Source: SAR202 cluster bacterium Casp-Chloro-G4 (GTDB lineage Bacteria > Chloroflexota > Dehalococcoidia > Lucifugimonadales > JADFKI01). From it: a stretch of DNA of 64,000 bases. Each line of letters starts with the position of its first letter. Position 1 is the stretch's first letter. Shown here piece by piece: positions 1 to 64,000 of the stretch. The stretch covers positions 1 through 64,000 of the forward strand of contig MUCK01000021.1 of assembly GCA_002816705.1 (NCBI GenBank). The letters run 5' to 3'. The position numbers were made by a program, and so were the translations under genes. The notes under the pieces were generated by a model. The model made no database searches, was not told where the DNA came from, and saw only the letters and a list, made by a program, of their open reading frames with translations.

Positions 1-219
1 ACCATCCGGCATTGAGACCCGCCCCCAAGTAGCGGAAGACTCTCTTAATTTGGCCTCATTGTTGTTTGAATAAGTAGATCCACCTTACAGGGCAAGTGCA
101 TCTGGGTAAACCGCTCCGGTGAAAACCTGCTTCAGCAGGACGCCAAAGATATCATCGGCAGATTCATATTCGAACTATTCCCAGGGCAGTCGCGATTTCA
201 GATAAGGGCGTGGCGTCGG

Positions 220-3060
220 GTGATCGACGCAATCGAGTCCTCATCCTTTATCTCAGACATCAGCGTTGACGGCGAAATCCGCAAGTTCCAGACCAGCATA
301 TTCCCGGTTATGGACGACGATGGCAACGTCAAGTCGGTCGTAAGCATTGGTCGACCTTTCGAAGACCGCGAGGTCCTTCAACACGAAAACCAGATGCGCG
401 GCGCCGAGCTAGACTTGATCCAAGAGATCTCCAGCATCATTACCTCCAGCCTGGAAATTGGTGACCTTTACGAAAGGTTTGCCACCGAGTTCAAAAGGCT
501 CGTCGATTTTGACAGAATTGTTTTCATGGAGATGAATGACGACGGCGAGAGCTTGACCCCAGCCTTCGTGTCATCCATAGGCCCACACAAGATGGCTGCA
601 GCGGACTTCCTGGCCGTCCAAAAGTCAGGGATGGATCGGGTGATGAGGAATCAGACCACGCTGGTGGAAAACGACCTCAAGGTGCATCGAAAGTTCGCCG
701 TGGACGAAGAGCTGCTGGCCGAGGGCATACGGGCGATCATTCGAATTCCGCTGGTAACACGCAATGGTGCCATCGGAGTAATGGCCTTAGACAGCTACCA
801 CCCCAACGCCTTTGGGCCACGAGAGCAGGCGGTTGCAGAAAGATTGGCGGCACAGATAGCGCCGGCGATTGAAAACGCTCGACTTTACCATGAGGCACAG
901 GAGTACACCAAGGAACTGGAAGTTATCGATGAGATAGCAGGCCTGGTGACGTCCAGTCTGCGCATCGAAGAGGTGTACGAGAGGCTCTCATCCGAGATCG
1001 GTCGACTGGTGGACTTTGATCGAATGTCCGTAATTCTGGTGGATTCGGAATCGGGCATTGCTTCCCAGGAATACGCCACCATGCCGAACGAGTTCGGCCT
1101 GGAGCGACGGGCCCCATGGTCCATATCGAATACCGCCACCGAAAAGATGATCGAGGAATGCGCCACGCTCATCGAAGCGGACCTTTCCAAGGAACTTCGA
1201 TTTGAGCCTGACCGCGTTTTGCTCGACGCCGGTATTCGATCTGTAATTCGCGTGCCCCTGGCATCCAATGAACGCGCCATAGGCGTCCTGGCCCTTCACT
1301 GCCGGAGAGCCAACGCATTCGGTCCCAGGGAGCGCCGGGTCATGGAGAGGCTGGTTGCGCAAATAGCTCCGGGTATTGAGAACGCCAGGCTATATCAGGA
1401 GGCCAGGGAGAGGGCCAAGGAACTCCAGGTCATTGATGATATTGCCACCATCATGATCTCCAGCCTTCATACGGAAGAGGTGTATGAACGGTTCGCGTCA
1501 GAGGTAAAGAAGCTCGTAGCTTTTGACAGGATGACGGTTATTCTAATAGATGCCGAAGCCGACGAGGCCGTGGTTACCTATGCCTCTGGTTTCAGCCACG
1601 ACATTTTGCATAACATCGTTCGAAGACCTTTGAAGACCAGCCACGTTCAGTGGATAATTGACCACCGCGACAGCCTTGTGGTGGATGACCTGGAACTGGC
1701 CGTAGAGCCCACGTTCTCAGAGGACCCACTCATGAGGGAGGCCGGATTCCGTTCTGGCATAAGAGTGCCTCTGCTGAACAAAAACCAGGTCATAGGCACA
1801 TTCACTCTGTGGAGCAAGAGCCCTCAGATGTTTGGCTCGCGAGAGAAGCGAATCGTTAGCAGGTTAGCAGCCCAGATAGAGCCTGCCATTGAGAATGCCA
1901 ACCTTTACGAAGAGGTTGAGCAGACGCTGAACAGTCTCCGGACCACCCAGGAACAGATGATGCAGATGGAGCGCCTTCGTGCCATGGGTGAGCTTTCCCG
2001 GGGCGTTGCGCATGATTTGAATAATACCCTGTCCGCCATTTTGGGTCGGACCCAGATACTGATGAACCAGATTACTGACGAGACCCATCTGAAGTCGTTG
2101 AGGATTGTGGAGCAGGCGGCCCAGGACTCTGCTCAAGTAGTAAAGCGTATCTTGAAGTTCACGAAGCTCGACGATAACTCCGAATTCGTGGATGTAGACG
2201 TGAACCAGCTGGTTACTGATGTAATTGAGCTAACCAGGCACAAGTGGACCAATGAGGCGCAGAGCAAAGGGCAGGCCGTGGAAATGTCCACCAAGCTCCA
2301 GGAAGTTCCGCACACAAGCGGAAACTACTCTGAGCTTCGAGAGGTTCTGACCAACCTGGTCATAAATGCGTACGAGGCAATTGAAGGCGACGGCACAATA
2401 GAGCTGCAGACCTCCAGTTCCGCCGATTTCGTTCGAATATCCTTGCGTGACACGGGCAAGGGAATGACCCCCGAGGTCAGAAAAAAGGTATTCGACCCTT
2501 ACTTCACCACCAGGGGGTCCGAGGGAAACGGCATCGGCACCACGGTGTCCCAGGCCATCATCACACAACATGGGGGAACCATAGACGTGGAAAGCGAATT
2601 GGGAGTCGGAACTACCTTCAACATTTCGCTACCCATCACCAGCGAAATAGATGCGCTTTTCCACGATGCCCCCGAGGCACCTCAGGAGAAGGATAGCAAG
2701 GTCGCCAGCATACTCGTCGTAGAGGACGAGGAGGCCATACGAGAGACCTTGTCGGAGATGCTTCAGTTGGGCGGCCACACCATCACGCTGGCCGAGAACG
2801 GCGAAGAGGGCCTGAAGTGCTTCAAGGAAGCCCATTTCGACATAGTGTTCACCGACCTGGGAATGCCCGGCATATCCGGCTGGGAGGTTGCCCGCGCTGT
2901 TAGAGGTATGCGGGAGGACGTTCCCATCGTTATGGTCACCGGTTGGGGAGTAGGCATTAGCCAGGAAGAGATGGATGAGAACGGCGTCGACGAGGTCCTT
3001 CCCAAGCCGTTCGACATCGACTTTGTTCTGGATCTGGTCCAGCGAATAGTGGAAGGTTAG
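220..3060 (+). CDS. Hybrid sensor histidine kinase (PAS remnant, 3 GAF, HisKA, HATPase, receiver)
   Basis: A probably soluble sensor kinase of 946 aa from GTG 220; no membrane segment is visible. In order: the end of a PAS-like domain (residues 1-50), three similar GAF domains (about 64-225, 230-400, 405-575), a HisKA helix with the phospho-accepting His598 in GVAHDLNN, a HATPase with NAYEAI (N box), DTGKGM near 744 and GNGIGT, and a C-terminal receiver (828-945) with ILVVEDEE, phospho-Asp879 in FTDLGMPG and Lys in LPKPFD. Each GAF ends in a near-identical block (FG.RE..v..RLAAQI.PaIENA.LY.E), so the GAFs look like internal duplications. The PAS-like sequence (IWVNRSGENLL) continues upstream in frame to about position 70 without ATG, GTG or TTG, so the true start is uncertain. 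Stimulus and output are unknown. Confidence 0.9.
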   Translation: MIDAIESSSFISDISVDGEIRKFQTSIFPVMDDDGNVKSVVSIGRPFEDREVLQHENQMRGAELDLIQEISSIITSSLEIGDLYERFATEFKRLVDFDRIVFMEMNDDGESLTPAFVSSIGPHKMAAADFLAVQKSGMDRVMRNQTTLVENDLKVHRKFAVDEELLAEGIRAIIRIPLVTRNGAIGVMALDSYHPNAFGPREQAVAERLAAQIAPAIENARLYHEAQEYTKELEVIDEIAGLVTSSLRIEEVYERLSSEIGRLVDFDRMSVILVDSESGIASQEYATMPNEFGLERRAPWSISNTATEKMIEECATLIEADLSKELRFEPDRVLLDAGIRSVIRVPLASNERAIGVLALHCRRANAFGPRERRVMERLVAQIAPGIENARLYQEARERAKELQVIDDIATIMISSLHTEEVYERFASEVKKLVAFDRMTVILIDAEADEAVVTYASGFSHDILHNIVRRPLKTSHVQWIIDHRDSLVVDDLELAVEPTFSEDPLMREAGFRSGIRVPLLNKNQVIGTFTLWSKSPQMFGSREKRIVSRLAAQIEPAIENANLYEEVEQTLNSLRTTQEQMMQMERLRAMGELSRGVAHDLNNTLSAILGRTQILMNQITDETHLKSLRIVEQAAQDSAQVVKRILKFTKLDDNSEFVDVDVNQLVTDVIELTRHKWTNEAQSKGQAVEMSTKLQEVPHTSGNYSELREVLTNLVINAYEAIEGDGTIELQTSSSADFVRISLRDTGKGMTPEVRKKVFDPYFTTRGSEGNGIGTTVSQAIITQHGGTIDVESELGVGTTFNISLPITSEIDALFHDAPEAPQEKDSKVASILVVEDEEAIRETLSEMLQLGGHTITLAENGEEGLKCFKEAHFDIVFTDLGMPGISGWEVARAVRGMREDVPIVMVTGWGVGISQEEMDENGVDEVLPKPFDIDFVLDLVQRIVEG

Positions 3061-3308
3061 GCTCCTCCACTTACCTTCGCGTCATCTATTCGATTCTCTT
3101 CACCCCCGTCTCATACCCCCAGCTGCACCACGCTAGCTGTTCCTGTTCCAAATGTACCCGTTCCCCCTGACGCCCATATCAGTCCCCGTAGGCGGCCCAA
3201 TTTACTATTAGGTGCCCATGCAATAAAGTAATCTATGGCAATTTGCAGGGAAACTTCCGGGCGCGGTTCATATGTCCGGGTAACGCGAGTAATACAGGAG
3301 AGAAAGCT

Positions 3309-3836
3309 ATGCCGATACGCAGTCTGGATGGGAACACGCCCAATATTCACGCCACGGCGTTCATCAGCGAGATGGCCTACGTGGTGGGGAACGTCACAAT
3401 AGGGGAGGGCTCCAGCGTTTGGCCGGGCGCAGTGGTGCGCGGAGACATGGGAACGGTTGTAATCGGAAAATTCACCAACATACAGGACAATTCGGTGGTG
3501 CACAGCGATGCCAACATAGAGATCGGCGACAACGTGACCATAGCGCACAACGTGCTTTGTCACGCCAGGACGGTGGCCAACGGCGTGGTGCTTGGCAATG
3601 GCGTAACCGTGAACGACGGCGTCTCGATAGGCGAATACAGCTTCATTGCGTCGGGCGCCATGATTGTGGACGAGGTGGAGATTCCGGAGAGGTCGCTGGT
3701 GGTGGGTGTCCCCGCCAAGGTTTTGCGGCAGGTTGGCCAGCGCCACCTGGATAAGATGAAGTGGTACAACGACGTGTATATCGAAAAGGCCCAGAAGTAC
3801 AAAGCCGAGGGCAACCTGGAGTCAGAGCGGCCTTAA
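3309..3836 (+). CDS. Gamma-class carbonic anhydrase / YrdA-like hexapeptide protein
   Basis: 175 aa left-handed beta-helix protein with hexapeptide repeats from about residue 15 to 150. The three metal ligands of gamma carbonic anhydrases are in place: His65 (VVHSD), His80 and His85 (IAHNVLCHA), with the usual 5-residue spacing of the last two. The family is a cytosolic trimer binding Zn or Fe; activity as CO2 hydratase varies in YrdA/CamH-type members. I chose ATG 3309 because ACAGGAG lies about 8 nt upstream; the frame is open to 3243 but that extension has no family similarity. It stands alone between two oppositely arranged neighbours. Confidence 0.88.
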   Translation: MPIRSLDGNTPNIHATAFISEMAYVVGNVTIGEGSSVWPGAVVRGDMGTVVIGKFTNIQDNSVVHSDANIEIGDNVTIAHNVLCHARTVANGVVLGNGVTVNDGVSIGEYSFIASGAMIVDEVEIPERSLVVGVPAKVLRQVGQRHLDKMKWYNDVYIEKAQKYKAEGNLESERP

Positions 3837-3965
3837 CACGGCCCGTGGGGCCGCCCTCAAGTTAAGTACCAGACCCAAGCATTAGCCAGGCCAATGACCT
3901 CAAGCCGCCATGCTGCATTTGAAACCCCAATGGCCATAGCCGGACAATCGAAAAATATCCCCAAG

Positions 3966-5636
3966 CTACATTTGGAGAGGGGCGTCCATGATCATCAGGG
4001 ATAGGCAACGAGCCAGAGCTGTTCTTGCCGCGTCCACCAGCTTCAGTCGGGCCTTGGTGACAGCCTCTTCTCCGGCTTCGGTGGAAACGACGCGACAGTC
4101 CTGGTAGAAGGAGTGGAACGTCGTAGCCAGCTCTGACGAGTAGTGGGGCAGGTGATGAGGCTCCATGGTGCGAGTGATCAGTTCGATCAACTCCGGCAGC
4201 TCCAGCATTTTTCGGATGAGCGACAACTCTGAATCGTGGGTCAACAGACTCACGTCGCCGTCGGAGAAGTCGATGCCACGCTCTTCCGCCAGACGCAGAA
4301 TGCTGGCGATACGGGCGTGAGCGTACTGCACGTAGTAGACCGGGTTCTCCTGTGACTGCTCCTTGGCCAAAGCCATATCGAAATCCATCTGGCTGTTGGC
4401 GTCGCGTGACAGGAAGAAGTAACGGCAGGCGTCCGGTCCCACCTCGTCGATAACGTCTCGCAGCGTTATCATGTCGCCGGTGCGCTTGGATATTCGCACC
4501 ACCTCGCCGCCGCGTTTCAGCGTCACCATCTGGTTTATAACCAGCGTCATTTTTTCTTCTTGAAGACCAAGCGCGCCTATGACCGCCTTGATAAAGCCGG
4601 CGTGGCCCTGGTGGTCGGCCCCCCAAATGTTGATGACCTTGTCGTACTTGCGCTCGACGAACTTATTGTAGTGGTAAGCAACGTCGGACGCGAAGTAGGT
4701 CGGGATGCCATTGCTGCGCACCAGCACCTTGTCCCTCTCGTCACCCAATCGTGTCGAGGCGAACCAGGTCGCGCCATCGTTCTCCGTGACGTATCCCCGG
4801 TCGCGTAGTAGCTGTATGGACTTTTCGAACTGGCCGTCAGTGAACAGTGTTGCTTCGTTGAACCAGATATCGAAATTGATGCGAAGGAGCTTTACGTCCT
4901 CGCGGATGCGGGCCATCATTTTGGACAGGCCCAGAGCGCCTATCTCGTCTAGCGCCTGCTCCAGCGGCAAATTCAGTAGCCTATCGCCCTCTTCGTCCTT
5001 AATCTCCTCGGCCAGATCCACCATGTATTCAGCTTTGTAGCCGTCCTCCGGGACCTGAGCGTCCCGCCCAAACTGCTGTTCGTAGCGAGCGAAAAGTGTC
5101 CGCTTGAAGTGGATAATCTGAGCGCCGGCGTCGTTGAAGTAGTACTCTCGGTCCACGTTGTAACCGGCCGCTTCCATGATGTTGGCCAGGGCGCTGCCAA
5201 TTACGCCGCCCCTGGCGTGGGCCACATGCAACGGCCCAACTGGGTTGGCGCTTACGAACTCGATTTGCACCCTCTGACCATGACCGATGTCTACGTTTCC
5301 ATAGGTGTCGCCGGCCAGTCGAATGGCCTCCACCTGCTCCGCGAGCCAAGACTGCTTTAGAGAGAAGTTGATAAAACCAGGTGCCGCAACGCTGACGTGG
5401 TCCAGGATGCCCTGGGTCGGAATCAACGACTCCAGCTTTTCAGCAATCATCATGGGGTTCATGCGCATCGGACGCGCCAGCTTCAGCGGTAGGCTGCTGG
5501 CGAAATCGCCATGCTCGGGCTTTTGGGGTCGTTCAATAGTGATTTCCTCCACATCCACCTTGGGCAGGAGTTCACTTTTTTGGGCGTCAGCCAGTGCTTT
5601 GCGCACCAGAAGTTCGATGTCTTCCCTGATGGTCAT
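3966..5636 (-). CDS. argS: Arginyl-tRNA synthetase
   Basis: 556 aa class I synthetase charging tRNA-Arg with arginine in the cytoplasm. Visible parts: N-terminal Add-1-like domain (residues 1-90), the HIGH-box equivalent HVAHARGG in VGPLHVAHARGG, the conserved YYFNDAG, the Rossmann core, and the C-terminal DALR anticodon-binding domain (about 430-556). As in many ArgRS, the KMSK signature is replaced (RISKRTGDMITL). Length is normal for the family. It starts with MTIREDIELL at ATG 5636. Transcribed toward the carbonic anhydrase gene (convergent). Confidence 0.97.
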   Translation of the reverse strand: MTIREDIELLVRKALADAQKSELLPKVDVEEITIERPQKPEHGDFASSLPLKLARPMRMNPMMIAEKLESLIPTQGILDHVSVAAPGFINFSLKQSWLAEQVEAIRLAGDTYGNVDIGHGQRVQIEFVSANPVGPLHVAHARGGVIGSALANIMEAAGYNVDREYYFNDAGAQIIHFKRTLFARYEQQFGRDAQVPEDGYKAEYMVDLAEEIKDEEGDRLLNLPLEQALDEIGALGLSKMMARIREDVKLLRINFDIWFNEATLFTDGQFEKSIQLLRDRGYVTENDGATWFASTRLGDERDKVLVRSNGIPTYFASDVAYHYNKFVERKYDKVINIWGADHQGHAGFIKAVIGALGLQEEKMTLVINQMVTLKRGGEVVRISKRTGDMITLRDVIDEVGPDACRYFFLSRDANSQMDFDMALAKEQSQENPVYYVQYAHARIASILRLAEERGIDFSDGDVSLLTHDSELSLIRKMLELPELIELITRTMEPHHLPHYSSELATTFHSFYQDCRVVSTEAGEEAVTKARLKLVDAARTALARCLSLMIMDAPLQM

Positions 5637-5734
5637 AGACGATTTCCTGAGAATTCTGGATAAGGATAGTAAGGTAAAGGTTAGCAGAGGTTATGTCTGG
5701 TAGCCAGTGATATGCGGGCCACGTAGTCTTCGGT

Positions 5735-6505
5735 TCAATTACACCCAGACCAGGGCTCGTAGCCACGTCGGCTCACAGGAACTCCTTCGGCATTGCGAAG
5801 CTCCGCTAAGTCCGGTTCCAAGTTATTCCAGATGGCCGTGCCGCTTCCGAATGTGAACCCGCCAAAGTCGGGGTGGATTTTGTTCGTGTAAACCCGCACG
5901 CTGTAGCCGTCATGAAGTGTGTATGTGGGAAACTCGAAATAGGGCTCGCCGTCGTCTACGTCTAGCAACATCCAGCCCTCAAGCTCCTGAGGGGCGTCTC
6001 CGCAATTGGCAATCTCTACGTACTCGTCACCCTCGTACCACTGCTCCTCGCCGTTGAAGAATACCTCCGTAATGCGAACGTCGGGTTCCCCGGTGGATTC
6101 AGGTATGGCTGTCTGCGTCGGTGGTGACGGCGACGGAGCAGGGGATGGGGACGTGGTCGGCGGGAGCGCCGTCGATGTAGGTTCTGGAGAGGAAGTCGGC
6201 GACGGGTTTGGCGTGGGCGTTGCGCTGGGCGCGGGCGCTATCGTGCGCAATGGCGATGGAGTAGCCTTGCCGGTGAGAATAGGTGTGGAGACCTCGACCA
6301 TTGACGCAGGAGTGTCAGTAGGAGGTGCAGAGGTAACCACCATAGCCTTCGCCGTTTGCGTAGTGAGGGCTGCCAATGCCCAAGCAGTCTCGGTGGCAAA
6401 TGGTATATTCAAATGTGAGACCACGGGGATTTCATCAGGCGTTTGGACGCATCCAATTATGGCCATTAGGCATAGCGCTGTGGAGAATGCGATTAACTTG
6501 GCCAT
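5735..6505 (-). CDS. Lipoprotein with Pro/Ser/Thr linker and lamin-tail domain
   Basis: 256 aa from ATG 6505. The N-terminus is a type II signal peptide with lipobox MAIIGC (Cys19), so it should be anchored to the cytoplasmic membrane and face outward. Residues about 65-145 form a low-complexity Pro/Ser/Thr linker. The C-terminal 105 residues fit a lamin-tail (LTD) fold: ITEVFFNG, then DEYVEIANCG, LEGWMLLDVDDG, VRVYTN and WNNLEPDLAELRN. LTDs in bacteria usually sit on secreted or surface proteins next to nucleases or as adhesive modules; nothing catalytic is seen here. The frame is open to 6583, but that would place the signal peptide internally and would run into the hairpin at 6551-6580. 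Confidence 0.75.
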   Translation of the reverse strand: MAKLIAFSTALCLMAIIGCVQTPDEIPVVSHLNIPFATETAWALAALTTQTAKAMVVTSAPPTDTPASMVEVSTPILTGKATPSPLRTIAPAPSATPTPNPSPTSSPEPTSTALPPTTSPSPAPSPSPPTQTAIPESTGEPDVRITEVFFNGEEQWYEGDEYVEIANCGDAPQELEGWMLLDVDDGEPYFEFPTYTLHDGYSVRVYTNKIHPDFGGFTFGSGTAIWNNLEPDLAELRNAEGVPVSRRGYEPWSGCN

Positions 6506-6549
6506 GTACGAGATCGTAGCCCTTAACGCTAGTACACATTTCAGGATAC

Positions 6550-6580
6550 AAAAGGGGACGCCTTCGCGAGCGTCCCCTTT
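6550..6580 (-). terminator. Intrinsic terminator after selD
   Basis: Perfect 11-bp inverted repeat (arms 6551-6561 and 6570-6580, GGGGACGC core) around an 8-nt loop. Read on the minus strand the right arm runs into TTTTG, 29 nt after the selD stop codon. It separates selD from the downstream lipoprotein gene. Confidence 0.75.
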
Positions 6581-6608
6581 CAACGTTGATTTAAATTTGC
6601 GTTCCGGC

Positions 6609-7670
6609 TTACGGAACGACTTCGATTCTCATCCCGCCCAACGAATCCTTTTGAAGAATCTCGCCGACCACCGCCCGCGTCTCCACACCGGCAATTTCCA
6701 ACTCTCGCAGCAGATCGTCCTTTTTGGACGCTGCCACGGAGATGAGCAGCCCGCCGGAGGTCTGCGCATCGGCCAAGAGAATTCGGCTAAGATCATCCAC
6801 CTCTGGATGCCAGGCGACCACGCCTTCGAGCGATTCCAGGTTGCGATGGGTGCCGCCGGGGGCGATGCCCGCCTCCAGTAGCTCCTTCACGCCGTCGATG
6901 ACTGGCACGTCGCCAAGTCGAATCCTGGCGCAGACGTCGCTTCCCAGCACAATGCCTCGCAGGTGACCAAGCAAGCCGAACCCTGTAACGTCGGTGCAGG
7001 CATGTGGTCCTACTTTGACCATGGCCTCAGCAGCAGCCTTGTTTAGCGTAGCCATATGCTTCACGGCGGTGGCCAGCACCTCCGCAGATACGCGTTCCTG
7101 CTTGCCCGCCGTGGTGATGATTCCGGTGCCTATGGGTTTGGTCAGCACCAGTACGTCGCCAGGCTTGGCCCCCGCGTTGGTGACCTCTTCGCCGGGCCGC
7201 ACCACGCCAGTGACAGCCATGCCGTATTTAGGCTCTTTGTCGTCCACGGTGTGCCCGCCGACTATGAGCACTCCGGCCTCGGTTGCTTTGGACGCGCCGC
7301 CCTTTAGAATCTCGCCCAGGATTTCGTGGGGGAGGTCCACCGGGAAGCCCACCACGTTTAAGCCAAATATTGGCTTGCCGCCCATAGCATAAACGTCACT
7401 CAGGGCGTTGGCGACCGCCACTTCTCCGAATACGAACGGGTCGTCTACTATTGGCGGGAAGAAGTCCACAGTGGATATGATTGCCATGTCGTCGTTCATC
7501 TTGTACACGGCGGCGTCGTCTCCGGTGGAAATGCCCACTAGCAGGTTGGGATCTGTTATTGCTGGTAGCTGCCGCAGCACCTGCGACAGGTCCTTAGGAC
7601 TGAATTTAGAGGCTCAACCGGCGCAGCTGGCCAGCTCCGTCAGCCTGATATTTTCATGAACATGTGCCAT
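6609..7670 (-). CDS. selD: Selenide, water dikinase, selenocysteine-containing (in-frame UGA)
   Basis: Makes selenophosphate from selenide and ATP, the Se donor for Sec-tRNA. 353 aa when read from ATG 7670 through the TGA at 7614-7616 as Sec19. The N-terminus reads IRLTELASCAG-Sec-ASKFSPKDL, matching the family pattern G.G(C/U).xK: Sec19 takes the Cys17 position of E. coli SelD and Lys22 matches catalytic Lys20. Downstream are GDDAAVY, DAQTSGGLL and the rest of the PurM-like ATP-grasp-free fold. The start is supported by AGAGGAG 8 nt upstream of ATG. A UGA-as-stop reading would leave only a GTG start at 7580 and delete both catalytic residues. Lies 77 nt after the hydantoinase gene on the same strand, so may be co-transcribed. 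Sec decoding is inferred from frame and conservation, and supported by selA and tRNA-Sec in this window. Confidence 0.93.
7579..7591 (-). promoter_or_regulatory. Candidate bacterial SECIS stem-loop in selD
   Basis: Minus strand ACCTG-TCG-CAGGT, a 5-bp stem with 3-nt loop beginning 22 nt after the UGA, within the distance at which SelB-bound SECIS hairpins occur inside coding sequence. An alternative small stem (GCTG-CGG-CAGC) follows immediately. The structure is short and I have not folded it; treat it as a candidate only. Confidence 0.4.
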
Positions 7671-7747
7671 GTCAAAGGCTCCTCTACGTAGTGTATTTCG
7701 ATAAGTTCGGCTTAATGGCCGATGTGTGGACAAAGTATAGCAGACGG

Positions 7748-9199
7748 CTATTTTATCCTGTGGCCGTTGGGTGCCCATGTGGCCAACTCGCTCTTGCCGG
7801 GCAGGAACTGAGCTCTGCCTCTGGGGCGCTTTAGCTCGCCGTCTTCAATAATTACCTCACCGCGCTGCATGGAGAAAACGGCCTTGCCAAGAATCTCCTT
7901 GCCTTCGAACATCGTGAAGTCGGCATTGGTGTGCTGATGCTCTGCGCTTAGTGTGTGGGCCAGCGTTGGGTCGAACAGCACGATGTCCGCGTCAGACCCG
8001 GGCAGCAGCGCTCCCTTCTTTGGGTATAGGCCGAATATCTTGGCCGGGTTCTCGCACATGACTTGGACCAGCCTTGGCAGCGTTATGCGCCCCTTGTTAA
8101 CGCCTTCCTGGTACGCCACAGACAGCATCTGCTCGCACCAGTTGCCGCCGAAGGTAGCCTCAAAGATGCTTAGGTCGTCGCCGGACTCGATCTCGCTAAG
8201 CGCGCTACTGACGCTCTGGCCTCCCTGATATTTCTGGGCTTTCTTGAAACCGCAGAAGTCGCTGGCTATGGTGTCCAACAGGTGGAGGCCTATGCCTTTC
8301 CACATTGCCTCGTTGTCTTCCTTTTCCCGCAGCGGTGGGCCTATCTTCGCCAGGGCCCCGTGGTCCAGCATGGACTGGTTCGTAAGGTCCAGATATTGTG
8401 GGCAGGTCTCCCCGTATAGCCGCAAGTCCCCACCCTTAAAGTGGTCCAACGTGTTCAGCATCTCCCTGGCGCTGATGTGCACTATATACAGAGGACAGTC
8501 AGTCACGCTGGCATAGGTGGCCGCGCGGTTGGCCGCTTCCAGCTCAAGAATCCTGGGCTGGGACGGCGCGTACCACTCACGTCCCGTTCGACCCTCGGCC
8601 ACCGACTTGTCCATCAGGTGGTCGATGCAGTAGCCGTTCTCTGCGTGCACCATGGCCATGCCGCCGTCTTTCGAGGCTATATCCATGGCCTGAAGCATCT
8701 TATCGTCAGGCATCATAATGCCCCGCCTGGGATAAGTCATGAACATCTTGAAGGAGATGACGCCCATTTTGATTAATCTGGGCACCTGGTCTTCCACATC
8801 GTCGTCGCCAACAAGAATCGCGTGGATGCTGTAGTCCAACCGGGAGTCCCGTTGTGCCTCGTCCATGAAAGCCTCGATGGACTGTATTGTGGTCTCTTCA
8901 ATGCCCACGTCCCGTCGGTTCCTTATGAAGGGAATGATAGTCGTGACGCCGCCGAAGGCTGCACTCTCTGAGAAGGTGTCCACTCGGTCCGCGTTAACAG
9001 GGTGGTTGTGGGCGTCTATGATGCCAGGCAAGACGTACTTGCCCGTCGCGTCGATGATCCGAGCAGCAGGCTGGTCGGACAGGTCTGGCCCCATTCGCTG
9101 GATAACCTCGTCCTTAACCAGAACGTCCTGCCTGCTTATGCCGTCACCAGTGATTACCAGCCCGCCCTTTATGAGGTAGTCGGCCTGCTGAGTTGTCAT
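7748..9199 (-). CDS. Dihydropyrimidinase / D-hydantoinase-family amidohydrolase
   Basis: 483 aa cyclic-amide hydrolase of the amidohydrolase superfamily. Seen: the metal motif DAHNHP in VLPGIIDAHNHP, the bridging Lys region ISFKMFMTYP, HAEN, the metal His in YIVHISA, and the Asp of IASDFCGF. C-terminal beta-sandwich with PGSDADIVLFDP, typical of hydantoinase, dihydropyrimidinase and allantoinase. Substrate cannot be told from sequence. Start ATG 9199 follows AGGAGAA by 6 nt; the longer frame to 9217 lies before this site. The catalytic-Asp segment is SDFCGF rather than the common DHCPF type, so substrate may be unusual. Confidence 0.88.
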   Translation of the reverse strand: MTTQQADYLIKGGLVITGDGISRQDVLVKDEVIQRMGPDLSDQPAARIIDATGKYVLPGIIDAHNHPVNADRVDTFSESAAFGGVTTIIPFIRNRRDVGIEETTIQSIEAFMDEAQRDSRLDYSIHAILVGDDDVEDQVPRLIKMGVISFKMFMTYPRRGIMMPDDKMLQAMDIASKDGGMAMVHAENGYCIDHLMDKSVAEGRTGREWYAPSQPRILELEAANRAATYASVTDCPLYIVHISAREMLNTLDHFKGGDLRLYGETCPQYLDLTNQSMLDHGALAKIGPPLREKEDNEAMWKGIGLHLLDTIASDFCGFKKAQKYQGGQSVSSALSEIESGDDLSIFEATFGGNWCEQMLSVAYQEGVNKGRITLPRLVQVMCENPAKIFGLYPKKGALLPGSDADIVLFDPTLAHTLSAEHQHTNADFTMFEGKEILGKAVFSMQRGEVIIEDGELKRPRGRAQFLPGKSELATWAPNGHRIK

Positions 9200-9524
9200 G
9201 TCATTTCTCCTAGTCAATCTTGTCTGGGTATCTTAACTTCCCCAATAAAACTGTCAAGTAATTTCTGATAATCCGCGTCTGGGCATGAGGAAAATCAGCT
9301 ATGAATGGGACGTGATACTGGCATCTAAATGGCGTCGCCCTTGAGCTTTCTTTTCGCCTCTGGGATGGCCATTTCCCCATTCATCCAAAACAGGTAGAAT
9401 TGGGGCATCCAAATCCAGGAAATTGCTGCACATCCTATAACCGTCAAATGTAATGGAATTTGAAATATCGGCGGCATCTCAAGCTTGCTGCTGCATCGTG
9501 TGAACAAAAAGGGAGAACGAAAGA
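9200..9524. other. Divergent intergenic region
   Basis: 325 bases between the divergent hydantoinase and metallo-beta-lactamase genes, more AT-rich than the flanks. It should hold both promoters. A 60-codon minus-strand frame (9325-9507) starts at TTG without a ribosome binding site and I do not believe it. No clear repeat or hairpin is seen. Confidence 0.5.
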
Positions 9525-10331
9525 ATGGCAGATCATAAACTTACCGTAGGCAACGTGGAAGTGGTGTCTGTGCTGGACGGCTACTCGGCCAGGAGAGTCC
9601 CCACCGAGACGTTCCCTGGAAGCACCATCGAGGGCTGGCGGGAGTTCCCAGACATCCTGGACGAGAATGATCAGATACAGTCCAGGTACGGCTCCGTAGC
9701 CTTGCGTTCCCAGGGCAAGCTAATCATCGTGGACACGGGCATGCAGACCGATCCCGGCGGGAGACTGCCGGACGACATGAAGGCCAAGGGTGTCGATCGT
9801 GAAGCCGTCGACATCGTGTTCCTGACACACCTGCACCCCGACCATGTGGGCTGGAACCTGACCGACGGCCGACCAACGTTCCCAAACGCGCGCTACTTGG
9901 CACCCCGCTCCGACTACGAGTACTGGAGCCAGCCGGACGTCCTTGCCAACGCCGCGCACGTGCAAAACCAGGTCATGCCGCTCAACGACCTTAAGCTCAT
10001 AGACCTGGTGGAGGAGGAGTACAAGATCACCGGCGAGATTACCACGGTGTCGACTCCCGGCCACACGCCGGGCCACTTCTCGCTAATAATCGCTTCGGCG
10101 GGGGAGAGGGCATTCATTCTGGGTGATGTGGCCCATAGCCCTGCCCAGGCGCACTATACCGACTGGAACCCGATGTTCGACATTCAGCAGGACATTTCCA
10201 GGGCGACGCGACATAAGGTGCTGGACCAGCTGGAGGCCGAGGGCACGCTGGTTTCGTCCGGTCACTTCCCGGACCCAGGCTTTGGCCACTTCGCCAGAGT
10301 CGAAGGCCGTCGCGTGTGGAAGGCCCTTTAA
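9525..10331 (+). CDS. Metallo-beta-lactamase-fold hydrolase (lactonase-like)
   Basis: 268 aa. Binuclear Zn motif HLHPDH gives His102, His104, Asp106 and His107; downstream ligands are His in STPGHTPGH and Asp in ILGDVAH, with a final His in SSGHFPDPGFGH. The overall layout (VDTGMQTD before the motif, long alpha/beta insert) is that of the N-acyl-homoserine-lactonase/alkylsulfatase-like branch of the superfamily; substrate unknown. Start ATG follows AGGGAGAACGAAAG. Its last 16 nt overlap the next gene, so the two are probably one transcript. Confidence 0.88.
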   Translation: MADHKLTVGNVEVVSVLDGYSARRVPTETFPGSTIEGWREFPDILDENDQIQSRYGSVALRSQGKLIIVDTGMQTDPGGRLPDDMKAKGVDREAVDIVFLTHLHPDHVGWNLTDGRPTFPNARYLAPRSDYEYWSQPDVLANAAHVQNQVMPLNDLKLIDLVEEEYKITGEITTVSTPGHTPGHFSLIIASAGERAFILGDVAHSPAQAHYTDWNPMFDIQQDISRATRHKVLDQLEAEGTLVSSGHFPDPGFGHFARVEGRRVWKAL

Positions 10332-10777
10332 AGGCTAACAAGATTCCTTCTTTGGACATCCCATCTGAGGTTGCAGGCTTTATCGCGTCGCACAGGGTGG
10401 CGCGACTGGCGACTGCCGATGCGGAGGGCGTGCCCCACGCCGTTCCGATCTGCTACGTCTTCGATGGTAAATGCATATACACGGCCCTGGACCTGAAGCC
10501 CAAGCGAGTCCAGGGTCGGGCTCTCAAACGGGTTCGCAACATCCTCCAAAACCCCAAAGTTTCTCTGGTCATCGACGACTACTCAGAGGATTGGTCCGAG
10601 TTGGCGTACGTTCAGTTACAGGGTAACGCCCATCTGGTTGACGACGGGCACGAGCAGAAATTAGCCGAGGCTTTGCTACGAGAAAAGTATCACCAGTACG
10701 AGACACTATTGGAGTCGGGCTGTACGGTAATAAAGATCACACCCACGAACGTCGTTAGCTGGGGCCAGGCTCGTTAG
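10316..10777 (+). CDS. PPOX-class F420/FMN-binding split-barrel protein
   Basis: 153 aa from GTG 10316, overlapping the preceding hydrolase. The sequence SHRVARLATADAEGVPHAVPICYVFDG and the end TPTNVVSWGQAR fit the pyridoxamine 5'-phosphate-oxidase-like family whose actinobacterial and Chloroflexota members (Rv0121-type) use F420. Cytosolic dimer binding a flavin or deazaflavin; substrate unknown. The position right behind a lactonase-like gene suggests a shared catabolic or detoxifying job. A second, more divergent PPOX gene lies at 58863. Confidence 0.82.
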   Translation: MEGPLKANKIPSLDIPSEVAGFIASHRVARLATADAEGVPHAVPICYVFDGKCIYTALDLKPKRVQGRALKRVRNILQNPKVSLVIDDYSEDWSELAYVQLQGNAHLVDDGHEQKLAEALLREKYHQYETLLESGCTVIKITPTNVVSWGQAR

Positions 10778-11258
10778 GCCAACCGTCTTTTTTGCTTCGA
10801 TACAGCCTGTAGATTCGAGGCTCCACCCTAGCCCACCACGGCGCGTCATCCGGCAAAAATCGATACTGTCCTGTGTACAGGTGTGGGGTTAGCTGTCGGC
10901 GACGAAAACGTTTTGATGCCCGGTACAGAACGAAGTAGGCCAGGGGGTGGCTCTGGTTGCCGATCTGGTCTACCAGCATGTGGCTCCCGTAGCCCACAAG
11001 GGCGGCCAATAAGAGAGGGTGGTACCAGAATCCCAGCATGATGCCTATGCCGATAAGCACGAATTCCCAGGTGTGGAAGGGCCGTGTCATGTACCGCAGG
11101 AAGTGTCCGTCTCGAGGTTCCACGAAGTCCAAAACGTGATCAGCGTCGGTAAACACCCCGGTTAATATTGTTAATGGAATGGCTAGCGGCTCGTCTGTGG
11201 CAGCCCAAACAGCGATACCCAGGCCGCCTGCTATGACAGTGTGTGTTACAGGTCCCAG
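10755..11258 (-). CDS. YdjM-like inner-membrane metal-dependent hydrolase, probable CTG start
   Basis: A small membrane protein of the YdjM/COG1988 type. The conserved pieces are TDADHVLDF (Asp-x-Asp-His), two hydrophobic segments, and YGSHMLVDQIG. From GTG 11156 it would be 133 aa and start in the middle of the domain. The frame continues upstream with family-like sequence (VTHTVIAGGLGIAV, including the expected N-terminal Thr-His) to a TAG just before CTG 11256-11258, and GGGAGAG lies 6 nt before that CTG. There is no ATG, GTG or TTG in this stretch. I therefore favour a CTG start (167 aa). It overlaps the 3' end of the PPOX gene on the other strand by 23 nt. Function of the family in the cell is poorly defined. 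Confidence 0.65.
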   Translation of the reverse strand: MGPVTHTVIAGGLGIAVWAATDEPLAIPLTILTGVFTDADHVLDFVEPRDGHFLRYMTRPFHTWEFVLIGIGIMLGFWYHPLLLAALVGYGSHMLVDQIGNQSHPLAYFVLYRASKRFRRRQLTPHLYTGQYRFLPDDAPWWARVEPRIYRLYRSKKDGWPNEPGPS

Positions 11259-11334
11259 CTAAGCTCTCCCGCAGAATATCGGCTTGTCGGACCAGGCAAA
11301 GGAACAGCGTGTGGCAATATAGAGGGCCATTGCC

Positions 11335-11721
11335 TTACTCCTCGAACTCGTCCAGCCAGGCGCGTTTGAACACGCCGTAACGAGGCCCGTCCTTATCGCC
11401 CATGGGGACGATGTTCACCAGCTCCCAACCCTTGTCGCCCATGCGATTAAGCATGTGCTCGTTGTAGATCCTGGTCTGTTCAAGGATGTCGTCGTCGTTA
11501 GGCCCCTGGTCGTTTGCGTGACCCATCAGCTTGATCACCTCATACTCCCAGGTGGGCAAGCCTTCTATAGGGTCGAAGTCCTCGATGTAGTCCAGTTGGG
11601 TAACGTCTTCATCGGAAACGTCTGCCCAGCTGTCCTTGGGGATAGGCGCTTGGCACTCTAGACAGAGATCCGCATTGCCGAAGTCGTAGGCCCCGCATTC
11701 GGAGCAGAAGTAAAGTTTCAT
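11335..11721 (-). CDS. Zinc-ribbon protein with DUF4177-like C-terminus
   Basis: 128 aa from ATG 11721. Residues 1-27 form a zinc ribbon (CSECGAYDF...CLECQAP, Cys-x2-Cys twice). An acidic spacer follows (DVSDEDVTQLDYIEDFDP). The C-terminal half reads WEYEVIKL... GWELVNIVP... YGVFKRAW, the pattern of DUF4177-type small beta-sheet domains. No membrane segment. The open frame extends to 11859 but the added 46 residues are low in similarity to anything; no strong ribosome binding site decides. Function unknown; nucleic acid or protein binding through the ribbon is possible. Confidence 0.7.
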   Translation of the reverse strand: MKLYFCSECGAYDFGNADLCLECQAPIPKDSWADVSDEDVTQLDYIEDFDPIEGLPTWEYEVIKLMGHANDQGPNDDDILEQTRIYNEHMLNRMGDKGWELVNIVPMGDKDGPRYGVFKRAWLDEFEE

Positions 11722-11988
11722 AAGTTTGTTATCGGCGCTTTGACTATTAGCTATCTGGGGAATAAACCGGTTGAAGGACTGGGAAACAGTATTTAATCCG
11801 TACCCTGGTATATTGCCTGTTTGGTTACTTCGATTATAGGTGGGTGTGAATGAATTCACAACGACAATTGAACCTTAGGGCAACTCGCTGTGGGACAGGT
11901 CCGAACTTATTTATGCCGTATCTTGGGACTTTGCGAGGCGGAGTTAGGCTAAATTGCTTAACGAAAAATGAGGGCATCGGCGCCCTTG

Positions 11989-13272
11989 TCAGGCCTCGCT
12001 GGCAGGCCTTGTTGGGGCAGGGGGAGGGGAGGCGGGCGTCCGCACTGTCATAAGACTAATGATAGCGACTATTGATAACGCTCCTGTCACTGAAAATGCC
12101 AGGCCCCACCTTATGGCCTCTGGCGACAGGTCCAGGATCGCGCCAACGACGATGGGGCCGATCACGCCCCCGGTGAATCCCAAGAACGAATGCACCGCTA
12201 ATGTGGAGCCGAGTTTGGAAGGCTCCGAGACCTCGGTTACGGCTGTGGAGTATATTGCCGAGTCTGCCGCTATGGCCCAACCGTATAACGCCGTCAGGCC
12301 TATGATGACCGGCCATGGGAAGCCAATGAGCCAGCCTATGGCGAAGGAGACCGCGCCGCTAAGGGCGAAGATAACTGAAGCGGAAGCCGCGCGTCCCCAC
12401 CTGTCTGAGAGTATGCCGCCTACGACAGGCCCAGCCGCAGCAGTCGCCAGGGCAATGCCGCCCACGGTGGCTGCGGTGATGGCTGCTTCAGCACTGTCCA
12501 CGCCTTTGGCAACCAGCACGACCACTAGAAATGCGGGCAGCCATACGCGAACGATGTAAAGCTCGGCGGCGTGCAGGGAGTAGCCCAGTATGAATATACG
12601 CGTTGCCCGATTTTTGAGGACCGAAAGGTCAAGCGCACCTGATGAGCCTCCGCCTTCCGGAGCCTTATGTGAGCGGAGCAGCAGGTAGGCCATAGGAACA
12701 CTCAATGCCGCCAGTAATGCCATGACCATGTAGGCGTCTCGCCACTCCAGATGCGCCATGAGTACGCCCGTGAGGGCTAGGGATACGCTGTTTGACGCAT
12801 AAAAGAATGTAACGTACGTACCCACCGCCATGCCTCGCCCGTTGTTTGCAAAGCGCTCCGCCACGACACGCATACCTGGATTGTAGACGCCCACCAGTCC
12901 CAGACCTGCCAGCACGCGAAGCACTACAGCCGTCACCAGGTTGTCGGCGAATATCGGGAACAGGATATGGGATACCACTGAAATTGAGGCGAAACATATC
13001 AGTATATATTTGGAGCTGAACCTGTCGGTGAGAGGTAGTACGAACAGGGCCGACACGGCGAAGCCAGCCAGGTATGCTGAGAAGATGAAGCCAGCCTGGG
13101 TATTGTTCAGGCCCCACTCTTCTTTAATCAACGGCAGGGCGGCCACGTAGCTGGAGAAGGGAAAGAGCAGTACGAAGAGCATGCTGGACATCGCCAGCAA
13201 CCAGGCCGCGTCTCTGGCCTGAATGCCACCCAGCCATCGTATTTCAGGAGTCGCTTTCGTTGCCTGCTCCAT
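11989..13272 (-). CDS. Major facilitator superfamily transporter
   Basis: 427 aa with about 12 hydrophobic helices. The first loop carries the MFS motif between helices 2 and 3 (LPLTDRFSSKYI) and a repeat of it appears in the second half (GGILSDRWGRAAS). Resembles the CynX/NNP or general sugar-phosphate/anion-type MFS, but substrate cannot be assigned. Followed in the same direction, upstream by 46 nt, by the TPR lipoprotein gene. Confidence 0.88.
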   Translation of the reverse strand: MEQATKATPEIRWLGGIQARDAAWLLAMSSMLFVLLFPFSSYVAALPLIKEEWGLNNTQAGFIFSAYLAGFAVSALFVLPLTDRFSSKYILICFASISVVSHILFPIFADNLVTAVVLRVLAGLGLVGVYNPGMRVVAERFANNGRGMAVGTYVTFFYASNSVSLALTGVLMAHLEWRDAYMVMALLAALSVPMAYLLLRSHKAPEGGGSSGALDLSVLKNRATRIFILGYSLHAAELYIVRVWLPAFLVVVLVAKGVDSAEAAITAATVGGIALATAAAGPVVGGILSDRWGRAASASVIFALSGAVSFAIGWLIGFPWPVIIGLTALYGWAIAADSAIYSTAVTEVSEPSKLGSTLAVHSFLGFTGGVIGPIVVGAILDLSPEAIRWGLAFSVTGALSIVAIISLMTVRTPASPPPAPTRPASEA

Positions 13273-13319
13273 TTACATCAGGTCTCCGTACGCCTGGGGT
13301 TGCGCGTGGCCCATCCTCA

Positions 13320-13967
13320 CTACCGAAGCAGCGATAGGAACTGCTTTGCCGCTAGTATCATGGCCTCGTCATCTGTCAGGCTCAGTACCTGTTCCAGGTC
13401 GGGCACAGCCTTCGTGGGGTCTTCAGACTGTAAGTACACCCGAGCCCTGAGCAGGTACAGTTCAGGGGTTTTAGGCGTCAACGAGATTGCAGTCGTAAGG
13501 TCGTTGGCGGACAGGCCAAGCTCGCCCGTTGTCAGGTATACACCAGCCCTATTCACGTACGGCTCGCGCAGGTTGGGATCCAGCTGAATGGCCCTCGTAA
13601 AATCTATCAGAGCGTTGTCTATATCCTTCCGCTCGACGAAAACCAGCCCCCGGTAGTTATAGACGATGGCCAACTGCGGGTCCAGCTTTATGGCCCTGCC
13701 CAGGTCTTCCAAGGCGAATCCCTCGTCTCCAAGCAGGTGGTATAGGAAGCCTCGTTCGGCGTAGGCCTCCGCCAAATTGGGGTCCAGCCGTATGGCCTCG
13801 GTAAGCTCGTCGTAGGCCCGCTTCATCAGGCCTTGACGACGCAAATCTACCCCGTGGTCCAGGGCGTCCAAGGCATCCAACTCGTCGGTGGTGACGGGCG
13901 TTCCGCCGCATGCCATGGCCAGCGCAAGGGCAACGGCGACCAGCGTAACGAAGAGAGCGTTGCTCAT
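13320..13967 (-). CDS. TPR-repeat lipoprotein
   Basis: 215 aa. Signal peptide with lipobox ALAMAC (Cys20). The mature part is four to five TPR units of 34 residues, each with the A..(D/G)L..AI.LDP signature (AIRLDPNLAEAYAERG, AIKLDPQLAIVYNYRG, AIQLDPNLREPYVNRA, AISLTPKTPELYLLRA). TPR lipoproteins serve as membrane-attached protein-protein scaffolds. Partner unknown. Same strand and 47 nt upstream of the MFS gene. Confidence 0.85.
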   Translation of the reverse strand: MSNALFVTLVAVALALAMACGGTPVTTDELDALDALDHGVDLRRQGLMKRAYDELTEAIRLDPNLAEAYAERGFLYHLLGDEGFALEDLGRAIKLDPQLAIVYNYRGLVFVERKDIDNALIDFTRAIQLDPNLREPYVNRAGVYLTTGELGLSANDLTTAISLTPKTPELYLLRARVYLQSEDPTKAVPDLEQVLSLTDDEAMILAAKQFLSLLR

Positions 13968-14021
13968 GGCATCATGTTAACAGAGGCCTGGGCGTGCAAG
14001 CGCTCTTTTTTATGCCAGGGA

Positions 14022-15578
14022 TTAACCCTTACCCTCACGAATCCAGTCCGCGACTCGCTCGGCGATCATAATGGTGGTGGCGTTGGTGTTTGCACGAATC
14101 ACGTCAGGCATTATGGACGCATCGACTACTCGCAAGCCCTCCATGCCGTGGACCCTGCCATACTGGTCCACAACGGCCATGGGGTCTGAAGCCGGCCCCA
14201 TCTTGCATGTGCCGGAGGAGTGGTGCTGGGTGCCGACGTTCTCCATGATCCACTTGTCCAGGTCGGCGTCCGACTCCAGGATGTCCGTGGAAGGGGCTAT
14301 GCGCTCGACAATCACGTCCTGGTATTCGGGACGCTCGGCGACATCTGCAGCCAGACGCAGCGCGCCTCGCATTCGTTCTCGATCCCAGGCATCGCTCAGG
14401 TAGTTGTAATTCAGCACGGGCTGGTCCCGGGGATCGCTGGACGCAAGACGCAGGGTTCCCGCCGTGACGGCCTTCTGTATTGCCACGCTGATGCCGGTGA
14501 ACGTTCCCTCTTCGTCTCCGGCGAATCCAGGAGGACGATGCTCGCTGGTCATAAGCAGTGGGGACATCTGCATGTCGTTGCGGAACTTCGAGTTCGGCGT
14601 GGTGTACCGCATGCCTACCTGAATCGACGGCGTGAACGTATCCATGTCTTCCATAGTTGTCCTGAAAGGCATGAAGACCGCCGGGTGGTCCCTCAAGTTC
14701 TCTCCTATCCCGGGTAGCTCGTGTACAACGTCGATTCCTACGGATGCGAGGTGCTCTGCCGGGCCAACTCCGGACAGCATTAGCGTCTGGGGTGAGTTGA
14801 TGGCTCCTGCGCTGAGTATGATCTCGCCCGCCTCAATGCGGAACGCCTCGCCTCCGCTCTCGGCCTCGATACCTACCGCCTTCTTGCCTTCGAAAAGTAT
14901 TCGTCTGACCATCACGTCGCCTCGAATGGTCAGGTTCAGGCGGTGGCGCGCGGTGGTAAGGTAGGTCAACGCCGTGCTCATGCGTATGCCATCTATGTTG
15001 TTCAATGGCCGAGGGCTCAGGCCAGTGGCATCCGGATGGTTGGCGTCCATGGCCTCAGGGAAGCCCATGCCGATACATGCATTCCAAAAGGCCTGGGCCG
15101 AAGGGATCATGTCCTCTTTTTCGTAGCGACGCACCGGTATGGGACCGTCCCCGCCGTGGAAGTCGTCTGAGCCGAAGGTCAGGTCTGTCTCGCACTTTCG
15201 GAAATAAGGCAGGCAGTCCACGAAAGACCACTCGGTGTTTCCCAACTCTGCCCATTCGTCGTAGTCTTCCGGAATGCCTCTGAAGAAGACCTGTCCGTTT
15301 ATCGAGCTTGAACCGCCAATCACCTTACCCCTGGGAATGATGATGGGCTCTCGTCCTTCCGTGGCCTGGGCTTCGTAATTCCAGGAGTGGGCATCGGGGC
15401 CGTACGCCGAAAACCAGGGGTTGTTGCCCTGCTTAACGTCCTCCGGCATATGATCGATGTCGGGGTAGTCCGGACCTGCCTCCAGCAGCAGAACGGAGCG
15501 CTCAGGGTCCTCGGTCAGGCGTGTTGCCAGCACAGACCCTGCGGAGCCGGCGCCAATGATGATGTAGTCGTACCGCAC
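14022..15578 (-). CDS. GMC-family FAD-dependent oxidoreductase (choline dehydrogenase-like)
   Basis: 518 aa. N-terminal FAD-binding Rossmann motif YIIIGAGSAGSVLA and LLLEAGPD, GMC signature 1 around PRGKVIGGSSSINGQVFFRG, signature 2 GAINSPQTLMLSGVGP, and C-terminal active-site region QHHSSGTCKMG with catalytic His, then VVDASIMPDVIRANTNATTIMIAE. Oxidises an alcohol; choline, PEG and many other alcohols are substrates in this family, so the substrate is left open. No signal peptide. Monocistronic by spacing. Confidence 0.92.
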   Translation of the reverse strand: MRYDYIIIGAGSAGSVLATRLTEDPERSVLLLEAGPDYPDIDHMPEDVKQGNNPWFSAYGPDAHSWNYEAQATEGREPIIIPRGKVIGGSSSINGQVFFRGIPEDYDEWAELGNTEWSFVDCLPYFRKCETDLTFGSDDFHGGDGPIPVRRYEKEDMIPSAQAFWNACIGMGFPEAMDANHPDATGLSPRPLNNIDGIRMSTALTYLTTARHRLNLTIRGDVMVRRILFEGKKAVGIEAESGGEAFRIEAGEIILSAGAINSPQTLMLSGVGPAEHLASVGIDVVHELPGIGENLRDHPAVFMPFRTTMEDMDTFTPSIQVGMRYTTPNSKFRNDMQMSPLLMTSEHRPPGFAGDEEGTFTGISVAIQKAVTAGTLRLASSDPRDQPVLNYNYLSDAWDRERMRGALRLAADVAERPEYQDVIVERIAPSTDILESDADLDKWIMENVGTQHHSSGTCKMGPASDPMAVVDQYGRVHGMEGLRVVDASIMPDVIRANTNATTIMIAERVADWIREGKG

Positions 15579-15713
15579 AATGCACCTCTTAAACGGGTTG
15601 GATTTGGCTGATTGTAAACGAATTGTCGATAGGCCACGGATGTCAGGTGTCGTTTGGAGGCTCGGCGTCCGTAAGGGTTGGTTTCACGCCATGGGCTGAG
15701 CCTCTTGCTTAGG

Positions 15714-16202
15714 CTAAATGAGCCCCCGCCAGTCGCTTAGGATCTGCTGGTCGTGAGGGAAGGGAAGGTCGTTTAATTCGTTAAGGGGGAACCATGCGGC
15801 TTCCTGGGCATCGTGACCGGCCTGCATGTTGCCCCCAGTGATGTGCGCCGAATACACCGCTAGGATCACAGGATTACCCTCCAACGAATACAGACCAATA
15901 AACCTGTCCAGGTCTATATCCAGCCCGGTCTCTTCTTTGACTTCGCGGACTGCGGCACGTTCGACTACTTCTCCTCTGTCCACGTAACCCGACGGGAATG
16001 CCCAACGCCCCATCTGTGGCTCTACACCGCGTTTGACCATGACAAGCCTTTCCCCGTCGGAGACCAGCACAGCCGCCACCACTTTGGGATCAAGGTAAAC
16101 GACAAATTCGCAGGAAGGGCAGTATTGCCTGATCCTGCCTTCAATATGCTTTTCTGCCAACTCGGTGGGGCATCGCTGACAGTAGCCGATATTGCCTCGC
16201 AA
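15714..16202 (-). CDS. Nudix hydrolase with N-terminal zinc ribbon
   Basis: 162 aa. Residues 8-31 hold a Cys4 zinc ribbon (CQRC... CPSC). The Nudix box GYVDRGEVVERAAVREVKEE-TG matches GX5EX7REUXEEXGU in full, so catalysis is likely. Such ribbon-Nudix proteins hydrolyse nucleoside-diphosphate derivatives (NAD, ADP-ribose or similar); substrate not resolved. TTG 16202 is chosen because AGGAG lies 6 nt upstream. Confidence 0.88.
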   Translation of the reverse strand: MRGNIGYCQRCPTELAEKHIEGRIRQYCPSCEFVVYLDPKVVAAVLVSDGERLVMVKRGVEPQMGRWAFPSGYVDRGEVVERAAVREVKEETGLDIDLDRFIGLYSLEGNPVILAVYSAHITGGNMQAGHDAQEAAWFPLNELNDLPFPHDQQILSDWRGLI

Positions 16203-16417
16203 GTACGTCTCCTAAATCATCAAGCTCAGGCCACAATGCTATCCGCAGGCGCGGGAGTTGTCCATAAGGGGCATGTGGACGTTCCAAATAAACTGACAGT
16301 CATAAACATTATGGACGAGGAGGAGAAGCCCTGGTTGTACGCTGGCTCCTTCATTGACTGATGCCCGTGTCGGTAACTATAATGGCGGCGCTTATCAACA
16401 GGAGGCAAACCACACAT

Positions 16418-17167
16418 ATGCGAGAAAATACAGCCAAACACAAGCTTGAGCGTGGCGAGACGGTAGTAGCCATATCAGGTCACAACTCATCTGATGTTGT
16501 CGACTTCCTGGGGCCTCTGGGATTCGATGCCATCTGGGTAGAGGGCGAGCACGGCCCCGTGGACTTCGCCGACATTCCCGATATCACCAGGGCCTGCGAC
16601 CTTTGGGGCATGACTTCCGTTGTCCGGGTCAATCAGAATAACCCCGGCGTGATATACAGGACGTTCGATGTGGGCGCTCAGGGTGTGGTTATTCCTCACG
16701 TGAATACGGTAGAAGAGGCTAGGGCAGTGGTAGATGCTGCCAAGTTTCATCCCATAGGCCAACGGGGAATGTTCGGCAACAGGCAGGGATACGGCGACCC
16801 CGATTACTTCCACAAGGCCAACGATGAGACTCTGGTGGTGATCCTCATCGAGGACATCGTCGCGGTCAATAACCTGGCGGAAATCCTAACTGTCGATAAC
16901 ATTGACGTATTCTTCGTCGCCCCCAGCGACCTTGCCCAAAGCATGGGCCACCTGGGAGGCGCTACCGAACCAGTCGTTCTTGAGACGATAGATAAGGCAT
17001 TGGATCAGATTGTAGGGGCGGGCAGAACCGCCGGAGCGCTGGTGAACGACGCCAACGTTGAGCACTACATAAGCAAAGGCGTGCGCTTCATGATGACCGG
17101 GTGGCCTGCATGGGTTAATTCCGGTGCGCAGACGTTCCAAGCCAAGGTGAAAGCGGCCACCGGGTAA
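16418..17167 (+). CDS. HpcH/HpaI-family aldolase / citrate lyase-like
   Basis: 249 aa TIM barrel. Seen: the catalytic His in WVEGEHGP, metal-site Glu in VILIED, and Asp in FVAPSDLAQSMGHLG, all typical of class II pyruvate aldolases such as 2-keto-3-deoxy-rhamnonate or 4-hydroxy-2-oxoheptanedioate aldolase. Cleaves a 2-keto-acid to pyruvate and an aldehyde; exact substrate unknown. ATG 16418 is preceded by AGGAGG at 12 nt; an earlier ATG at 16361 lies upstream of that site. Next gene starts 21 nt later. Confidence 0.88.
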   Translation: MRENTAKHKLERGETVVAISGHNSSDVVDFLGPLGFDAIWVEGEHGPVDFADIPDITRACDLWGMTSVVRVNQNNPGVIYRTFDVGAQGVVIPHVNTVEEARAVVDAAKFHPIGQRGMFGNRQGYGDPDYFHKANDETLVVILIEDIVAVNNLAEILTVDNIDVFFVAPSDLAQSMGHLGGATEPVVLETIDKALDQIVGAGRTAGALVNDANVEHYISKGVRFMMTGWPAWVNSGAQTFQAKVKAATG

Positions 17168-17188
17168 TCCTCTCGACAGGCTGAAGAC

Positions 17189-18436
17189 GTGTCCAACCTG
17201 GCCTCTATTCTGGAAAGCAGGCTCTCGTCCCAACGCCTTCGCTGGTTGCGGGCGTTGGCCGAGGCCAGTCGGAATAGGGCAACGGGCATATACATCGTCG
17301 GAGGCGTGGTTAGGGACCTTCTGCTGGATCGTCCTATTGTCGACATGGACATTTCGGTTTCAGGTCTGGACGAACAACTGGCCTCGGACATGGCGGACGC
17401 CCTGGATGGTCGTGTTACGTCCCATTCCCAGTTCAACACCTTCAAGATAGAAATTGATTCCACTGTCATAGATGTCGCCATGACCAGGCAGGAGTCGTAC
17501 GCCAATCCCGGGGCGCTGCCAGAAGTTCTGCCTGGCTCCTTGGAGCAGGACCTCGCCCGCAGAGATTTCTCAGTCAATGCCATGGCCGTAGACATCTCGT
17601 CAGACGCCTGGGGGGAGTTGCTCGACCCCTTCAACGGGCAAGGGGACCTGAATCGAAGCTTCATTAGAGTCCTCCACCCGAAGAGCTTTTCCGATGACGC
17701 CACCCGTATATTCCGAGCCGTGCGGTACTCCCAAAGGCTGGGTTTCGCGCTGCAGGACGAGACTGCGATGTTACTGCAAAACAGCCTTGGCCGACTTGAT
17801 GCCATCTCCGGCGACCGCATGCGACACGAATTCCAGAAGGTATTCGCAGAGGCCTGCGCGGGCCCAATTCTTTCGAGGCTAGACGAGCTTGGCGTATTGG
17901 GTGTAGTTTTCGGCCCACTGGGACGACATTCTTCTTTACCCTGGCCGGACTGGCAGGCATCGGAAGGATTTTCAGAAAATCCACCAAACCCGGAAGAACT
18001 GGTCTGGCTGTCCACCTTGGCTTGCGGGCTAACCCCTGGTGAGGCCGGCCTGTTTGCCCGGAGGCTTAACATGGATTCCAATTGGTCGACGGTGGTACGG
18101 GATACAGTAGCAGTCGAGGGCCTTCTCGACGAATTGTGTTCACATGGCATCCTCAGAAGTCGCATTTACCAGATGCTTAATCAACTCCATCCTGCGGCCC
18201 TCCGGGGAGTTGCCGCCACGCATGACGGCAGCGCGGCTTCCGGTAATATTCACCTGTATCTTCAAGAGCTTCAGGGGATGCGCACAGAGTTGACAGGGCG
18301 AGACCTGATGGCTTTAGGAATCGATGAAGGTCCAGAAATCGGACGACTTCTGAATGCGCTGTTAGAGGCCCGCTTGGACGGCAGTATCGCCGACCGGCTA
18401 AGCGAAGAAGCCCTACTTAGACGGATGATTTCCTAA
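17189..18436 (+). CDS. CCA-adding enzyme / poly(A) polymerase family tRNA nucleotidyltransferase
   Basis: 415 aa from GTG 17189. The nucleotidyltransferase head has VGGVVRDLLLDRP and the metal-binding DMDISVSG, then DLARRDFSVNAMA and the RNA-binding neck FRAVRYSQRLGF. The C-terminal part ends in the LTGRDLMALGI-GPEIGRLL block found in class II CCA enzymes. The family repairs or builds the 3' CCA of tRNA. Whether this member adds CCA, CC or A alone is not visible. The tRNA-Sec gene here encodes its CCA. Confidence 0.9.
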   Translation: MSNLASILESRLSSQRLRWLRALAEASRNRATGIYIVGGVVRDLLLDRPIVDMDISVSGLDEQLASDMADALDGRVTSHSQFNTFKIEIDSTVIDVAMTRQESYANPGALPEVLPGSLEQDLARRDFSVNAMAVDISSDAWGELLDPFNGQGDLNRSFIRVLHPKSFSDDATRIFRAVRYSQRLGFALQDETAMLLQNSLGRLDAISGDRMRHEFQKVFAEACAGPILSRLDELGVLGVVFGPLGRHSSLPWPDWQASEGFSENPPNPEELVWLSTLACGLTPGEAGLFARRLNMDSNWSTVVRDTVAVEGLLDELCSHGILRSRIYQMLNQLHPAALRGVAATHDGSAASGNIHLYLQELQGMRTELTGRDLMALGIDEGPEIGRLLNALLEARLDGSIADRLSEEALLRRMIS

Positions 18437-18608
18437 GCCAACTGGTATCGCAGTAGGTATCTACACCCACGTTCCCCGTAATGCTTTACGTCTCAAGATA
18501 TTGTACCATATACCGTGTTTGCGGCTTACGATATTCGGCACAATATATAGGTATGAGCCATCGCCAGAGGTATCTTACACCGACGGCGCGAAGGGTTCAG
18601 GAGGGAAA

Positions 18609-19532
18609 ATGACAAGCGGTCAACAGGGATTCTCATCTAGCACAGCTGGTCTGGCTCTTGAAAAGCCGGCCAAAATACTGGTTGTCGATGATGAAGACAT
18701 CATTAGGGTTCTCCTTGACGAGATTTTGTCGGAGGAAGGCTATAAGGTCTACCAGGCCGAGGACGGCAGGGAGGCTGTTGCTCTTTTAGAAAAGGATAGC
18801 TTCGATCTTATAATCAGCGACATGGTGATGCCTGAGGTCAGTGGTATAGAGGTTCTGCAGGCAGCATTCCGCATAGACCCTCATTATTCAGTCATCATGA
18901 TTACGGGGTACCCCTCTGTGGACACCGCCGTAAAATTAGTTAGCATGGGTGCCGCCGACTATATCACCAAGCCATTCAACGTCGACCTCATCAAGGTTAC
19001 TGTTGCCAAAGTGCTCGCGATGAGGAAATTGGGCAACACATCGGGGGAGAACGACTCCGGCGACACCTTCGGACTGATCGACCCTGTTACAGGGGCGTAC
19101 AATCTGCAGATGTTCTCCGGGCTACTAGATAACGAGGTCTCCAGGTCCCAATATAGGACGCATGAGATGTCACTTCTCTTGATGGAAATCGACAAGTTCG
19201 AGACCTACGTCGGCAAGGGCGGCGCGGCCGCCGGTGATCAGCTGACGCGAACGCTATGCAAGGTAATCAACGAACGGCGTCGGCCTGGCGATGTCCTGGG
19301 CCGCTCCGGATCATCCGAATTCGCCCTTCTGCTGCCAGAGACCGGCAGGGAAGAAGCCGAGGCACTAGGCCATCTGATTCGCAAGGGCGTCGAGTGGAAC
19401 TTCACTATAAGCGCCGGCATCGCCAACTTCCCCAGGGACGCTCGCGAGCCGGAGCCAGTCTTCACCACCGCCAAGTCGGCCATGGAGGCCGCGAAGCAGC
19501 GCGGTGGCGATACAATTCTAATGCCTAAGTAG
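18609..19532 (+). CDS. Response regulator with degenerate GGDEF domain
   Basis: 307 aa. N-terminal receiver with ILVVDDED, phospho-Asp71 (ISDMVMPE) and the Lys of YITKPFN. A GGDEF-type domain follows from about residue 155 (LIDPVTGAYNLQMF). Its signature loop reads GSSEF (234-238), so the second Gly and the metal-binding Asp are both replaced by Ser; diguanylate cyclase activity is doubtful. ATG 18609 has AGGAGGG 5 nt upstream, which decides the start over the longer frame from 18501. Confidence 0.88.
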   Translation: MTSGQQGFSSSTAGLALEKPAKILVVDDEDIIRVLLDEILSEEGYKVYQAEDGREAVALLEKDSFDLIISDMVMPEVSGIEVLQAAFRIDPHYSVIMITGYPSVDTAVKLVSMGAADYITKPFNVDLIKVTVAKVLAMRKLGNTSGENDSGDTFGLIDPVTGAYNLQMFSGLLDNEVSRSQYRTHEMSLLLMEIDKFETYVGKGGAAAGDQLTRTLCKVINERRRPGDVLGRSGSSEFALLLPETGREEAEALGHLIRKGVEWNFTISAGIANFPRDAREPEPVFTTAKSAMEAAKQRGGDTILMPK

Positions 19533-19616
19533 GTTTCCTTTCCCCCTGCCTCCGCAGAAAAAGTTAGGCCGGAGTCTCGACTAAGGTCGGACATTCGGCC
19601 CCTTGTTCTGATGACT

Positions 19617-21035
19617 TTACCCCAACGAAACACCACCGAGACCTGGCTCCGTCATTGTCGTCGGGTCCAGAATTTCGTCAAGCTGCTCTGCCGACAGGTT
19701 GGTTTTGACCAACGCCACCTCTTTCACGGTCTGCCCTGTCATCTGAGCCTCGTGTGCGAGGGCGGCCGAGGCGTCGTAGCCAATGTGCGGCACCAAAGTG
19801 GTCACTATGGCTAGTCCACGGTCCACCATGTCCGGCCCCTTCTGTGTGGCCTTCAGTCCTCGAACGCACTGCTCATCCAGGTTCCTGGCCGCCGCCGCTA
19901 GAAGGTCTATTGACTGCAACAGGTTGTAGGCGCAGACGGGCATCATCACGTTTATCTCGAAGTTACCCGATTGCCCCCCCACAGTAATGGCAGCGTCGTT
20001 CCCTATGACGTGGGCTGCCACCTGGCATACGGACTCCGGAATTACCGGGTTCACCTTGCCGGGCATTATGGAACTGCCGGGCTGTACCTCCGGAAGCTCG
20101 ATCTCACCGATGCCAGCTCTCGGTCCCGACCCTAGCCAGCGGATGTCGTTGCATATCTTCATGAGGCTTACGGCCACTGTCTTGAGCGCTCCACTGGCCT
20201 CAACCACATTGTCCAATGTGTTCTGAGCCTGGAAGTGGTTTGTCGTTTCATGTACCTCCACGCCCAGCATATCGGTTAGCCTGGCGCAGACCTTCTTCGC
20301 GAAGTCCGGGTGGGTATTCACTCCCGTGCCAACTGCGGTGCCGCCCAGAGCGACCTCCGAAAGCTCCTCCTGGGCGTGGCGCACCCGCCTGATAGCCCGC
20401 TCCATCTGGCCTGCATGTCCCAGGAACTCCTGGCCAAGCCATATGGGCGTGGCGTCTTGCAGGTGAGTCCTGCCGGTCTTGATTACGGTCATGAACTCTT
20501 TGGACTTAATCTCCAGCCCCTGTTGTAGCTGCTTAAGCGCGGGCACAAGATCGTCGTTGATGGCCCTGAGGGCGGATACGTGAATGGCGGTGGGAATAAC
20601 GTCATTGGACGACTGACCGATGTTCACATGATCGTTAGGATGCACGGGCGTGCGAGAGCCAAGCACCCCGCCCATGATCTCGATGGCCCTGTTTGATATG
20701 ACCTCGTTGACGTTCATGTTGGTGGATGTGCCGGACCCGGTCTGGAATATATCCACGACGAACTGGTCGTCCAGCTTTCCGTCGACAACCTCCTGGGCAG
20801 CCTGAGTTATGGCATTCTTCAGGTCCTCGGGCAGCAGGCCAAGTTCGGCATTCGTCTGGGCAGCGGCCATCTTGATCTGCCCCAGCGCCCGGATGAACGA
20901 GCGGGGAAACCGAAGGTTGCTAATGGGGAAGTTGAGCACTGCCCGCATGGTGTTAGCGCCGTAGTATACGTCGGCCGGGACCTGGAACTCTCCCATGGAG
21001 TCGCGCTCGGTACGGAATTTGCCCTGCTCAGTCAA
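19617..21035 (-). CDS. fumC: Fumarate hydratase class II
   Basis: 472 aa. Interconverts fumarate and malate in the TCA cycle. Contains GSGTSTNMNVNEV, HPNDHVN-GQSSND, KTGRTHLQDATP and the signature GSSIMPGKVNPV of the fumarase/aspartase superfamily; length and motifs favour fumarase over aspartase, though aspartase cannot be fully excluded. Start is TTG 21035 with AAGGA 7 nt upstream. Convergent with the response regulator. Confidence 0.93.
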   Translation of the reverse strand: MTEQGKFRTERDSMGEFQVPADVYYGANTMRAVLNFPISNLRFPRSFIRALGQIKMAAAQTNAELGLLPEDLKNAITQAAQEVVDGKLDDQFVVDIFQTGSGTSTNMNVNEVISNRAIEIMGGVLGSRTPVHPNDHVNIGQSSNDVIPTAIHVSALRAINDDLVPALKQLQQGLEIKSKEFMTVIKTGRTHLQDATPIWLGQEFLGHAGQMERAIRRVRHAQEELSEVALGGTAVGTGVNTHPDFAKKVCARLTDMLGVEVHETTNHFQAQNTLDNVVEASGALKTVAVSLMKICNDIRWLGSGPRAGIGEIELPEVQPGSSIMPGKVNPVIPESVCQVAAHVIGNDAAITVGGQSGNFEINVMMPVCAYNLLQSIDLLAAAARNLDEQCVRGLKATQKGPDMVDRGLAIVTTLVPHIGYDASAALAHEAQMTGQTVKEVALVKTNLSAEQLDEILDPTTMTEPGLGGVSLG

Positions 21036-21173
21036 TTTATTGTCCTTTCAATTTAGTCTGCTTATCCAGCACGCTGAATCGCAAAACAATTGGTCGGTCC
21101 GCTAAACGATTATGTCCTTGGATTGATATGCAGTTTCTTAAAGGAAGATTGTTTGGCCCATTGATGGAAAAAA

Positions 21174-21812
21174 TTAAACGGTGGTTGCCATGAACTGCAC
21201 GGTTCGGTCAGCAATCTCCTGTTCGTGGCCTCTCAGGCTATGATCGGTTTCGGGTATCTCTCTAAACTGAACCGGCTCTCGGACCTCATCTAGTTCTCGC
21301 TGCAACTCCGCCGAGTCCACGATGCGGTCGTTTTGCCCCACTATGAAAAGCTTCGGCCTCTTGTCACCGCGTATGGGGGATGCTTGGACAGCCGAGATGG
21401 GCGGTGCGATTAAGATCAGGCTTGCAGCGTGCTTGTAGTTCCGCAGTCCCCGCAGTATGACGCCAGCGCCAAAGGAGTAGCCGACCAAGGCAATGCGCTT
21501 CTTATCGATTCCAGGCCAGTTGCGGGCCAGGTTCAGCGCAGCCTTGACGTCTTCCTGCTCCGTCTCCCCGTTGGTGAACTGCCCTTCGCTGCCCTCGACG
21601 CCCCGGAAGTTGAAGCGCAGCGTGGCAATGCCCAATCGGTCCGCGTTGGTGCATATCGCCGTTACGATTGGACTATCCATGTTACCCCGCAGAGTCGGGT
21701 GGGGATGGCAGACCACCAGCATCGGGTAGGGCTGAGCGAAGTCCTCCGGCGTCGACAGTATCCCCTCAAGGGCTGCCTTTTTGCTTTCAAATCCTACGGC
21801 TGTCTGTCTCAT
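21174..21812 (-). CDS. Alpha/beta hydrolase, copy 1
   Basis: 212 aa single-domain alpha/beta hydrolase. CHPHPTLRGNMD forms the oxyanion region, Ser nucleophile in GYSFGAG, acid Asp in VGQNDRIVD and His in TDHSLRG. The family (COG2945-like) includes short-chain esterases and peptidase-like proteins; substrate unknown. It lies 7 nt after a paralogue with the same motifs, so the pair probably arose by tandem duplication and is co-transcribed. Confidence 0.85.
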   Translation of the reverse strand: MRQTAVGFESKKAALEGILSTPEDFAQPYPMLVVCHPHPTLRGNMDSPIVTAICTNADRLGIATLRFNFRGVEGSEGQFTNGETEQEDVKAALNLARNWPGIDKKRIALVGYSFGAGVILRGLRNYKHAASLILIAPPISAVQASPIRGDKRPKLFIVGQNDRIVDSAELQRELDEVREPVQFREIPETDHSLRGHEQEIADRTVQFMATTV

Positions 21813-21819
21813 GCCGCCC

Positions 21820-22488
21820 CTACTGCACTTTGCCTTGATATTGCTGGCACAGCCACTCCTGAAAGAAATTGCCGGTCAATTCGCCAATGACGTCCAGGGA
21901 ATTTGCAAAAAAATGGTCGGCGCCCTGGATCAGCTCTATCTGCTTTGGGTCCGAGAATCGCTTTGCAAGAAAGCCGAACTGAGCCGCCGGAAAATCATGG
22001 TCGAACTCGCCGCAGATCAGGAGCTTCGGGTGAAGCATCTCATGGGCGCCCATCTCGTTGAAGACTCGGGAAGGGCAGGCTATGGACGCGATTGCCTGCG
22101 TCACTTCACCGTATGTCGACGCAATTAAGGCCACCGCTGCACCGAAGGAGTACCCAGCCAGCCCTATCCGGCTGGGGTCCACCTCGTCCTGTAAGGATAG
22201 GAAGCTGAGCGCCTCCACAGCGTCGCTGATTTCACCGGAACCTTCGTCGAAGGAGCCCTCGCTCAGTCCAACGCCACGAAAATTGAAGCGCAGGGCCGCG
22301 ATACCCGCCTCGCCAAGGTAGCGCACCAAGGCTGACACCACCGCGTTATCCATGTCGCCACCGTGCCTCGGATGTGGATGGCAGATCACCACTGCGGGGA
22401 GGCTGTCGCCGTCGTTCGGGAGGTGCAGCACTCCCTCCAGGGTTATGTCGCCGTTGGTGAAGCTGATATTTCTCTGTGATTTTGTCAT
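21820..22488 (-). CDS. Alpha/beta hydrolase, copy 2
   Basis: 222 aa from ATG 22488. Same layout as the adjacent gene: CHPHPRHGGDMDNAVV, FNFRGVG-SEG, nucleophile Ser in GYSFGAA, Asp in CGEFDHDFP and His in GADHFF. First gene of the two-gene unit. The frame is open to 22536 but similarity begins near MTKSQRNISF. Confidence 0.85.
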   Translation of the reverse strand: MTKSQRNISFTNGDITLEGVLHLPNDGDSLPAVVICHPHPRHGGDMDNAVVSALVRYLGEAGIAALRFNFRGVGLSEGSFDEGSGEISDAVEALSFLSLQDEVDPSRIGLAGYSFGAAVALIASTYGEVTQAIASIACPSRVFNEMGAHEMLHPKLLICGEFDHDFPAAQFGFLAKRFSDPKQIELIQGADHFFANSLDVIGELTGNFFQEWLCQQYQGKVQ

Positions 22489-22706
22489 TATTCGAAAGTT
22501 TGGCAAGCCTCTTTTACTGGGCCGCAAGCCAGTCAATCTTACGGTGAAGGGTTGGCTTTTGACAAGCAGGATTGTTAGAATTGGCGCAGTTACAGGCGCG
22601 GCGCAAACAACTAAAGCTCCTGACAGGTTCGCCTGGAAACGGCCCTATTGCCCCTGTGCGATAATTACTCTATCGAAAGATATTCCATCAACATTTGGAG
22701 GAAGAC

Positions 22707-23747
22707 ATGCGAGAGGTTGACCTGCGTAGCGACACCGTAACCAAACCGACGCCCGAGATGCGGAAAGCGATGGCCGAGGCTGAGGTGGGCGACGACGTCT
22801 TCAGCGACGACCCCACGCTGAACAGGCTGGAGGCGATGGCTGCGGAGCGTTTGGGCAAAGAGGCGGCCGTATTCGTCGCCAGCGGCACCATGGGCAACCT
22901 TGTTTCGGTGTTGACTCACTCCCAGCGCGGCGATGAGATCATCGTGGGGGACAAGTGCCACATATTCAGAAGCGAGGCTGGCGGCGCGTCCGCTCTAGGC
23001 GGCGTGGCCTATAACATTCTGCCCAACGACGAGCGAGGCATGCTGGACCCTGATCAGGTGGAGGCAGCTATCAAGCCGCCTAACGTGCACTTCACCCGCA
23101 CAGCCATGATCGGTCTTGAGAATACCCACAACGCCTGTGGAGGCTCCGCCCTGACGCCGGAAGACACCAAGGCCATAGCAGATGTGGCACATCGGCACGA
23201 GATTCCGCTGCACGTGGACGGCGCTCGTATATTCAACGCGTCGGTGGCGCTGGAGACGCCAGTGGCCGAGCTGGTCAAGGACGCCGACACGGTCACCTTC
23301 TGCCTTTCCAAAGGCCTGAGCTGCCCGATAGGCTCTATCATCGTAGGCAGTTCGCAATTCATCGACGGAGCGCGCAAGTGGCGCAAGATGGTCGGCGGCG
23401 GAATGCGACAGGTGGGCATCGTTGCGGCTGCGGGCATCGTCGCGCTGGACACCATGGTGGATCGCCTCGCCGAGGACCACGCCAACGCACGCAAACTGGC
23501 TCAAGGGCTGGCCCAGATTCCTGGCATTTCCATAGAGCCGGACAAGATGTACTCGAACCTGGTCTTTTTCGATATCAAAGACGGCGACCCGGCGGTGATA
23601 ATGCAGGAGATCAACAAGCGCGGGGTTAAGGGCGGCATGCCCACTCGGTCCTGGCGTTTCGTGACCCACTACGGCATCACGCCGGACGATATCGACTACA
23701 CGTTGGAAGTCATGGAGACCGTCATGCGTGATTTTTCCAGAAACTGA
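22707..23747 (+). CDS. Low-specificity L-threonine aldolase
   Basis: 346 aa PLP enzyme splitting threonine or allo-threonine into glycine and acetaldehyde. Begins with the family signature VDLRSDTVTKPT; contains GDDVFSDDPT, HVDGARIFNA (Asp binding the PLP pyridine N) and the PLP Lys202 in CLSKGLSCPIGS. ATG 22707 follows GGAGG by 6 nt; an ATG 12 nt earlier lies on the ribosome binding site and is not used. Monocistronic, closed by the hairpin at 23774. Confidence 0.93.
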   Translation: MREVDLRSDTVTKPTPEMRKAMAEAEVGDDVFSDDPTLNRLEAMAAERLGKEAAVFVASGTMGNLVSVLTHSQRGDEIIVGDKCHIFRSEAGGASALGGVAYNILPNDERGMLDPDQVEAAIKPPNVHFTRTAMIGLENTHNACGGSALTPEDTKAIADVAHRHEIPLHVDGARIFNASVALETPVAELVKDADTVTFCLSKGLSCPIGSIIVGSSQFIDGARKWRKMVGGGMRQVGIVAAAGIVALDTMVDRLAEDHANARKLAQGLAQIPGISIEPDKMYSNLVFFDIKDGDPAVIMQEINKRGVKGGMPTRSWRFVTHYGITPDDIDYTLEVMETVMRDFSRN

Positions 23748-23773
23748 ATCAAACCCAGGGACCACCATTAGGG

Positions 23774-23808
23774 AGAGGCAGGTCAACCTAAACTGACCTG
23801 CCTCTTTC
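23774..23808 (+). terminator. Intrinsic terminator after threonine aldolase gene
   Basis: 11-bp perfect stem (23775-23785 with 23794-23804, GAGGCAGGTCA arm), 8-nt loop, followed by TTTCCT. It lies 27 nt after the stop codon. Confidence 0.75.
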
Positions 23809-23930
23809 CTATTTCGCCCAATACAATTTCAGGCAAGGTTCGTGGTGAGTGCTGATTTCATCTAGTATCCTCGACGGAGTGGTGACTTGTAGCACCGAAT
23901 GTCATACGAAGCACATTCCTTAAAGGTTCC

Positions 23931-25151
23931 ATGCTCTTAGTCTTTCGAAATGCCCGGTTCCGCCTGCTGTGGATAAGCGTAATCATCAACTACGTTGGCC
24001 TGATGACGTACTTCACGGTGCACGGTTGGCTTGCCCTTACCGTAAGCGATTCGGCATTCTGGGTAGGCGCAACTGCTGGAGTTAGCGGGCTGGGACTCAT
24101 GGGATGCAGCGTCGTATCCGGCGTGCTGGTGGACAGGCTTAACCGCAAGAAGCTGATCATTGCCGCGCAGCTAGCTCAGGCCACGATGGCTCTGACCCTG
24201 GCGGTTCTGATCTTTACCGATCAGGTGGTGCTTTGGCACGTGATGCTGGTGGCGTTTCTCGACGGCACCTTCATGGCCATAAAAATCCCGTCGCGGTTTG
24301 CGCTGGTTCTGGATGTGGCAGGCCGCGAGAACTTGCTGAAGGGCACTGCCGCCAACTTCGCCGCCATGACGATGATGGGCATAGCAATTCCGCCTTTGGC
24401 CGGGTATATCGTTGGCGCGCACGACATAGCATGGGCCTACGTTATGATGAGCAGCGCCTTTGTCGTTTCCGCCATCGTCCTGGCGTTCCTTAGCGGCGTC
24501 ACGCCCATAGTGCGCGCACGCATATCCTCTCCTCTGCAAGACTTGAAGCAGGGCTTTCGCTACGCCATCACAACGCCCCAGGTGAGGGCTTTGCTACTGC
24601 TTACGCTTACGTCTGAAGCCTTCGGGTGGGCCCACGAGACGATGCTGCCTGTCATGGCGGGCAAGGTGCTGGAGGCTGGACCTCAAGGGCTGGGATACCT
24701 GCTGTCAGCAGGCAGCGCGGGCGCGCTGGTCTCCACGCTGACAATGTCCAGCATGGGCGATATCAAGAATAAGGGCAGGGTGCTGATAGTGGGCTACATG
24801 GGATTCGGTTTTTTCTTGATCATGTTCTCCCAGTCGCCCTGGCTACCGCTGTCCATGTTACTAATCGGTTTGGCCTACGCCAGCGTGGCGGTGTACGAGA
24901 CGACAGTTAGCACCTTGTTGCAGACCTCAGTCCCCGACGAGATGCGCGGGCGGGTGCTTAGCTTGCAGTCGCTTACCTGGGGCTTTACAGGCGCGTCAGG
25001 ATTTCACACCGGAGCCATAGCAGCACTGGTGGGAGCGCCGCTGGCCATCTCCATAGGCGGTGGCATGCTCATCCTGAACGGCCTGCGTATGGTCCGCGGG
25101 ATTGCCAGCCGATTCCAAGAGGCGCAGGTGGAGCCAGCGACCGGCGACTGA
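23931..25151 (+). CDS. Major facilitator superfamily transporter (enterobactin-exporter-like)
   Basis: 406 aa with about 11-12 helices. Reads like MFS_3/EntS-type exporters: FRNARFRLLWIS at the start, GVLVDRLNRKKLI between helices 2 and 3, PDEMRGRVLSLQSL in the second half. Exported compound unknown. ATG 23931 has AAAGG 4 nt upstream. Alone between a terminator and convergent small genes. Confidence 0.87.
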   Translation: MLLVFRNARFRLLWISVIINYVGLMTYFTVHGWLALTVSDSAFWVGATAGVSGLGLMGCSVVSGVLVDRLNRKKLIIAAQLAQATMALTLAVLIFTDQVVLWHVMLVAFLDGTFMAIKIPSRFALVLDVAGRENLLKGTAANFAAMTMMGIAIPPLAGYIVGAHDIAWAYVMMSSAFVVSAIVLAFLSGVTPIVRARISSPLQDLKQGFRYAITTPQVRALLLLTLTSEAFGWAHETMLPVMAGKVLEAGPQGLGYLLSAGSAGALVSTLTMSSMGDIKNKGRVLIVGYMGFGFFLIMFSQSPWLPLSMLLIGLAYASVAVYETTVSTLLQTSVPDEMRGRVLSLQSLTWGFTGASGFHTGAIAALVGAPLAISIGGGMLILNGLRMVRGIASRFQEAQVEPATGD

Positions 25152-25167
25152 GGCCGCAGCACTACGA

Positions 25168-25383
25168 TTATACGGACGTACAGAAAACTACTGAGGTACT
25201 CGGTCCGCGTTGTTGACGATTACTTCTGATGGGGCTTCTCCGAGGCCCTGCCTCCGCATTCAAGGTCAGTGGCTCATCATCTCGCTCATGGCCCTGGTTA
25301 TAGGGGATGCTTTTCGTCGCTATGGCGACTAGCATTCCACCTAGTATTGCGCCGCCAAGTACTGATGCAAGATACCTTTTCAT
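25168..25383 (-). CDS. Small membrane protein, hypothetical
   Basis: 71 aa from ATG 25383. One N-terminal hydrophobic helix rich in Gly (VLGGAILGGMLVAIA) followed by a polar, Arg-rich tail. No family recognised. It begins 13 nt after the stop codon of the SHOCT gene on the same strand, which is the main support; coding status is uncertain. Confidence 0.45.
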   Translation of the reverse strand: MKRYLASVLGGAILGGMLVAIATKSIPYNQGHERDDEPLTLNAEAGPRRSPIRSNRQQRGPSTSVVFCTSV

Positions 25384-25396
25384 TTCGGGCCTGCCT

Positions 25397-25648
25397 TTAT
25401 GCGTGCCTGATTCCTCCCCGGAGAGAGTCCTGCAACTCCTCAAACTGCTCGGTGGTAATCTCGCCACGAGCAAGTCTTAACCGGAGAATATCCATTGGGG
25501 TCTCTCCGGAATCTGGGGGCGTATTCTTGGAGCTAACGAGTTTGGAGACTCCCCATATACCCAGTCCTATTACCGCGACCCAGAACAGCATCATGCCCAT
25601 GCCAAAAAACGGCATCCACCACTGAAATCCTTGCTGAAAACCCCACAT
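25397..25648 (-). CDS. Small membrane protein with SHOCT domain
   Basis: 83 aa. An aromatic N-terminus (WGFQQGFQWWMPFFGMG), one transmembrane helix (about 18-40), a short linker, and a C-terminal SHOCT motif (ILRLRLARGEITTEQFEEL). SHOCT modules are short two-helix tails common at the ends of membrane or PH-like proteins. Function unknown. Confidence 0.8.
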   Translation of the reverse strand: MWGFQQGFQWWMPFFGMGMMLFWVAVIGLGIWGVSKLVSSKNTPPDSGETPMDILRLRLARGEITTEQFEELQDSLRGGIRHA

Positions 25649-25832
25649 TACCTGCTCCTTCGTGCCCTCGGAGTCATATCTGTATCGGAAGTTCGGCCTG
25701 TTTTAGACTCCGCCAGATGGCGCATTAGCCTAACATCAATTCTCGTCGGTTTGGTATGAAGGAATCATGAGGAAACCGACAAATGCATGAAGATGTCGTG
25801 AAATTCAGGGAATCAGAGGCAAGTTCCTTGAA

Positions 25833-25916
25833 ATGCGCCGCCACTACATAGAGCGCTGCACCGAACGCTTCGCCCCGCCCATGACCGAAGAGGAGGAGCG
25901 AAAGCTTGCGGCGTAG
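25833..25916 (+). pseudogene. Short coding remnant (27 codons)
   Basis: An in-frame stretch from ATG to TAG reading RRHYIERCTERFAPP then MTEEEERKLAA, preceded in the same frame by GIRGKFLEM. The composition is protein-like and matches the GC of the chromosome rather than the adjacent AT-rich gene. It looks like the preserved C-terminal tail of a lost gene, but I cannot name the parent. It could also be a real microprotein. Confidence 0.35.
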
Positions 25917-25973
25917 GGCTGCACGGGGGCGAAGTGGTCAGTGGTTACACATGATGGCCGATCGAGGTTGTGT

Positions 25974-26735
25974 TTACTCGCTGCAATCATTGGGCAATAG
26001 ATAATGTGGCAGAATCGGACTGTTAGCTGTCAGCATGATCGTAGAAAGCCACATCAAATGATCAAAGGCAACTGAGTTCGATCGGTATGATTGCCAACCT
26101 GGAAGTGCTTCCCCTTGCTCATCGACGAGATGAAGTGTACCGCTACCATCGCCGTAGTCAATAACAGAGCCCCTGTCCATAACAAAAATTCCATCGAGAA
26201 TTTCGTTTGAAGAAACGGAATTGTCCGACATGTAGCCTTCAACGGACCCTTTTATCGCGTCGAGGCTAACCTGAGATTCAAAGGCAAATATGAACCAAGG
26301 CGGATGACCTAAGAATCTTGAGCTATCATCGCCATTTGACATCAGTATTCCTGTAAAAGGAGCGGCCTGTAACTGTTTGAATCGGCGGGATTTATCGATG
26401 GATTCGGTCAATTCGGTACTTGTCAAATTTGTCTTAATCTCTCCTGCTGCTGATATGCCTTCTATGAAGAATAGACCGGGCTGGTCAGGTGTGAACGTAA
26501 ATGGATGGTCTTCGGTTACGACCACAACGTCGGTTTGTGCCGAAGTATTGCCGTGGCTGTCGATTATCTCCCCATGGCCAATCTCTAGCCTCCGAGGGAG
26601 GTAATCGCGTAAAAATCTGCGAAATGTTTTCTCGACAGATTCTCCTTTGTTTCCGGCATGGTTGAAGGTAGCTCGCACCTCTTCGAGCCGGGCCTTCATC
26701 TGTTTCTCTACCGCATCTATCTTGTCTTTCATCAT
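25974..26735 (-). CDS. DUF6602-type protein, possible PD-(D/E)XK nuclease fold
   Basis: 253 aa. An N-terminal helix (residues 1-25) is followed by NKGESVEKTFRRFLRDYLP, then GHGEIIDSHG, QTDVVVV and AAGEIKTNL. The Asp of TDVVVV and the Glu-x-Lys of GEIKT have the spacing and strand context of a PD-(D/E)XK nuclease core, which is my inference; the N-terminal half matches DUF6602 as I know it. Codon use is more AT-rich than the flanking genes and the surrounding 1 kb is sparse, consistent with recent acquisition. Proteins of this type are found as strays near restriction or other defence genes; none is seen nearby. Not a demonstrated nuclease. Confidence 0.65.
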   Translation of the reverse strand: MMKDKIDAVEKQMKARLEEVRATFNHAGNKGESVEKTFRRFLRDYLPRRLEIGHGEIIDSHGNTSAQTDVVVVTEDHPFTFTPDQPGLFFIEGISAAGEIKTNLTSTELTESIDKSRRFKQLQAAPFTGILMSNGDDSSRFLGHPPWFIFAFESQVSLDAIKGSVEGYMSDNSVSSNEILDGIFVMDRGSVIDYGDGSGTLHLVDEQGEALPGWQSYRSNSVAFDHLMWLSTIMLTANSPILPHYLLPNDCSE

Positions 26736-26756
26736 GGGAATACCCTCAATTCATCG

Positions 26757-28091
26757 TTAGTGGTCTCTATTCCCATCCCCCCACCAGCGCTTCAATCTTT
26801 CCGCCACCTCGGGTTCGTAGCCCTGGTCGCCGGGGTTGTAGTAGCGGCGGCCCTTGATGCTCTCGGGCAGGTTCTGCATGGGTGCGAAGTTGTCCTCGTA
26901 GTCGTGGGAGTACTTGTAGCCGTCGCCGTAGCCCATGTCCTTCATCAGGCCCGTGGGGGCGTTGCGCAGGTGCATGGGAACCGGGTCGTTGCGCGTCTGC
27001 TGCACGTCCTCCATAGCCTTGTTTAGCGCCATGTACGAGGCGTTGCTCTTGGGAGCGGTGGCCAGGTAAACCGTTGCCTCCGCCAGGGGAATGCGGCCCT
27101 CCGGCAGGCCAATCAGGTGGTACGCCTGCTGCGCGGCCATTGCCACCGACAGCGCCCGAGGGTCCGCCATGCCAACGTCCTCCGCCGCCAGGATGACCAG
27201 ACGCCGTGCGATGAACATGGGGTCCTCGCCGGCCTCCAGCATGCGTGCCAGGTAGTAGACGGCCGCGTCCGGGTCCGAGCCGCGCACCGACTTTATGAAG
27301 GCAGATATGGTGTCGTAGTGCTGGTCGCCGCCCTTGTCGTAGCGCAGTGATCGTTGTTGCATGGCATCCTGTATCACCCCGACCGTGATCTTGCGGACAC
27401 CCTGGGCGTCGGGATTCGTGGCCGCCGTAGATAGCTCCAGGGCGTTGAGGGCCGTGCGTGCGTCGCCGTTGGCTAAATTTACGAGAAGGGCTGTGGCATC
27501 CTCGTCCAGCAGAGGTTTGAGGTGAGCCAGGCCCCGCTGAGGCGTTGCAACCGCTTGGGAGATAATCTGAGAAATCTCATCGTCGGTCAGCGATTGCAGG
27601 GCGAAGACCCTGGCACGGGACAGCAGGGGAGACACCACCTCGAAGGAGGGGTTCTCAGTCGTCGCGCCGATGAGCACAAAAGTGCCTTCCTCCACGAAGG
27701 GCAGTATCACGTCCTGCTGTGCCTTGTTGAAGCGATGAATCTCGTCAACGAACAGCACGGTGCGCTGGCCGTGCATGCCCAGGCGCTCCCGGGCCTCGCC
27801 TGCGATGCGTCGTAAGTCGGCCACACCTGACGCCACGCCGCTGACCCTCTCGAACTGGCTCTTCGTTGCCGTGGCGATGAGGTTGGCCAGCGTAGTCTTC
27901 CCCGTGCCCGGAGGCCCCCAGAGGATTATGGAGGGGAGTTGGTCGGACTCGATGCTGCGTCGCAAGACGGTTTCGGGGCCAATGATGTGCTGCTGCCCCA
28001 CGTACTCGTCGAAGGTGCTAGGTCGCATCCTGGCAGCCAGAGGGGCCCTGCTCTGCAACTCGCGTTGGCTTTGGTGTTCGAAAAGCGTCAT
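26757..28091 (-). CDS. rarA: Replication-associated recombination protein A (RarA/MgsA AAA ATPase)
   Basis: 444 aa from ATG 28091. Acts at stalled replication forks. MRPSTFDEYVGQQH, Walker A GPPGTGKTT, Walker B FVDEIHRFNK, sensor GATTENPSF and Arg finger region SRARVF, followed by the C-terminal tetramerisation domain (HYDTISAFIKSVRGSDPDAA, YLARMLEAGEDP, LVILAAEDVG). The same frame stays open to 29099, but the added sequence is the antisense-phase shadow of the TauE-like gene and contains nothing recognisable. Length is normal for RarA. Confidence 0.95.
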   Translation of the reverse strand: MTLFEHQSQRELQSRAPLAARMRPSTFDEYVGQQHIIGPETVLRRSIESDQLPSIILWGPPGTGKTTLANLIATATKSQFERVSGVASGVADLRRIAGEARERLGMHGQRTVLFVDEIHRFNKAQQDVILPFVEEGTFVLIGATTENPSFEVVSPLLSRARVFALQSLTDDEISQIISQAVATPQRGLAHLKPLLDEDATALLVNLANGDARTALNALELSTAATNPDAQGVRKITVGVIQDAMQQRSLRYDKGGDQHYDTISAFIKSVRGSDPDAAVYYLARMLEAGEDPMFIARRLVILAAEDVGMADPRALSVAMAAQQAYHLIGLPEGRIPLAEATVYLATAPKSNASYMALNKAMEDVQQTRNDPVPMHLRNAPTGLMKDMGYGDGYKYSHDYEDNFAPMQNLPESIKGRRYYNPGDQGYEPEVAERLKRWWGDGNRDH

Positions 28092-28207
28092 TTCTGATGT
28101 CCTTAATGATATGTCTAACTGACCTGAGTGTAGCGAAAGCGGCGGCATAGGGGTAGGGGCGGGTTTCGCGGTAGCCTGAACCGTCGCCGTCCCCAGGTTG
28201 CAAACGA

Positions 28208-29134
28208 TTACAGTGAGACTACGCTCCTGAAAATCATGACAGAACTCATCAGCGCGAACATGAGCAACAGCGCGATTTTTAGCGTGCGCTCGGGGCAGCG
28301 GGCCGAGATGTGTGGTGCGATCTGACCGCCTATTATCACGCCAGGAACCGCCAGTATGACCAGCGTCCACTCGAAGGCTACGGTGCTGCCAGAGACGCTG
28401 GCCACCACCAGATGCGTCAGCGATCCGGCCAGTACTGTCGCCGAGACCACGATTACGGTTGTGGCTACGGCAACCCTGGCTGGCATGTCGTGCCGAACAA
28501 TTAGCGTCGTGGTGACTATCGCCCCGACGCCCACGCCTATGAGGCCCACCAGCGCTCCGCCAGCCCCGGTGTAGGCACGGTCCCGCCAATTGAATCGGGC
28601 GAGGTAGCTGTACTTGCGACCGTCCCGGGCCATGATTTCGGAATTCGCATTTTCGCGAGAAGCTAACGGGGAGGCGACCGTTGAGGCTACGCCGGGGCGA
28701 TTGATGTTTCGTTCGGTCCCGCGACGAACAATGATCGATCTGAGAACTGTAAACGCCAGCAGAAGCAGCACCGAGCCGAAGACTATGAAAAGCAGCCATG
28801 AAGGGATCAGGAATGACACGGACCTGGCTAAGATGGCGCATGGAATCGTGATGATCAGCAGCCTCGCCGCCAGACGAAAATCCACCACGCGCTGGCGGAC
28901 ATATCCCATGCTGGCGCTGGCGGTGCCGAAGAACATGATGAGCAGGGAAACGCCGATGGCTTCGTTGGGCGTTAGCTGAGGGAAGGTGCCGCTTAACGCA
29001 GGAAACAGCAGCAGGAAGGCTGGCGCGAACATGACTGCGCCTTCCATGGCCAGTGTGTTGGCGGTGATAGCGATGCCCAGGGATGCAGGCAGCACCCACC
29101 AGATGGCCAGTACGTTCGAGGTAAAATCGCCCAT
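28208..29134 (-). CDS. TauE/SafE-family sulfite exporter-like permease
   Basis: 308 aa with about eight hydrophobic helices in two halves split by a polar loop (residues 145-195). The second half begins GAGGALVGLIGVGVGAI, the repeat typical of TauE/SafE. The family moves sulfite, sulfoacetate or other organo-sulfur anions across the membrane; substrate not known here. Ends 116 nt upstream of rarA on the same strand. Confidence 0.85.
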   Translation of the reverse strand: MGDFTSNVLAIWWVLPASLGIAITANTLAMEGAVMFAPAFLLLFPALSGTFPQLTPNEAIGVSLLIMFFGTASASMGYVRQRVVDFRLAARLLIITIPCAILARSVSFLIPSWLLFIVFGSVLLLLAFTVLRSIIVRRGTERNINRPGVASTVASPLASRENANSEIMARDGRKYSYLARFNWRDRAYTGAGGALVGLIGVGVGAIVTTTLIVRHDMPARVAVATTVIVVSATVLAGSLTHLVVASVSGSTVAFEWTLVILAVPGVIIGGQIAPHISARCPERTLKIALLLMFALMSSVMIFRSVVSL

Positions 29135-29293
29135 TGGCGGCTACTGCACTTCATTGGTTACAGGATTCGATGGACCGACGTCTGCGGCATTATCGACGGT
29201 TGAGACCTTCGGGGGCAAGTCTGGCCACGCCGGTGCTCGGCCTATCGGCTCAGATGCGCCTGTCGAAAAATGGATTCCTTTAGAGGTGGAAGG

Positions 29294-29593
29294 TTATTTG
29301 AGGTCCGCGATGGTAACGCCGCCGTTGCCCTCACTGGGTGCCGCCGGATGGTGTCGAACGACCAGTGGGTGCTTGGTCAGGAAATCACGGACGGCCTCCC
29401 GCATAGTTCCCGTGCCTTTGCCGTGGATGACCCGAACCCAGGGGTAGCCCGCAATCACGGCGTCGTTCAGGTACCTGTCCAGCTTTTCCAGGGCCTGGCG
29501 AACGGGCATGCGGCGTAGATGAACCTCGGTCTCCACCGAGAGTTGGCTTAGTAAACGGGACTGTGGCTGGTCTTTCCTTGGCTTGGGATTCAT
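29294..29593 (-). CDS. Smr-domain protein
   Basis: 99 aa. Consists mainly of a Smr (small MutS-related) domain: VHLRRMPVRQALEKLDRYL, then the core VRVIHGKGTGTMREAVRDFL and a final IADL. Here the usual DLHG..v.EA opening is changed to VHLRRMPVRQA. Smr domains nick or bind branched DNA or RNA. The ATG overlaps the selA stop as ATGA, so it is translationally coupled to selA. This pairing may be incidental. Confidence 0.85.
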   Translation of the reverse strand: MNPKPRKDQPQSRLLSQLSVETEVHLRRMPVRQALEKLDRYLNDAVIAGYPWVRVIHGKGTGTMREAVRDFLTKHPLVVRHHPAAPSEGNGGVTIADLK

Positions 29594-30993
29594 GAGCCAA
29601 CCAGCGCATTGGAGACGACCGCAAGCAGGGCGTCTTCCTCCTCGGGCAGGACAGTTCGAGGGTCTAGCAGCACGCGCTCGTCCTCGATGCGGCCAATTAC
29701 CGGGGTGTCGCCCTCTCGCAAAGCCTTGGCCAGAGCCTCAGCGCCGCCAGTCCTGTTGCGACAGTCGATCGCCAACGCCCATGAGTCGATGGTCTCTCCC
29801 GGCAGGCTGCCCCCGCCTATGGTGGACATGGCCTTTTCTACGGATGCGGCACCGCCTATTCTGGCCTGCCAGCGCTCAGCTTTGGCAGCGGCCTCGCTCT
29901 CTGACATGGAGATCATTCGCCAGATGGGCACCTTATCCACTGCCTCGCCCTTGATGTAGTGGAGGACTGTCGCCGCCAGGGCCGCCATGCTCATCTTGTC
30001 GATGCGCACCGCTCGGGCCAGCGGGTGCCGCGCCACGATGTCTATAAGCTCGCGCTTCCCCGCGATGATGCCCGCCTGAGGGCCACCAAGCAGCTTGTCG
30101 CCTGAGAAGAAGCCCAGCCCGACGCCCGCCTGAACGCTCTCCTGGGGCATAGGCTCGTGGGCAATGCCGTATGCCGCCGTGTCCAGCAGGCAACCGCTGC
30201 CAAGGTCGTGCAGCACAGTGACACCACGTTGTGCGCCTAGCTCTACTAACTCGGCTAACTCAGGCGCGTGGGTGAAGCCCATGACACGAAAATTGCTTGC
30301 GTGAACGGCCAGTATCGCGCCGGTGTTCTCCGTGATTGCAGCCTCGAAGTCGCGGGCGTAGGTGCGGTTGGTGGTGCCAACCTCGACTAGCGTAGCGCCG
30401 CTCTGACGCAGCACGTCCGGAACGCGAAAGCCGCCGCCGATCTCCACAGCCTCGCCCCGCGAGACTATGACCTCCTTGCCAACGGCCAGCGCCGCCAGCC
30501 CCAGCATGAGAGCGGAGGCGTTGTTGTTTACCACTAGGGCTGCCTCGGCGCCCGTGACCTCTGCCATCAGGTTGGATATGTGCGCCTGCCGGGAGCCGCG
30601 CCTGCCGGTATTCAGGTCCAATTCCAGGTCGCTATAGCCCAGGGCTGCGCGTCGGGCGGCGTCGGTGGCCTCCTGGCTCAATGGAGCGCGTCCCAGGTTT
30701 GTGTGCAGTATGACGCCAGTGGCGTTAATGACGTGGGTGGGCCACTCTCGCCAGTTGGTCTCGGCGCTCTCCTCGATGGCCTGCACCAGCCTGTCGAAGT
30801 CTGGCGCAGCGTACCCATCAAGGATAGTCTGGCGGGCTGCGTCGATTTCCGAGCGCACAAGGTCTACCACGACCTTTCGGGAGTATTTTTGGACCAGCAT
30901 TTCCACGCGGTCGTCGGAGAGGACTTTTTCGACGCTGGGAAGAGACTTAAATTTTGAGGTCATCTTTTGAGGTCTCGAGCTTTCTGAATTCAT
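29590..30993 (-). CDS. selA: L-seryl-tRNA(Sec) selenium transferase
   Basis: 467 aa PLP enzyme turning Ser-tRNA(Sec) into Sec-tRNA(Sec) with selenophosphate. LPSVEKVLSDD at the start, the strongly conserved INATGVILHTNLGRAPLS, NNNASALML, and the PLP Lys300 in FFSGDKLLGGPQAG. Start ATG 30993 has GGGAGA 9 nt upstream and a TATAAT at 31009-31014 (minus). An internal ATG at 30963 is nearer the family start but has no ribosome binding site; the open frame reaches 31128. Works with selD (6609) and tRNA-Sec (48580) in this window. Confidence 0.96.
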   Translation of the reverse strand: MNSESSRPQKMTSKFKSLPSVEKVLSDDRVEMLVQKYSRKVVVDLVRSEIDAARQTILDGYAAPDFDRLVQAIEESAETNWREWPTHVINATGVILHTNLGRAPLSQEATDAARRAALGYSDLELDLNTGRRGSRQAHISNLMAEVTGAEAALVVNNNASALMLGLAALAVGKEVIVSRGEAVEIGGGFRVPDVLRQSGATLVEVGTTNRTYARDFEAAITENTGAILAVHASNFRVMGFTHAPELAELVELGAQRGVTVLHDLGSGCLLDTAAYGIAHEPMPQESVQAGVGLGFFSGDKLLGGPQAGIIAGKRELIDIVARHPLARAVRIDKMSMAALAATVLHYIKGEAVDKVPIWRMISMSESEAAAKAERWQARIGGAASVEKAMSTIGGGSLPGETIDSWALAIDCRNRTGGAEALAKALREGDTPVIGRIEDERVLLDPRTVLPEEEDALLAVVSNALVGS

Positions 30994-31140
30994 ATTGCTG
31001 CTCTCCCTATTATAACCCTGTCTCCTCAATTCACCTTCGCCACTATTTACGTAAGTGACCAACAGCGTAAACATCAGTTGTGTTGACCCTATTTCGGCTG
31101 CTTGATAGAATGGGTTGAATTTGCCCAATGACAGGAATTT

Positions 31141-31761
31141 ATGTTCGTAATCGGATTAACAGGAGGCATTGGGACAGGCAAAACTCAGGTATCTGAAATG
31201 CTGGAGAAGCTGGGTGCGGCCATAGTCAATGCCGACCTTTTGGGTCATCAGGTGTACTTGCCGCAATCAGAGGGCTGGCGTGAGGTGGTAGACACCTTCG
31301 GCCAGGAGATCTTGACCCCCGAGGGTGAGATAGATCGAAGGAAACTGGGGCCCATTGTTTTTGGCGACCCAGAGGCCCTCAACAAGCTTAACGCCATTAC
31401 GCATCCTAAAATCCACGGACTGGCTGAGGATAGCCTTAGGAGGCTGGCCGAACAGGGCAGGGAGGTGGCGGTTCTGGAAGCAGCCCTGCTAATCGAGGCT
31501 AAGTGGACAGGCCTGGTGGATGAGGTCTGGGTGACCACCGCCCCAGTGCAGGATGTGGTCAGGAGAATACAAGAGCGAAACGGCTTGGATGAAGAGGCTA
31601 TACGCTCTAGAATTTCTTCTCAGATGCCCCAGGAAGAACGAGTAACCCACGCCGACGTAATCGTAGAGAACGCTGGCGATCTTATCGAGCTAGGGAACAA
31701 AATTCAAGAACTGTGGGACCGCAGAGTTGCGACTCATAAGGAGAGTAGACGTAAGAGATGA
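31141..31761 (+). CDS. coaE: Dephospho-CoA kinase
   Basis: 206 aa. Last step of CoA synthesis: phosphorylates the 3'-hydroxyl of dephospho-CoA. P-loop [11 protein letters not shown] at residues 5-15, [18 protein letters not shown] and AALLIEAKW are family signatures. Overlaps the next gene by 4 nt (ATGA), so translationally coupled. Confidence 0.95.
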
Positions 31762-32648
31762 CTCAGAGTACGACAACACTTTTTCGCAGCTACCTCATCG
31801 AAGAGTATCACCTAACGGAAGAGCCATACTACAAGCCCGTCGGCGACGAGATAGAGCTTTTCGAGGCTGCATATAAACAGAAGATTCCCCTGATATTTAA
31901 GGGCCCCACGGGCTGCGGTAAGACGCGATTCGTAGAATATATGTCCTACAGGTTGGGCCAGACTTTAACCAAGGTTAAGCAGACTGGAGACGATGGGGCG
32001 CCTCGCGCCGGTAACATACCGCTGGTCACCATTGCCTGCCACGAAGACCTGACTTCCAGCGACCTCGTGGGCCGTTACCTGTTGGAGGGCGACTCCACAG
32101 TATGGATCGACGGGCCACTAACGCGTGCGGTCAAGGTTGGCGGCATCTGCTACCTGGATGAAATTGTAGAGGCCAGGAAGGACACCACCGTCCTGATCCA
32201 CCCTCTAACGGACCACAGGCGCATTCTTCCCGTGGAGAAGAAAGGGGAGTTGCTGGAGGCCGCTGAAGGCTTCCTGCTGATTCTGTCTTATAACCCTGGT
32301 TACCAGAGCGCACTGAAGGACCTGAAGCACAGCACGCGCCAGCGTTTCGTTTCCATTGAGTTCGACTACCCGCCCCGAGATATCGAGGCGGAGATCGTCG
32401 AGCACGAGTCTGGCGTGGACAAAGACATGGCTATGCAACTAGCCAAGCTGGGCGAGAAGGTGCGTAACCTTAGAGAGCATGGTCTCGGCGAGGGCGCCAG
32501 CACGCGCCTGCTTATCTACGCGGGCAAGCTCATCTCACAGGGCATTGCCCCACGGCGGGCCTGCCAGGTGGCCGTGAACTGGGCAGTGACCGACGATCCT
32601 TCCGTACAGAAGAGCATCGAAGAGTTGATCGGCAGTATTTTCGAATAA
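31758..32648 (+). CDS. MoxR-type AAA ATPase (CbbQ/NirQ/NorQ branch)
   Basis: 296 aa. Walker A GPTGCGKT (about 49-56), Walker [13 protein letters not shown], sensor [21 protein letters not shown], and the C-terminal lid with [14 protein letters not shown]. This fits the CbbQ/NorQ branch of MoxR ATPases, which with a VWA partner (CbbO/NorD) remodels metalloenzymes such as Rubisco or nitric oxide reductase. The VWA partner is two genes downstream (33337). No Rubisco, NO reductase or methanol dehydrogenase gene lies in the window, so the client is unknown. Confidence 0.9.
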
Positions 32649-32656
32649 GAACGTTA

Positions 32657-32719
32657 ACAGGGGACATTGAGGATTGGCGTTGCGGGCTTGCTCGGCACCC
32701 CGATCCTCAGTGCCCTGTC
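32657..32719. repeat. Long imperfect inverted repeat between MoxR and Nudix genes
   Basis: Arms 32657-32676 and 32701-32719 pair over about 17 bp (ACAGGG..CA.TGAGGAT type arms) with a 2-nt bulge. The hairpin sits in the 89-nt gap between two genes of the same direction and lacks a T run, so it is more likely a partial terminator, mRNA processing site or stabiliser than a simple terminator. Confidence 0.6.
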
Positions 32720-32737
32720 AGCGTCAACCATTGAAAG

Positions 32738-33364
32738 GTGAAATCGTCTGTGACAGGGCAACCAGTACCGGACCTCATACGACGCATCCTTTCTGAGAAT
32801 CCTCACAAGTCCTTAAGTGATCCCTCTCTCACTCCAGCCGGGGTGACGCTTCTGCTCTACCCCAAAGACGGCCTGCACTGCGTCCTTTTGCAAAAAAGGT
32901 CCCAGTTGGTGGAGCACCACAAGGGGGAAATCTCCTTTCCAGGTGGCATGAAGGACGCAACCGATGTGGACCTCCAATACACGGCCCTGCGAGAGGCTCA
33001 CGAAGAGATGGGTATTCTCCCCGAGCACATAGAGGTGCTAGGCCAGGTGGACGATGTATCCACGATCTCTAATTTCGTCGTAAGTACGTTTGTGGGGACA
33101 ATACCGTATCCCTACGAGTTCACGACCAGCGATGTAGAGGTAGCCGAGGTTCTGGAAGTCCCGCTGAATAACCTGATGGATAGGGCTAACAGGCGTGACG
33201 AAGTACGTCTAGTAAATGGTAAACTAAACTATGCTCCGGTTTTCGCCCATCAAGGGCACATAATATTTGGGGCAACCGCTAAAATTTTGGACCAGTTCCT
33301 AGCATTGCTGGAGAACGCTCCCCATAAGGAGGCCCCGTGGCTGAAACATCAGCTCCCAAGATAG
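32738..33364 (+). CDS. Nudix hydrolase, CoA-pyrophosphatase-like
   Basis: 208 aa from GTG 32738 (a second GTG at 32750 is possible). Contains the upstream UPF0035/CoA motif LLQKRSQLVEHHKGEISFPGG overlapping the Nudix box (GGMKDATDVDLQYTALREAHEEMG), typical of CoA and NADH pyrophosphatases (NudL/YeaB). Neighbouring coaE makes CoA, so a CoA-turnover link is plausible. Overlaps the next gene by 28 nt. Confidence 0.87.
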   Translation: MKSSVTGQPVPDLIRRILSENPHKSLSDPSLTPAGVTLLLYPKDGLHCVLLQKRSQLVEHHKGEISFPGGMKDATDVDLQYTALREAHEEMGILPEHIEVLGQVDDVSTISNFVVSTFVGTIPYPYEFTTSDVEVAEVLEVPLNNLMDRANRRDEVRLVNGKLNYAPVFAHQGHIIFGATAKILDQFLALLENAPHKEAPWLKHQLPR

Positions 33365-36300
33365 AAGAAATAAGGGCTGAACTGGCGAAATTTCCCTCCT
33401 CCGTTCTGGAAGAGTTCGAAAAGGCGCTTTTGAAGATGCCCGATAACCTCACTGAGCCGCAGCTAGCGGACTGGGCGGGCGCAGGACGGGACCTTGCTCA
33501 AAAGACGGTTCGCTCCTGGGAGGCATCTGCTCAGTATTTCAAGGTGAGTCCATCGGTTCTGGGCTTTATGCCGCTGAACTACTTCTTCAAGTGGACAGAC
33601 TGTGGTCAGGCCTTGTGCGCGGAGTCGCCAACACTGGCCGCTGCGTTCTTCGAGGCCAGCCCCGGCACTATGAGCAAATTGCGGTCCCGCCACATCGAGA
33701 GTTGGTCGGGGCTCGGTCGAAGCCTTTATAAAGGAACTTGGAAGTCCAGCACATTGGCCTGCAAGTTCTTTCAGTCCAGTCCCGTTCTACTGGAACACCT
33801 GAGCTTTCCAGAGCTGGAGCGCTTTGCTTCGTTCCTGGACTCTCTGTCTCACCGCTCATATGATCTTGCATCCGAGTGCCTGACGCTGGGCCAGGGGATA
33901 TTCCCGCTTATTGGCGAGGACCGAGCGGCGTTCATATCGCTGGCCTCCACGCTGGTGGAAACCGGATGGCGCGAGGTCAAGAGCTTCTTCGAGGCGGGTT
34001 CACGAGCGCTACCCCGCGTAGAGAGTGGGCAGCGCCTGCGCTTCCTTAAAATGGCGGAGCAGCTAGTCAAGAACGGCGGCACGAATATCCCTGGCGTCAT
34101 GTTGGAAATATCCAAAGCCCTGTCTCAGATAGAGCCTCACCAGCATGCCCATATATTGGGATTGGGTGAGGCGCTGATGGTGCATTCGGCCCTTGCGGTC
34201 CCCGAGTTCATCAAAGCCTGCCCCCAGGCCCTGGAAAAAGTAACCATGTCTCAGTTGGAGAAGTGGTTCTCCGAAGGGGTGGGGATTTTGGAGCAGAACC
34301 AGGACGGTGGTTTGGCCTACTTCAAGATGGAGTCTGCCCGTTCAGAAGAGATTCTGGAAGGGCTCTCCTCAGGTGTTGAATACGGTCGCATCAAGGACGT
34401 GATGGAGATGTACTGCCGTGCCATGGCGGGCGCTGACATAAAGCTTGCCGAGGCCGTTGACCTGGTAGAAAAGAACATAGGTTGGGTCTCCAATGAGGCT
34501 CCCTCCACTGAGGGCACCACGGTGTTTGTGCCTTCCCTGGTGGATAAGTACGGTTCCAAATCCGACAACTTCTCCTGGTACAAGGTCGTATCCACGCACC
34601 AGGTAGCGCATATCGAGTTTGGTAGCTTTATTTTCGATTTTGATACGCCGTCTATTTTCTTTACGGACCGACGACAGGAGCTGGAGCAGCAGAAGGTACA
34701 GATGCCTGAAGGTTCCCGCCAGGAAATGCCTGAGGTGGATTCAGAGAGCGTCGAGCATGCGTGGGTGACGGATGCGCAACGCTTTTTTGACCTGTTCGAA
34801 GATAGGAAGCTGGCACTGGACATCTACACGGTCGTGGAAGACGCACGTCTGGATGCCAGGGTTAAGGTCGAGTATCCGGGCATACGCTTGGGGTACGACC
34901 TGATTCAAACCAGTTCCCTTCACGAGCGCCCGGAGATTACCGATATGCCCGTAAGGGAGGCGCTGGTAGAATTTCTCGTGCGCCTGAGTCTGAACCAGTA
35001 CAACGGGATACCTGCCCCGGAGCAGTTCGTGGACGAGGCGAAAGAGGTGGGCCGAATAATGCAGCAGGTGCTCAGGCCCGAAGCAACCATACAGGATACG
35101 GCGGAGGCTTCGCTGCGAATTTACGCTATTATCGCCCAGATTCCCAACGAGGAGGTCCCTACGGAGGACTGGGAAGATGTCGATATGGACGATACCCAGA
35201 ACGAGGAGTATCAGGACCCCGACGATATGGAGCAGCTCCTGCAGCAGATCTCTATGGGCATGGAAATGGAGATGAGGCCCGACAGCGAGCAGGAGTACGA
35301 CTCGACTGAAAACGTCGAGTTTAGGGGCGACTTCAAGCCCGAGCTGGTCCAAATGCTGACCGAGCTTCGCAGGCAGCAAAAGGAGGGTGGTTCCACCGAC
35401 GGAGAGCCGATCTCCCAGGAACAACTGGAGGAACTACTGAAGAACAGTGCAGAGTTGGAACTCCAGGCAACCCAGGGTGAGCTTCAGGAGTCCAGCAATA
35501 TGATGGCCAACAACCTGATGAAAGAGGCCGGCCTAGACATGCCTCAGTCGCCTGAGTACGGCAAGGGGCCACTGGTGCATGTGGATGAGGACGGTGGCGC
35601 GTTGGAGGCAAACGAGCCACAGACCTTTGTTTACGACGAGTGGGACTTCCGTGCGGATGATTACAAGCCTCGCTGGTGCATCGTCCGTCAGAAGACGATG
35701 GCAGAGGGCGATCCCACCTACTACAGTTCGACTCTGACCAATTACGGTGGCCTTGTCACGCAGATCCGACGTCAGTTCGAGATGATGGTGCCGGAGAATT
35801 TCCAGAAGGTTCGCAAGCTGGAAGATGGCGAGGAGATAGACATCGACGACCTCATAGAGGCGGTGGTGGACAGGAAGACTGGCGCCAGCCCTAGCGATAA
35901 GTTCTACTGGCGGCGGAACAAGGTCCAGCGCGATGTGGCGGTGGCTTTCCTTCTGGACACCAGCGCATCGACAGCGGAGGCTATAGACGACGCCAAGAAG
36001 TCGCCTGACGACTGGGATGCCCCGGACGACCCCGTCGAGTACATGGTCTGGCTCAGGACTCGCCGAGGAGAGGCGATGCGTCGCTCCTACAAGCGCATCA
36101 TCGACGTCGAGAAGGAGGCGATTGTTCTTCTAATCAACGCCTTGGAGGCCATCGGCGACCTGTACGGCATATACGGGTTCAGCGGTTACGGTCGGGAGAA
36201 CGTGGAGTTCTACACGATCAAGGACCTGGACGAAAACTTCTCAGAGAGAGTGAAGAAGCGCATCGACAGGGTTGCGCCGCTACATGCCACCCGCATGGGC

Positions 36301-36618
36301 CCAGCCATTCGGCATACAACGTACAAGCTGGACAAGCAGGACGCGCGGACCAAGTTGATGTTCCTGATTAGCGATGGTCGTCCCCAGGACAGGGGCTACA
36401 GCCGTGAGGGCGTGGAGAAGGAATACGCAGTCCACGACACCAAGATGGCTCTGGACGAGGCAAAGGCTAAAGGTATTCAGTCCTTCGCGCTGACAGTGGA
36501 CAAGAATGGCCACGACTACCTAAAGAATATGTGTGATGATATGGGCTACGAGGTATTGGACGACATCTACGAGTTGCCGTCCCGCCTGCTGTACCTGTAT
36601 AAGAAGCTGACGATGTAG
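33337..36618 (+). CDS. Very large VWA-domain protein, CbbO/NorD-like
   Basis: 1093 aa from GTG 33337 (AAGGAGG 5 nt upstream). The first 400 residues are helical repeats of about 35-40 residues with recurring A..FF..SP...L patterns (ARM/HEAT-like, my reading). The middle (about 400-600) matches the NorD/CbbO helical region (VYTVVEDARLDARVKVEYPG), and an acidic stretch (610-680) follows. The VWA domain near 860-1090 has an intact MIDAS (DTSAS at 874-878) and SDGRPQDR. CbbO and NorD are usually 600-800 aa, so the N-terminal repeat block is extra. Partner of the MoxR ATPase at 31758; closed by a strong terminator. Confidence 0.88.
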   Translation: MAETSAPKIEEIRAELAKFPSSVLEEFEKALLKMPDNLTEPQLADWAGAGRDLAQKTVRSWEASAQYFKVSPSVLGFMPLNYFFKWTDCGQALCAESPTLAAAFFEASPGTMSKLRSRHIESWSGLGRSLYKGTWKSSTLACKFFQSSPVLLEHLSFPELERFASFLDSLSHRSYDLASECLTLGQGIFPLIGEDRAAFISLASTLVETGWREVKSFFEAGSRALPRVESGQRLRFLKMAEQLVKNGGTNIPGVMLEISKALSQIEPHQHAHILGLGEALMVHSALAVPEFIKACPQALEKVTMSQLEKWFSEGVGILEQNQDGGLAYFKMESARSEEILEGLSSGVEYGRIKDVMEMYCRAMAGADIKLAEAVDLVEKNIGWVSNEAPSTEGTTVFVPSLVDKYGSKSDNFSWYKVVSTHQVAHIEFGSFIFDFDTPSIFFTDRRQELEQQKVQMPEGSRQEMPEVDSESVEHAWVTDAQRFFDLFEDRKLALDIYTVVEDARLDARVKVEYPGIRLGYDLIQTSSLHERPEITDMPVREALVEFLVRLSLNQYNGIPAPEQFVDEAKEVGRIMQQVLRPEATIQDTAEASLRIYAIIAQIPNEEVPTEDWEDVDMDDTQNEEYQDPDDMEQLLQQISMGMEMEMRPDSEQEYDSTENVEFRGDFKPELVQMLTELRRQQKEGGSTDGEPISQEQLEELLKNSAELELQATQGELQESSNMMANNLMKEAGLDMPQSPEYGKGPLVHVDEDGGALEANEPQTFVYDEWDFRADDYKPRWCIVRQKTMAEGDPTYYSSTLTNYGGLVTQIRRQFEMMVPENFQKVRKLEDGEEIDIDDLIEAVVDRKTGASPSDKFYWRRNKVQRDVAVAFLLDTSASTAEAIDDAKKSPDDWDAPDDPVEYMVWLRTRRGEAMRRSYKRIIDVEKEAIVLLINALEAIGDLYGIYGFSGYGRENVEFYTIKDLDENFSERVKKRIDRVAPLHATRMGPAIRHTTYKLDKQDARTKLMFLISDGRPQDRGYSREGVEKEYAVHDTKMALDEAKAKGIQSFALTVDKNGHDYLKNMCDDMGYEVLDDIYELPSRLLYLYKKLTM

Positions 36619-36646
36619 GGCGGTTCGCTGAATATTAGGAAACTGG

Positions 36647-36684
36647 ACAAAAAAGGAGTCGCCTGAAGGCGACTCCTTTTTTTC
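36647..36684 (+). terminator. Strong intrinsic terminator after the MoxR/VWA cluster
   Basis: A-rich lead, 13-bp stem (36651-36663 with 36668-36680; GGAGTCGCC core), TGAA loop, then a run of seven T. Works in both directions. Ends the coaE-MoxR-Nudix-VWA unit. Confidence 0.93.
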
Positions 36685-36889
36685 TTATAGTGCAGCGTCG
36701 TTCGGGATTCCAGCGCTTAGCAAGCGAAGCAAACCATATTCAACAAATCATGTTAAGTCATCGAAATATAGCTAAACTTATGCTGAAAGCGTAATATAAT
36801 TACGAGGAATGGGTGTTGGGTAAAGAGAGGGCACTTCAACGAGCTTCAATCGCGCGTATTGCCAACGAGATTCGCAAAGGGGGTAGCAA

Positions 36890-37954
36890 ATGTCGTTAAA
36901 GGTTGGAAACCTAGAACTGTTCATGGGGCCTAAACAGGCCGGAGGGCCAGACGATCTTGAGAAGGTTATCGTCGACTTCATTTCCAAGGCGACCAGGCGT
37001 CTGGATATAGCGGTGCAGGAGTTGGATTCCAGGCCCATAGCGGACGCCATCATCGCAGCCCGCCAACGAAAGGTGACCGTTCGCCTGGTTTTGGAAGGCG
37101 ATTACCTTTCATCCACAAGGCGGCGCTCGGACCCTTACGTGGCCGGGGGACCCCACGAACCCAATCGCGAGATACATGCAGCGATGTTGAGGACGGCCAT
37201 CAATGTAAAGTCGGACTACAACCCACATATATTCCATCAAAAGTTCATTGTTAGGGATAATGAGACCGTCCTGACAGGCTCAACAAATTTCACTCAAACG
37301 GGAGTGTCCAGCAACCTTAACAACGTGGTGATAATTCAGGACACGGATATCGCTAAGATTTACGGCCGCGAGTTTCGAGAAATTATGCAGGGGCACTTCG
37401 GGAATCTCAACGAAGGTCACGACGCAAAGCCGCCGGAAAAGACAGTCTCCGGAATTCCATTAAAAGTATTGTTCGCCCCCGACCACGCCCCAGAGATGGA
37501 GATCATGAAGCAGATGCTTAAGGCCAAAAATCGCATCGACTTCGCGGTGTTTACTTTCGCTGAGTCATCGGGAATCGATGATGCAATGCTCAGCGTGGCG
37601 GCTGGAGGGATAAAGATAAGAGGAGCCTTGGACGGCCTAAGCTCCAACAGTAAATGGGCGGCCACACATGGTCTGGCGGGTAAGGCCAACATCGAACTTT
37701 TCAACGTTCGGAAGCAGACCACCGTTAACAAGCTGCACCATAAGCTTATGGTCATTGATGAGCGTGTGGTGATAGTCGGTAGCTTCAACTATACGGGGCA
37801 AGCTAACAGATTGAACGACGAGAATATTATCGTCTTGGGAGACTTGCGAGATGACGTATCTCAAACGTCCAAGAATAACCAGGAAAAAGTGGGGAAATTT
37901 GCCTTGGACGAAATAGACCGTATCGTTCAGCAATTTGGCAGCGCCATAATTTAG
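36890..37954 (+). CDS. Phospholipase D-family protein with two HKD motifs
   Basis: 354 aa. Two PLD half-domains. Half 1: HQKFIVRD (His116, Lys118) and GSTNFT. Half 2: LHHKLMVID (His283, Lys285) and GSFNYT. Both have the full HxKx4D pattern, so it should be active. The family includes nucleases, cardiolipin synthases and phosphodiesterases; absence of a membrane segment or signal peptide favours the nuclease/phosphodiesterase type. ATG 36890 is preceded by a G-rich site. Upstream 36685-36889 looks AT-rich and without genes. Confidence 0.85.
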   Translation: MSLKVGNLELFMGPKQAGGPDDLEKVIVDFISKATRRLDIAVQELDSRPIADAIIAARQRKVTVRLVLEGDYLSSTRRRSDPYVAGGPHEPNREIHAAMLRTAINVKSDYNPHIFHQKFIVRDNETVLTGSTNFTQTGVSSNLNNVVIIQDTDIAKIYGREFREIMQGHFGNLNEGHDAKPPEKTVSGIPLKVLFAPDHAPEMEIMKQMLKAKNRIDFAVFTFAESSGIDDAMLSVAAGGIKIRGALDGLSSNSKWAATHGLAGKANIELFNVRKQTTVNKLHHKLMVIDERVVIVGSFNYTGQANRLNDENIIVLGDLRDDVSQTSKNNQEKVGKFALDEIDRIVQQFGSAII

Positions 37955-38004
37955 CCAATGGCCGAGACAAGGAGTTTCGGACGAGAGCTGTCCGCCATTC
38001 AGCC

Positions 38005-38400
38005 TCAGGCCTGAAAAACCGTCGCCTCGCCTTTGAGGACCTCGTCGCCGGACTGGTTCTTGATGCTGATGTCTAGCTTGGCGATGCTGCGCCGGTTACT
38101 GGCCGACGTTACCGTTGCCTCGGCCATGATGGTGTCGCCGATGTATACAGGCTTTGGGAAGCTCCAGTTCTGACTCAAGAAGACGGTGCCAGGGCCTGGC
38201 ATGTCCATGGCAACCATCGCGTGCAGAAGTCCCGTGGTTATGCCGCCCTGGCATATCAGCCCATCGAACCTGGTGTTGCTGGTGAACTCCTCGTCGAAGT
38301 GCAGGGGATTGTAGTCGCCAGTGATTTCAGCGTAGGACTGCACCATTTCCTTGGTGACTGTCATTTCCCGTTGAGCTTTCTGTCCGACTTCAAGATCCAT
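38005..38400 (-). CDS. MaoC-like hot-dog dehydratase
   Basis: 131 aa. Hot-dog fold with the catalytic Asp/His pair in ITGDYNPLHFDEEF, as in (R)-specific enoyl-CoA hydratases and MaoC domains. Acts on acyl-CoA or acyl-thioester intermediates; substrate unknown. ATG 38400 has AGGA upstream; the open frame to 38484 adds an unrelated stretch. Confidence 0.87.
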   Translation of the reverse strand: MDLEVGQKAQREMTVTKEMVQSYAEITGDYNPLHFDEEFTSNTRFDGLICQGGITTGLLHAMVAMDMPGPGTVFLSQNWSFPKPVYIGDTIMAEATVTSASNRRSIAKLDISIKNQSGDEVLKGEATVFQA

Positions 38401-38531
38401 GATTCTTTTCCTATTCCCGTGTTCCCACCCGTGAGCCCTCAGCAAATCACAGGGCTTGGGTATAGCCCCTAGTCTTTGGCGCATCTAGGTTGATATGTCT
38501 CCAACGATTGCGTTCCCAAGGCAATCCAATC

Positions 38532-39791
38532 TTAACGCCGCATGGAGAGGGATTGAGGAGGCAGGCCGTTTAGAAAACGGACTAACCCTAAAAGCGCGTG
38601 CGTCGAGGCGCGGCTACGCAACCTCAGCCTGCTGGTAGGGTAGTGGCCTGAGGTAGAAGACACGCTGTCGCCAATAGCGAACCCGATGTGCGACGTTCCA
38701 ACCGGCCCGCTGGCGTCTGTTGGGTCGGCAACCAGGCCTGTGATCGCCAGGCCCACGTCAGCATCGAACAACTTACGAGCGGCCCTGGCCATGTCCTCCG
38801 CCACGTGAGCGTTGATGGGGCCGTATTCTTCTATTAGCTTCGGGTCGACACCATGCCCTTCTAGCAGATCGTCGCGGTACACCACAGCGCTTCCCTTTAG
38901 GAAGTGGCGACTCCCTTCTACGTCCGCAAGGTTGGAGGCCAGCAGGCCTCCTGTAAAGGACTCCATGATGCCGAGGGTGAATCCTTTCGCCTGGAGCAGC
39001 GATGCGGCCAGACTTTCCGGCGTATCATCGTCCGTGCCCCAGACGACGTCTTCGCCTATTACACGACGAATCTCCGTCTCCATCGGGCGGATTAGCTCCC
39101 AGGCCTCTGCGTCGGTGGGGGCGGTTGCTATGGCCCGCAGATGGATGCCGTCCTGTTTCGAGTAGATGCCCAAATACGGATTCTTGCTCTGAAAAAGCGG
39201 CGAAAGCATCTCGTCCAGACCGCCTTCGGATATGCCAAACGTCTTCAGGTTACGGGTGACGATGGCCACGTCAGGATTTCGCGCCTTGATCTTCGGACCT
39301 ATGGTGCTCGTCCACATGGGAAGAATCTCTCTGGGTGGGCCAGGCATGGCCACGATTACATGGCCGTCCTTTTCCGCCCACCAGCCTGGGGCGGTGCCGT
39401 GATCGTTGGGGACCGTTTGTGCCGACGGTATGAGCGTCGCCTGTTTGATGTTGGTCTCCGGCATGGGGAATCCCCGGTTGACGAAGAGGCCTTTGAGGTG
39501 CTCCAGCAGGTCATCTTGAACAGCCATCTCTTCGCCAAAGGCTGCCGCAATGCTCTCCCTGGTTAGATCGTCAGATGTCGGTCCGAGGCCGCCTGAAGTG
39601 AGGGTGATGTCGGAACGCTTCCAGGCCCGCTCAATAACTTCACGAAGCAGTTTGGGGTCGTCGCCCACCTTGGTCACCCACCGCACTTCAACGCCAATTT
39701 TTGCCAACTCTGAGGCAAGAAAGGACGAGTTGGTATCCACAAGCTCGCCCATGAGAAGTTCGGTGCCGATAGATATGATTTCAGCGTTCAT
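38532..39791 (-). CDS. cinA: CinA-family protein (competence/damage-inducible, NMN deamidase-like)
   Basis: 419 aa in two domains. N-terminal MoCF-like pyrophosphatase domain (ISIGTELLMGELVDTN, SGGLGPTSDDLTRE), and C-terminal PncC/amidase domain (GIMESFTGGLLASNL). The PncC signature is normally ESCTGG or ESLTGG, here ESFTGG, with the catalytic Ser kept. In characterised members the two domains recycle pyridine nucleotides. The C-terminus after residue 385 is unusually Ser/Arg-rich. Confidence 0.92.
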   Translation of the reverse strand: MNAEIISIGTELLMGELVDTNSSFLASELAKIGVEVRWVTKVGDDPKLLREVIERAWKRSDITLTSGGLGPTSDDLTRESIAAAFGEEMAVQDDLLEHLKGLFVNRGFPMPETNIKQATLIPSAQTVPNDHGTAPGWWAEKDGHVIVAMPGPPREILPMWTSTIGPKIKARNPDVAIVTRNLKTFGISEGGLDEMLSPLFQSKNPYLGIYSKQDGIHLRAIATAPTDAEAWELIRPMETEIRRVIGEDVVWGTDDDTPESLAASLLQAKGFTLGIMESFTGGLLASNLADVEGSRHFLKGSAVVYRDDLLEGHGVDPKLIEEYGPINAHVAEDMARAARKLFDADVGLAITGLVADPTDASGPVGTSHIGFAIGDSVSSTSGHYPTSRLRLRSRASTHALLGLVRFLNGLPPQSLSMRR

Positions 39792-39874
39792 ATTTGAACC
39801 TTGTCTAACGTATATTAACCCGGATCTTGAATATACCCGGCAAGTATAAGTGGCGGGAGGACTGTCGGGCAGCG

Positions 39875-39902
39875 AAAAGGCCGGACCGTAAGAGTGCGGC
39901 CT
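39875..39902 (-). terminator. Terminator of the Gld-like ABC operon
   Basis: Read on the minus strand: 6-bp stem AGGCCG / CGGCCT (arms 39878-39883 and 39897-39902) with a 13-nt loop, running into TTTTCG. Sits 33 nt after the stop of the last gene of the operon. Confidence 0.6.
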
Positions 39903-39934
39903 CCGCTAATCCTATATTACATTCAGGCGTAACG

Positions 39935-40954
39935 TTAATCGCCGTATGGTATGTCCTCGCCAAATGCCAGAACGGCGTCTACCCAGTCAGCGTTTATTTC
40001 CAGCACTGGTTGGAAAGAATAACTGGATTCGTCCTTGGCGTAGTAATAAGCCCCATCGTCGGACTTATTGCCTAGAATCAACAACACGCCGTCCGTAAAC
40101 GTCGTGCCCCGGTCTGTCTTCCCAGTGAACCTGATCTCAATTGCGGTGGAGTCTTCGGTGATGCCCCACGGAGAGTAATCCCGGTCATCCACTCTGGGCT
40201 GGGCCACCGAGATATGCTCGGCTCTGCCCACTCTGGGGGAGAATTTATCCCAACGTTCCTCGTCGATAGGGCGCAATACCGGGTCGTTGGCGAAGTCCTG
40301 AACGAACCAGCCACCCTGCCTGAAGTTTTGCGCGAAGGAGATTCTGTGGGTGCCCTCTAGGGCAGGGTCCCCGTAATGGATATTAAGCTCCGCGATTGTT
40401 GATGGGCTTCGCTGCTCATACCATTTGGGTATCGGCGGCTCGTATGCAAGCCGGCTGATGACATCCACCCACGTCGACGTGATTAGAAAAAGGTCTGGGA
40501 ATCCTTCAACCTGGCTGTAATTATGGTTTCCGTCGGTGGTTACATCGCCTAATCGAAACTGCAGGGACCGGTTGGAGGTCAGGCCGACTTCTACTATGGT
40601 GTCTGGTTCGTCAAGCCCATACTCCGCCGGATCATCGATCACAGGCCGGAATGTCGTAAGGTCGCGCTTGGTTCCAGGACCGCTCAGGAGCAGCGGAACG
40701 CCTCCCCAGCGTATGAAGTTTGGCGGTATATCTGCAGGATCGTCGAATGCCCAGGTGTGCGGGCCTGATTTATGAAAGCGGACGATGCTGCCCCTGTAGT
40801 TGACCATGATAGTCTCGATGTCATCTTCCGAGACCTGGTAAAACCAGGGAGACTTTGTCTGTTGCTCAGGCACCGATTCAAAGGGATTGATCCATGCAAC
40901 GACGCCAACAGCTATCGCAATTATTATCAGAACACCGGTAATTTTGAAATTCAT
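39935..40954 (-). CDS. DUF4340-type membrane-anchored protein
   Basis: 339 aa from ATG 40954. One N-terminal transmembrane helix (ITGVLIIIAIAVGVVAWI), then an extracytoplasmic beta-rich region in repeated DUF4340-like units (TWAFDDPAD, LDEPDTIVEVGLTSN, FRLGDVTTDGNHNYSQ). DUF4340 proteins typically close gliding-like ABC operons. Last of four co-directional genes, 16 nt after the GldG-like gene. Molecular role unknown. Confidence 0.8.
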   Translation of the reverse strand: MNFKITGVLIIIAIAVGVVAWINPFESVPEQQTKSPWFYQVSEDDIETIMVNYRGSIVRFHKSGPHTWAFDDPADIPPNFIRWGGVPLLLSGPGTKRDLTTFRPVIDDPAEYGLDEPDTIVEVGLTSNRSLQFRLGDVTTDGNHNYSQVEGFPDLFLITSTWVDVISRLAYEPPIPKWYEQRSPSTIAELNIHYGDPALEGTHRISFAQNFRQGGWFVQDFANDPVLRPIDEERWDKFSPRVGRAEHISVAQPRVDDRDYSPWGITEDSTAIEIRFTGKTDRGTTFTDGVLLILGNKSDDGAYYYAKDESSYSFQPVLEINADWVDAVLAFGEDIPYGD

Positions 40955-40970
40955 TCCGCCCGTCCGCCTC

Positions 40971-42659
40971 CTATCGTCTTCGCCACCACACGAGCGCGCC
41001 AAGCACTAGCATCACCAGGGGCGGTACCACCCAACTGGACCACTTGATGAAGTTCCTACCCCGACTGGTGACCACTAACTCTCTGTATGGGAACAGCTTT
41101 GGGCCTATTCCGATTAGATCGTAGTCTTCGGCCAGCCAGTTTACGGAGTTAAGAAACAGGTCCCCGTTGTCGCTACTGCTGAAGAAGAACTTGTTTTTAG
41201 CGAAATCCGAATCGCCGAATAGTACCATCTTGGCTTCGGAGTGCCGTTCCGATTCGTCTACAGTGCCGGATGCCTGGATAGCCATGATTATGCTAAACGG
41301 GCGTCGTACGTCCACATCCCCGTCGAAGTGAATGTTTTCAGGGTTTGGCTCCAACCAACTGGCCCCAGTCGTGACGCCTAATGGCGCCAGTCTTAGGTAA
41401 GGCGGCATCTCCTCGACAGGTATCAGTGGCTCCAAGGATGCTGCGTCGGGGAAGAAGCTGACCCTAATCTGGTCCGTAATAGGAATGCCCTCGGACAGTG
41501 GAGAAGTGCTGGTGAAGTACTGTCCATAGTCCTTTTGAAGCAGAGGCGTTAGCTCTTGACCTGCGACGTTGCTTACTGGATCGGCCACGCTGAAATTTCC
41601 GATGACGACCCCCCATTGCACGAATAGCTCAACGAAGGAACTTGGTGTGTTAGGGTCGAACAGCCCAATAATGCGCCCTCCCTCAGGATTATCGTCGGAA
41701 CCTCCGTTCCGAATGTACTGGTTCAGGGCGTCTCGTTCCATCGGGTCGAGATCTTTTTGTGGGCCGGCGATTATTAGCACGGCGGCATTTTCAGGTACGC
41801 CGCCCGTTTCCAGCAGGCTTAACGGCGATACTCTGTAGTTGTCCCGCTGCAATCCCTGCAGCGCGAAGTCAAAACCGTTATCGGCGTCCCCAAGCTGGCC
41901 CGTTATTGAGTCTCTTGTGGGGCCCGCTTCGCCGTGGCCCGTTAAGTAGTAAATGGTCTTCTGTTCTTCGCCAGTGGCGATGAGAATACTGGTAACGAAG
42001 TCTTGCTCAGTGAAGGACTGTGTTGCCTGTTGAGTGCCATCACTCAGGTCCTCGAAGACTATCACGGGATAGTTTACGACTCCGTACTGCTGCGCCACGC
42101 TTCGCTCCAGTTCGGGGTCGACGAACTCGAAACTGAAGTTGTTGCTTCGGCGGTCAAATTCGTTCAGCAAATCTTCAACCTGCTGCTTGGTGGAGATCGT
42201 GCTGGCAGCAGTGGGAATGAAGAAGGCATGGGCCTTGACGCCCCCGTCCAGACCGTTCAGTATCCGTTGCGTGTCATCTGACAACGTGAAAACCCTGGTA
42301 GCCGTAACGTCTACCCTGGTAGGGGTTCGGAACAACAGAAAATTCACGAGCACGATGATAACGAAGAAAGCGACTGTCATCACGATGACGTTGCCGCCGA
42401 ACCTGCCCTGCCTTCCGCCCAAGAAAATTGCTATGGCACGTGGCGATAGAACCAGCGCCAGGAAAAGCAGAACCAGTCCTATTATTATGACGCTTAAAGA
42501 GAAGTCACGGGTCTCTTCGATGGTTAGGAAAAGGCCCCCGCCCACGACTAACCCAAGAACACCTACGATTGCCGTGACGAAGCTCCAGAACCCTGTGGAC
42601 TTGATAGAGCTTAGAAGGAACTCCCGTACGCTCTCTCCGCCCTGGTCTTGATTTACCAT
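40971..42659 (-). CDS. GldG-like ABC transport accessory protein
   Basis: 562 aa. Three N-terminal hydrophobic helices, a large extracytoplasmic domain (about 120-530: TRVFTLSDDTQRIL, IYYLTGHGEAGP, VLIIAGPQKDLDPMERDALNQYI), and a final helix (VVPPLVMLVLGALVWW). This is the ABC_transp_aux / GldG layout, in which an inactive intramembrane-transport-like (DUF4350) domain partners an ABC-2 permease. Starts 1 nt after the permease stop. Confidence 0.87.
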   Translation of the reverse strand: MVNQDQGGESVREFLLSSIKSTGFWSFVTAIVGVLGLVVGGGLFLTIEETRDFSLSVIIIGLVLLFLALVLSPRAIAIFLGGRQGRFGGNVIVMTVAFFVIIVLVNFLLFRTPTRVDVTATRVFTLSDDTQRILNGLDGGVKAHAFFIPTAASTISTKQQVEDLLNEFDRRSNNFSFEFVDPELERSVAQQYGVVNYPVIVFEDLSDGTQQATQSFTEQDFVTSILIATGEEQKTIYYLTGHGEAGPTRDSITGQLGDADNGFDFALQGLQRDNYRVSPLSLLETGGVPENAAVLIIAGPQKDLDPMERDALNQYIRNGGSDDNPEGGRIIGLFDPNTPSSFVELFVQWGVVIGNFSVADPVSNVAGQELTPLLQKDYGQYFTSTSPLSEGIPITDQIRVSFFPDAASLEPLIPVEEMPPYLRLAPLGVTTGASWLEPNPENIHFDGDVDVRRPFSIIMAIQASGTVDESERHSEAKMVLFGDSDFAKNKFFFSSSDNGDLFLNSVNWLAEDYDLIGIGPKLFPYRELVVTSRGRNFIKWSSWVVPPLVMLVLGALVWWRRR

Positions 42660-42660
42660 A

Positions 42661-43374
42661 TTACCGCCACCTACGGGCTTCTAAAGATCGCACCGTGATG
42701 AACAGGAATACAACCACAATGCTTAAGTAATAGACGACATGGCTAGAGTCCAAGACGCCTCGAGAGAAGTCATCGAAGTGAGCGTCCATGGATAAGCCTG
42801 ATATCACGTCTGCTCCCACGCCCTGAAGTAAAACGCCGATCCTGTTTATGTTGGCTAACATGAGCAGGATACCGATTCCTACCACCGCCGCGACAATCTG
42901 GTTGCCGGAAAGCGAAGAGGCCATGATGCCTATGGCCAAGGCGGCGGCTCCGTAGAGGAAAAGACCGAGGTATGCGCTGACAAGTGGCCCGATGTCAGGG
43001 TCGCCGAACACGAACAACATCAGCACGTAATACAGGGTAAACGATAGCGTTACCCCCAGTGTGACCAGGCTGGCCAGGTACTTGCCGATCACTACCTCCC
43101 AGTCTCTCACTGGTGAGGTGAGCAGCAGCTCCAATGTACCCAGCTTTTGCTCCTCGGCCAGCAGGCGCATCGTGAGCAGCGGCGCCAGGAAAACGATGAA
43201 GAGTGTTGCCCAGTTTATGTACCCGCGGACGCTGGCCTCAGCGAATGGGCGGGTGATGTCGAATACGAAAAAGACTCCCGTGAGAACCAAAAACATGGCC
43301 CCGACTACGTACGCCGTCGGGGATGAGAAGTATGATCGAGTTTCTTTCCAGGCGATGATGAAAGTGTTGTTCAA
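42661..43374 (-). CDS. ABC-2-type permease, GldF-like
   Basis: 237 aa with six hydrophobic helices. The conserved LAEEQKLGTLELLLTSPVRDWEVVIGKYL is the ABC-2 loop between helices 2 and 3. Starts at TTG 43374, overlapping the ATPase stop by 4 nt (TTGA). With the ATPase it forms the exporter core; the substrate is not known. Confidence 0.9.
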   Translation of the reverse strand: MNNTFIIAWKETRSYFSSPTAYVVGAMFLVLTGVFFVFDITRPFAEASVRGYINWATLFIVFLAPLLTMRLLAEEQKLGTLELLLTSPVRDWEVVIGKYLASLVTLGVTLSFTLYYVLMLFVFGDPDIGPLVSAYLGLFLYGAAALAIGIMASSLSGNQIVAAVVGIGILLMLANINRIGVLLQGVGADVISGLSMDAHFDDFSRGVLDSSHVVYYLSIVVVFLFITVRSLEARRWR

Positions 43375-44354
43375 CCCTGCTGCGCCTCCTCTTCAACTGC
43401 CCCGATAACGCCAGGTATTTGCTCCTCCGTGGTTACCTGAAGGAATATCTCCTCCAGCGTCATACCAACGGACTGCAAGCGTAAAAGCTCCCACCCGCCC
43501 GTTACAACGGCTGAAGCCAACCGCGAACGTAGTTCCAGATCAGGCAATAAGGACACGGCATAAGTGGTGTGTCCGCCGTTCTGGACGTAATGGTGGTCTA
43601 CGTCGGTTACGCCTTCGACGGCGCTGATGGCGTCCGCGATTTCCTTGGACGGGCCCTTTACGTCTAGCTCAATCCTATCGACGCCACGCAATCGGGTGGC
43701 CAGCATTTCCGGCGTATCTTCCGCCACAATCTGGCCCTCATTGATAATGATTACGCGCTCGCAGATCATGCTCACTTCTGGCAGTATGTGCGTGCTTATG
43801 ACTAGCGTATGTTCGCCGCCCAGGCTTTTGATTAGCTGCCGGGTTTCGACTACCTGGATAGGGTCTATGCCTATCGTCGGCTCGTCCAGCACCAGAACGT
43901 CCGGCTCGTGCAATATTGCCTGCGCGATGCCCACCCGCTGCCGAAAGCCCTTGGACAGCTTTCCTATGTGAGTATTCCGGTACACGCCCAGGTTTACTAT
44001 GTCGATGACTTCGTTAATTCGACGGGCAACATAATTCGATGACATTCCGCGTATGCGCCCCATGAACTTAAGGTAGTCCGTTACCTCCATGTCTGTGTAC
44101 AGAGGCACCGTCTCCGGAAGGTAACCAATATGCCTTCGTGCCTCCAGCGAGTCGGACACGATGTCGCTACCAGCGATACGCACCGTTCCACTGGACGGCG
44201 GCAGGAATCCCGTCAGCATCTTCATGGTCGTGGACTTTCCGGCGCCGTTGGGACCGAGAAAACCGAGAATCTCTCCCTTGCCAACACTGAAGGAAATGTC
44301 CGTCACTGCGGGGAAGTCACCGTAGTATTTACTTACGTGTTCAATTTCGATCAT
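43371..44354 (-). CDS. ABC transporter ATP-binding protein, GldA-like
   Basis: 327 aa. Walker A GPNGAGKST, signature LSKGFRQRVGIAQAI, Walker B VLVLDEPTIGID, and switch His in ISTHILPEV. C-terminal domain (about 215-310) typical of DrrA/GldA/CcmA-type ATPases. First gene of the four-gene unit with permease, GldG-like and DUF4340 genes. Confidence 0.92.
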   Translation of the reverse strand: MIEIEHVSKYYGDFPAVTDISFSVGKGEILGFLGPNGAGKSTTMKMLTGFLPPSSGTVRIAGSDIVSDSLEARRHIGYLPETVPLYTDMEVTDYLKFMGRIRGMSSNYVARRINEVIDIVNLGVYRNTHIGKLSKGFRQRVGIAQAILHEPDVLVLDEPTIGIDPIQVVETRQLIKSLGGEHTLVISTHILPEVSMICERVIIINEGQIVAEDTPEMLATRLRGVDRIELDVKGPSKEIADAISAVEGVTDVDHHYVQNGGHTTYAVSLLPDLELRSRLASAVVTGGWELLRLQSVGMTLEEIFLQVTTEEQIPGVIGAVEEEAQQG

Positions 44355-44603
44355 GGCCTATACATCCAATCGTAGGAATTTTTCCTTCGATTTAGCCCTT
44401 TATACGTCGTTAGCTTGCGTTAAGATATCAAGAAAATTATCAGCCTTGTTCCAATACTTCAACCAATCTCCACGGCTGTGTCAAGGCGTTTGCTTGAGGA
44501 TTCTATACCATGTGGGTGGAGGGTATCAACTCTATATTGTGCGAAACCTCATGGGGTGATAATCTTATTTGAATGTTGGTTGGAATACAGGAGGCAGACC
44601 TTA

Positions 44604-45026
44604 GTGCATCTGGTAGTTGATGGCTACGGAGCGGATCCGGCGAAGCTCAAAGACGAAGACCTTATATATCATTTTCTGGATGACTATCCCACTGCCATCG
44701 GCATGACCAAGATCGTCCCTCCACAGGTGTACACGTACCATGGTCAGACTCCGGAGGACTGGGGTGTGTCCGGCTTCGTTCTCATAGCGGAAAGCCACAT
44801 CAGTGTCCACACCTTTCCAGACAAGGGCTACATCAACATAGACATATTCTCCTGTAAAGAGTTCGACGCCAACTCCTCGTTGGAAGATGTGAAGAGCACC
44901 TTCTCCCTGCCCGAAGCCAACGTTTGGACATTGGATCGCGGGCTGGAGTTCACCCAACCTCGCGAGGCTTATAACGGAATGGTCCGCGAAAGGGTAGGGC
45001 TGACCCGCAGCGCTCCTACACCCTAA
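44604..45026 (+). CDS. speD: S-adenosylmethionine decarboxylase proenzyme
   Basis: 140 aa from GTG 44604, which follows AGGAGG by 9 nt. Makes decarboxylated SAM, the aminopropyl donor for spermidine. The self-cleavage site is ESH (Glu63-Ser64-His65) in LIAESHISVHTFP; Ser64 becomes the pyruvoyl group. Also FSCKEFD. The frame is open to 44478 without family similarity. 21 nt before the agmatinase gene, so a polyamine operon, but no spermidine synthase follows. Confidence 0.9.
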   Translation: MHLVVDGYGADPAKLKDEDLIYHFLDDYPTAIGMTKIVPPQVYTYHGQTPEDWGVSGFVLIAESHISVHTFPDKGYINIDIFSCKEFDANSSLEDVKSTFSLPEANVWTLDRGLEFTQPREAYNGMVRERVGLTRSAPTP

Positions 45027-45047
45027 CTGGATTCTGACGGGGGCCAA

Positions 45048-45950
45048 ATGCCTGATAAAACCTATGATTGGCTGGGCGACGTTCCCCTTCAATGGAACAC
45101 CTTCCTCGATACTCCTCCTGAGGAGTCAGACCCCGACGAAGCCTTGGTGTTCGTTATCCCCGTCCCCTATGACAGCACAACATCCTATAAGGGGGGAGCC
45201 AGAGAAGGTCCTCGTGCAATCATCGAAGCCTCCAGGCATCTGGAAGACCTGGATCTCGAATTGGGGCGGGACATCTCTAGCGTCGGAATACATACCACCC
45301 CGGCATTAGCGCCAGACGTAGGCGGGCCAGAGGCCATGATCGCCAACGTGCGCAAGGCGGTCCGGCATGCAGCAGGCCAAGGAAAGCTAGTGGCTTTGCT
45401 CGGGGGCGAGCATACCATTAGTGTTGGGGCTGTGCAGGCTCTGGCAGAAGTGCATTCTGACCTCTCGGTGCTCTACCTGGATGCCCACGCCGACATGCGG
45501 GATACTTACATGGGAAGCCGATGGGGTCACGCCTCTGTGGCCAGGCGGGTATGCGAGGTTTCGCCACTCGTATTGGTGGGTGTTCGCAGCGCATGCGCGG
45601 AAGAAATTTCCTTCATAGAGAAGGAAGACCTCCCGGTGTTCTTCTGGCCAGGTTCTCTCTCTGATAAGACCGATCTGGCGAATGTTGTCACGGAACTCCT
45701 GTCACCTAACGTATACATCAGCGTGGATCTGGATGTCTTCGATCCCTCCGAGGTGGCTGCGGTGGGAACGCCTGAGCCGGGTGGCATGCATTGGGAAGAG
45801 GTCACAAATCTTCTCAACGCCGTTGGCCTGCGTCGCAACATTGTGGGCTTTGACATCGTAGAGCTAAGCCCTTCACTGGGTCCGGAGGCGGGGGCGTATG
45901 CCGCAGCCAAGCTGGCGTACAAGCTGATAGGCTATGCGACCGGCAAGTGA
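45048..45950 (+). CDS. Agmatinase / arginase-family ureohydrolase
   Basis: 300 aa. Mn-binding motifs GGEHTISVGA, DAHADMRDTYMGSRWGHA and SVDLDVFDPSEV are complete. Hydrolyses a guanidino group to urea; position after speD and absence of arginine-specific features suggest agmatine to putrescine (SpeB-like), though guanidinobutyrase is possible. Confidence 0.9.
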   Translation: MPDKTYDWLGDVPLQWNTFLDTPPEESDPDEALVFVIPVPYDSTTSYKGGAREGPRAIIEASRHLEDLDLELGRDISSVGIHTTPALAPDVGGPEAMIANVRKAVRHAAGQGKLVALLGGEHTISVGAVQALAEVHSDLSVLYLDAHADMRDTYMGSRWGHASVARRVCEVSPLVLVGVRSACAEEISFIEKEDLPVFFWPGSLSDKTDLANVVTELLSPNVYISVDLDVFDPSEVAAVGTPEPGGMHWEEVTNLLNAVGLRRNIVGFDIVELSPSLGPEAGAYAAAKLAYKLIGYATGK

Positions 45951-46037
45951 TTTATTTGGTATGCGGCGGTGTTCGCCCTTCATAAAAGATGCGATTTGTA
46001 AATGCGAACTGCTCGGTCAAAGCTAAATATTGCCATT

Positions 46038-46067
46038 TTGGTTGGCTAGCCTATGCCGTGATAAAAT
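46038..46067 (+). promoter_or_regulatory. Candidate promoter of the cysteine desulfurase gene
   Basis: TTGGTT (46038-46043), 18-nt spacer, TAAAAT (46062-46067), about 30 nt before the start codon. A weak sigma-70-like match seen by eye. Confidence 0.35.
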
Positions 46068-46097
46068 AAGGTACTATTTCTCACAGGGAGACTATTT

Positions 46098-47291
46098 ATG
46101 ACCGCATCCGGTAAGCTAATTTACCTGGACCACTCTGCCACCACTCCGGTACGTGAGGAAGTGCTGGATGCGATGATGCCTTACTTCTCCGCCAGCTACG
46201 GCAACCCTTCCAGCATTTACACTCTGGCTCAGGACGCGCGCAAGGCCGCCGACGATGCGCGAGAGACTGTGGCACGTATTCTCGGGGCGCGAATGAGCGA
46301 GATAGTGTTCACCAGCGGCGGGACGGAGTCGGATAACGCTGCCCTCAAGGGCGTTGCATTTGCGTTGAAGCACCTGGGCAACCACATCATCACCTCCAGC
46401 ATTGAGCACCATGCGGTGTTGCATAGCTGCCATCAGCTAGAGCAGTTTGGCTTTGAAGTTACCTACCTTCCCGTGGATGAGTTCGGCCTCGTTGACCCTG
46501 AAGGTGTGCGGCAGGCCATAACGGATCAGACGGTACTCGTCAGCGTGATGCTGGCCAATAACGAGATCGGGACCATCGAGCCGGTTGCGGAGATTGCCAG
46601 GGTCGTCAAGAAAGAAGCCAAGATCCGCAAGCAGACCATAATGGTGCATACAGACGCGGTGCAGGGAGCGGGGTATCTGGACCTTAATGTGAAGACGTTG
46701 GGCGTAGACCTCATGAGTCTTTCGGCTCACAAGTTCTACGGTCCTAAAGGCGTGGGGGTGCTATACATTAAGCGCGGCACTCCATTCGAGCCGCAGAGCA
46801 TGGGTGGGGGGCAGGAACGACAGCGAAGGTCAGGAACGGAAAACGTGCCCGGCATTGTTGGACTGGCTGAGGCCCTCAGGCTGGCGGACGAGGAAAGGGA
46901 AGTGGTTTCGCAGCGTTGCATTCGCCTGCGGGACACCATGATTGAGGCCATAAAGGAAAAGGTAAAAAAGGTCCATTTGAACGGGCATCCAACTCAAAGG
47001 CTTCCAAATAACGTCAATATGTCTTTCGAAAATGTTGAGGGAGAGCCTATACTCTTGGGGCTGGACTTCTCAGGAATATACGCTTCAAGTGGAAGCGCAT
47101 GCTCATCAGCATCGCTGGAACCTTCTCACGTGCTGCTAGCAATTGGAAGGCAGGCAGATCTCGCGCAGGGTAGCCTTCGTTTAACCCTGGGCCGTGAGAC
47201 GACTGATGAAGACGTTGAGTTCGTCCTGTCAGTGCTTCCCGGCCTGGTGGCGAGATTGAGGGCTATGCCCTCTCTATCAGCAATAGAATAA
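46098..47291 (+). CDS. Cysteine desulfurase (NifS/IscS family)
   Basis: 397 aa PLP enzyme releasing sulfur from cysteine as a persulfide for Fe-S, thio-tRNA or other uses. PLP Lys212 in [12 protein letters not shown]; catalytic Cys335 in [10 protein letters not shown] on a long loop (class I). [17 protein letters not shown] at the start. Also known to pass selenium in organisms with SelD, so it is a candidate selenium donor here, but no scaffold gene (IscU) or MnmA is adjacent. Confidence 0.94.
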
Positions 47292-47314
47292 ATCGGACGG
47301 TCAGAGTTAACAGA

Positions 47315-47911
47315 ATGGGAATTTTCCCGACACCTAAAACGGTATCAATACTATCCAGGCAGGCTCCATTTACGACCGCAATTAAACTGACCTTCCTTTT
47401 ATCGATGCTGCTGACTGTATTCGCGCTGACTGGCTGCGGGGAGAAATCCGACCTGGTTGTTGTTGTAGGTCGCAGTCTGGAGTTGCACGCCACCCCGCCT
47501 GAGATAGTCGAAAAGGTGGCCTTTCGAGATACTACCGGAGCACACAGGATCATTCGGCCCCGAGCCTCTAATCGCCAGCTTGCCGTGGTAAAGCTAACCG
47601 TCGTGAACAGGACGGCGCTTGTCACCTCTCTTGTTATAGACGGAGAGGCCGCGAAGCTGGGAGACCGTCGCGGGGAACGCATCGAAGCGATAGACCCTTT
47701 TGCGGACTCCAGTCCAGCCGACGGCGCGACGCCCGAAGAGGATTTGTACGCACCTTTCCTTCGGGGCGAGGTAGAGCTGGATAGGAATTTCCAGGTGGAA
47801 GGTTACATTGTGTTCGACGTCCCTAAGGGACTGATACTTGGCAGCCTTTTTTGGGACGAGGTCGACGCTATAGTAGTTGATTTCGTGGACTACTCCAGCC
47901 GACGGCCCTAG
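47315..47911 (+). CDS. Lipoprotein, hypothetical
   Basis: 198 aa. Long N-region, hydrophobic stretch and lipobox FALTGC (Cys43). The mature part (GEKSDLVVVVGRSLEL, then LAVVKLTVVNRTALVTSLVID and YIVFDVPKGLILGSLFWD) resembles the Ig-like DUF4352/TIR-like telokin fold seen in many surface lipoproteins, as an inference. No catalytic residue found. 23 nt after the desulfurase gene. Confidence 0.72.
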   Translation: MGIFPTPKTVSILSRQAPFTTAIKLTFLLSMLLTVFALTGCGEKSDLVVVVGRSLELHATPPEIVEKVAFRDTTGAHRIIRPRASNRQLAVVKLTVVNRTALVTSLVIDGEAAKLGDRRGERIEAIDPFADSSPADGATPEEDLYAPFLRGEVELDRNFQVEGYIVFDVPKGLILGSLFWDEVDAIVVDFVDYSSRRP

Positions 47912-48089
47912 GCGCTGTTGCGCCCCCGCCTGAAGCTTGGAACATTACCCCAGCCGCCGCATATTTCGTGCTATTCGACACGCCACCGTTTGCCCCGGAA
48001 TCCCCTTTATATTATGCGCATCTAAACTTATGCACGGAAACAAAATTCCGTAATAACTTATCTGATAGAACAGTGAGGAATTGATTTAG

Positions 48090-48416
48090 ATGGCGCATCC
48101 TATAAACATTAACGACAACAGTTTTCAGCAAGAAGTCTTGGATTCCGACCAGCCGGTGCTGGTGGATTTCTGGGCAGAGTGGTGCGGACCATGTAAGTTG
48201 ATCGCGCCTCTGGTGGATGAACTGGCCCAGGAGTACGACGGCAAGGTAAAGTTTGCCAAGGTAAACGTTGACGACAATCCCAAGACAGCCATGGAGTACG
48301 GCATCAGGGGCATACCCACGATGCTCATATTCAAGGGCGGACGGCCTGTGAAGCAGGTGGTCGGAGCGGTAGCCAAGTCGGTGCTGCAGGAGAGCCTGGA
48401 AGAGGCCACAGCCTAA
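48090..48416 (+). CDS. trxA: Thioredoxin
   Basis: 108 aa. Active site Trp31-Cys32-Gly-Pro-Cys35 (EWCGPCK), cis-Pro in GIRGIPTML, and the usual [12 protein letters not shown] start. Cytosolic disulfide reductase. Length and motifs are canonical. The stop is followed by the tRNA-Sec promoter. Confidence 0.96.
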
Positions 48417-48463
48417 GGACCAAATCCAGATGGCCGGCAAGTCCTCGCCCAAGCAGGGGAGGC

Positions 48464-48491
48464 TTGCTTTAATTAACCAAAACATTATAAT
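48464..48491 (+). promoter_or_regulatory. Promoter upstream of tRNA-Sec
   Basis: TTGCTT (48464-48469), 16-nt spacer, consensus TATAAT (48486-48491). The start of transcription would be near 48498, leaving an 80-nt leader before the mature tRNA. Confidence 0.6.
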
Positions 48492-48579
48492 TTAGTGGGG
48501 CGTTCGTGAGAGCGCCTCGCTTGTTGTCAGTAGCGTGTGCGGTAACAAACGGTCGGCGCGCTGCAAGACATCACAATGC

Positions 48580-48677
48580 GGGGGCGAATGCGCTCCGGTG
48601 GGTACCACGGACTTCAAATCCGATGGTCCGGGCCCTGCGGTTCGGACGGTGGGTTCGACTCCCTCTCGCTCCCGCCA
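48580..48677 (+). tRNA. selC: tRNA-Sec, anticodon TCA, CCA encoded
   Basis: 98 nt including CCA. 8-bp acceptor (GGGGGCGA with TCGCTCCC, one G-U), the D-arm region GCGCTCCGGTGGGTAC, anticodon loop CTTCAAA on a GC-rich stem, a long variable arm of 9 bp with tetraloop (GTCCGGGCC CTGC GGTTCGGAC), T loop TTCGACT and discriminator G before CCA. The long acceptor, long variable arm and TCA anticodon identify it. The T stem has one T-T mismatch and the anticodon stem an A-A at its outer pair. Read together with selA and selD. Confidence 0.93.
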
Positions 48678-49032
48678 ATAAGCCATGGTTACAGTGCGCC
48701 GTAAGCTTGTTGGATTCGTCTTCGGGCGAACACCTTCAGTAAGTGGCCCTGTCGTCTGCTACTACTTCTAGCAACGTCAGGAAGGTGGCAAGGTTTCTTA
48801 ACTGCGGTCGCACCTGGAACATCCCATCCACCACTCCATCGTCATGGCGCACTAAGTTAGGTAACTCACCCCTCACGACTCCTACCCTCCTTCGTGTTTG
48901 CTCCGAAATCTCGGACGGTTGCCGCTGTTCTTTGCAAGCCGCGCTCTATTGTTACAATGTGCCTCTCCATGGCGTATATAGGCGTATGTAAGGTTGGATT
49001 AACGGACGAGATGTAGTTTCTGAGGTAAAGCC
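48678..49032. other. Intergenic region after tRNA-Sec
   Basis: 355 bases. A small hairpin (TTCGTC TTCG GGCGAA, near 48716-48731) lies 38 nt after the tRNA but lacks a T run. Several short open frames have no ribosome binding site. The end probably holds the promoter of the 49033 gene. No gene is supported. Confidence 0.5.
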
Positions 49033-49692
49033 ATGGAGAACGCTGTGGAGAAGCCAAAGCGAGCGCGGCATCATACCGGACCGCCACCTGGGCAGGTCTG
49101 GCGAACGGAAATGAAGACTGGACATCCTAGGGCCCTTCTTACCACCGTGCAGGGGACATTAGAAGATGAAGGCTTTGCGGTGCCCGATGGCCCCGTATAC
49201 TCCGACGAGGCGGCGCCTATTCGGGACACAAGTTACTTCACAGGAACCGTTACGGGTATCATCGACAATAGAGTAATCAGATGGTGGATGGTTGCCGTTT
49301 CGATATTCCTGATTCCTGTGCTTATAGGAATTTGGCTACTGATAAGAGAATTTCGCTGGGAACGGACGAAAATTGAGCTTTCAGTAGAAGGCGAGACTTA
49401 CTGGGCCGGTGCCACTGGCGAAGAAAGGTCTGAACAGTTCAGGAGCGAAATGGAAAGATCAGGGGTCGTGAGCGATGTCAGGTGCAGGTTGACTATGCAG
49501 GTAGGCTACGCCATGGAAGAGGATGGCGTGAGGCAAAGCCTCAAGGGCAGGGCATGGCACCCCGAAGAGCTAAGTCGTAACTTGGTAACGGCTATACAGA
49601 ATCGGGTACCCAATCTTGTTCTGGAATCTCCTAATTCAACTCCTCAATTTATTGAAGCTGCAAATTCGTTGCCTCAGCTAGGTAGCGGTTGA
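49033..49692 (+). CDS. Single-pass membrane protein, hypothetical
   Basis: 219 aa. A basic, Pro-rich N-terminus, a region of 50 residues, one strong transmembrane helix (WWMVAVSIFLIPVLIGIWLLI at about 93-113, 21 residues), then a polar alpha/beta C-terminal part of about 100 residues. No family recognised. ATG 49033 has GAGG about 8 nt upstream. Confidence 0.65.
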   Translation: MENAVEKPKRARHHTGPPPGQVWRTEMKTGHPRALLTTVQGTLEDEGFAVPDGPVYSDEAAPIRDTSYFTGTVTGIIDNRVIRWWMVAVSIFLIPVLIGIWLLIREFRWERTKIELSVEGETYWAGATGEERSEQFRSEMERSGVVSDVRCRLTMQVGYAMEEDGVRQSLKGRAWHPEELSRNLVTAIQNRVPNLVLESPNSTPQFIEAANSLPQLGSG

Positions 49693-49898
49693 GATTCTAT
49701 TCCGACGATCGCCATGGCACTCCCGAAAGATAAGCTCTGACGCACAATGCCGCTTTCCAATCCGGGCTTGAAAATGCAAATGTCTCGTTAATAAACCCTC
49801 TTTTTAGGCCCCATATTTCGGATAATCAATCCGACATATGACCCGACATATGACTGACGAGACGAAGCTATTTGATATGACGGTACTTGGAGATCGAT

Positions 49899-50672
49899 TT
49901 GAGACTTGAAAACAAGGTTGCGCTGATCACCGGCGCGGCGTCTGGAATGGGCCGTGCTGCGGCGGAGTTATTTGCTGCCGAGGGCGCCAAGGTAGTCATG
50001 CTAGGCCGACGTCAGGCGCAGGGCGAGGAAGTTGCCGGAGTGATTACTGCCAACGGCGGGGACGCTATCTTCGTTCGCGCGGATATCTCAGTGGAAGATG
50101 ACGTGCGCCGGGCCGTGGAAGCGGCTGTAGGCAAATACGGCAAGCTGGACGTTCTTTTTAACAACGCTGGGATCAATAAGACTGCCCAGGGACGGCCCGA
50201 CGAAGAGCCCACCGATAGCTGGGACCAGATTATGGGAGTGAACCTTCGCGGGGCTTACTTCTGTATCAAAAACGCAGTGCCGGAGATGCGGAAGGCAGGC
50301 GGCGGGTCAATCATCAACAACTCGTCGGTGCTGGATAGCCAGGCAGATGACAACTCGGCAGCCTCGTACCACGCCTCAAAGGGGGGACTCACCGCTTTGA
50401 CGTTGAAATGCGCAGTCGTCTACGCCGAGGACAACATCAGGGCCAACTGCATTCAGCCAGGAGCCATTGCGACGGAGATGTCCAGAATTACCTGGGACAA
50501 CCTTGACGATCCGGATCTGATAGAACGGCGAAGCAAGGCCCAGCCCTTGAAAAGAATGGGACACCCCATGGATGTCGCCTATGCGGCCCTCTATTTTGCT
50601 TCTGACGAATCGGCCTTCGTTACGGGCGCCACCCTGCTGGTGGACGGCGGGCAGAGCGCGTCTTACAGGTAG
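49899..50672 (+). CDS. SDR-family oxidoreductase (glucose/3-oxoacyl reductase-like)
   Basis: 257 aa classical short-chain dehydrogenase. TGAASGMG cofactor loop, NNAG, catalytic Ser-Tyr-Lys (SSVLD... YHASKGG), and a C-terminal VTGATLLVDGGQSA. NAD(P)-dependent; substrate unknown. TTG 49899 is chosen over TTG 49887 because GGAG lies 6 nt upstream of it and LENKVALITG is the normal family start. Confidence 0.88.
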   Translation: MRLENKVALITGAASGMGRAAAELFAAEGAKVVMLGRRQAQGEEVAGVITANGGDAIFVRADISVEDDVRRAVEAAVGKYGKLDVLFNNAGINKTAQGRPDEEPTDSWDQIMGVNLRGAYFCIKNAVPEMRKAGGGSIINNSSVLDSQADDNSAASYHASKGGLTALTLKCAVVYAEDNIRANCIQPGAIATEMSRITWDNLDDPDLIERRSKAQPLKRMGHPMDVAYAALYFASDESAFVTGATLLVDGGQSASYR

Positions 50673-50681
50673 GAAACACAC

Positions 50682-50720
50682 AAAAAAAATGAACGCCGTT
50701 CAAACGGCGTTCATTTTTGT
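50682..50720. terminator. Bidirectional terminator
   Basis: Stem ATGAACGCCGTT / AACGGCGTTCAT (50689-50700 with 50703-50714) flanked by A8 on the left and T5 on the right. Ends the SDR gene and, on the other strand, the small membrane protein gene. Confidence 0.92.
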
Positions 50721-50757
50721 ACCCTTTAGGTCAGAACCTCTTGATTGGCCCCTTGTG

Positions 50758-51006
50758 TTAGATGACCTGCTTCACGACCACTGCTGCGTTTACGGATAAG
50801 GTGATCAGGGCCGCGGTAACCAACGAGCCAGCGAACGTGTACAGGAAGAAGGCGCTGGCATCCAACACAGCCGATGCTCTGCGCTTCGGCAAGTAGATGG
50901 CCGCGTGAAGAAACAGAGGCCGCGCGAGGTTCTGGGCCACTAGGACCAAAACCCAAGATATTGCGAAAACTGCTGCCAAGCCAAGGGTTACCTCTAGAAT
51001 TAACAT
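50758..51006 (-). CDS. Small two-helix membrane protein, hypothetical
   Basis: 82 aa from ATG 51006, with AAAGGAGG about 6 nt upstream. Helix 1 (TLGLAAVFAISWVLVLVAQ), an amphipathic middle (PKRRASAVLDASAF), helix 2 (FAGSLVTAALITLSVNAAVV). No family recognised; the strong ribosome binding site and flanking terminator support a real gene. Confidence 0.72.
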   Translation of the reverse strand: MLILEVTLGLAAVFAISWVLVLVAQNLARPLFLHAAIYLPKRRASAVLDASAFFLYTFAGSLVTAALITLSVNAAVVVKQVI

Positions 51007-51009
51007 CAC

Positions 51010-51325
51010 CTGCCTCCTTTGTCTTATATATATTTTGGCTCCGCCAGAATTACAGGAGTGTTACGGCGTGCAGGCAGTTTTTTGACTTTTGCCTATACCA
51101 AATTTGAAGGCTAGGGATTTCCGTGTTCTAGATTGCCCCCGCATTGGATTCATAGGCATGGAACCTTCGTCCAAAAGCGTAATCGGAAAAATGGTACCGG
51201 GACGATAGGACGGAAGCGGCCAGTTCCGTCATCCAGGACACCAGGAAATTCGGCCCATACGGATGCTACGCCGTTTATCAGGGGCGACGGGGCGTTTACC
51301 TTTAATACGCGAGCGCATGGTGTGA
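51010..51325. other. Intergenic region before WD40 lipoprotein gene
   Basis: 316 bases. A frame at 51133-51378 (plus) is low-complexity and overlaps the next gene's start; I do not accept it. No hairpin or repeat stands out. Presumably holds divergent promoters. Confidence 0.5.
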
Positions 51326-52765
51326 ATGGAAAATGGGGTAACGATAGAATTGATTTTGAGTTCGGCTATCTGGTGTAAGGCACGAAGCTTCGCAGTTTGG
51401 GTAGCGATATCAGCGATGGGTATTCTTGTCGTAACCGCGTGCGCGCTGCCAGGAGCTGGTTCTGGGCGAGGCAACGATGTGTTTGCGGCCCCGGCGGTCG
51501 CCCCGGCACAAGTCACCAAGTCAAATGACAGCTTCACTCTTAAGGAAGTTCAAAGATTCCTGGACCCGTCCGGCTCTGCTTTGCTCCAGGAGCCTTTACC
51601 TCGGTCTGGCGTCTTGCCATCTAATCCTGGGACTTTGGGGACGAAATTGTGGCTTCTGGCGCCAACGCCTACGTTTACCGCCGTGACTCAACCATTGCCG
51701 ACGCCCCCAGCAGGTGAGCCTACGCCACCTATGCCATCACCAACCCCGGTGTGGACGCCAACCCCTGGAGTCGCGGCAACCCATACCCCGACGGCCGTGC
51801 CAATTCAGCATTCGCCCACAAGTACTCCTTCGCCGGAGAGTTCGCCAACGACCACCCCAACCGCAACATCGACACCGATGCCGGTAGAGTTCGTTAAGGC
51901 GCTTTCGATGGGCCAGTTGGTTTTCGGGGTGGATATATCGCCAGATGGGACCAAGCTGGCAGTAGCCTTAGGAAACAACAGGATAGAGGTGATGGATGTT
52001 GAGTTGGGGACCTCTGCGGATCGTTTAAGAGAACACAACGACGCCGTCAATGACGTGGAGTATTCCCCCGACGGCATTCGCATGGTCTCGGCCTCGGATG
52101 ACGAAAATGCCATACTGTGGATTCATTATGACCAGTGGGAGATTGACCGTGAGCTGGAGGATCACAGTGACCCTGTGAATGCCGCAACATTCTCTCCCGA
52201 CGGCACAATAATAGCCACGGCGTCTAAGGACCAGGGCGTAGCTTTATGGTCTGTGGAAACAGGGAAACGTCTGTTGAGTATCAAAGGGCATAGCCAGTCT
52301 GTTAACGACGTAGCCTTCTCTCCCGACGGTTTGACTTTTGCGACGGTCTCAAGTGATCGTTCAGTGAAGCTGTGGAACGTGAGTGACGGCTCGTTCGTAA
52401 GAGAGTTTGAAGGCCACCAATCGTCGGTAAATGGGGTAGCCTTTTCTCCAGACGGCGCATTACTGGCCTCGGCAAGCGATAATGAAATTCGTCTTTGGAA
52501 CGTTTCTGATGCTACGACTGCGCGGGTCATCCTGGGGCATGATGACCGCATCAACGTAGTGTTGTTTACGCCAGACGGCGCGACTCTGATCTCAGGGTCG
52601 GATGACAACACCGTGAGGCTTTGGCAGGTCAGCGACGGGCTGCCCATCCAGACGCTTTCGCAACACACCAGCGCCATAAAGGGCCTCAGCATCACCGATG
52701 ACGGCAAGACGTTTGTTGTCGGTTCCCGGGATATGTCTGTTAGTGTCTGGAGATTTAGGGACTAG
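51326..52765 (+). CDS. WD40-repeat lipoprotein with Pro/Thr linker
   Basis: 479 aa. Signal peptide and lipobox LVVTAC (Cys39). Residues about 115-185 are a Pro/Thr/Ser linker rich in TPTP. The C-terminal part (190-479) has seven WD40 units with the V..VAFSPDG..(L/I)A(S/T)(A/V)S.D..(V/I).LW pattern, enough for a full seven-blade propeller. Probably an extracellular, membrane-tethered protein scaffold. Linker type resembles the lamin-tail lipoprotein at 5735. Confidence 0.85.
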   Translation: MENGVTIELILSSAIWCKARSFAVWVAISAMGILVVTACALPGAGSGRGNDVFAAPAVAPAQVTKSNDSFTLKEVQRFLDPSGSALLQEPLPRSGVLPSNPGTLGTKLWLLAPTPTFTAVTQPLPTPPAGEPTPPMPSPTPVWTPTPGVAATHTPTAVPIQHSPTSTPSPESSPTTTPTATSTPMPVEFVKALSMGQLVFGVDISPDGTKLAVALGNNRIEVMDVELGTSADRLREHNDAVNDVEYSPDGIRMVSASDDENAILWIHYDQWEIDRELEDHSDPVNAATFSPDGTIIATASKDQGVALWSVETGKRLLSIKGHSQSVNDVAFSPDGLTFATVSSDRSVKLWNVSDGSFVREFEGHQSSVNGVAFSPDGALLASASDNEIRLWNVSDATTARVILGHDDRINVVLFTPDGATLISGSDDNTVRLWQVSDGLPIQTLSQHTSAIKGLSITDDGKTFVVGSRDMSVSVWRFRD

Positions 52766-52780
52766 GCAGACGGCTGCAGC

Positions 52781-53398
52781 CTAGCCTAAGGCCAGAGACG
52801 CCAAAATCGCCACGGCAAACCAACCCACAAATACCCACGCCACTGCCTTGTTGGGCCAGGGAATCCTCCTGAGCCAAGGCAAATCCCTCTGCCGAAGCGT
52901 GATCGCCAGCGCCGTCAAGGGAAGAAAAACAAGCGTCTCCCGAACGATAACTAAGACGTTGGACAGGCTCAACAGCGTTTCGATCCGGTACCCTCCACTG
53001 GGCAATAATGCTATGGGGGCCTGGAGGCGTATGTCAGCCCAGGGCCACAACAGGCTGATGCTTCCCTTGTCACTTGAATCCACCATCATGGAGTCCAATA
53101 CCAGGTGCGAGAAGTAAACAAGGAATAACATTGCGGCTGTGTGCATAGGACGGGGTACTTTGAACATGGCCAGCGCCAATAGCGAAACGAGGCCAAATGC
53201 CAGCGCCACCGTCAGGCTGTGAGAGGCTCCGCGGTGAAACGCCCAGATGTTACCGACGAATAGGCCTCCTACCAGGTCTAAGTCCGCCAGCACGGCCACA
53301 ACCGCCAGGACGACGCCCTGTTTTCTCTCTCGACTAGACCCGGCCATGCTCTGCGTTATAGCCAGGCCCACCAGATAGTGCCCAACAGGTGTAGCCAA
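52781..53398 (-). CDS. YdjM-like inner-membrane metal-dependent hydrolase
   Basis: 205 aa, about five hydrophobic helices. N-terminal VGHYLVG (Gly-His), ADLDLVGG, HRGASHSL and FSHLVLDSM place the Asp/His ligands of the YdjM/COG1988 family. Start TTG 53398 with a G-rich site just upstream. A second, shorter family member lies at 10755. Cellular role unclear; some members have been linked to LexA or lipid metabolism. Confidence 0.82.
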   Translation of the reverse strand: MATPVGHYLVGLAITQSMAGSSRERKQGVVLAVVAVLADLDLVGGLFVGNIWAFHRGASHSLTVALAFGLVSLLALAMFKVPRPMHTAAMLFLVYFSHLVLDSMMVDSSDKGSISLLWPWADIRLQAPIALLPSGGYRIETLLSLSNVLVIVRETLVFLPLTALAITLRQRDLPWLRRIPWPNKAVAWVFVGWFAVAILASLALG

Positions 53399-53663
53399 CC
53401 TTCCCCCCTTGTTACCTGTGCATCACATTAACCGCTACTGGCCACAATGAGCCGAGCAGCCTTGATCACATTATAAGAGTTGTCCGAATTTCAAGGCTAC
53501 CAAAACTGGAATAGTCTTAGACAAGTTTGATTCCCAACATGCGACTGGCGACCGAAATGCAAGAAGTAAATGAGAAAAGTAAAAAAATAAAGTCTGCTTA
53601 AATGGCAAAAGGTCATTCGGAGCGGCTACAACGCACTTACGCCATTTCGATGGAGCCTTGTAA

Positions 53664-54458
53664 CTAGATGATGCTGGGACTGTCGTCGCGTGGCGTCCAG
53701 TCTTCCCCTGCGCCGTCCTGAGGCTGGTAACCAAGCACGTTCCCTGTGGTCTCTATATCCCATATGCTGAGAGCGTTGTCCGACTCTCCATTTACTACTG
53801 TGAACCCTACCGACGACGGGGCGTCGATGCTTTTCTGTATGAGCTGTGCGGCATCGCGATGACTGAGCCATAGGGATAGCGATGGCGGTGAGAAAGTTGG
53901 ATCGTCCGGCGTCATCACCCAGCCGATACGAAGGCAGATCACAGACAGGCCGTGGGCGTCATGAAAGTAGCTGCCCAACGCCTCTCCGAAGGCCTTGCTA
54001 ACGCCGTAATAGCTGTCCGGACGGATTAGTTCCGTTGTGAGAGCAGGGAAAGGCCGTCGTATTTCGCTAAGCCTACCGTCGTATGCAGCCTTGTACGGGT
54101 CCTGCTTGAGAGGGTAGTAGCCAACGACGTGGTTGCTGCTGGCGAACACAACGCGCTTCACCCCGGCGTCTCTGGCTGCTTCGAAAACGTTTCTGGTCCC
54201 GATTATGTTGTTATCCAGAATGGATTCCCAGGGGCCACGAGGGCTTGGGTCAGCGCCAAGGTGCACTACTACATCCACACCTTCAAAGGCTGGGCGTATG
54301 CCGTCGTAGTTGGAGATGTCGGCAACTGTGCTGGGCACGTCGTCCACTTGCACTCTATCCAGGCCGCTCAGCGCGTATCGATCACCCAGTTGCCTCCGAA
54401 TGATGCCACCTATCTGGCCCGCCATGCCCGTGACCAGGACTCGCTTCTTGTCAGCCAA
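53664..54458 (-). CDS. NAD-dependent epimerase/dehydratase (extended SDR)
   Basis: 264 aa from TTG 54458, supported by AAGGAG 6 nt upstream (a TTG at 54473 lies on that site). NAD loop VTGMAGQIGG, catalytic Tyr-x3-Lys in YYGVSKAFGE, VVHLGAD. Resembles uronate dehydrogenase-type short members (NAD-dependent oxidation of sugar acids), as an inference. Confidence 0.87.
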   Translation of the reverse strand: MADKKRVLVTGMAGQIGGIIRRQLGDRYALSGLDRVQVDDVPSTVADISNYDGIRPAFEGVDVVVHLGADPSPRGPWESILDNNIIGTRNVFEAARDAGVKRVVFASSNHVVGYYPLKQDPYKAAYDGRLSEIRRPFPALTTELIRPDSYYGVSKAFGEALGSYFHDAHGLSVICLRIGWVMTPDDPTFSPPSLSLWLSHRDAAQLIQKSIDAPSSVGFTVVNGESDNALSIWDIETTGNVLGYQPQDGAGEDWTPRDDSPSII

Positions 54459-54563
54459 GACGTTCTCCTTCAAATGTTTCTAATTGCTTTCATCTGCCCA
54501 CGAGGCATTGCAAGCGGGCGGATAGCAATTATATAGCAGACTTGCGGCCTTAAATGTTTTGCG

Positions 54564-55874
54564 TCATTCGGGCGTAGCGCTCCTGGAAGGAGGCCTGGCT
54601 ACCATAATGAGACCAGTCCCCAAAAGCGACAGCAGGAAGAATGCCGTGAACGCCCTGGAGTAGCTTAGAGTCAGGTCGAAGGCCAGCGCAGCTATGAGAG
54701 GTCCCAGTGCGAATCCGGCAACCTGAACGGCCCTGCTCACGCCGAATATCGTTCCTATTCGTCGCCGGCCGTAGTAGTTCGCCAGCATCAATGTGCCCAG
54801 AGTCCTTATGCCGCCCTCCGTGAATCCTTGTAGTGCGGCGTACAGATACGCCATGGCCGGAGTATCTGTTCTCAGCAGCAGCAGCAGGGTGCCGGCCCGG
54901 AGGGCGTAGTTAAGCGCCAGAAGGTATCTGGTGGAGTATCTGTCGGCAACCAAGGCCCACACCAGGTTGCTAATACCCGACGCCAGGAAACCTATGCTGA
55001 CTGCCCCGACTGCTAAGGTCGCCGACAGCCCTTGCTGTACCAGGAAAGGCACCAGGTGAAGCCCGACGCCCGAGCTAGCGATCCCTACAGCGAATGTGGA
55101 TACGAGAATGAGGGCCAACGCGGGGTGCCGCACGGCTTCCTTAAGTGTCCAATGCTCCTCATCGGCAATGGCGCTTCCTGAGGGCTGGGTCGGGCTATCG
55201 CCGCTTCGAATGGGCAGCGGCAGGTCTCCGTCTATGGCCAGGCCCATGTCCTCAGGCTGACGCCTTACCAGAATTGCAGTGGGTATTACGCCAAATACCA
55301 CCATGACTCCGGCCAGAATTAGCCAGGCAGCCCTCCAATGTATATTGTCCATTGTTAGCTGCACTACCAGCGGCAATATTACTCCGCCAACGGACGTAAC
55401 GAAAAATAGGGTTGCCAGCGCTCGTCCTCGAAGTCGAAGAAACCATTTGGCAATGGCTGGCGCCGACGGAGGCTGAATGAATCCCTGGTCGGCCAACCTT
55501 GCCAAGCCGAAAGCCAGGTAAAACCATAACAACGTCTGCATCGCCGCCAAATTCACCATGGCAACCACCACCATCAGGCCCCCGATTACCAGTGGTATGC
55601 GGGCTCCAAAGCTATCAGTCAAACGCCCAGTCAGAAGGGCGGTGGCTGCGCCAAGGAGGGCTCCGAGACTGGTGGCGCCGGCTATCTCGGTACGGGACCA
55701 ACCGAACTCGTCGGCAAAAGGCAGAATGAAAACGGTGAGCACGCCTATGGTGGTTGCGCCGTTGGCAAAATTAATGCCGGACACGGCCGTCAAAACGTGC
55801 CAGCCGGGGTAAACGTTACGTCGCGGATGCATTCTCATATAATCGACTGTGGCCTGCGTATATGCAACGGCCAT
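54564..55874 (-). CDS. MFS transporter, monocarboxylate-type
   Basis: 436 aa with about 12 helices. FGWSRTEIAGA in the first segment and GRLTDSFGARIPL match the MCT/oxalate-formate-type MFS. Possible substrates are small organic acids; unproven. A second Met at residue 13 is a possible start; neither has a clear ribosome binding site. Confidence 0.86.
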   Translation of the reverse strand: MAVAYTQATVDYMRMHPRRNVYPGWHVLTAVSGINFANGATTIGVLTVFILPFADEFGWSRTEIAGATSLGALLGAATALLTGRLTDSFGARIPLVIGGLMVVVAMVNLAAMQTLLWFYLAFGLARLADQGFIQPPSAPAIAKWFLRLRGRALATLFFVTSVGGVILPLVVQLTMDNIHWRAAWLILAGVMVVFGVIPTAILVRRQPEDMGLAIDGDLPLPIRSGDSPTQPSGSAIADEEHWTLKEAVRHPALALILVSTFAVGIASSGVGLHLVPFLVQQGLSATLAVGAVSIGFLASGISNLVWALVADRYSTRYLLALNYALRAGTLLLLLRTDTPAMAYLYAALQGFTEGGIRTLGTLMLANYYGRRRIGTIFGVSRAVQVAGFALGPLIAALAFDLTLSYSRAFTAFFLLSLLGTGLIMVARPPSRSATPE

Positions 55875-56018
55875 TTGAGGTTGAATTGACGTTGGATTTG
55901 GCCGCTGCTACACTCGCGCAGCGAAAGTATTAGTTAACGATATGGCGGCTTCCGTTTACGAAGTTGCGGTTATATTCGTAGACTCAGATTTTAGATATTT
56001 CAGAAACGGGGAGGGGAC

Positions 56019-56303
56019 ATGATTGGTGTATTAACTCACCATTGGGCCAAACAGGACAAAATTCAAGAGGCCAAAGACCTGCTGGACGGCAACGGCGAAG
56101 CCCAGAGCCGCGCTCCGGGATTTATTGGCCGGGAGACTTACTACTCTCTTAGCGACCCAACCAAGATTACAACGATGGTTAAGTGGGAGAGTAACGAGAT
56201 ATATGACCAGTGGAGGGCTAGTCCTGAGCGCGCGACCGCTATGTCTGGAGCAGATGCCCTCTGGTCCAAGGGCGCGGAATCTGAGCGATTTGAAGCGGTT
56301 TAG
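56019..56303 (+). CDS. Antibiotic-biosynthesis-monooxygenase-like (ABM) dimeric barrel protein
   Basis: 94 aa. ABM fold: HHWAKQDKIQEAKDLL, SRAPGFIGRETYYSLSDP, TMVKWESNEIYDQWRASPE. GGGGAGGGGAC lies just before ATG. Members are small oxygenases or heme-binding proteins; function unknown here. Divergent from the MFS gene. Confidence 0.82.
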   Translation: MIGVLTHHWAKQDKIQEAKDLLDGNGEAQSRAPGFIGRETYYSLSDPTKITTMVKWESNEIYDQWRASPERATAMSGADALWSKGAESERFEAV

Positions 56304-56322
56304 CCGATCGTAAATTTACGTG

Positions 56323-56362
56323 AAGGTCCCTCTCTCGTGAAAATGCGAGGGGCGGGCCTTTG
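56323..56362. terminator. Terminator between ABM and nuclease genes
   Basis: Inverted repeat AAGGTCCCTCTCTCG / CGAGGGGCGGGCCTT (imperfect, one or two mismatches) with a TGAAAATG loop, ending in TTT. Sits between two convergent genes. Confidence 0.55.
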
Positions 56363-57001
56363 CTATTGGTGCCTGGCGATATTGGGCCACTCTCTGCGCC
56401 AGCCACCCAGGCGCTCTATCATGGCTTCCTGCTCGATCATATGTATGATCTCCGCATACTTTAGGCCGCGAGAGGAAGAGTCCGATTTGGCGAGGCCCTC
56501 GTGCAGAAGTAGGGCATTTACCATGAGGTCACCGACGAAAACGTAGCGAAGGTGTCGGCCCATTCGGTCTACTTCTAATACGTCCTGTTCCAACAAGACC
56601 CTTCTGCCTTCTACGATTTCGCGATTGCGTTCCAAGGCCTCCACAGCGAAAGGCTCTGCACCAGACACCGGGCGCTTTAAATCGGGAGCGTCGATGCCGA
56701 TGTAGCCCACCGTCATAAGCTTGCCGTCGACGAAAACCTCAATCGTATCTCCGTCAATTACCTTTGTCACTTCTGCTGAGGTAAGTTTCTTGGTCCGGTA
56801 AGCGCGCCCAGGTGAGTTTCTGGTAATTCGGTCCATAGCCTGAATTGTTCGCGCAGCGCCCACATCCTCAAATAAATGAGAAGCTTCGACCTCCTCCTTC
56901 TGTAACCAGGAATGCTTCGAATAGCTGGGCGCATTGTGGTAAATGCTCCAGGTGGCAACGCCGAAGAACATTACAGCGCAGAAAGCAATAACGAATCGCA
57001 T
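56363..57001 (-). CDS. SNase-like (thermonuclease-fold) protein with N-terminal membrane anchor or signal
   Basis: 212 aa. N-terminal hydrophobic helix (FVIAFCAVMFFGVATW), a linker, then an OB-fold SNase domain from about 75: KVIDGDTIEV, YIGIDAPDLKRP, VLLEQDVLEVDRMGRHLRYVF. In S. aureus nuclease the segment is RLLLVDTPE; the Arg before IG is Gly here and the Glu of TPE is Asp, whereas the third catalytic Arg (MGR) is kept. Reduced or altered activity is likely. Exported or membrane-tethered. Confidence 0.82.
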   Translation of the reverse strand: MRFVIAFCAVMFFGVATWSIYHNAPSYSKHSWLQKEEVEASHLFEDVGAARTIQAMDRITRNSPGRAYRTKKLTSAEVTKVIDGDTIEVFVDGKLMTVGYIGIDAPDLKRPVSGAEPFAVEALERNREIVEGRRVLLEQDVLEVDRMGRHLRYVFVGDLMVNALLLHEGLAKSDSSSRGLKYAEIIHMIEQEAMIERLGGWRREWPNIARHQ

Positions 57002-57085
57002 ACTGGGATGATTACCTAATTTTCACTGAAAAACATCGTAGTAAGCCCCTAATTTTCGTATTTCTGTATCGTTATACGGCGCTGG

Positions 57086-57114
57086 TTGACGCCTGTATAG
57101 GCGGGGAGTATGCT
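57086..57114 (+). promoter_or_regulatory. Promoter of the gamma-glutamyltransferase gene
   Basis: TTGACG (57086-57091), exactly 17-nt spacer, TATGCT (57109-57114). The start codon is 29 nt downstream of the -10. Confidence 0.6.
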
Positions 57115-57142
57115 AACTTCACCCATACCAGGAGGCTCAAAA

Positions 57143-58852
57143 ATGCAAAATCAGCCCACTATAACCAACCTCGTGAAGGAAGAAGCCAGGGCGTCTGGCG
57201 GGATGGTTGCAGCCAAAGACCCTGCAGCCACCAGGGCGGGGCTGGAGATGCTAAGGAGCGGCGGTAACGCAGTGGATGCTGCGGTGGCGGTCTGCTTTGC
57301 CGTGGGCGTGGTGGAACCGGCCTCCAGCGGCATAGGGGGTGGAGGCTATCTGGTATACCAGATGGGACAGCAGGGTGGTGTCATTGGCTTCCCAATGCGA
57401 GGTCCGTTGGCCGCGAAGCCAGACATGTTCCAGTTAACCGGCGAGGGCGCGGTAGGCAACTTCGGATGGCCGGCAGTTGCCAATAACGAGAATATTGAAG
57501 GATACCGATCTATTGCTACTCCGGGTGCCGTAGCGGGCCTTTGTGAGGCACATAAACGGTTCGGCAAGCTGCCGCTTAAAGATGTGGTGGCTCCTGCGGT
57601 GCGATTGGCCAGAGAAGGTCACGCGCCGGGTTGGCACAACCTGTACGCCATGGGCGTCTTGGCCGGGATGTTGTTCAAGTATGATGAGCTTCGTCGGGTA
57701 CTGATGCCCGGAGATAATATGCCAACCGGCGACCTGGTAGAGCCAGCTAATCTCAAGCAGCCTGAGCTTGCCAACATCCTGGAGGCTATTGGCCAACAGG
57801 GCCCTGATGCATTCTACAAGGGCGATTTTGCCCAGGCTATGACGTCAGACATTCAGGCCAATGGCGGAATCCTATCGATGGAAGACCTGGCGCAGTACAA
57901 GCCCTTCGTGTGGGACAGGGGCCTGGAGATTTCGTACCGAGGTTACACAGTGCGGGTGCCGCCGTTCGCCAGCGCGGGCATCACCAGCGCCATGACGTTG
58001 AAACTGCTTGATGGCTTCGACCTGGCGTCGATGGGGCACAATAGCGAGGAGATGCTGCACACGTACATCTCCTGCGCGCGACTGGCGTATGCCGATCGCT
58101 TCGAGTATGTTGCCGACCCAGAGTTCGCCGACGTACCGTGGAACGGCCTGGTTTCCGATGCGTACCTCGCTCGCCGTCGCGCCGAGGTGGCGTCGAAGGC
58201 GCCTAACGCGTTCCTTCCGGGCGATCCTTGGCAGGAGGAAGGGCGGCGTCCTGAAAATGTGCTGGCCTCCAGCAGGCCATCGTTCGACAATGGAACTACC
58301 CATCTATGCGTTATCGACGGCGATGGCAATGCTGTCTCCATGACAAACACCATAATGTCGGGCTTCGGTTCGGGCATCATTCCCAGGGGTACCGGCGTTG
58401 TCATGAATAACGGCATGATGTGGTACGACCCCGAGCCCGGTCGTGTCAACTCTATCGCCCCTGGAAAGTTCCCGCTGAACAATATGACTCCCGCGCTGGT
58501 CATGGACTCGGACGGAGTGAAGCTGGCATTGGGAGCCTCCGGAGGCCGGCGCATCACAAACTGCGTCACCCAGCAGATTGTTAAGATTCTGGACTTTGGC
58601 ATGGGCCCCCAGGCGGCAATAGACTCTCCCAGGGTTGACTGTAGCATGCCATTCACCAGTGTCGACCCAAGACTAGATCCTGCCCTGATATCGGCATTGG
58701 AGGGCAGGGGCCATTCACCCAAGGTAATTGGTGGCGGATTCGTGGAAACCGGGTTTGCCAGCTTTGCCAGTCCAGTGGCCATCTTGAAAGGCGACGATGG
58801 GCTAACCGCTGGCGTGGACACATTCCATTCGGCATACGCCGAAGGCATTTAG
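57143..58852 (+). CDS. Gamma-glutamyltransferase-family Ntn hydrolase
   Basis: 569 aa proenzyme cleaved to two subunits at Thr385 (NGTTHLCVIDGDGNAVSMTN). MVAAKDPAATRAGLEMLRSG opening, SSGIGGGGYLVY, and RVNSIAPGKFPLNNMTPALV. No signal peptide is visible, unlike the periplasmic E. coli enzyme, so it may be cytosolic. Substrate could be glutathione or other gamma-glutamyl compounds. ATG 57143 has AGGAGG 7 nt upstream and is preferred over ATG 57110. Followed 10 nt later by a PPOX gene. Confidence 0.92.
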   Translation: MQNQPTITNLVKEEARASGGMVAAKDPAATRAGLEMLRSGGNAVDAAVAVCFAVGVVEPASSGIGGGGYLVYQMGQQGGVIGFPMRGPLAAKPDMFQLTGEGAVGNFGWPAVANNENIEGYRSIATPGAVAGLCEAHKRFGKLPLKDVVAPAVRLAREGHAPGWHNLYAMGVLAGMLFKYDELRRVLMPGDNMPTGDLVEPANLKQPELANILEAIGQQGPDAFYKGDFAQAMTSDIQANGGILSMEDLAQYKPFVWDRGLEISYRGYTVRVPPFASAGITSAMTLKLLDGFDLASMGHNSEEMLHTYISCARLAYADRFEYVADPEFADVPWNGLVSDAYLARRRAEVASKAPNAFLPGDPWQEEGRRPENVLASSRPSFDNGTTHLCVIDGDGNAVSMTNTIMSGFGSGIIPRGTGVVMNNGMMWYDPEPGRVNSIAPGKFPLNNMTPALVMDSDGVKLALGASGGRRITNCVTQQIVKILDFGMGPQAAIDSPRVDCSMPFTSVDPRLDPALISALEGRGHSPKVIGGGFVETGFASFASPVAILKGDDGLTAGVDTFHSAYAEGI

Positions 58853-58862
58853 GCGGAGTGCT

Positions 58863-59300
58863 ATGCCGTCACTTAATTCCCAGCAGCTAAACGATTTCTT
58901 GACTACCGGTAGGCCCTTGATGAAGCTGGGCACCGTTGGCCCGGAGGGATGGCCGTATGTCTGTCCGCTCTGGTTCGATTACGACGGGCAGACCTTTACC
59001 GTTGCCGGACGCCAAAAGGCCAAATGGGTCGCAAACGTCAAGGCCAACTCGAAGGTCTCGGTATGCGTGGACACATATGACTCGCCTTATACCCGAGTCA
59101 TAATGGAGGCCGATGCCGTTATCGAGGACGAGGCTTGGCTGCACTCTGCCCCAACCAGGGCGATACGTTACCTGGGCGAAGAGGAGGGGATGCGTTACTT
59201 CAACAGCACCAAGAACGAGCCTCGATGCCTAATCAGGATAACGCCGCGGACCGTCAGCACGTGGACGGGTGGAGGCTGGCACCCCAAATATCGCGCCTGA
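58863..59300 (+). CDS. Pyridoxamine 5'-phosphate oxidase-like split-barrel protein
   Basis: 145 aa. Split beta-barrel of the PPOX family (LMKLGTVGPEGWPYVCPLWFDYDG, AKWVANVKANSKVSVCVD, RCLIRITPRTVSTWTGG). Flavin- or F420-binding is likely from the family. 10 nt after the GGT gene, so probably one operon. Confidence 0.82.
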   Translation: MPSLNSQQLNDFLTTGRPLMKLGTVGPEGWPYVCPLWFDYDGQTFTVAGRQKAKWVANVKANSKVSVCVDTYDSPYTRVIMEADAVIEDEAWLHSAPTRAIRYLGEEEGMRYFNSTKNEPRCLIRITPRTVSTWTGGGWHPKYRA

Positions 59301-59382
59301 TTTTAGGTTTTTTGGGGGAAATAAGGGGCTAGTGGGCTCTGAACCAAATTGGCAAATTCCAGGTGCATGATATTTGGCCGGT

Positions 59383-60216
59383 TCAGGATTCTGGTGTCCA
59401 GCTAATTAATCCCTGCCTGCCGCGCCCTATATCTCTTACAACAAGCCCGTCCGGAGTCTCGACAAGCAGGTCCTCGACAGCCTTTTTCAAGCGCTCCTCC
59501 TCCTCCGTATCGGGCTTCACGTAAAGCCGTCCCAAAAGTTGATCGTGCGCTTCTTGCTGGCTTTCGAAGGTCTGAAGGGGTGAGGGCTCGAACATCTCAA
59601 CGTCGGGGTATATGTCCATCTCCCAGAGCAGCGGCATCAGTTCTGACAGGCCGGGCATGTCGATGCGCTCCTCGCCGTGCACAGGAAGCCAGAATGGAGA
59701 CATGCGGGAAATGGGCGCTCGCATGAAACACAGGATCATCACCTGTTCTTTAGCGTGCTCCGCCAGCTTGCGAATGAACGGCTCCGCATCAGCCACGCCG
59801 TAAAGCACGTGGGCGCATATGACTACGTCGGCAGGTTCCACTTTCGCGTCTTCCCAAAGGCTTTGCACCACGGAGACATTGGTTATCTCTGACTGCTTCG
59901 CCTCCTCCTGAAGCTGCTCGATCATGCTCTGTGAAGGTTCGGCGACGGTGACGTGGGTCACCTTCAAGGCCAGCGGTAACGCGATGCGTCCTGCGCCGCC
60001 GCCTACGTCCAGCACAGTGGAATCAGCGCCGATTTTGGATGCGATCTTGTCCATTACCGGGTCGTCCGCGCGCCTAGGGTCCTGCCGGAAATATTGAGCG
60101 AAGGGTCGCCAGAAATCGCCGGACGACCAGTGAGCATCGGCCTGTACCTTCTCCGACTGCGCGTGGTGCGATTCTACCCGTTGTTTCCAGGATTCAATTG
60201 CTGAAGTCAATTCCAC
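59383..60216 (-). CDS. Class I SAM-dependent methyltransferase
   Basis: 277 aa. SAM motif I LDVGGGAGRIALPLA, acidic residue in TVAEPSQSM, and VVICAHVLYG. N-terminal helix (residues 1-50) with WSSGDFWRPFAQYF. Substrate unknown. Convergent with the PPOX gene. Confidence 0.87.
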   Translation of the reverse strand: MELTSAIESWKQRVESHHAQSEKVQADAHWSSGDFWRPFAQYFRQDPRRADDPVMDKIASKIGADSTVLDVGGGAGRIALPLALKVTHVTVAEPSQSMIEQLQEEAKQSEITNVSVVQSLWEDAKVEPADVVICAHVLYGVADAEPFIRKLAEHAKEQVMILCFMRAPISRMSPFWLPVHGEERIDMPGLSELMPLLWEMDIYPDVEMFEPSPLQTFESQQEAHDQLLGRLYVKPDTEEEERLKKAVEDLLVETPDGLVVRDIGRGRQGLISWTPES

Positions 60217-60439
60217 GCTCCTTCAAATGTGCAGGTTTGGGCTCTATAAGTTACAAGGCCAATTATTGCAGTGGAGAACATGTTTGCCAATAGCAGAGAA
60301 GCTTGAACAAAGTGTCAAAGCCTTCTTTCGGCTCTACACCGCCGCAAACTGGATTTGTAACCCTATCCACGCCCTGCCACTTTAGTGACTGGATGTTTCG
60401 CCAGGTACTCCTATTGAAAGAAATTCCGTTGCATACCGC

Positions 60440-60712
60440 ATGGCGGAAGTGTATCCTTCTTACGCTATGGATATTGCACGTTTCGCAGACACCCCGTTTT
60501 CCTGGGCAATCGTCGGTTTCATCATCGGCATTGCTCTTGGCGTCAACGCCATATCGGTGATATTGCTGGCCATCGGCCTGGGACTCTTCCTTCTTTACCT
60601 GCGCCTGCACGGCCCCGCCGAACAATCGACCGAGGGCCGATTATTCGCTGCAGGTCCCGTCTTCATTGTCAGTTGGATCGTGGGCTTCGTGGTGCACGGC
60701 CTGGCCTTCTAA
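60440..60712 (+). CDS. Small membrane protein ahead of lutA
   Basis: 90 aa with three hydrophobic segments (WAIVGFIIGIALGVNAISVI, a second short one, and PVFIVSWIVGFVVHGLAF). Its TAA stop and the lutA ATG share one base (TAATG), so it is translationally coupled to lutABC. Not a lactate permease by size; function unknown. Confidence 0.7.
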   Translation: MAEVYPSYAMDIARFADTPFSWAIVGFIIGIALGVNAISVILLAIGLGLFLLYLRLHGPAEQSTEGRLFAAGPVFIVSWIVGFVVHGLAF

Positions 60713-61509
60713 TGACTCAAAGCAAGCCACCAGTACAGGCCTCGCTTTTCGTCACCTGCATCATAGACCAGTTCTACCCTGATGTCGGCGAGAGCATGGT
60801 GCGGGTGCTGGAACGGCTGGGCGTGAAGTTGGACTTTCCTCAGGCCCAGACCTGCTGCGGGCAGCCAGCCTATAACGCCGGTTTCTGGAGCGACGCAAAG
60901 CCTCTTGCCAGAAGGGTGTTGGACCAGTTTCAGCATTCCGAATACGTGGTGGTGCCATCCGGCTCCTGCGCCAGCATGATACGCGTCTTTTACCCCGAAC
61001 TCTTCCACGAAGAACCAGAGTCTTTACAGAAGGCCACGTCACTGGCCAAACGTACTTTCGAACTCTCCGAATTCATCGTAGACGTTCTGGGAGTGACAGA
61101 CCTTCGGCACCTCTCAGGGGATGTCGCCGCGTCGGAAAGCAAAAAAATCACCTATCACGAGGCCTGTCACCTGCGTCGGGAACTGGGCGCGACAACCCAG
61201 TCGAGGGCGCTGATTCGTTCGTTGCCGGGCATCGAGCTGGTGGAGATGGATCAGGCCGAGGTGTGCTGCGGCTTTGGCGGCACCTTCTCCGTCAAGTATC
61301 CAGATATATCCGGCGCCATGCTGCAGGACAAGTTGGACCGAATCAAGGCCACGGGGGCGTCGTCCGTTGTCGCCTGCGATTGCAGTTGCCTTATGCAAAT
61401 CGGGGGAGGGCTGGAAAAGGGCGGCTCCAATGTTCGCTCGGTGCACCTGGCTGAGCTGCTGGATGACGCCATAGGAAAGACAGTTCGTCCCGACAGCAGA
61501 TTGGGTTAG
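60712..61509 (+). CDS. lutA: Lactate utilization protein LutA (CCG-domain iron-sulfur subunit)
   Basis: 265 aa from ATG 60712. Two CCG (Cys-rich) domains: TCCGQPAYNAGF with preceding FVTCIIDQFYP, and VCCGFGGTFSVKYPDIS with HEACHLRR. These bind cubane-type clusters in LutA/GlpC/HdrB. Part of LutABC, which oxidises L-lactate to pyruvate. Confidence 0.93.
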   Translation: MTQSKPPVQASLFVTCIIDQFYPDVGESMVRVLERLGVKLDFPQAQTCCGQPAYNAGFWSDAKPLARRVLDQFQHSEYVVVPSGSCASMIRVFYPELFHEEPESLQKATSLAKRTFELSEFIVDVLGVTDLRHLSGDVAASESKKITYHEACHLRRELGATTQSRALIRSLPGIELVEMDQAEVCCGFGGTFSVKYPDISGAMLQDKLDRIKATGASSVVACDCSCLMQIGGGLEKGGSNVRSVHLAELLDDAIGKTVRPDSRLG

Positions 61510-61519
61510 GGGAATCTAA

Positions 61520-62935
61520 ATGCAACCTCGCATAAAGCAGTTCCCTCAACTCGCCGCCGCCGCTCTTAAGGACGAGCAGATTCAGAACAATCTGCTAGGT
61601 CTTTACAACGGTTTCCACCAGGCCCGCATCGCCGCATCCGAGGCCACGCCCAACTGGGATGAACTCAGCGATCGCGGGCGCGCAATAAAGGCCCACACAA
61701 TCGACAACCTGGACTACTACCTTGAGATGGTGGAACGTACCGTAACGGCTGCCGGAGGCAAGGTTTTCTTCGCCAAGGACTCCGACGAGGCTACCCAGTA
61801 CGTGATAGAGGTTGCAAAGGCCAGGGGCGTTAAGCTCGCAATCAAGGGGAAGTCCATGGTCTCGGAAGAGATGGGCCTCAACCATAGATTGGAAGAAGCA
61901 GGCATAGAGCCGGTCGAAACTGACCTGGGTGAGTACATCATCCAGTTGGCCGACGAGACGCCGTTCCACATCATTGCTCCCGCCATACACAAGTCCAAAG
62001 AACAGGTTTCGGACCTGTTTCAGGAAAAGCTGGGTACTCCGCCCATGACGGAGATTTCAGACCTAGCCGCTGAGGCCCGTCGTCAGCTTCGTAAGAAGTT
62101 TATCGAAGCGGATATGGGTATAACGGGAGCAAATTTTGTGGTGGCCGAGACGGGTACAGTGGCGCTGGTGACCAACGAGGGCAACGGGCGTATGTCTACA
62201 TCCATGCCCAAGCTGCATATCGCCATTACAGGCATGGAGAAGGTACTTCCCTCGATAGAAGACCTGGGTATTATGCTCAGGCTGCTGATAAGGTCTGCCA
62301 CCGGCCAGCGCATATCCAGCTACGTCACGACGGTTACTGGCCCGCGCAAGTCGGATGACGAGGACGGGCCCGAGGAGTTTCACCTGGTGCTGGTGGACAA
62401 CGGAAGGTCGAAACTGCTTGCCGACCCTGCGCTCAGGGAGTCGCTATACTGCATTCGATGCGGTGCATGCCTCAACGCGTGCCCTGTGTACCGCAAGGTT
62501 GGAGGCCACGCTTATGGCTGGGTATATCCTGGACCGATAGGCGCTATCGTTTCGCCCATGCTAACAGGACTTTCGGACGGCAAAGACCTGCCATACGCGT
62601 CTAGTCTTTGCGGCGCATGCAAAGAGGCCTGTCCCGTCAAGATCAACATACCTCGTATGCTGCTTTACATGCGGCACCAACTCGCTGAAGGCGACAACTA
62701 CCCAGAGCATAAGACGGCTCCATTAGGCGAGGCCATCACATTTAAGCTCTGGAGACTTTCTCTTTCCAACAGCCTTAGTCTTAAGATATTCAGCGGACTA
62801 GCGAGGCTGTTGCAGAAACCCTTCGCCAAGGACGGGCGCATTAACAAATTGCCGCCGCCGTTATCCGCCTGGACCAATCTGAGGACATTCCCTGCGCTGG
62901 CGTCACGGCCTTTCCGCAAACGCTGGAAAAGCTAA
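61520..62935 (+). CDS. lutB: Lactate utilization protein LutB (LUD domain, ferredoxin domain)
   Basis: 471 aa. An N-terminal LUD domain (about 60-300: KSMVSEEMGLN, DMGITGANFVVAETGTVALV) followed by two 4Fe-4S motifs (CIRCGACLNACPVY and CGACKEACPV) and a C-terminal stretch ending in Pro/Arg/Lys. Starts 10 nt after lutA. Electron-carrying subunit of the lactate oxidation complex. Confidence 0.94.
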   Translation: MQPRIKQFPQLAAAALKDEQIQNNLLGLYNGFHQARIAASEATPNWDELSDRGRAIKAHTIDNLDYYLEMVERTVTAAGGKVFFAKDSDEATQYVIEVAKARGVKLAIKGKSMVSEEMGLNHRLEEAGIEPVETDLGEYIIQLADETPFHIIAPAIHKSKEQVSDLFQEKLGTPPMTEISDLAAEARRQLRKKFIEADMGITGANFVVAETGTVALVTNEGNGRMSTSMPKLHIAITGMEKVLPSIEDLGIMLRLLIRSATGQRISSYVTTVTGPRKSDDEDGPEEFHLVLVDNGRSKLLADPALRESLYCIRCGACLNACPVYRKVGGHAYGWVYPGPIGAIVSPMLTGLSDGKDLPYASSLCGACKEACPVKINIPRMLLYMRHQLAEGDNYPEHKTAPLGEAITFKLWRLSLSNSLSLKIFSGLARLLQKPFAKDGRINKLPPPLSAWTNLRTFPALASRPFRKRWKS

Positions 62936-62938
62936 GCC

Positions 62939-63676
62939 ATGGACAGCAAGGAATTCATAGCCAACGTGCGCCGCTCTCTTGGCCGCGAGGAGGGTAGTCA
63001 GGTTACGCCGTCTGAGGCGACTCACATGTCGCTTAGCAGTCAGCAGGTGGAGTCTTGGGCCCAAGCCATAACGCGTGGAATTGAAGCCCACGCCGATGAG
63101 TACATGGGGCAGCTTGAGAAGACTGCGGTTGAGGCCGGCTGGCGTGTGGCCAGATGTGCCACGGCTGCGCAGGCAGCGAGCCACATTCGCAATATCGTCA
63201 GGGATGTGGAGGCGACCTCGGTTTTGCACTCTGCCCACCCCGCCCTGGAGGCACTGCATCTGGGGGAGACGTTGATTGGGACTGGGGCAAATCTAGAAGC
63301 TATGGTCCTCAATGATACTTCTGACAGGGAAGTTCAGCGCGATGCCTTGCGTCAAAAAGCCATCAACGCGGACATTGGAATTACGGGAGTTGACTACGCC
63401 ATAGCCGAGACCGGGACTGCCGTTCTCCTTGCGCGAAAGGGCGTAAGCAGGGTTGTGTCGCTACTGCCTCCGGTGCACATCGCCGTGGTGGAGAAGGGCC
63501 AGGTGCTCCCTAGCCTGGACGAGCTGTTCACTCTGCGGCGCAAGGAATTCTTGCACAACAATCTGGGCAGCTACATGAACCTCATTAGCGGGCCAAGCCG
63601 CTCCGCCGATATCGAATACCAGCTTGTTACAGGCGTGCACGGTCCAGGCGAGGTACACATGGTGCTTATCGGCTAG
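62939..63676 (+). CDS. lutC: Lactate utilization protein LutC (LUD domain)
   Basis: 245 aa. LUD domain with ADIGITGVDYAIAETGTAVLL and the terminal SADIEYQLVTGVHGPGEVH. Starts 3 nt after the lutB stop. Completes lutABC in the common order A-B-C. Confidence 0.92.
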   Translation: MDSKEFIANVRRSLGREEGSQVTPSEATHMSLSSQQVESWAQAITRGIEAHADEYMGQLEKTAVEAGWRVARCATAAQAASHIRNIVRDVEATSVLHSAHPALEALHLGETLIGTGANLEAMVLNDTSDREVQRDALRQKAINADIGITGVDYAIAETGTAVLLARKGVSRVVSLLPPVHIAVVEKGQVLPSLDELFTLRRKEFLHNNLGSYMNLISGPSRSADIEYQLVTGVHGPGEVHMVLIG

Positions 63677-63683
63677 TAAGCCG

Positions 63684-64000
63684 TCAGACTCCGAAAACCC
63701 TGACGCCTACCTGCATAAGCCGCAAGGCCTCCTCCACTGCCGTAGCCAGCAGTTCGGCCGCCCCCTCCGACGCCTCGTCCAACGTCATAGGCGATGTGAC
63801 GATGGATGTCACCGCGTCTATGGCGTGCTCGTGCACGTCGCGGAACCCGCCCCCCAACGAACCGGCAATTGCAATGACAGGTATGCCCAGTTTGCTGGCT
63901 CGACCCGCTACACCAACGGGAGACTTGTTGTAGATGGTGGAGTGGTCGATGGCCCCCTCCCCGGTGATAACAAGATCGCTACCTGGCAAGTAATCATCCA
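63684..64000 (-). CDS. Glycerate kinase, GlxK family (C-terminal part, runs off the window)
   Basis: The frame stays open to the right edge, so only the last 105 residues are seen. DLVITGEGAIDHSTIYNKSP and the tail EEALRLMQVG are typical of GlxK/GarK glycerate 2- or 3-kinases. Convergent with lutC, ends 7 nt from it. Consistent with three-carbon acid metabolism next to lactate use. Confidence 0.85.
   Translation of the reverse strand, partial: DDYLPGSDLVITGEGAIDHSTIYNKSPVGVAGRASKLGIPVIAIAGSLGGGFRDVHEHAIDAVTSIVTSPMTLDEASEGAAELLATAVEEALRLMQVGVRVFGV

Follow-up and report, generated by a model that had tools for sequence, protein, structure and literature searches.

A 253-residue protein of the DUF6602 family, encoded between two host genes of a SAR202 cluster bacterium, is a predicted PD-(D/E)XK nuclease on a branch of its family that lies outside the nuclease NucC. 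Our preferred reading, to which we give about even chances, is that its gene is inserted cargo of this non-NucC branch and that the product is probably a conditional antiphage DNase. Taken alone, the window gene is of modest weight, being cargo of the defence type in a variable position; the part worth following is the family picture, in which one cyclase-bound clade stands among many cyclase-free lineages, some of them beside restriction genes.

The gene lies at positions 25974–26735 on the reverse strand of the window, by which we mean the whole stretch of 64,000 nucleotides analysed. The earlier note had assigned it to DUF6602 and seen in it a Glu-x-Lys and an Asp resembling a nuclease core, and both observations are supported. 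Against Pfam, the protein matches DUF6602 (PF20247) with an E value of 2.2e-24 and 85.8 bits, compared to a cut-off of 27, over profile positions 2–104 of 104, and is thus a member by score of a family to which Pfam assigns no function; the only other Pfam match is a KID repeat at E 0.31, an NCBIfam search gave no match, and PHROGs gave weak matches to two families of unknown function, the better at 1.4e-5. The PADLOC models PD_DExK (2e-31) and NucC (3.4e-15) also match it, and in a sequence search of the PDB all five hits with E < 1e-6 are NucC entries (Serratia, Pseudomonas, two from E. coli, and Vibrio), aligned within residues 7–123; PDB 6q1h, which the Foldseek listing names NucC, is labelled ORF C62 in this search. 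The predicted metal-binding D69 (codon at 26529–26531, reverse strand) and the predicted catalytic E99 and K101 (codons of E99-I-K101 at 26433–26441, reverse strand) align with D73, E104 and K106 of Chloroflexota NucC. In a 63-row alignment of the family, the predicted catalytic Asp is found in 17 of 17 NucC-clade rows and 40 of 46 others, and the catalytic Glu and Lys are each present in 40 of the 46 rows outside the NucC clade. In the open papers searched, we found no reported activity for any non-NucC DUF6602 protein and no mention of DUF6602.

An AlphaFold model built from a 7-row alignment (pTM 0.59, mean pLDDT 54), usable but weak, replaced a single-sequence structure prediction with a mean pLDDT of 36. 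In this model strand 68–73 carries D69, and the following long strand, 94–104, carries both E99 and K101. Foldseek gave 14 hits under 1e-3, every one of them NucC, and VIA-align places NucC first with a Z score of 12.1 over 191 residues, followed by type II restriction enzymes with Z up to 7.5. As two of the seven alignment rows are themselves NucC, the match to the NucC fold is not independent and speaks for consistency only; NucC being a PD-(D/E)XK enzyme, the fold assignment suggested earlier is borne out to that extent. We regard the protein, from its sequence and this model, as a probable DNA-cutting enzyme with a predicted PD-(D/E)XK fold.

The nuclease gene is part of a stretch that separates two host genes, an MFS transporter gene on its left (23931–25151, forward strand) and rarA on its right (26757–28091, reverse strand, 444 residues). 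A search of 21 genomes, the window's own among them, found rarA in every one and the MFS gene in 19. Seven relatives (G003, G004, G006, G007, G008, G009 and G012) have the two genes convergent on one contig with 58–215 bp between their matched ends, compared to 1605 bp in the window; the gap is 869 bp in an eighth relative, G019. The earlier note had proposed an insertion of shifted composition around an AT-rich gene, and this stands: the DUF6602 gene has the lowest GC content (0.469) of the 47 ORFs of at least 150 residues in the window (mean 0.567, s.d. 0.029), as well as the lowest GC3, and in the k-mer scan that the note called for its tetranucleotide profile is farther from that of the window than any other 762-base stretch, sampled every 250 bases. 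There is one copy of the gene in the window's genome assembly, and it is not conserved in place across the lineage: of the seven other family genomes (G001–G007), only G003 has a DUF6602 match, distant and elsewhere, and an order-wide search at E 1e-6 found any match in 14 of 250 genomes, the window's own counted. To judge from these sequence comparisons, the gene looks horizontally acquired.

Within the inserted stretch there are also a short membrane protein with a SHOCT-like end (25397–25648, reverse strand; SHOCT E 4.3e-5, 23.5 bits with a cut-off of 27), for which blastn and tblastx gave no match in the relatives' stretches compared, a small ORF between it and the MFS gene (25168–25473, reverse strand), and a gene remnant (25800–25916, forward strand), the 3' end of a small gene, whose frame terminates in GKFLEMRRHYIERCTERFAPPMTEEEERKLAA and a stop codon. 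This small coding remnant, already noticed in the letters, is real: 47 bp of it (25813–25859) are 83% identical to the 3' part of a 67-residue gene that is intact after the MFS gene in the congener G001, and the motif GKFLEMRR is common to both. In G001 the contigs break at the rarA/MFS site; the MFS gene is followed by two small frames that by eye are ParD/RelE-like, a repeated MFS-gene end and the 67-residue gene (L074 2268–3390, G001:C189), and the rarA side carries a different reading frame. This arrangement, together with a remnant in the window from a gene of the G001 type, makes the rarA/MFS spot variable in the genus. By eye, the middle of the small ORF at 25168–25473 (reverse strand), MKRYLASVLGGAILGGMLVAIATKS, resembles the N-terminus of the 67-residue gene of G001, with a DNA alignment at chance level only. 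An Rfam search of 25100–28300 gave no match. The insert holds one direct and one inverted 18-nucleotide repeat pair (each 83%), neither of which is located at the insertion ends; promoter-like sites around it are at chance level (2 found against 1.7 expected), and 5 terminator-like sites were found compared to 2.3 expected (s.d. 1.4).

Two alternative explanations bear on this setting. The first is that the gene is decaying cargo with no present function, as the earlier note had in part suggested from the same surroundings. It adjoins a gene remnant at a variable spot, occurs in a single genome and has no partner that we found, whereas its reading frame is intact over 253 codons, the catalytic residues are present, and GAGGG (26743–26747, reverse strand), a likely ribosome-binding site between the rarA stop and the DUF6602 start, sits seven bases ahead of the start codon. 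The insertion and the gene remnant hold, decay of the nuclease gene itself is not supported, and we consider loss of function fairly improbable. The second alternative is a repair nuclease that works with RarA at stalled forks, in line with the interest that the fork-repair neighbour had attracted. The DUF6602 gene starts 21 bp past the end of rarA on the same strand, and the two genes could be co-transcribed. Yet rarA is in 21 of 21 genomes and a DUF6602 match in only 14 of 250 of the order, the MFS gene is the usual neighbour of rarA in close relatives, and a rarA match lies near DUF6602, within the stretch examined, at one of 54 loci, that of the window itself. The adjacency looks incidental, and we find this explanation extremely unlikely.

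The closest characterized comparison for our preferred reading, an inserted nuclease of a non-NucC branch, is NucC itself, the cA3-activated nuclease of CBASS and type III CRISPR and as such a second-messenger effector. With NucC (PDB 6q1h, 6p7o, 7zgv, 6uxf) the window protein has in common the N-terminal PD-(D/E)XK part, the Asp and Glu-x-Lys set and the predicted fold, whereas its C-terminal half is unlike, and the lid motif and the conserved C-terminal Thr are lacking. NucC models cover it only at positions 8–129 of 244 and 19–132 of 243, compared to a match that extends to 236–242 in seven of seven control proteins of the NucC clade. The lid HAGG, the Tyr of DRQY, the C-terminal Thr (T226) and R53 are what we take to be parts of the cA3 pocket of NucC. 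Over the lid columns H136, A137, G138 and G139, the NucC residue is kept in 12, 15, 14 and 16 of 17 NucC-clade rows, and the window protein has Leu, Met, Ser and Leu. In the T226 column, Thr stands in all 17 NucC-clade rows and in 5 of the 46 others, against a gap in the window protein, which also lacks the Tyr found in 15 of the 17 rows. It retains Arg in the R53 column, and this residue speaks mildly for a NucC-like site. Together with the kinship and the common catalytic set, the retained Arg is what favours a true NucC here, a trimer activated by cA3 from a cyclase elsewhere in the genome; the truncated model matches, the altered lid and T226 columns, a position outside the NucC clade and the lack of any SMODS or Cas10 palm match in the 67%-complete genome, where SMODS is a profile that scores some true cases weakly (L125), make it very unlikely.

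To place the gene among its relatives, we compiled 54 Chloroflexota loci, 53 besides that of the window, by searching 400 genomes of the phylum and 250 of the order, and left out a match with a stop inside (G215:C39). Sequence motifs divided them into 12 NucC-like loci, including L028, which was added by its full-length NucC match, and 42 others. A CD-NTase-like gene lies beside 9 of the 12 NucC-like loci and 0 of the 42 others (Fisher P = 4e-8), although several of the cyclase queries are the loci's own genes and phmmer can miss divergent genes, as it missed the hsdS of L165. Seven of the nine exceed the Pfam SMODS cut-off (L028, L029, L039, L042, L044, L126 and L129), and L125 and L127 are under it. 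The other NucC-like loci are L031, which by eye has CRISPR-like repeats and genes resembling type III next to it, L030, with a HORMA fragment nearby, and L181, which is solitary. Because 14 of the 54 loci have less than 3 kb on at least one side, absences of neighbour genes are partly blind. By eye, the solitary NucC gene of L181 stands between two near-copies of a response-regulator gene, one of them shortened (7391–7696 and 9011–9697).

Beyond this sample, tblastn matched 112 plasmids and 2 phages, all at less than 60% identity. Among 17 plasmids chosen by hand and opened, 8 fall in the NucC clade and all have a CD-NTase-like gene in the vicinity (3 of 4 tested exceed the Pfam SMODS cut-off), and 9 lie outside it, one of these with hsd genes. 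Degenerate-pattern scans of genome contigs gave nothing with the window protein alone as query and one locus, on G245, with the pair alignment. Scans of viral contigs gave no relative with the pair, a three-row set, L025 alone, or the alignments A6 and A5, five NucC loci with alignment A4, and three loci with a Klebsiella phage protein as query.

TIR-like genes lie near 4 of the 42 non-NucC loci (L165 8306–9007; L131 9114–9749 and 11453–12016; L130 4711–6086; L037 8268–9401) and near 1 of the 12 NucC-like loci. The one in L165 is ThsB-type according to Pfam and PADLOC and sits directly upstream of DUF6602 within an hsd locus. We considered a TIR partner for the family and rejected it: the cases are too few, two of them (L131 and L165) represent a single lineage, and in L037 the gene was recognized by eye and has no match in PADLOC.

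Trees of the proteins agree with the division by neighbours. In a tree of 43 rows, a single group of 17 (support 92/92) contains all 13 that have a cyclase or type III CRISPR as neighbour, and the window protein is among the other 26, none of which carries such a label. It pairs there with L025, an hsdS-linked protein (support 100/99) that is its closest relative at 43–44% identity. A 63-row tree also places the window outside the NucC clade, and the NucC label requires one change on it (SH-aLRT 91), a count that is partly circular because some rows were labelled after the 43-row tree. The neighbour-based label on the 43-row tree is fairer; its 13 rows need 5 changes, because L023, L030, L090 and L098 of the 17-row group had no label, and a SMODS gene was found at L090 on a later check. 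Many branches are long, and the bootstrap had not settled; the 63-row tree was built without L171, L174 and L177–L179 (weak multi-domain matches, five of the 42 non-NucC loci) and without L047, L086, L092 and L096 (4 of the 18 plasmid or phage proteins opened). In this sample, DUF6602 spans NucC and many lineages without an adjoining cyclase.

Some of these lineages are linked to type I restriction. In 6 of the 42 non-NucC loci (L025, L120, L121, L131, L163 and L165) hsd genes abut or overlap the DUF6602 gene, confirmed by Pfam in five; the hsdS fragment of L163, detected by phmmer, has no Pfam match and lies about 40 bp from DUF6602. In L025, the DUF6602 gene follows hsdS, with its start either 10 bp before the end of hsdS or 29 bp past it, an hsdR-like piece directly after DUF6602 and a whole hsdR-like gene at 11365–14517. 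The order in L120 is hsdM, hsdS, a gene of unknown type, DUF6602 and hsdR, with DUF6602 ending 6 bp before hsdR; in L121, hsdS is followed by DUF6602 with an ATGA overlap at the contig end; in L131, DUF6602 is followed by hsdS, again with an ATGA overlap; and L165 runs hsdM, a TIR-like gene, DUF6602 and hsdS, with an ATGA overlap between the last two. L121, L131 and L163 have only hsdS beside the gene (L163 also an hsdR fragment) and no whole operon, and L121 and L163 are near contig ends. Outside the 54 loci, the plasmid L046 carries hsdM, hsdS, hsdR and then DUF6602. Two ORFs at these loci match nothing in Pfam or PADLOC: one after DUF6602 in L025 (2518–3222), with a D...E-x-K pattern by eye, and a 659-residue protein between hsdS and DUF6602 in L120 (6846–8825).

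How often a gene would abut hsd by chance can be given only roughly; from the frequency of N6_Mtase matches (223 of 400 phylum genomes, at most 5 candidates scored per genome) we guessed a background well under 1%. Ignoring relatedness, the binomial P value for 6 of 42 is 4e-6 at a background of 1%, 2e-4 at 2% and 0.017 at 5%; for 5 of 42, leaving out L163, it is 6e-5, 0.0015 and 0.057, so that the link would not stand at 5% without L163. On the 63-row tree, 6 changes are required to explain the hsd-linked rows (the six Chloroflexota loci and plasmid L046); well-supported branches force at least 4 of these, and as 111 of 500 shuffles are as low, the label is scattered and not clustered. Adjacency may also reflect defence islands in general, because in the NucC-like CBASS loci L028, L029 and L126 the NucC gene and hsdM run on one strand, no more than a few tens of bases apart. 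The layout of these three would suit a common transcript for CBASS and type I restriction. We treat the hsd link as a lead, not proof.

Precedent for such a link exists. PrrC is encoded inside a type IC locus and set free once restriction is blocked (PMC12707154, PMC3506569), and the toxin-like domains that Makarova et al. 2012 (PMC3506569) list for type I and III restriction systems include REase-fold nucleases. The general idea of restriction-linked nuclease toxins is thus already in print; in titles and abstract openings of open papers, we found nothing on NucC-like nucleases in hsd operons. Some cousins of the window gene adjoin or overlap hsd genes, much as prrC is found inside the hsd locus of EcoprrI. 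PrrC itself differs in kind, being a tRNA anticodon nuclease, and the window gene has no hsd genes nearby; a Pfam search of the window protein gave no match to the ABC ATPase or HEPN anticodon nuclease of PrrC.

The window protein might accordingly be a PrrC-like guardian, a fail-safe nuclease of type I restriction that is silenced by the Hsd complex and stranded here without its partner. Its nearest relative, L025, directly follows hsdS, the hsd-linked rows are spread by at least four forced changes over the tree, and PrrC offers a model (PMC12707154, PMC3506569). On the other hand, no hsd genes were found in the window's genome, 36 of the 42 non-NucC loci have no hsd gene or cyclase in sight, and NucC-CBASS cassettes abut hsdM as well; we judge this explanation unlikely.

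The window's own genome offers no partner in place. The earlier note had seen no cognate gene beside the nuclease, and we likewise found neither an hsd match nor a CD-NTase-like gene within 10 kb, and no sign at the locus of a cyclase or CRISPR. The assembly, 1.36 Mb in 53 contigs of which C21 contains the window, is 67% complete, and neither N6_Mtase nor Methylase_S has a match in it; the lack of N6_Mtase is a common situation, as only 223 of the 400 phylum genomes have a match. A distant partner may still exist, since a third of the genome is missing. The same assembly appears to encode selenocysteine machinery, with a tRNA-SeC gene (48580–48677, forward strand) and an ORF that is selA-like by eye (29590–31128, reverse strand) in the window.

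These results also bear on a stand-alone restriction enzyme that would cut incoming unmodified DNA directly. Next after NucC, the predicted fold of the window protein resembles the type II enzymes Bse634I, SgrAI and Cfr10I (Z 6.5 to 7.5), and the 36 non-NucC loci with neither hsd gene nor cyclase would suit an enzyme that acts alone. Identity to the three enzymes is however 10–13%, there is no sign of sequence specificity, and no methyltransferase partner was found for the window gene among N6_Mtase and Methylase_S, the two families searched. We regard a stand-alone restriction enzyme as rather unlikely.

We return to the preferred reading, a cargo nuclease of the non-NucC branch that is probably a conditional antiphage DNase. 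A defence role is suggested by the cousins that adjoin restriction-enzyme genes. NucC trimers join into hexamers on cOA3 and cut double-stranded DNA, as described in PMC9704534. The window protein would likewise cut double-stranded DNA with Mg2+, probably as an oligomer, and would stay silent until infection. Its C-terminal half, about residues 125–253, would take a trigger in place of cA3, and the activated enzyme would destroy DNA and stop the phage, possibly along with the cell. Since some cousins have genes that overlap or abut hsd, a type I restriction complex may supply the trigger there, and blocked restriction is, by analogy with PrrC, our best lead for the trigger of the hsd-linked cousins. 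No partner was found for the window nuclease, which would act by itself, rely on a partner encoded in the third of the genome that is missing, or be cargo of no present use.

For the family, a bolder proposal can be made, which we put forward tentatively and consider doubtful: non-NucC DUF6602 proteins would be NucC-like DNases triggered by partners that make no use of cyclic nucleotides, several times independently by type I restriction complexes, with the window protein stranded or self-triggered. If true, a NucC-type DNA-destroying enzyme would serve as a guardian of restriction. The loci described here supply concrete genes for asking how a NucC-type nuclease is controlled without cA3 and whether restriction systems, which maintain the tRNase PrrC as a fail-safe, do the same with DNases; they also present NucC as one clade inside a wider nuclease family, whose outside lineages, in our sample, have no adjoining cyclase and in some cases stand beside restriction genes.
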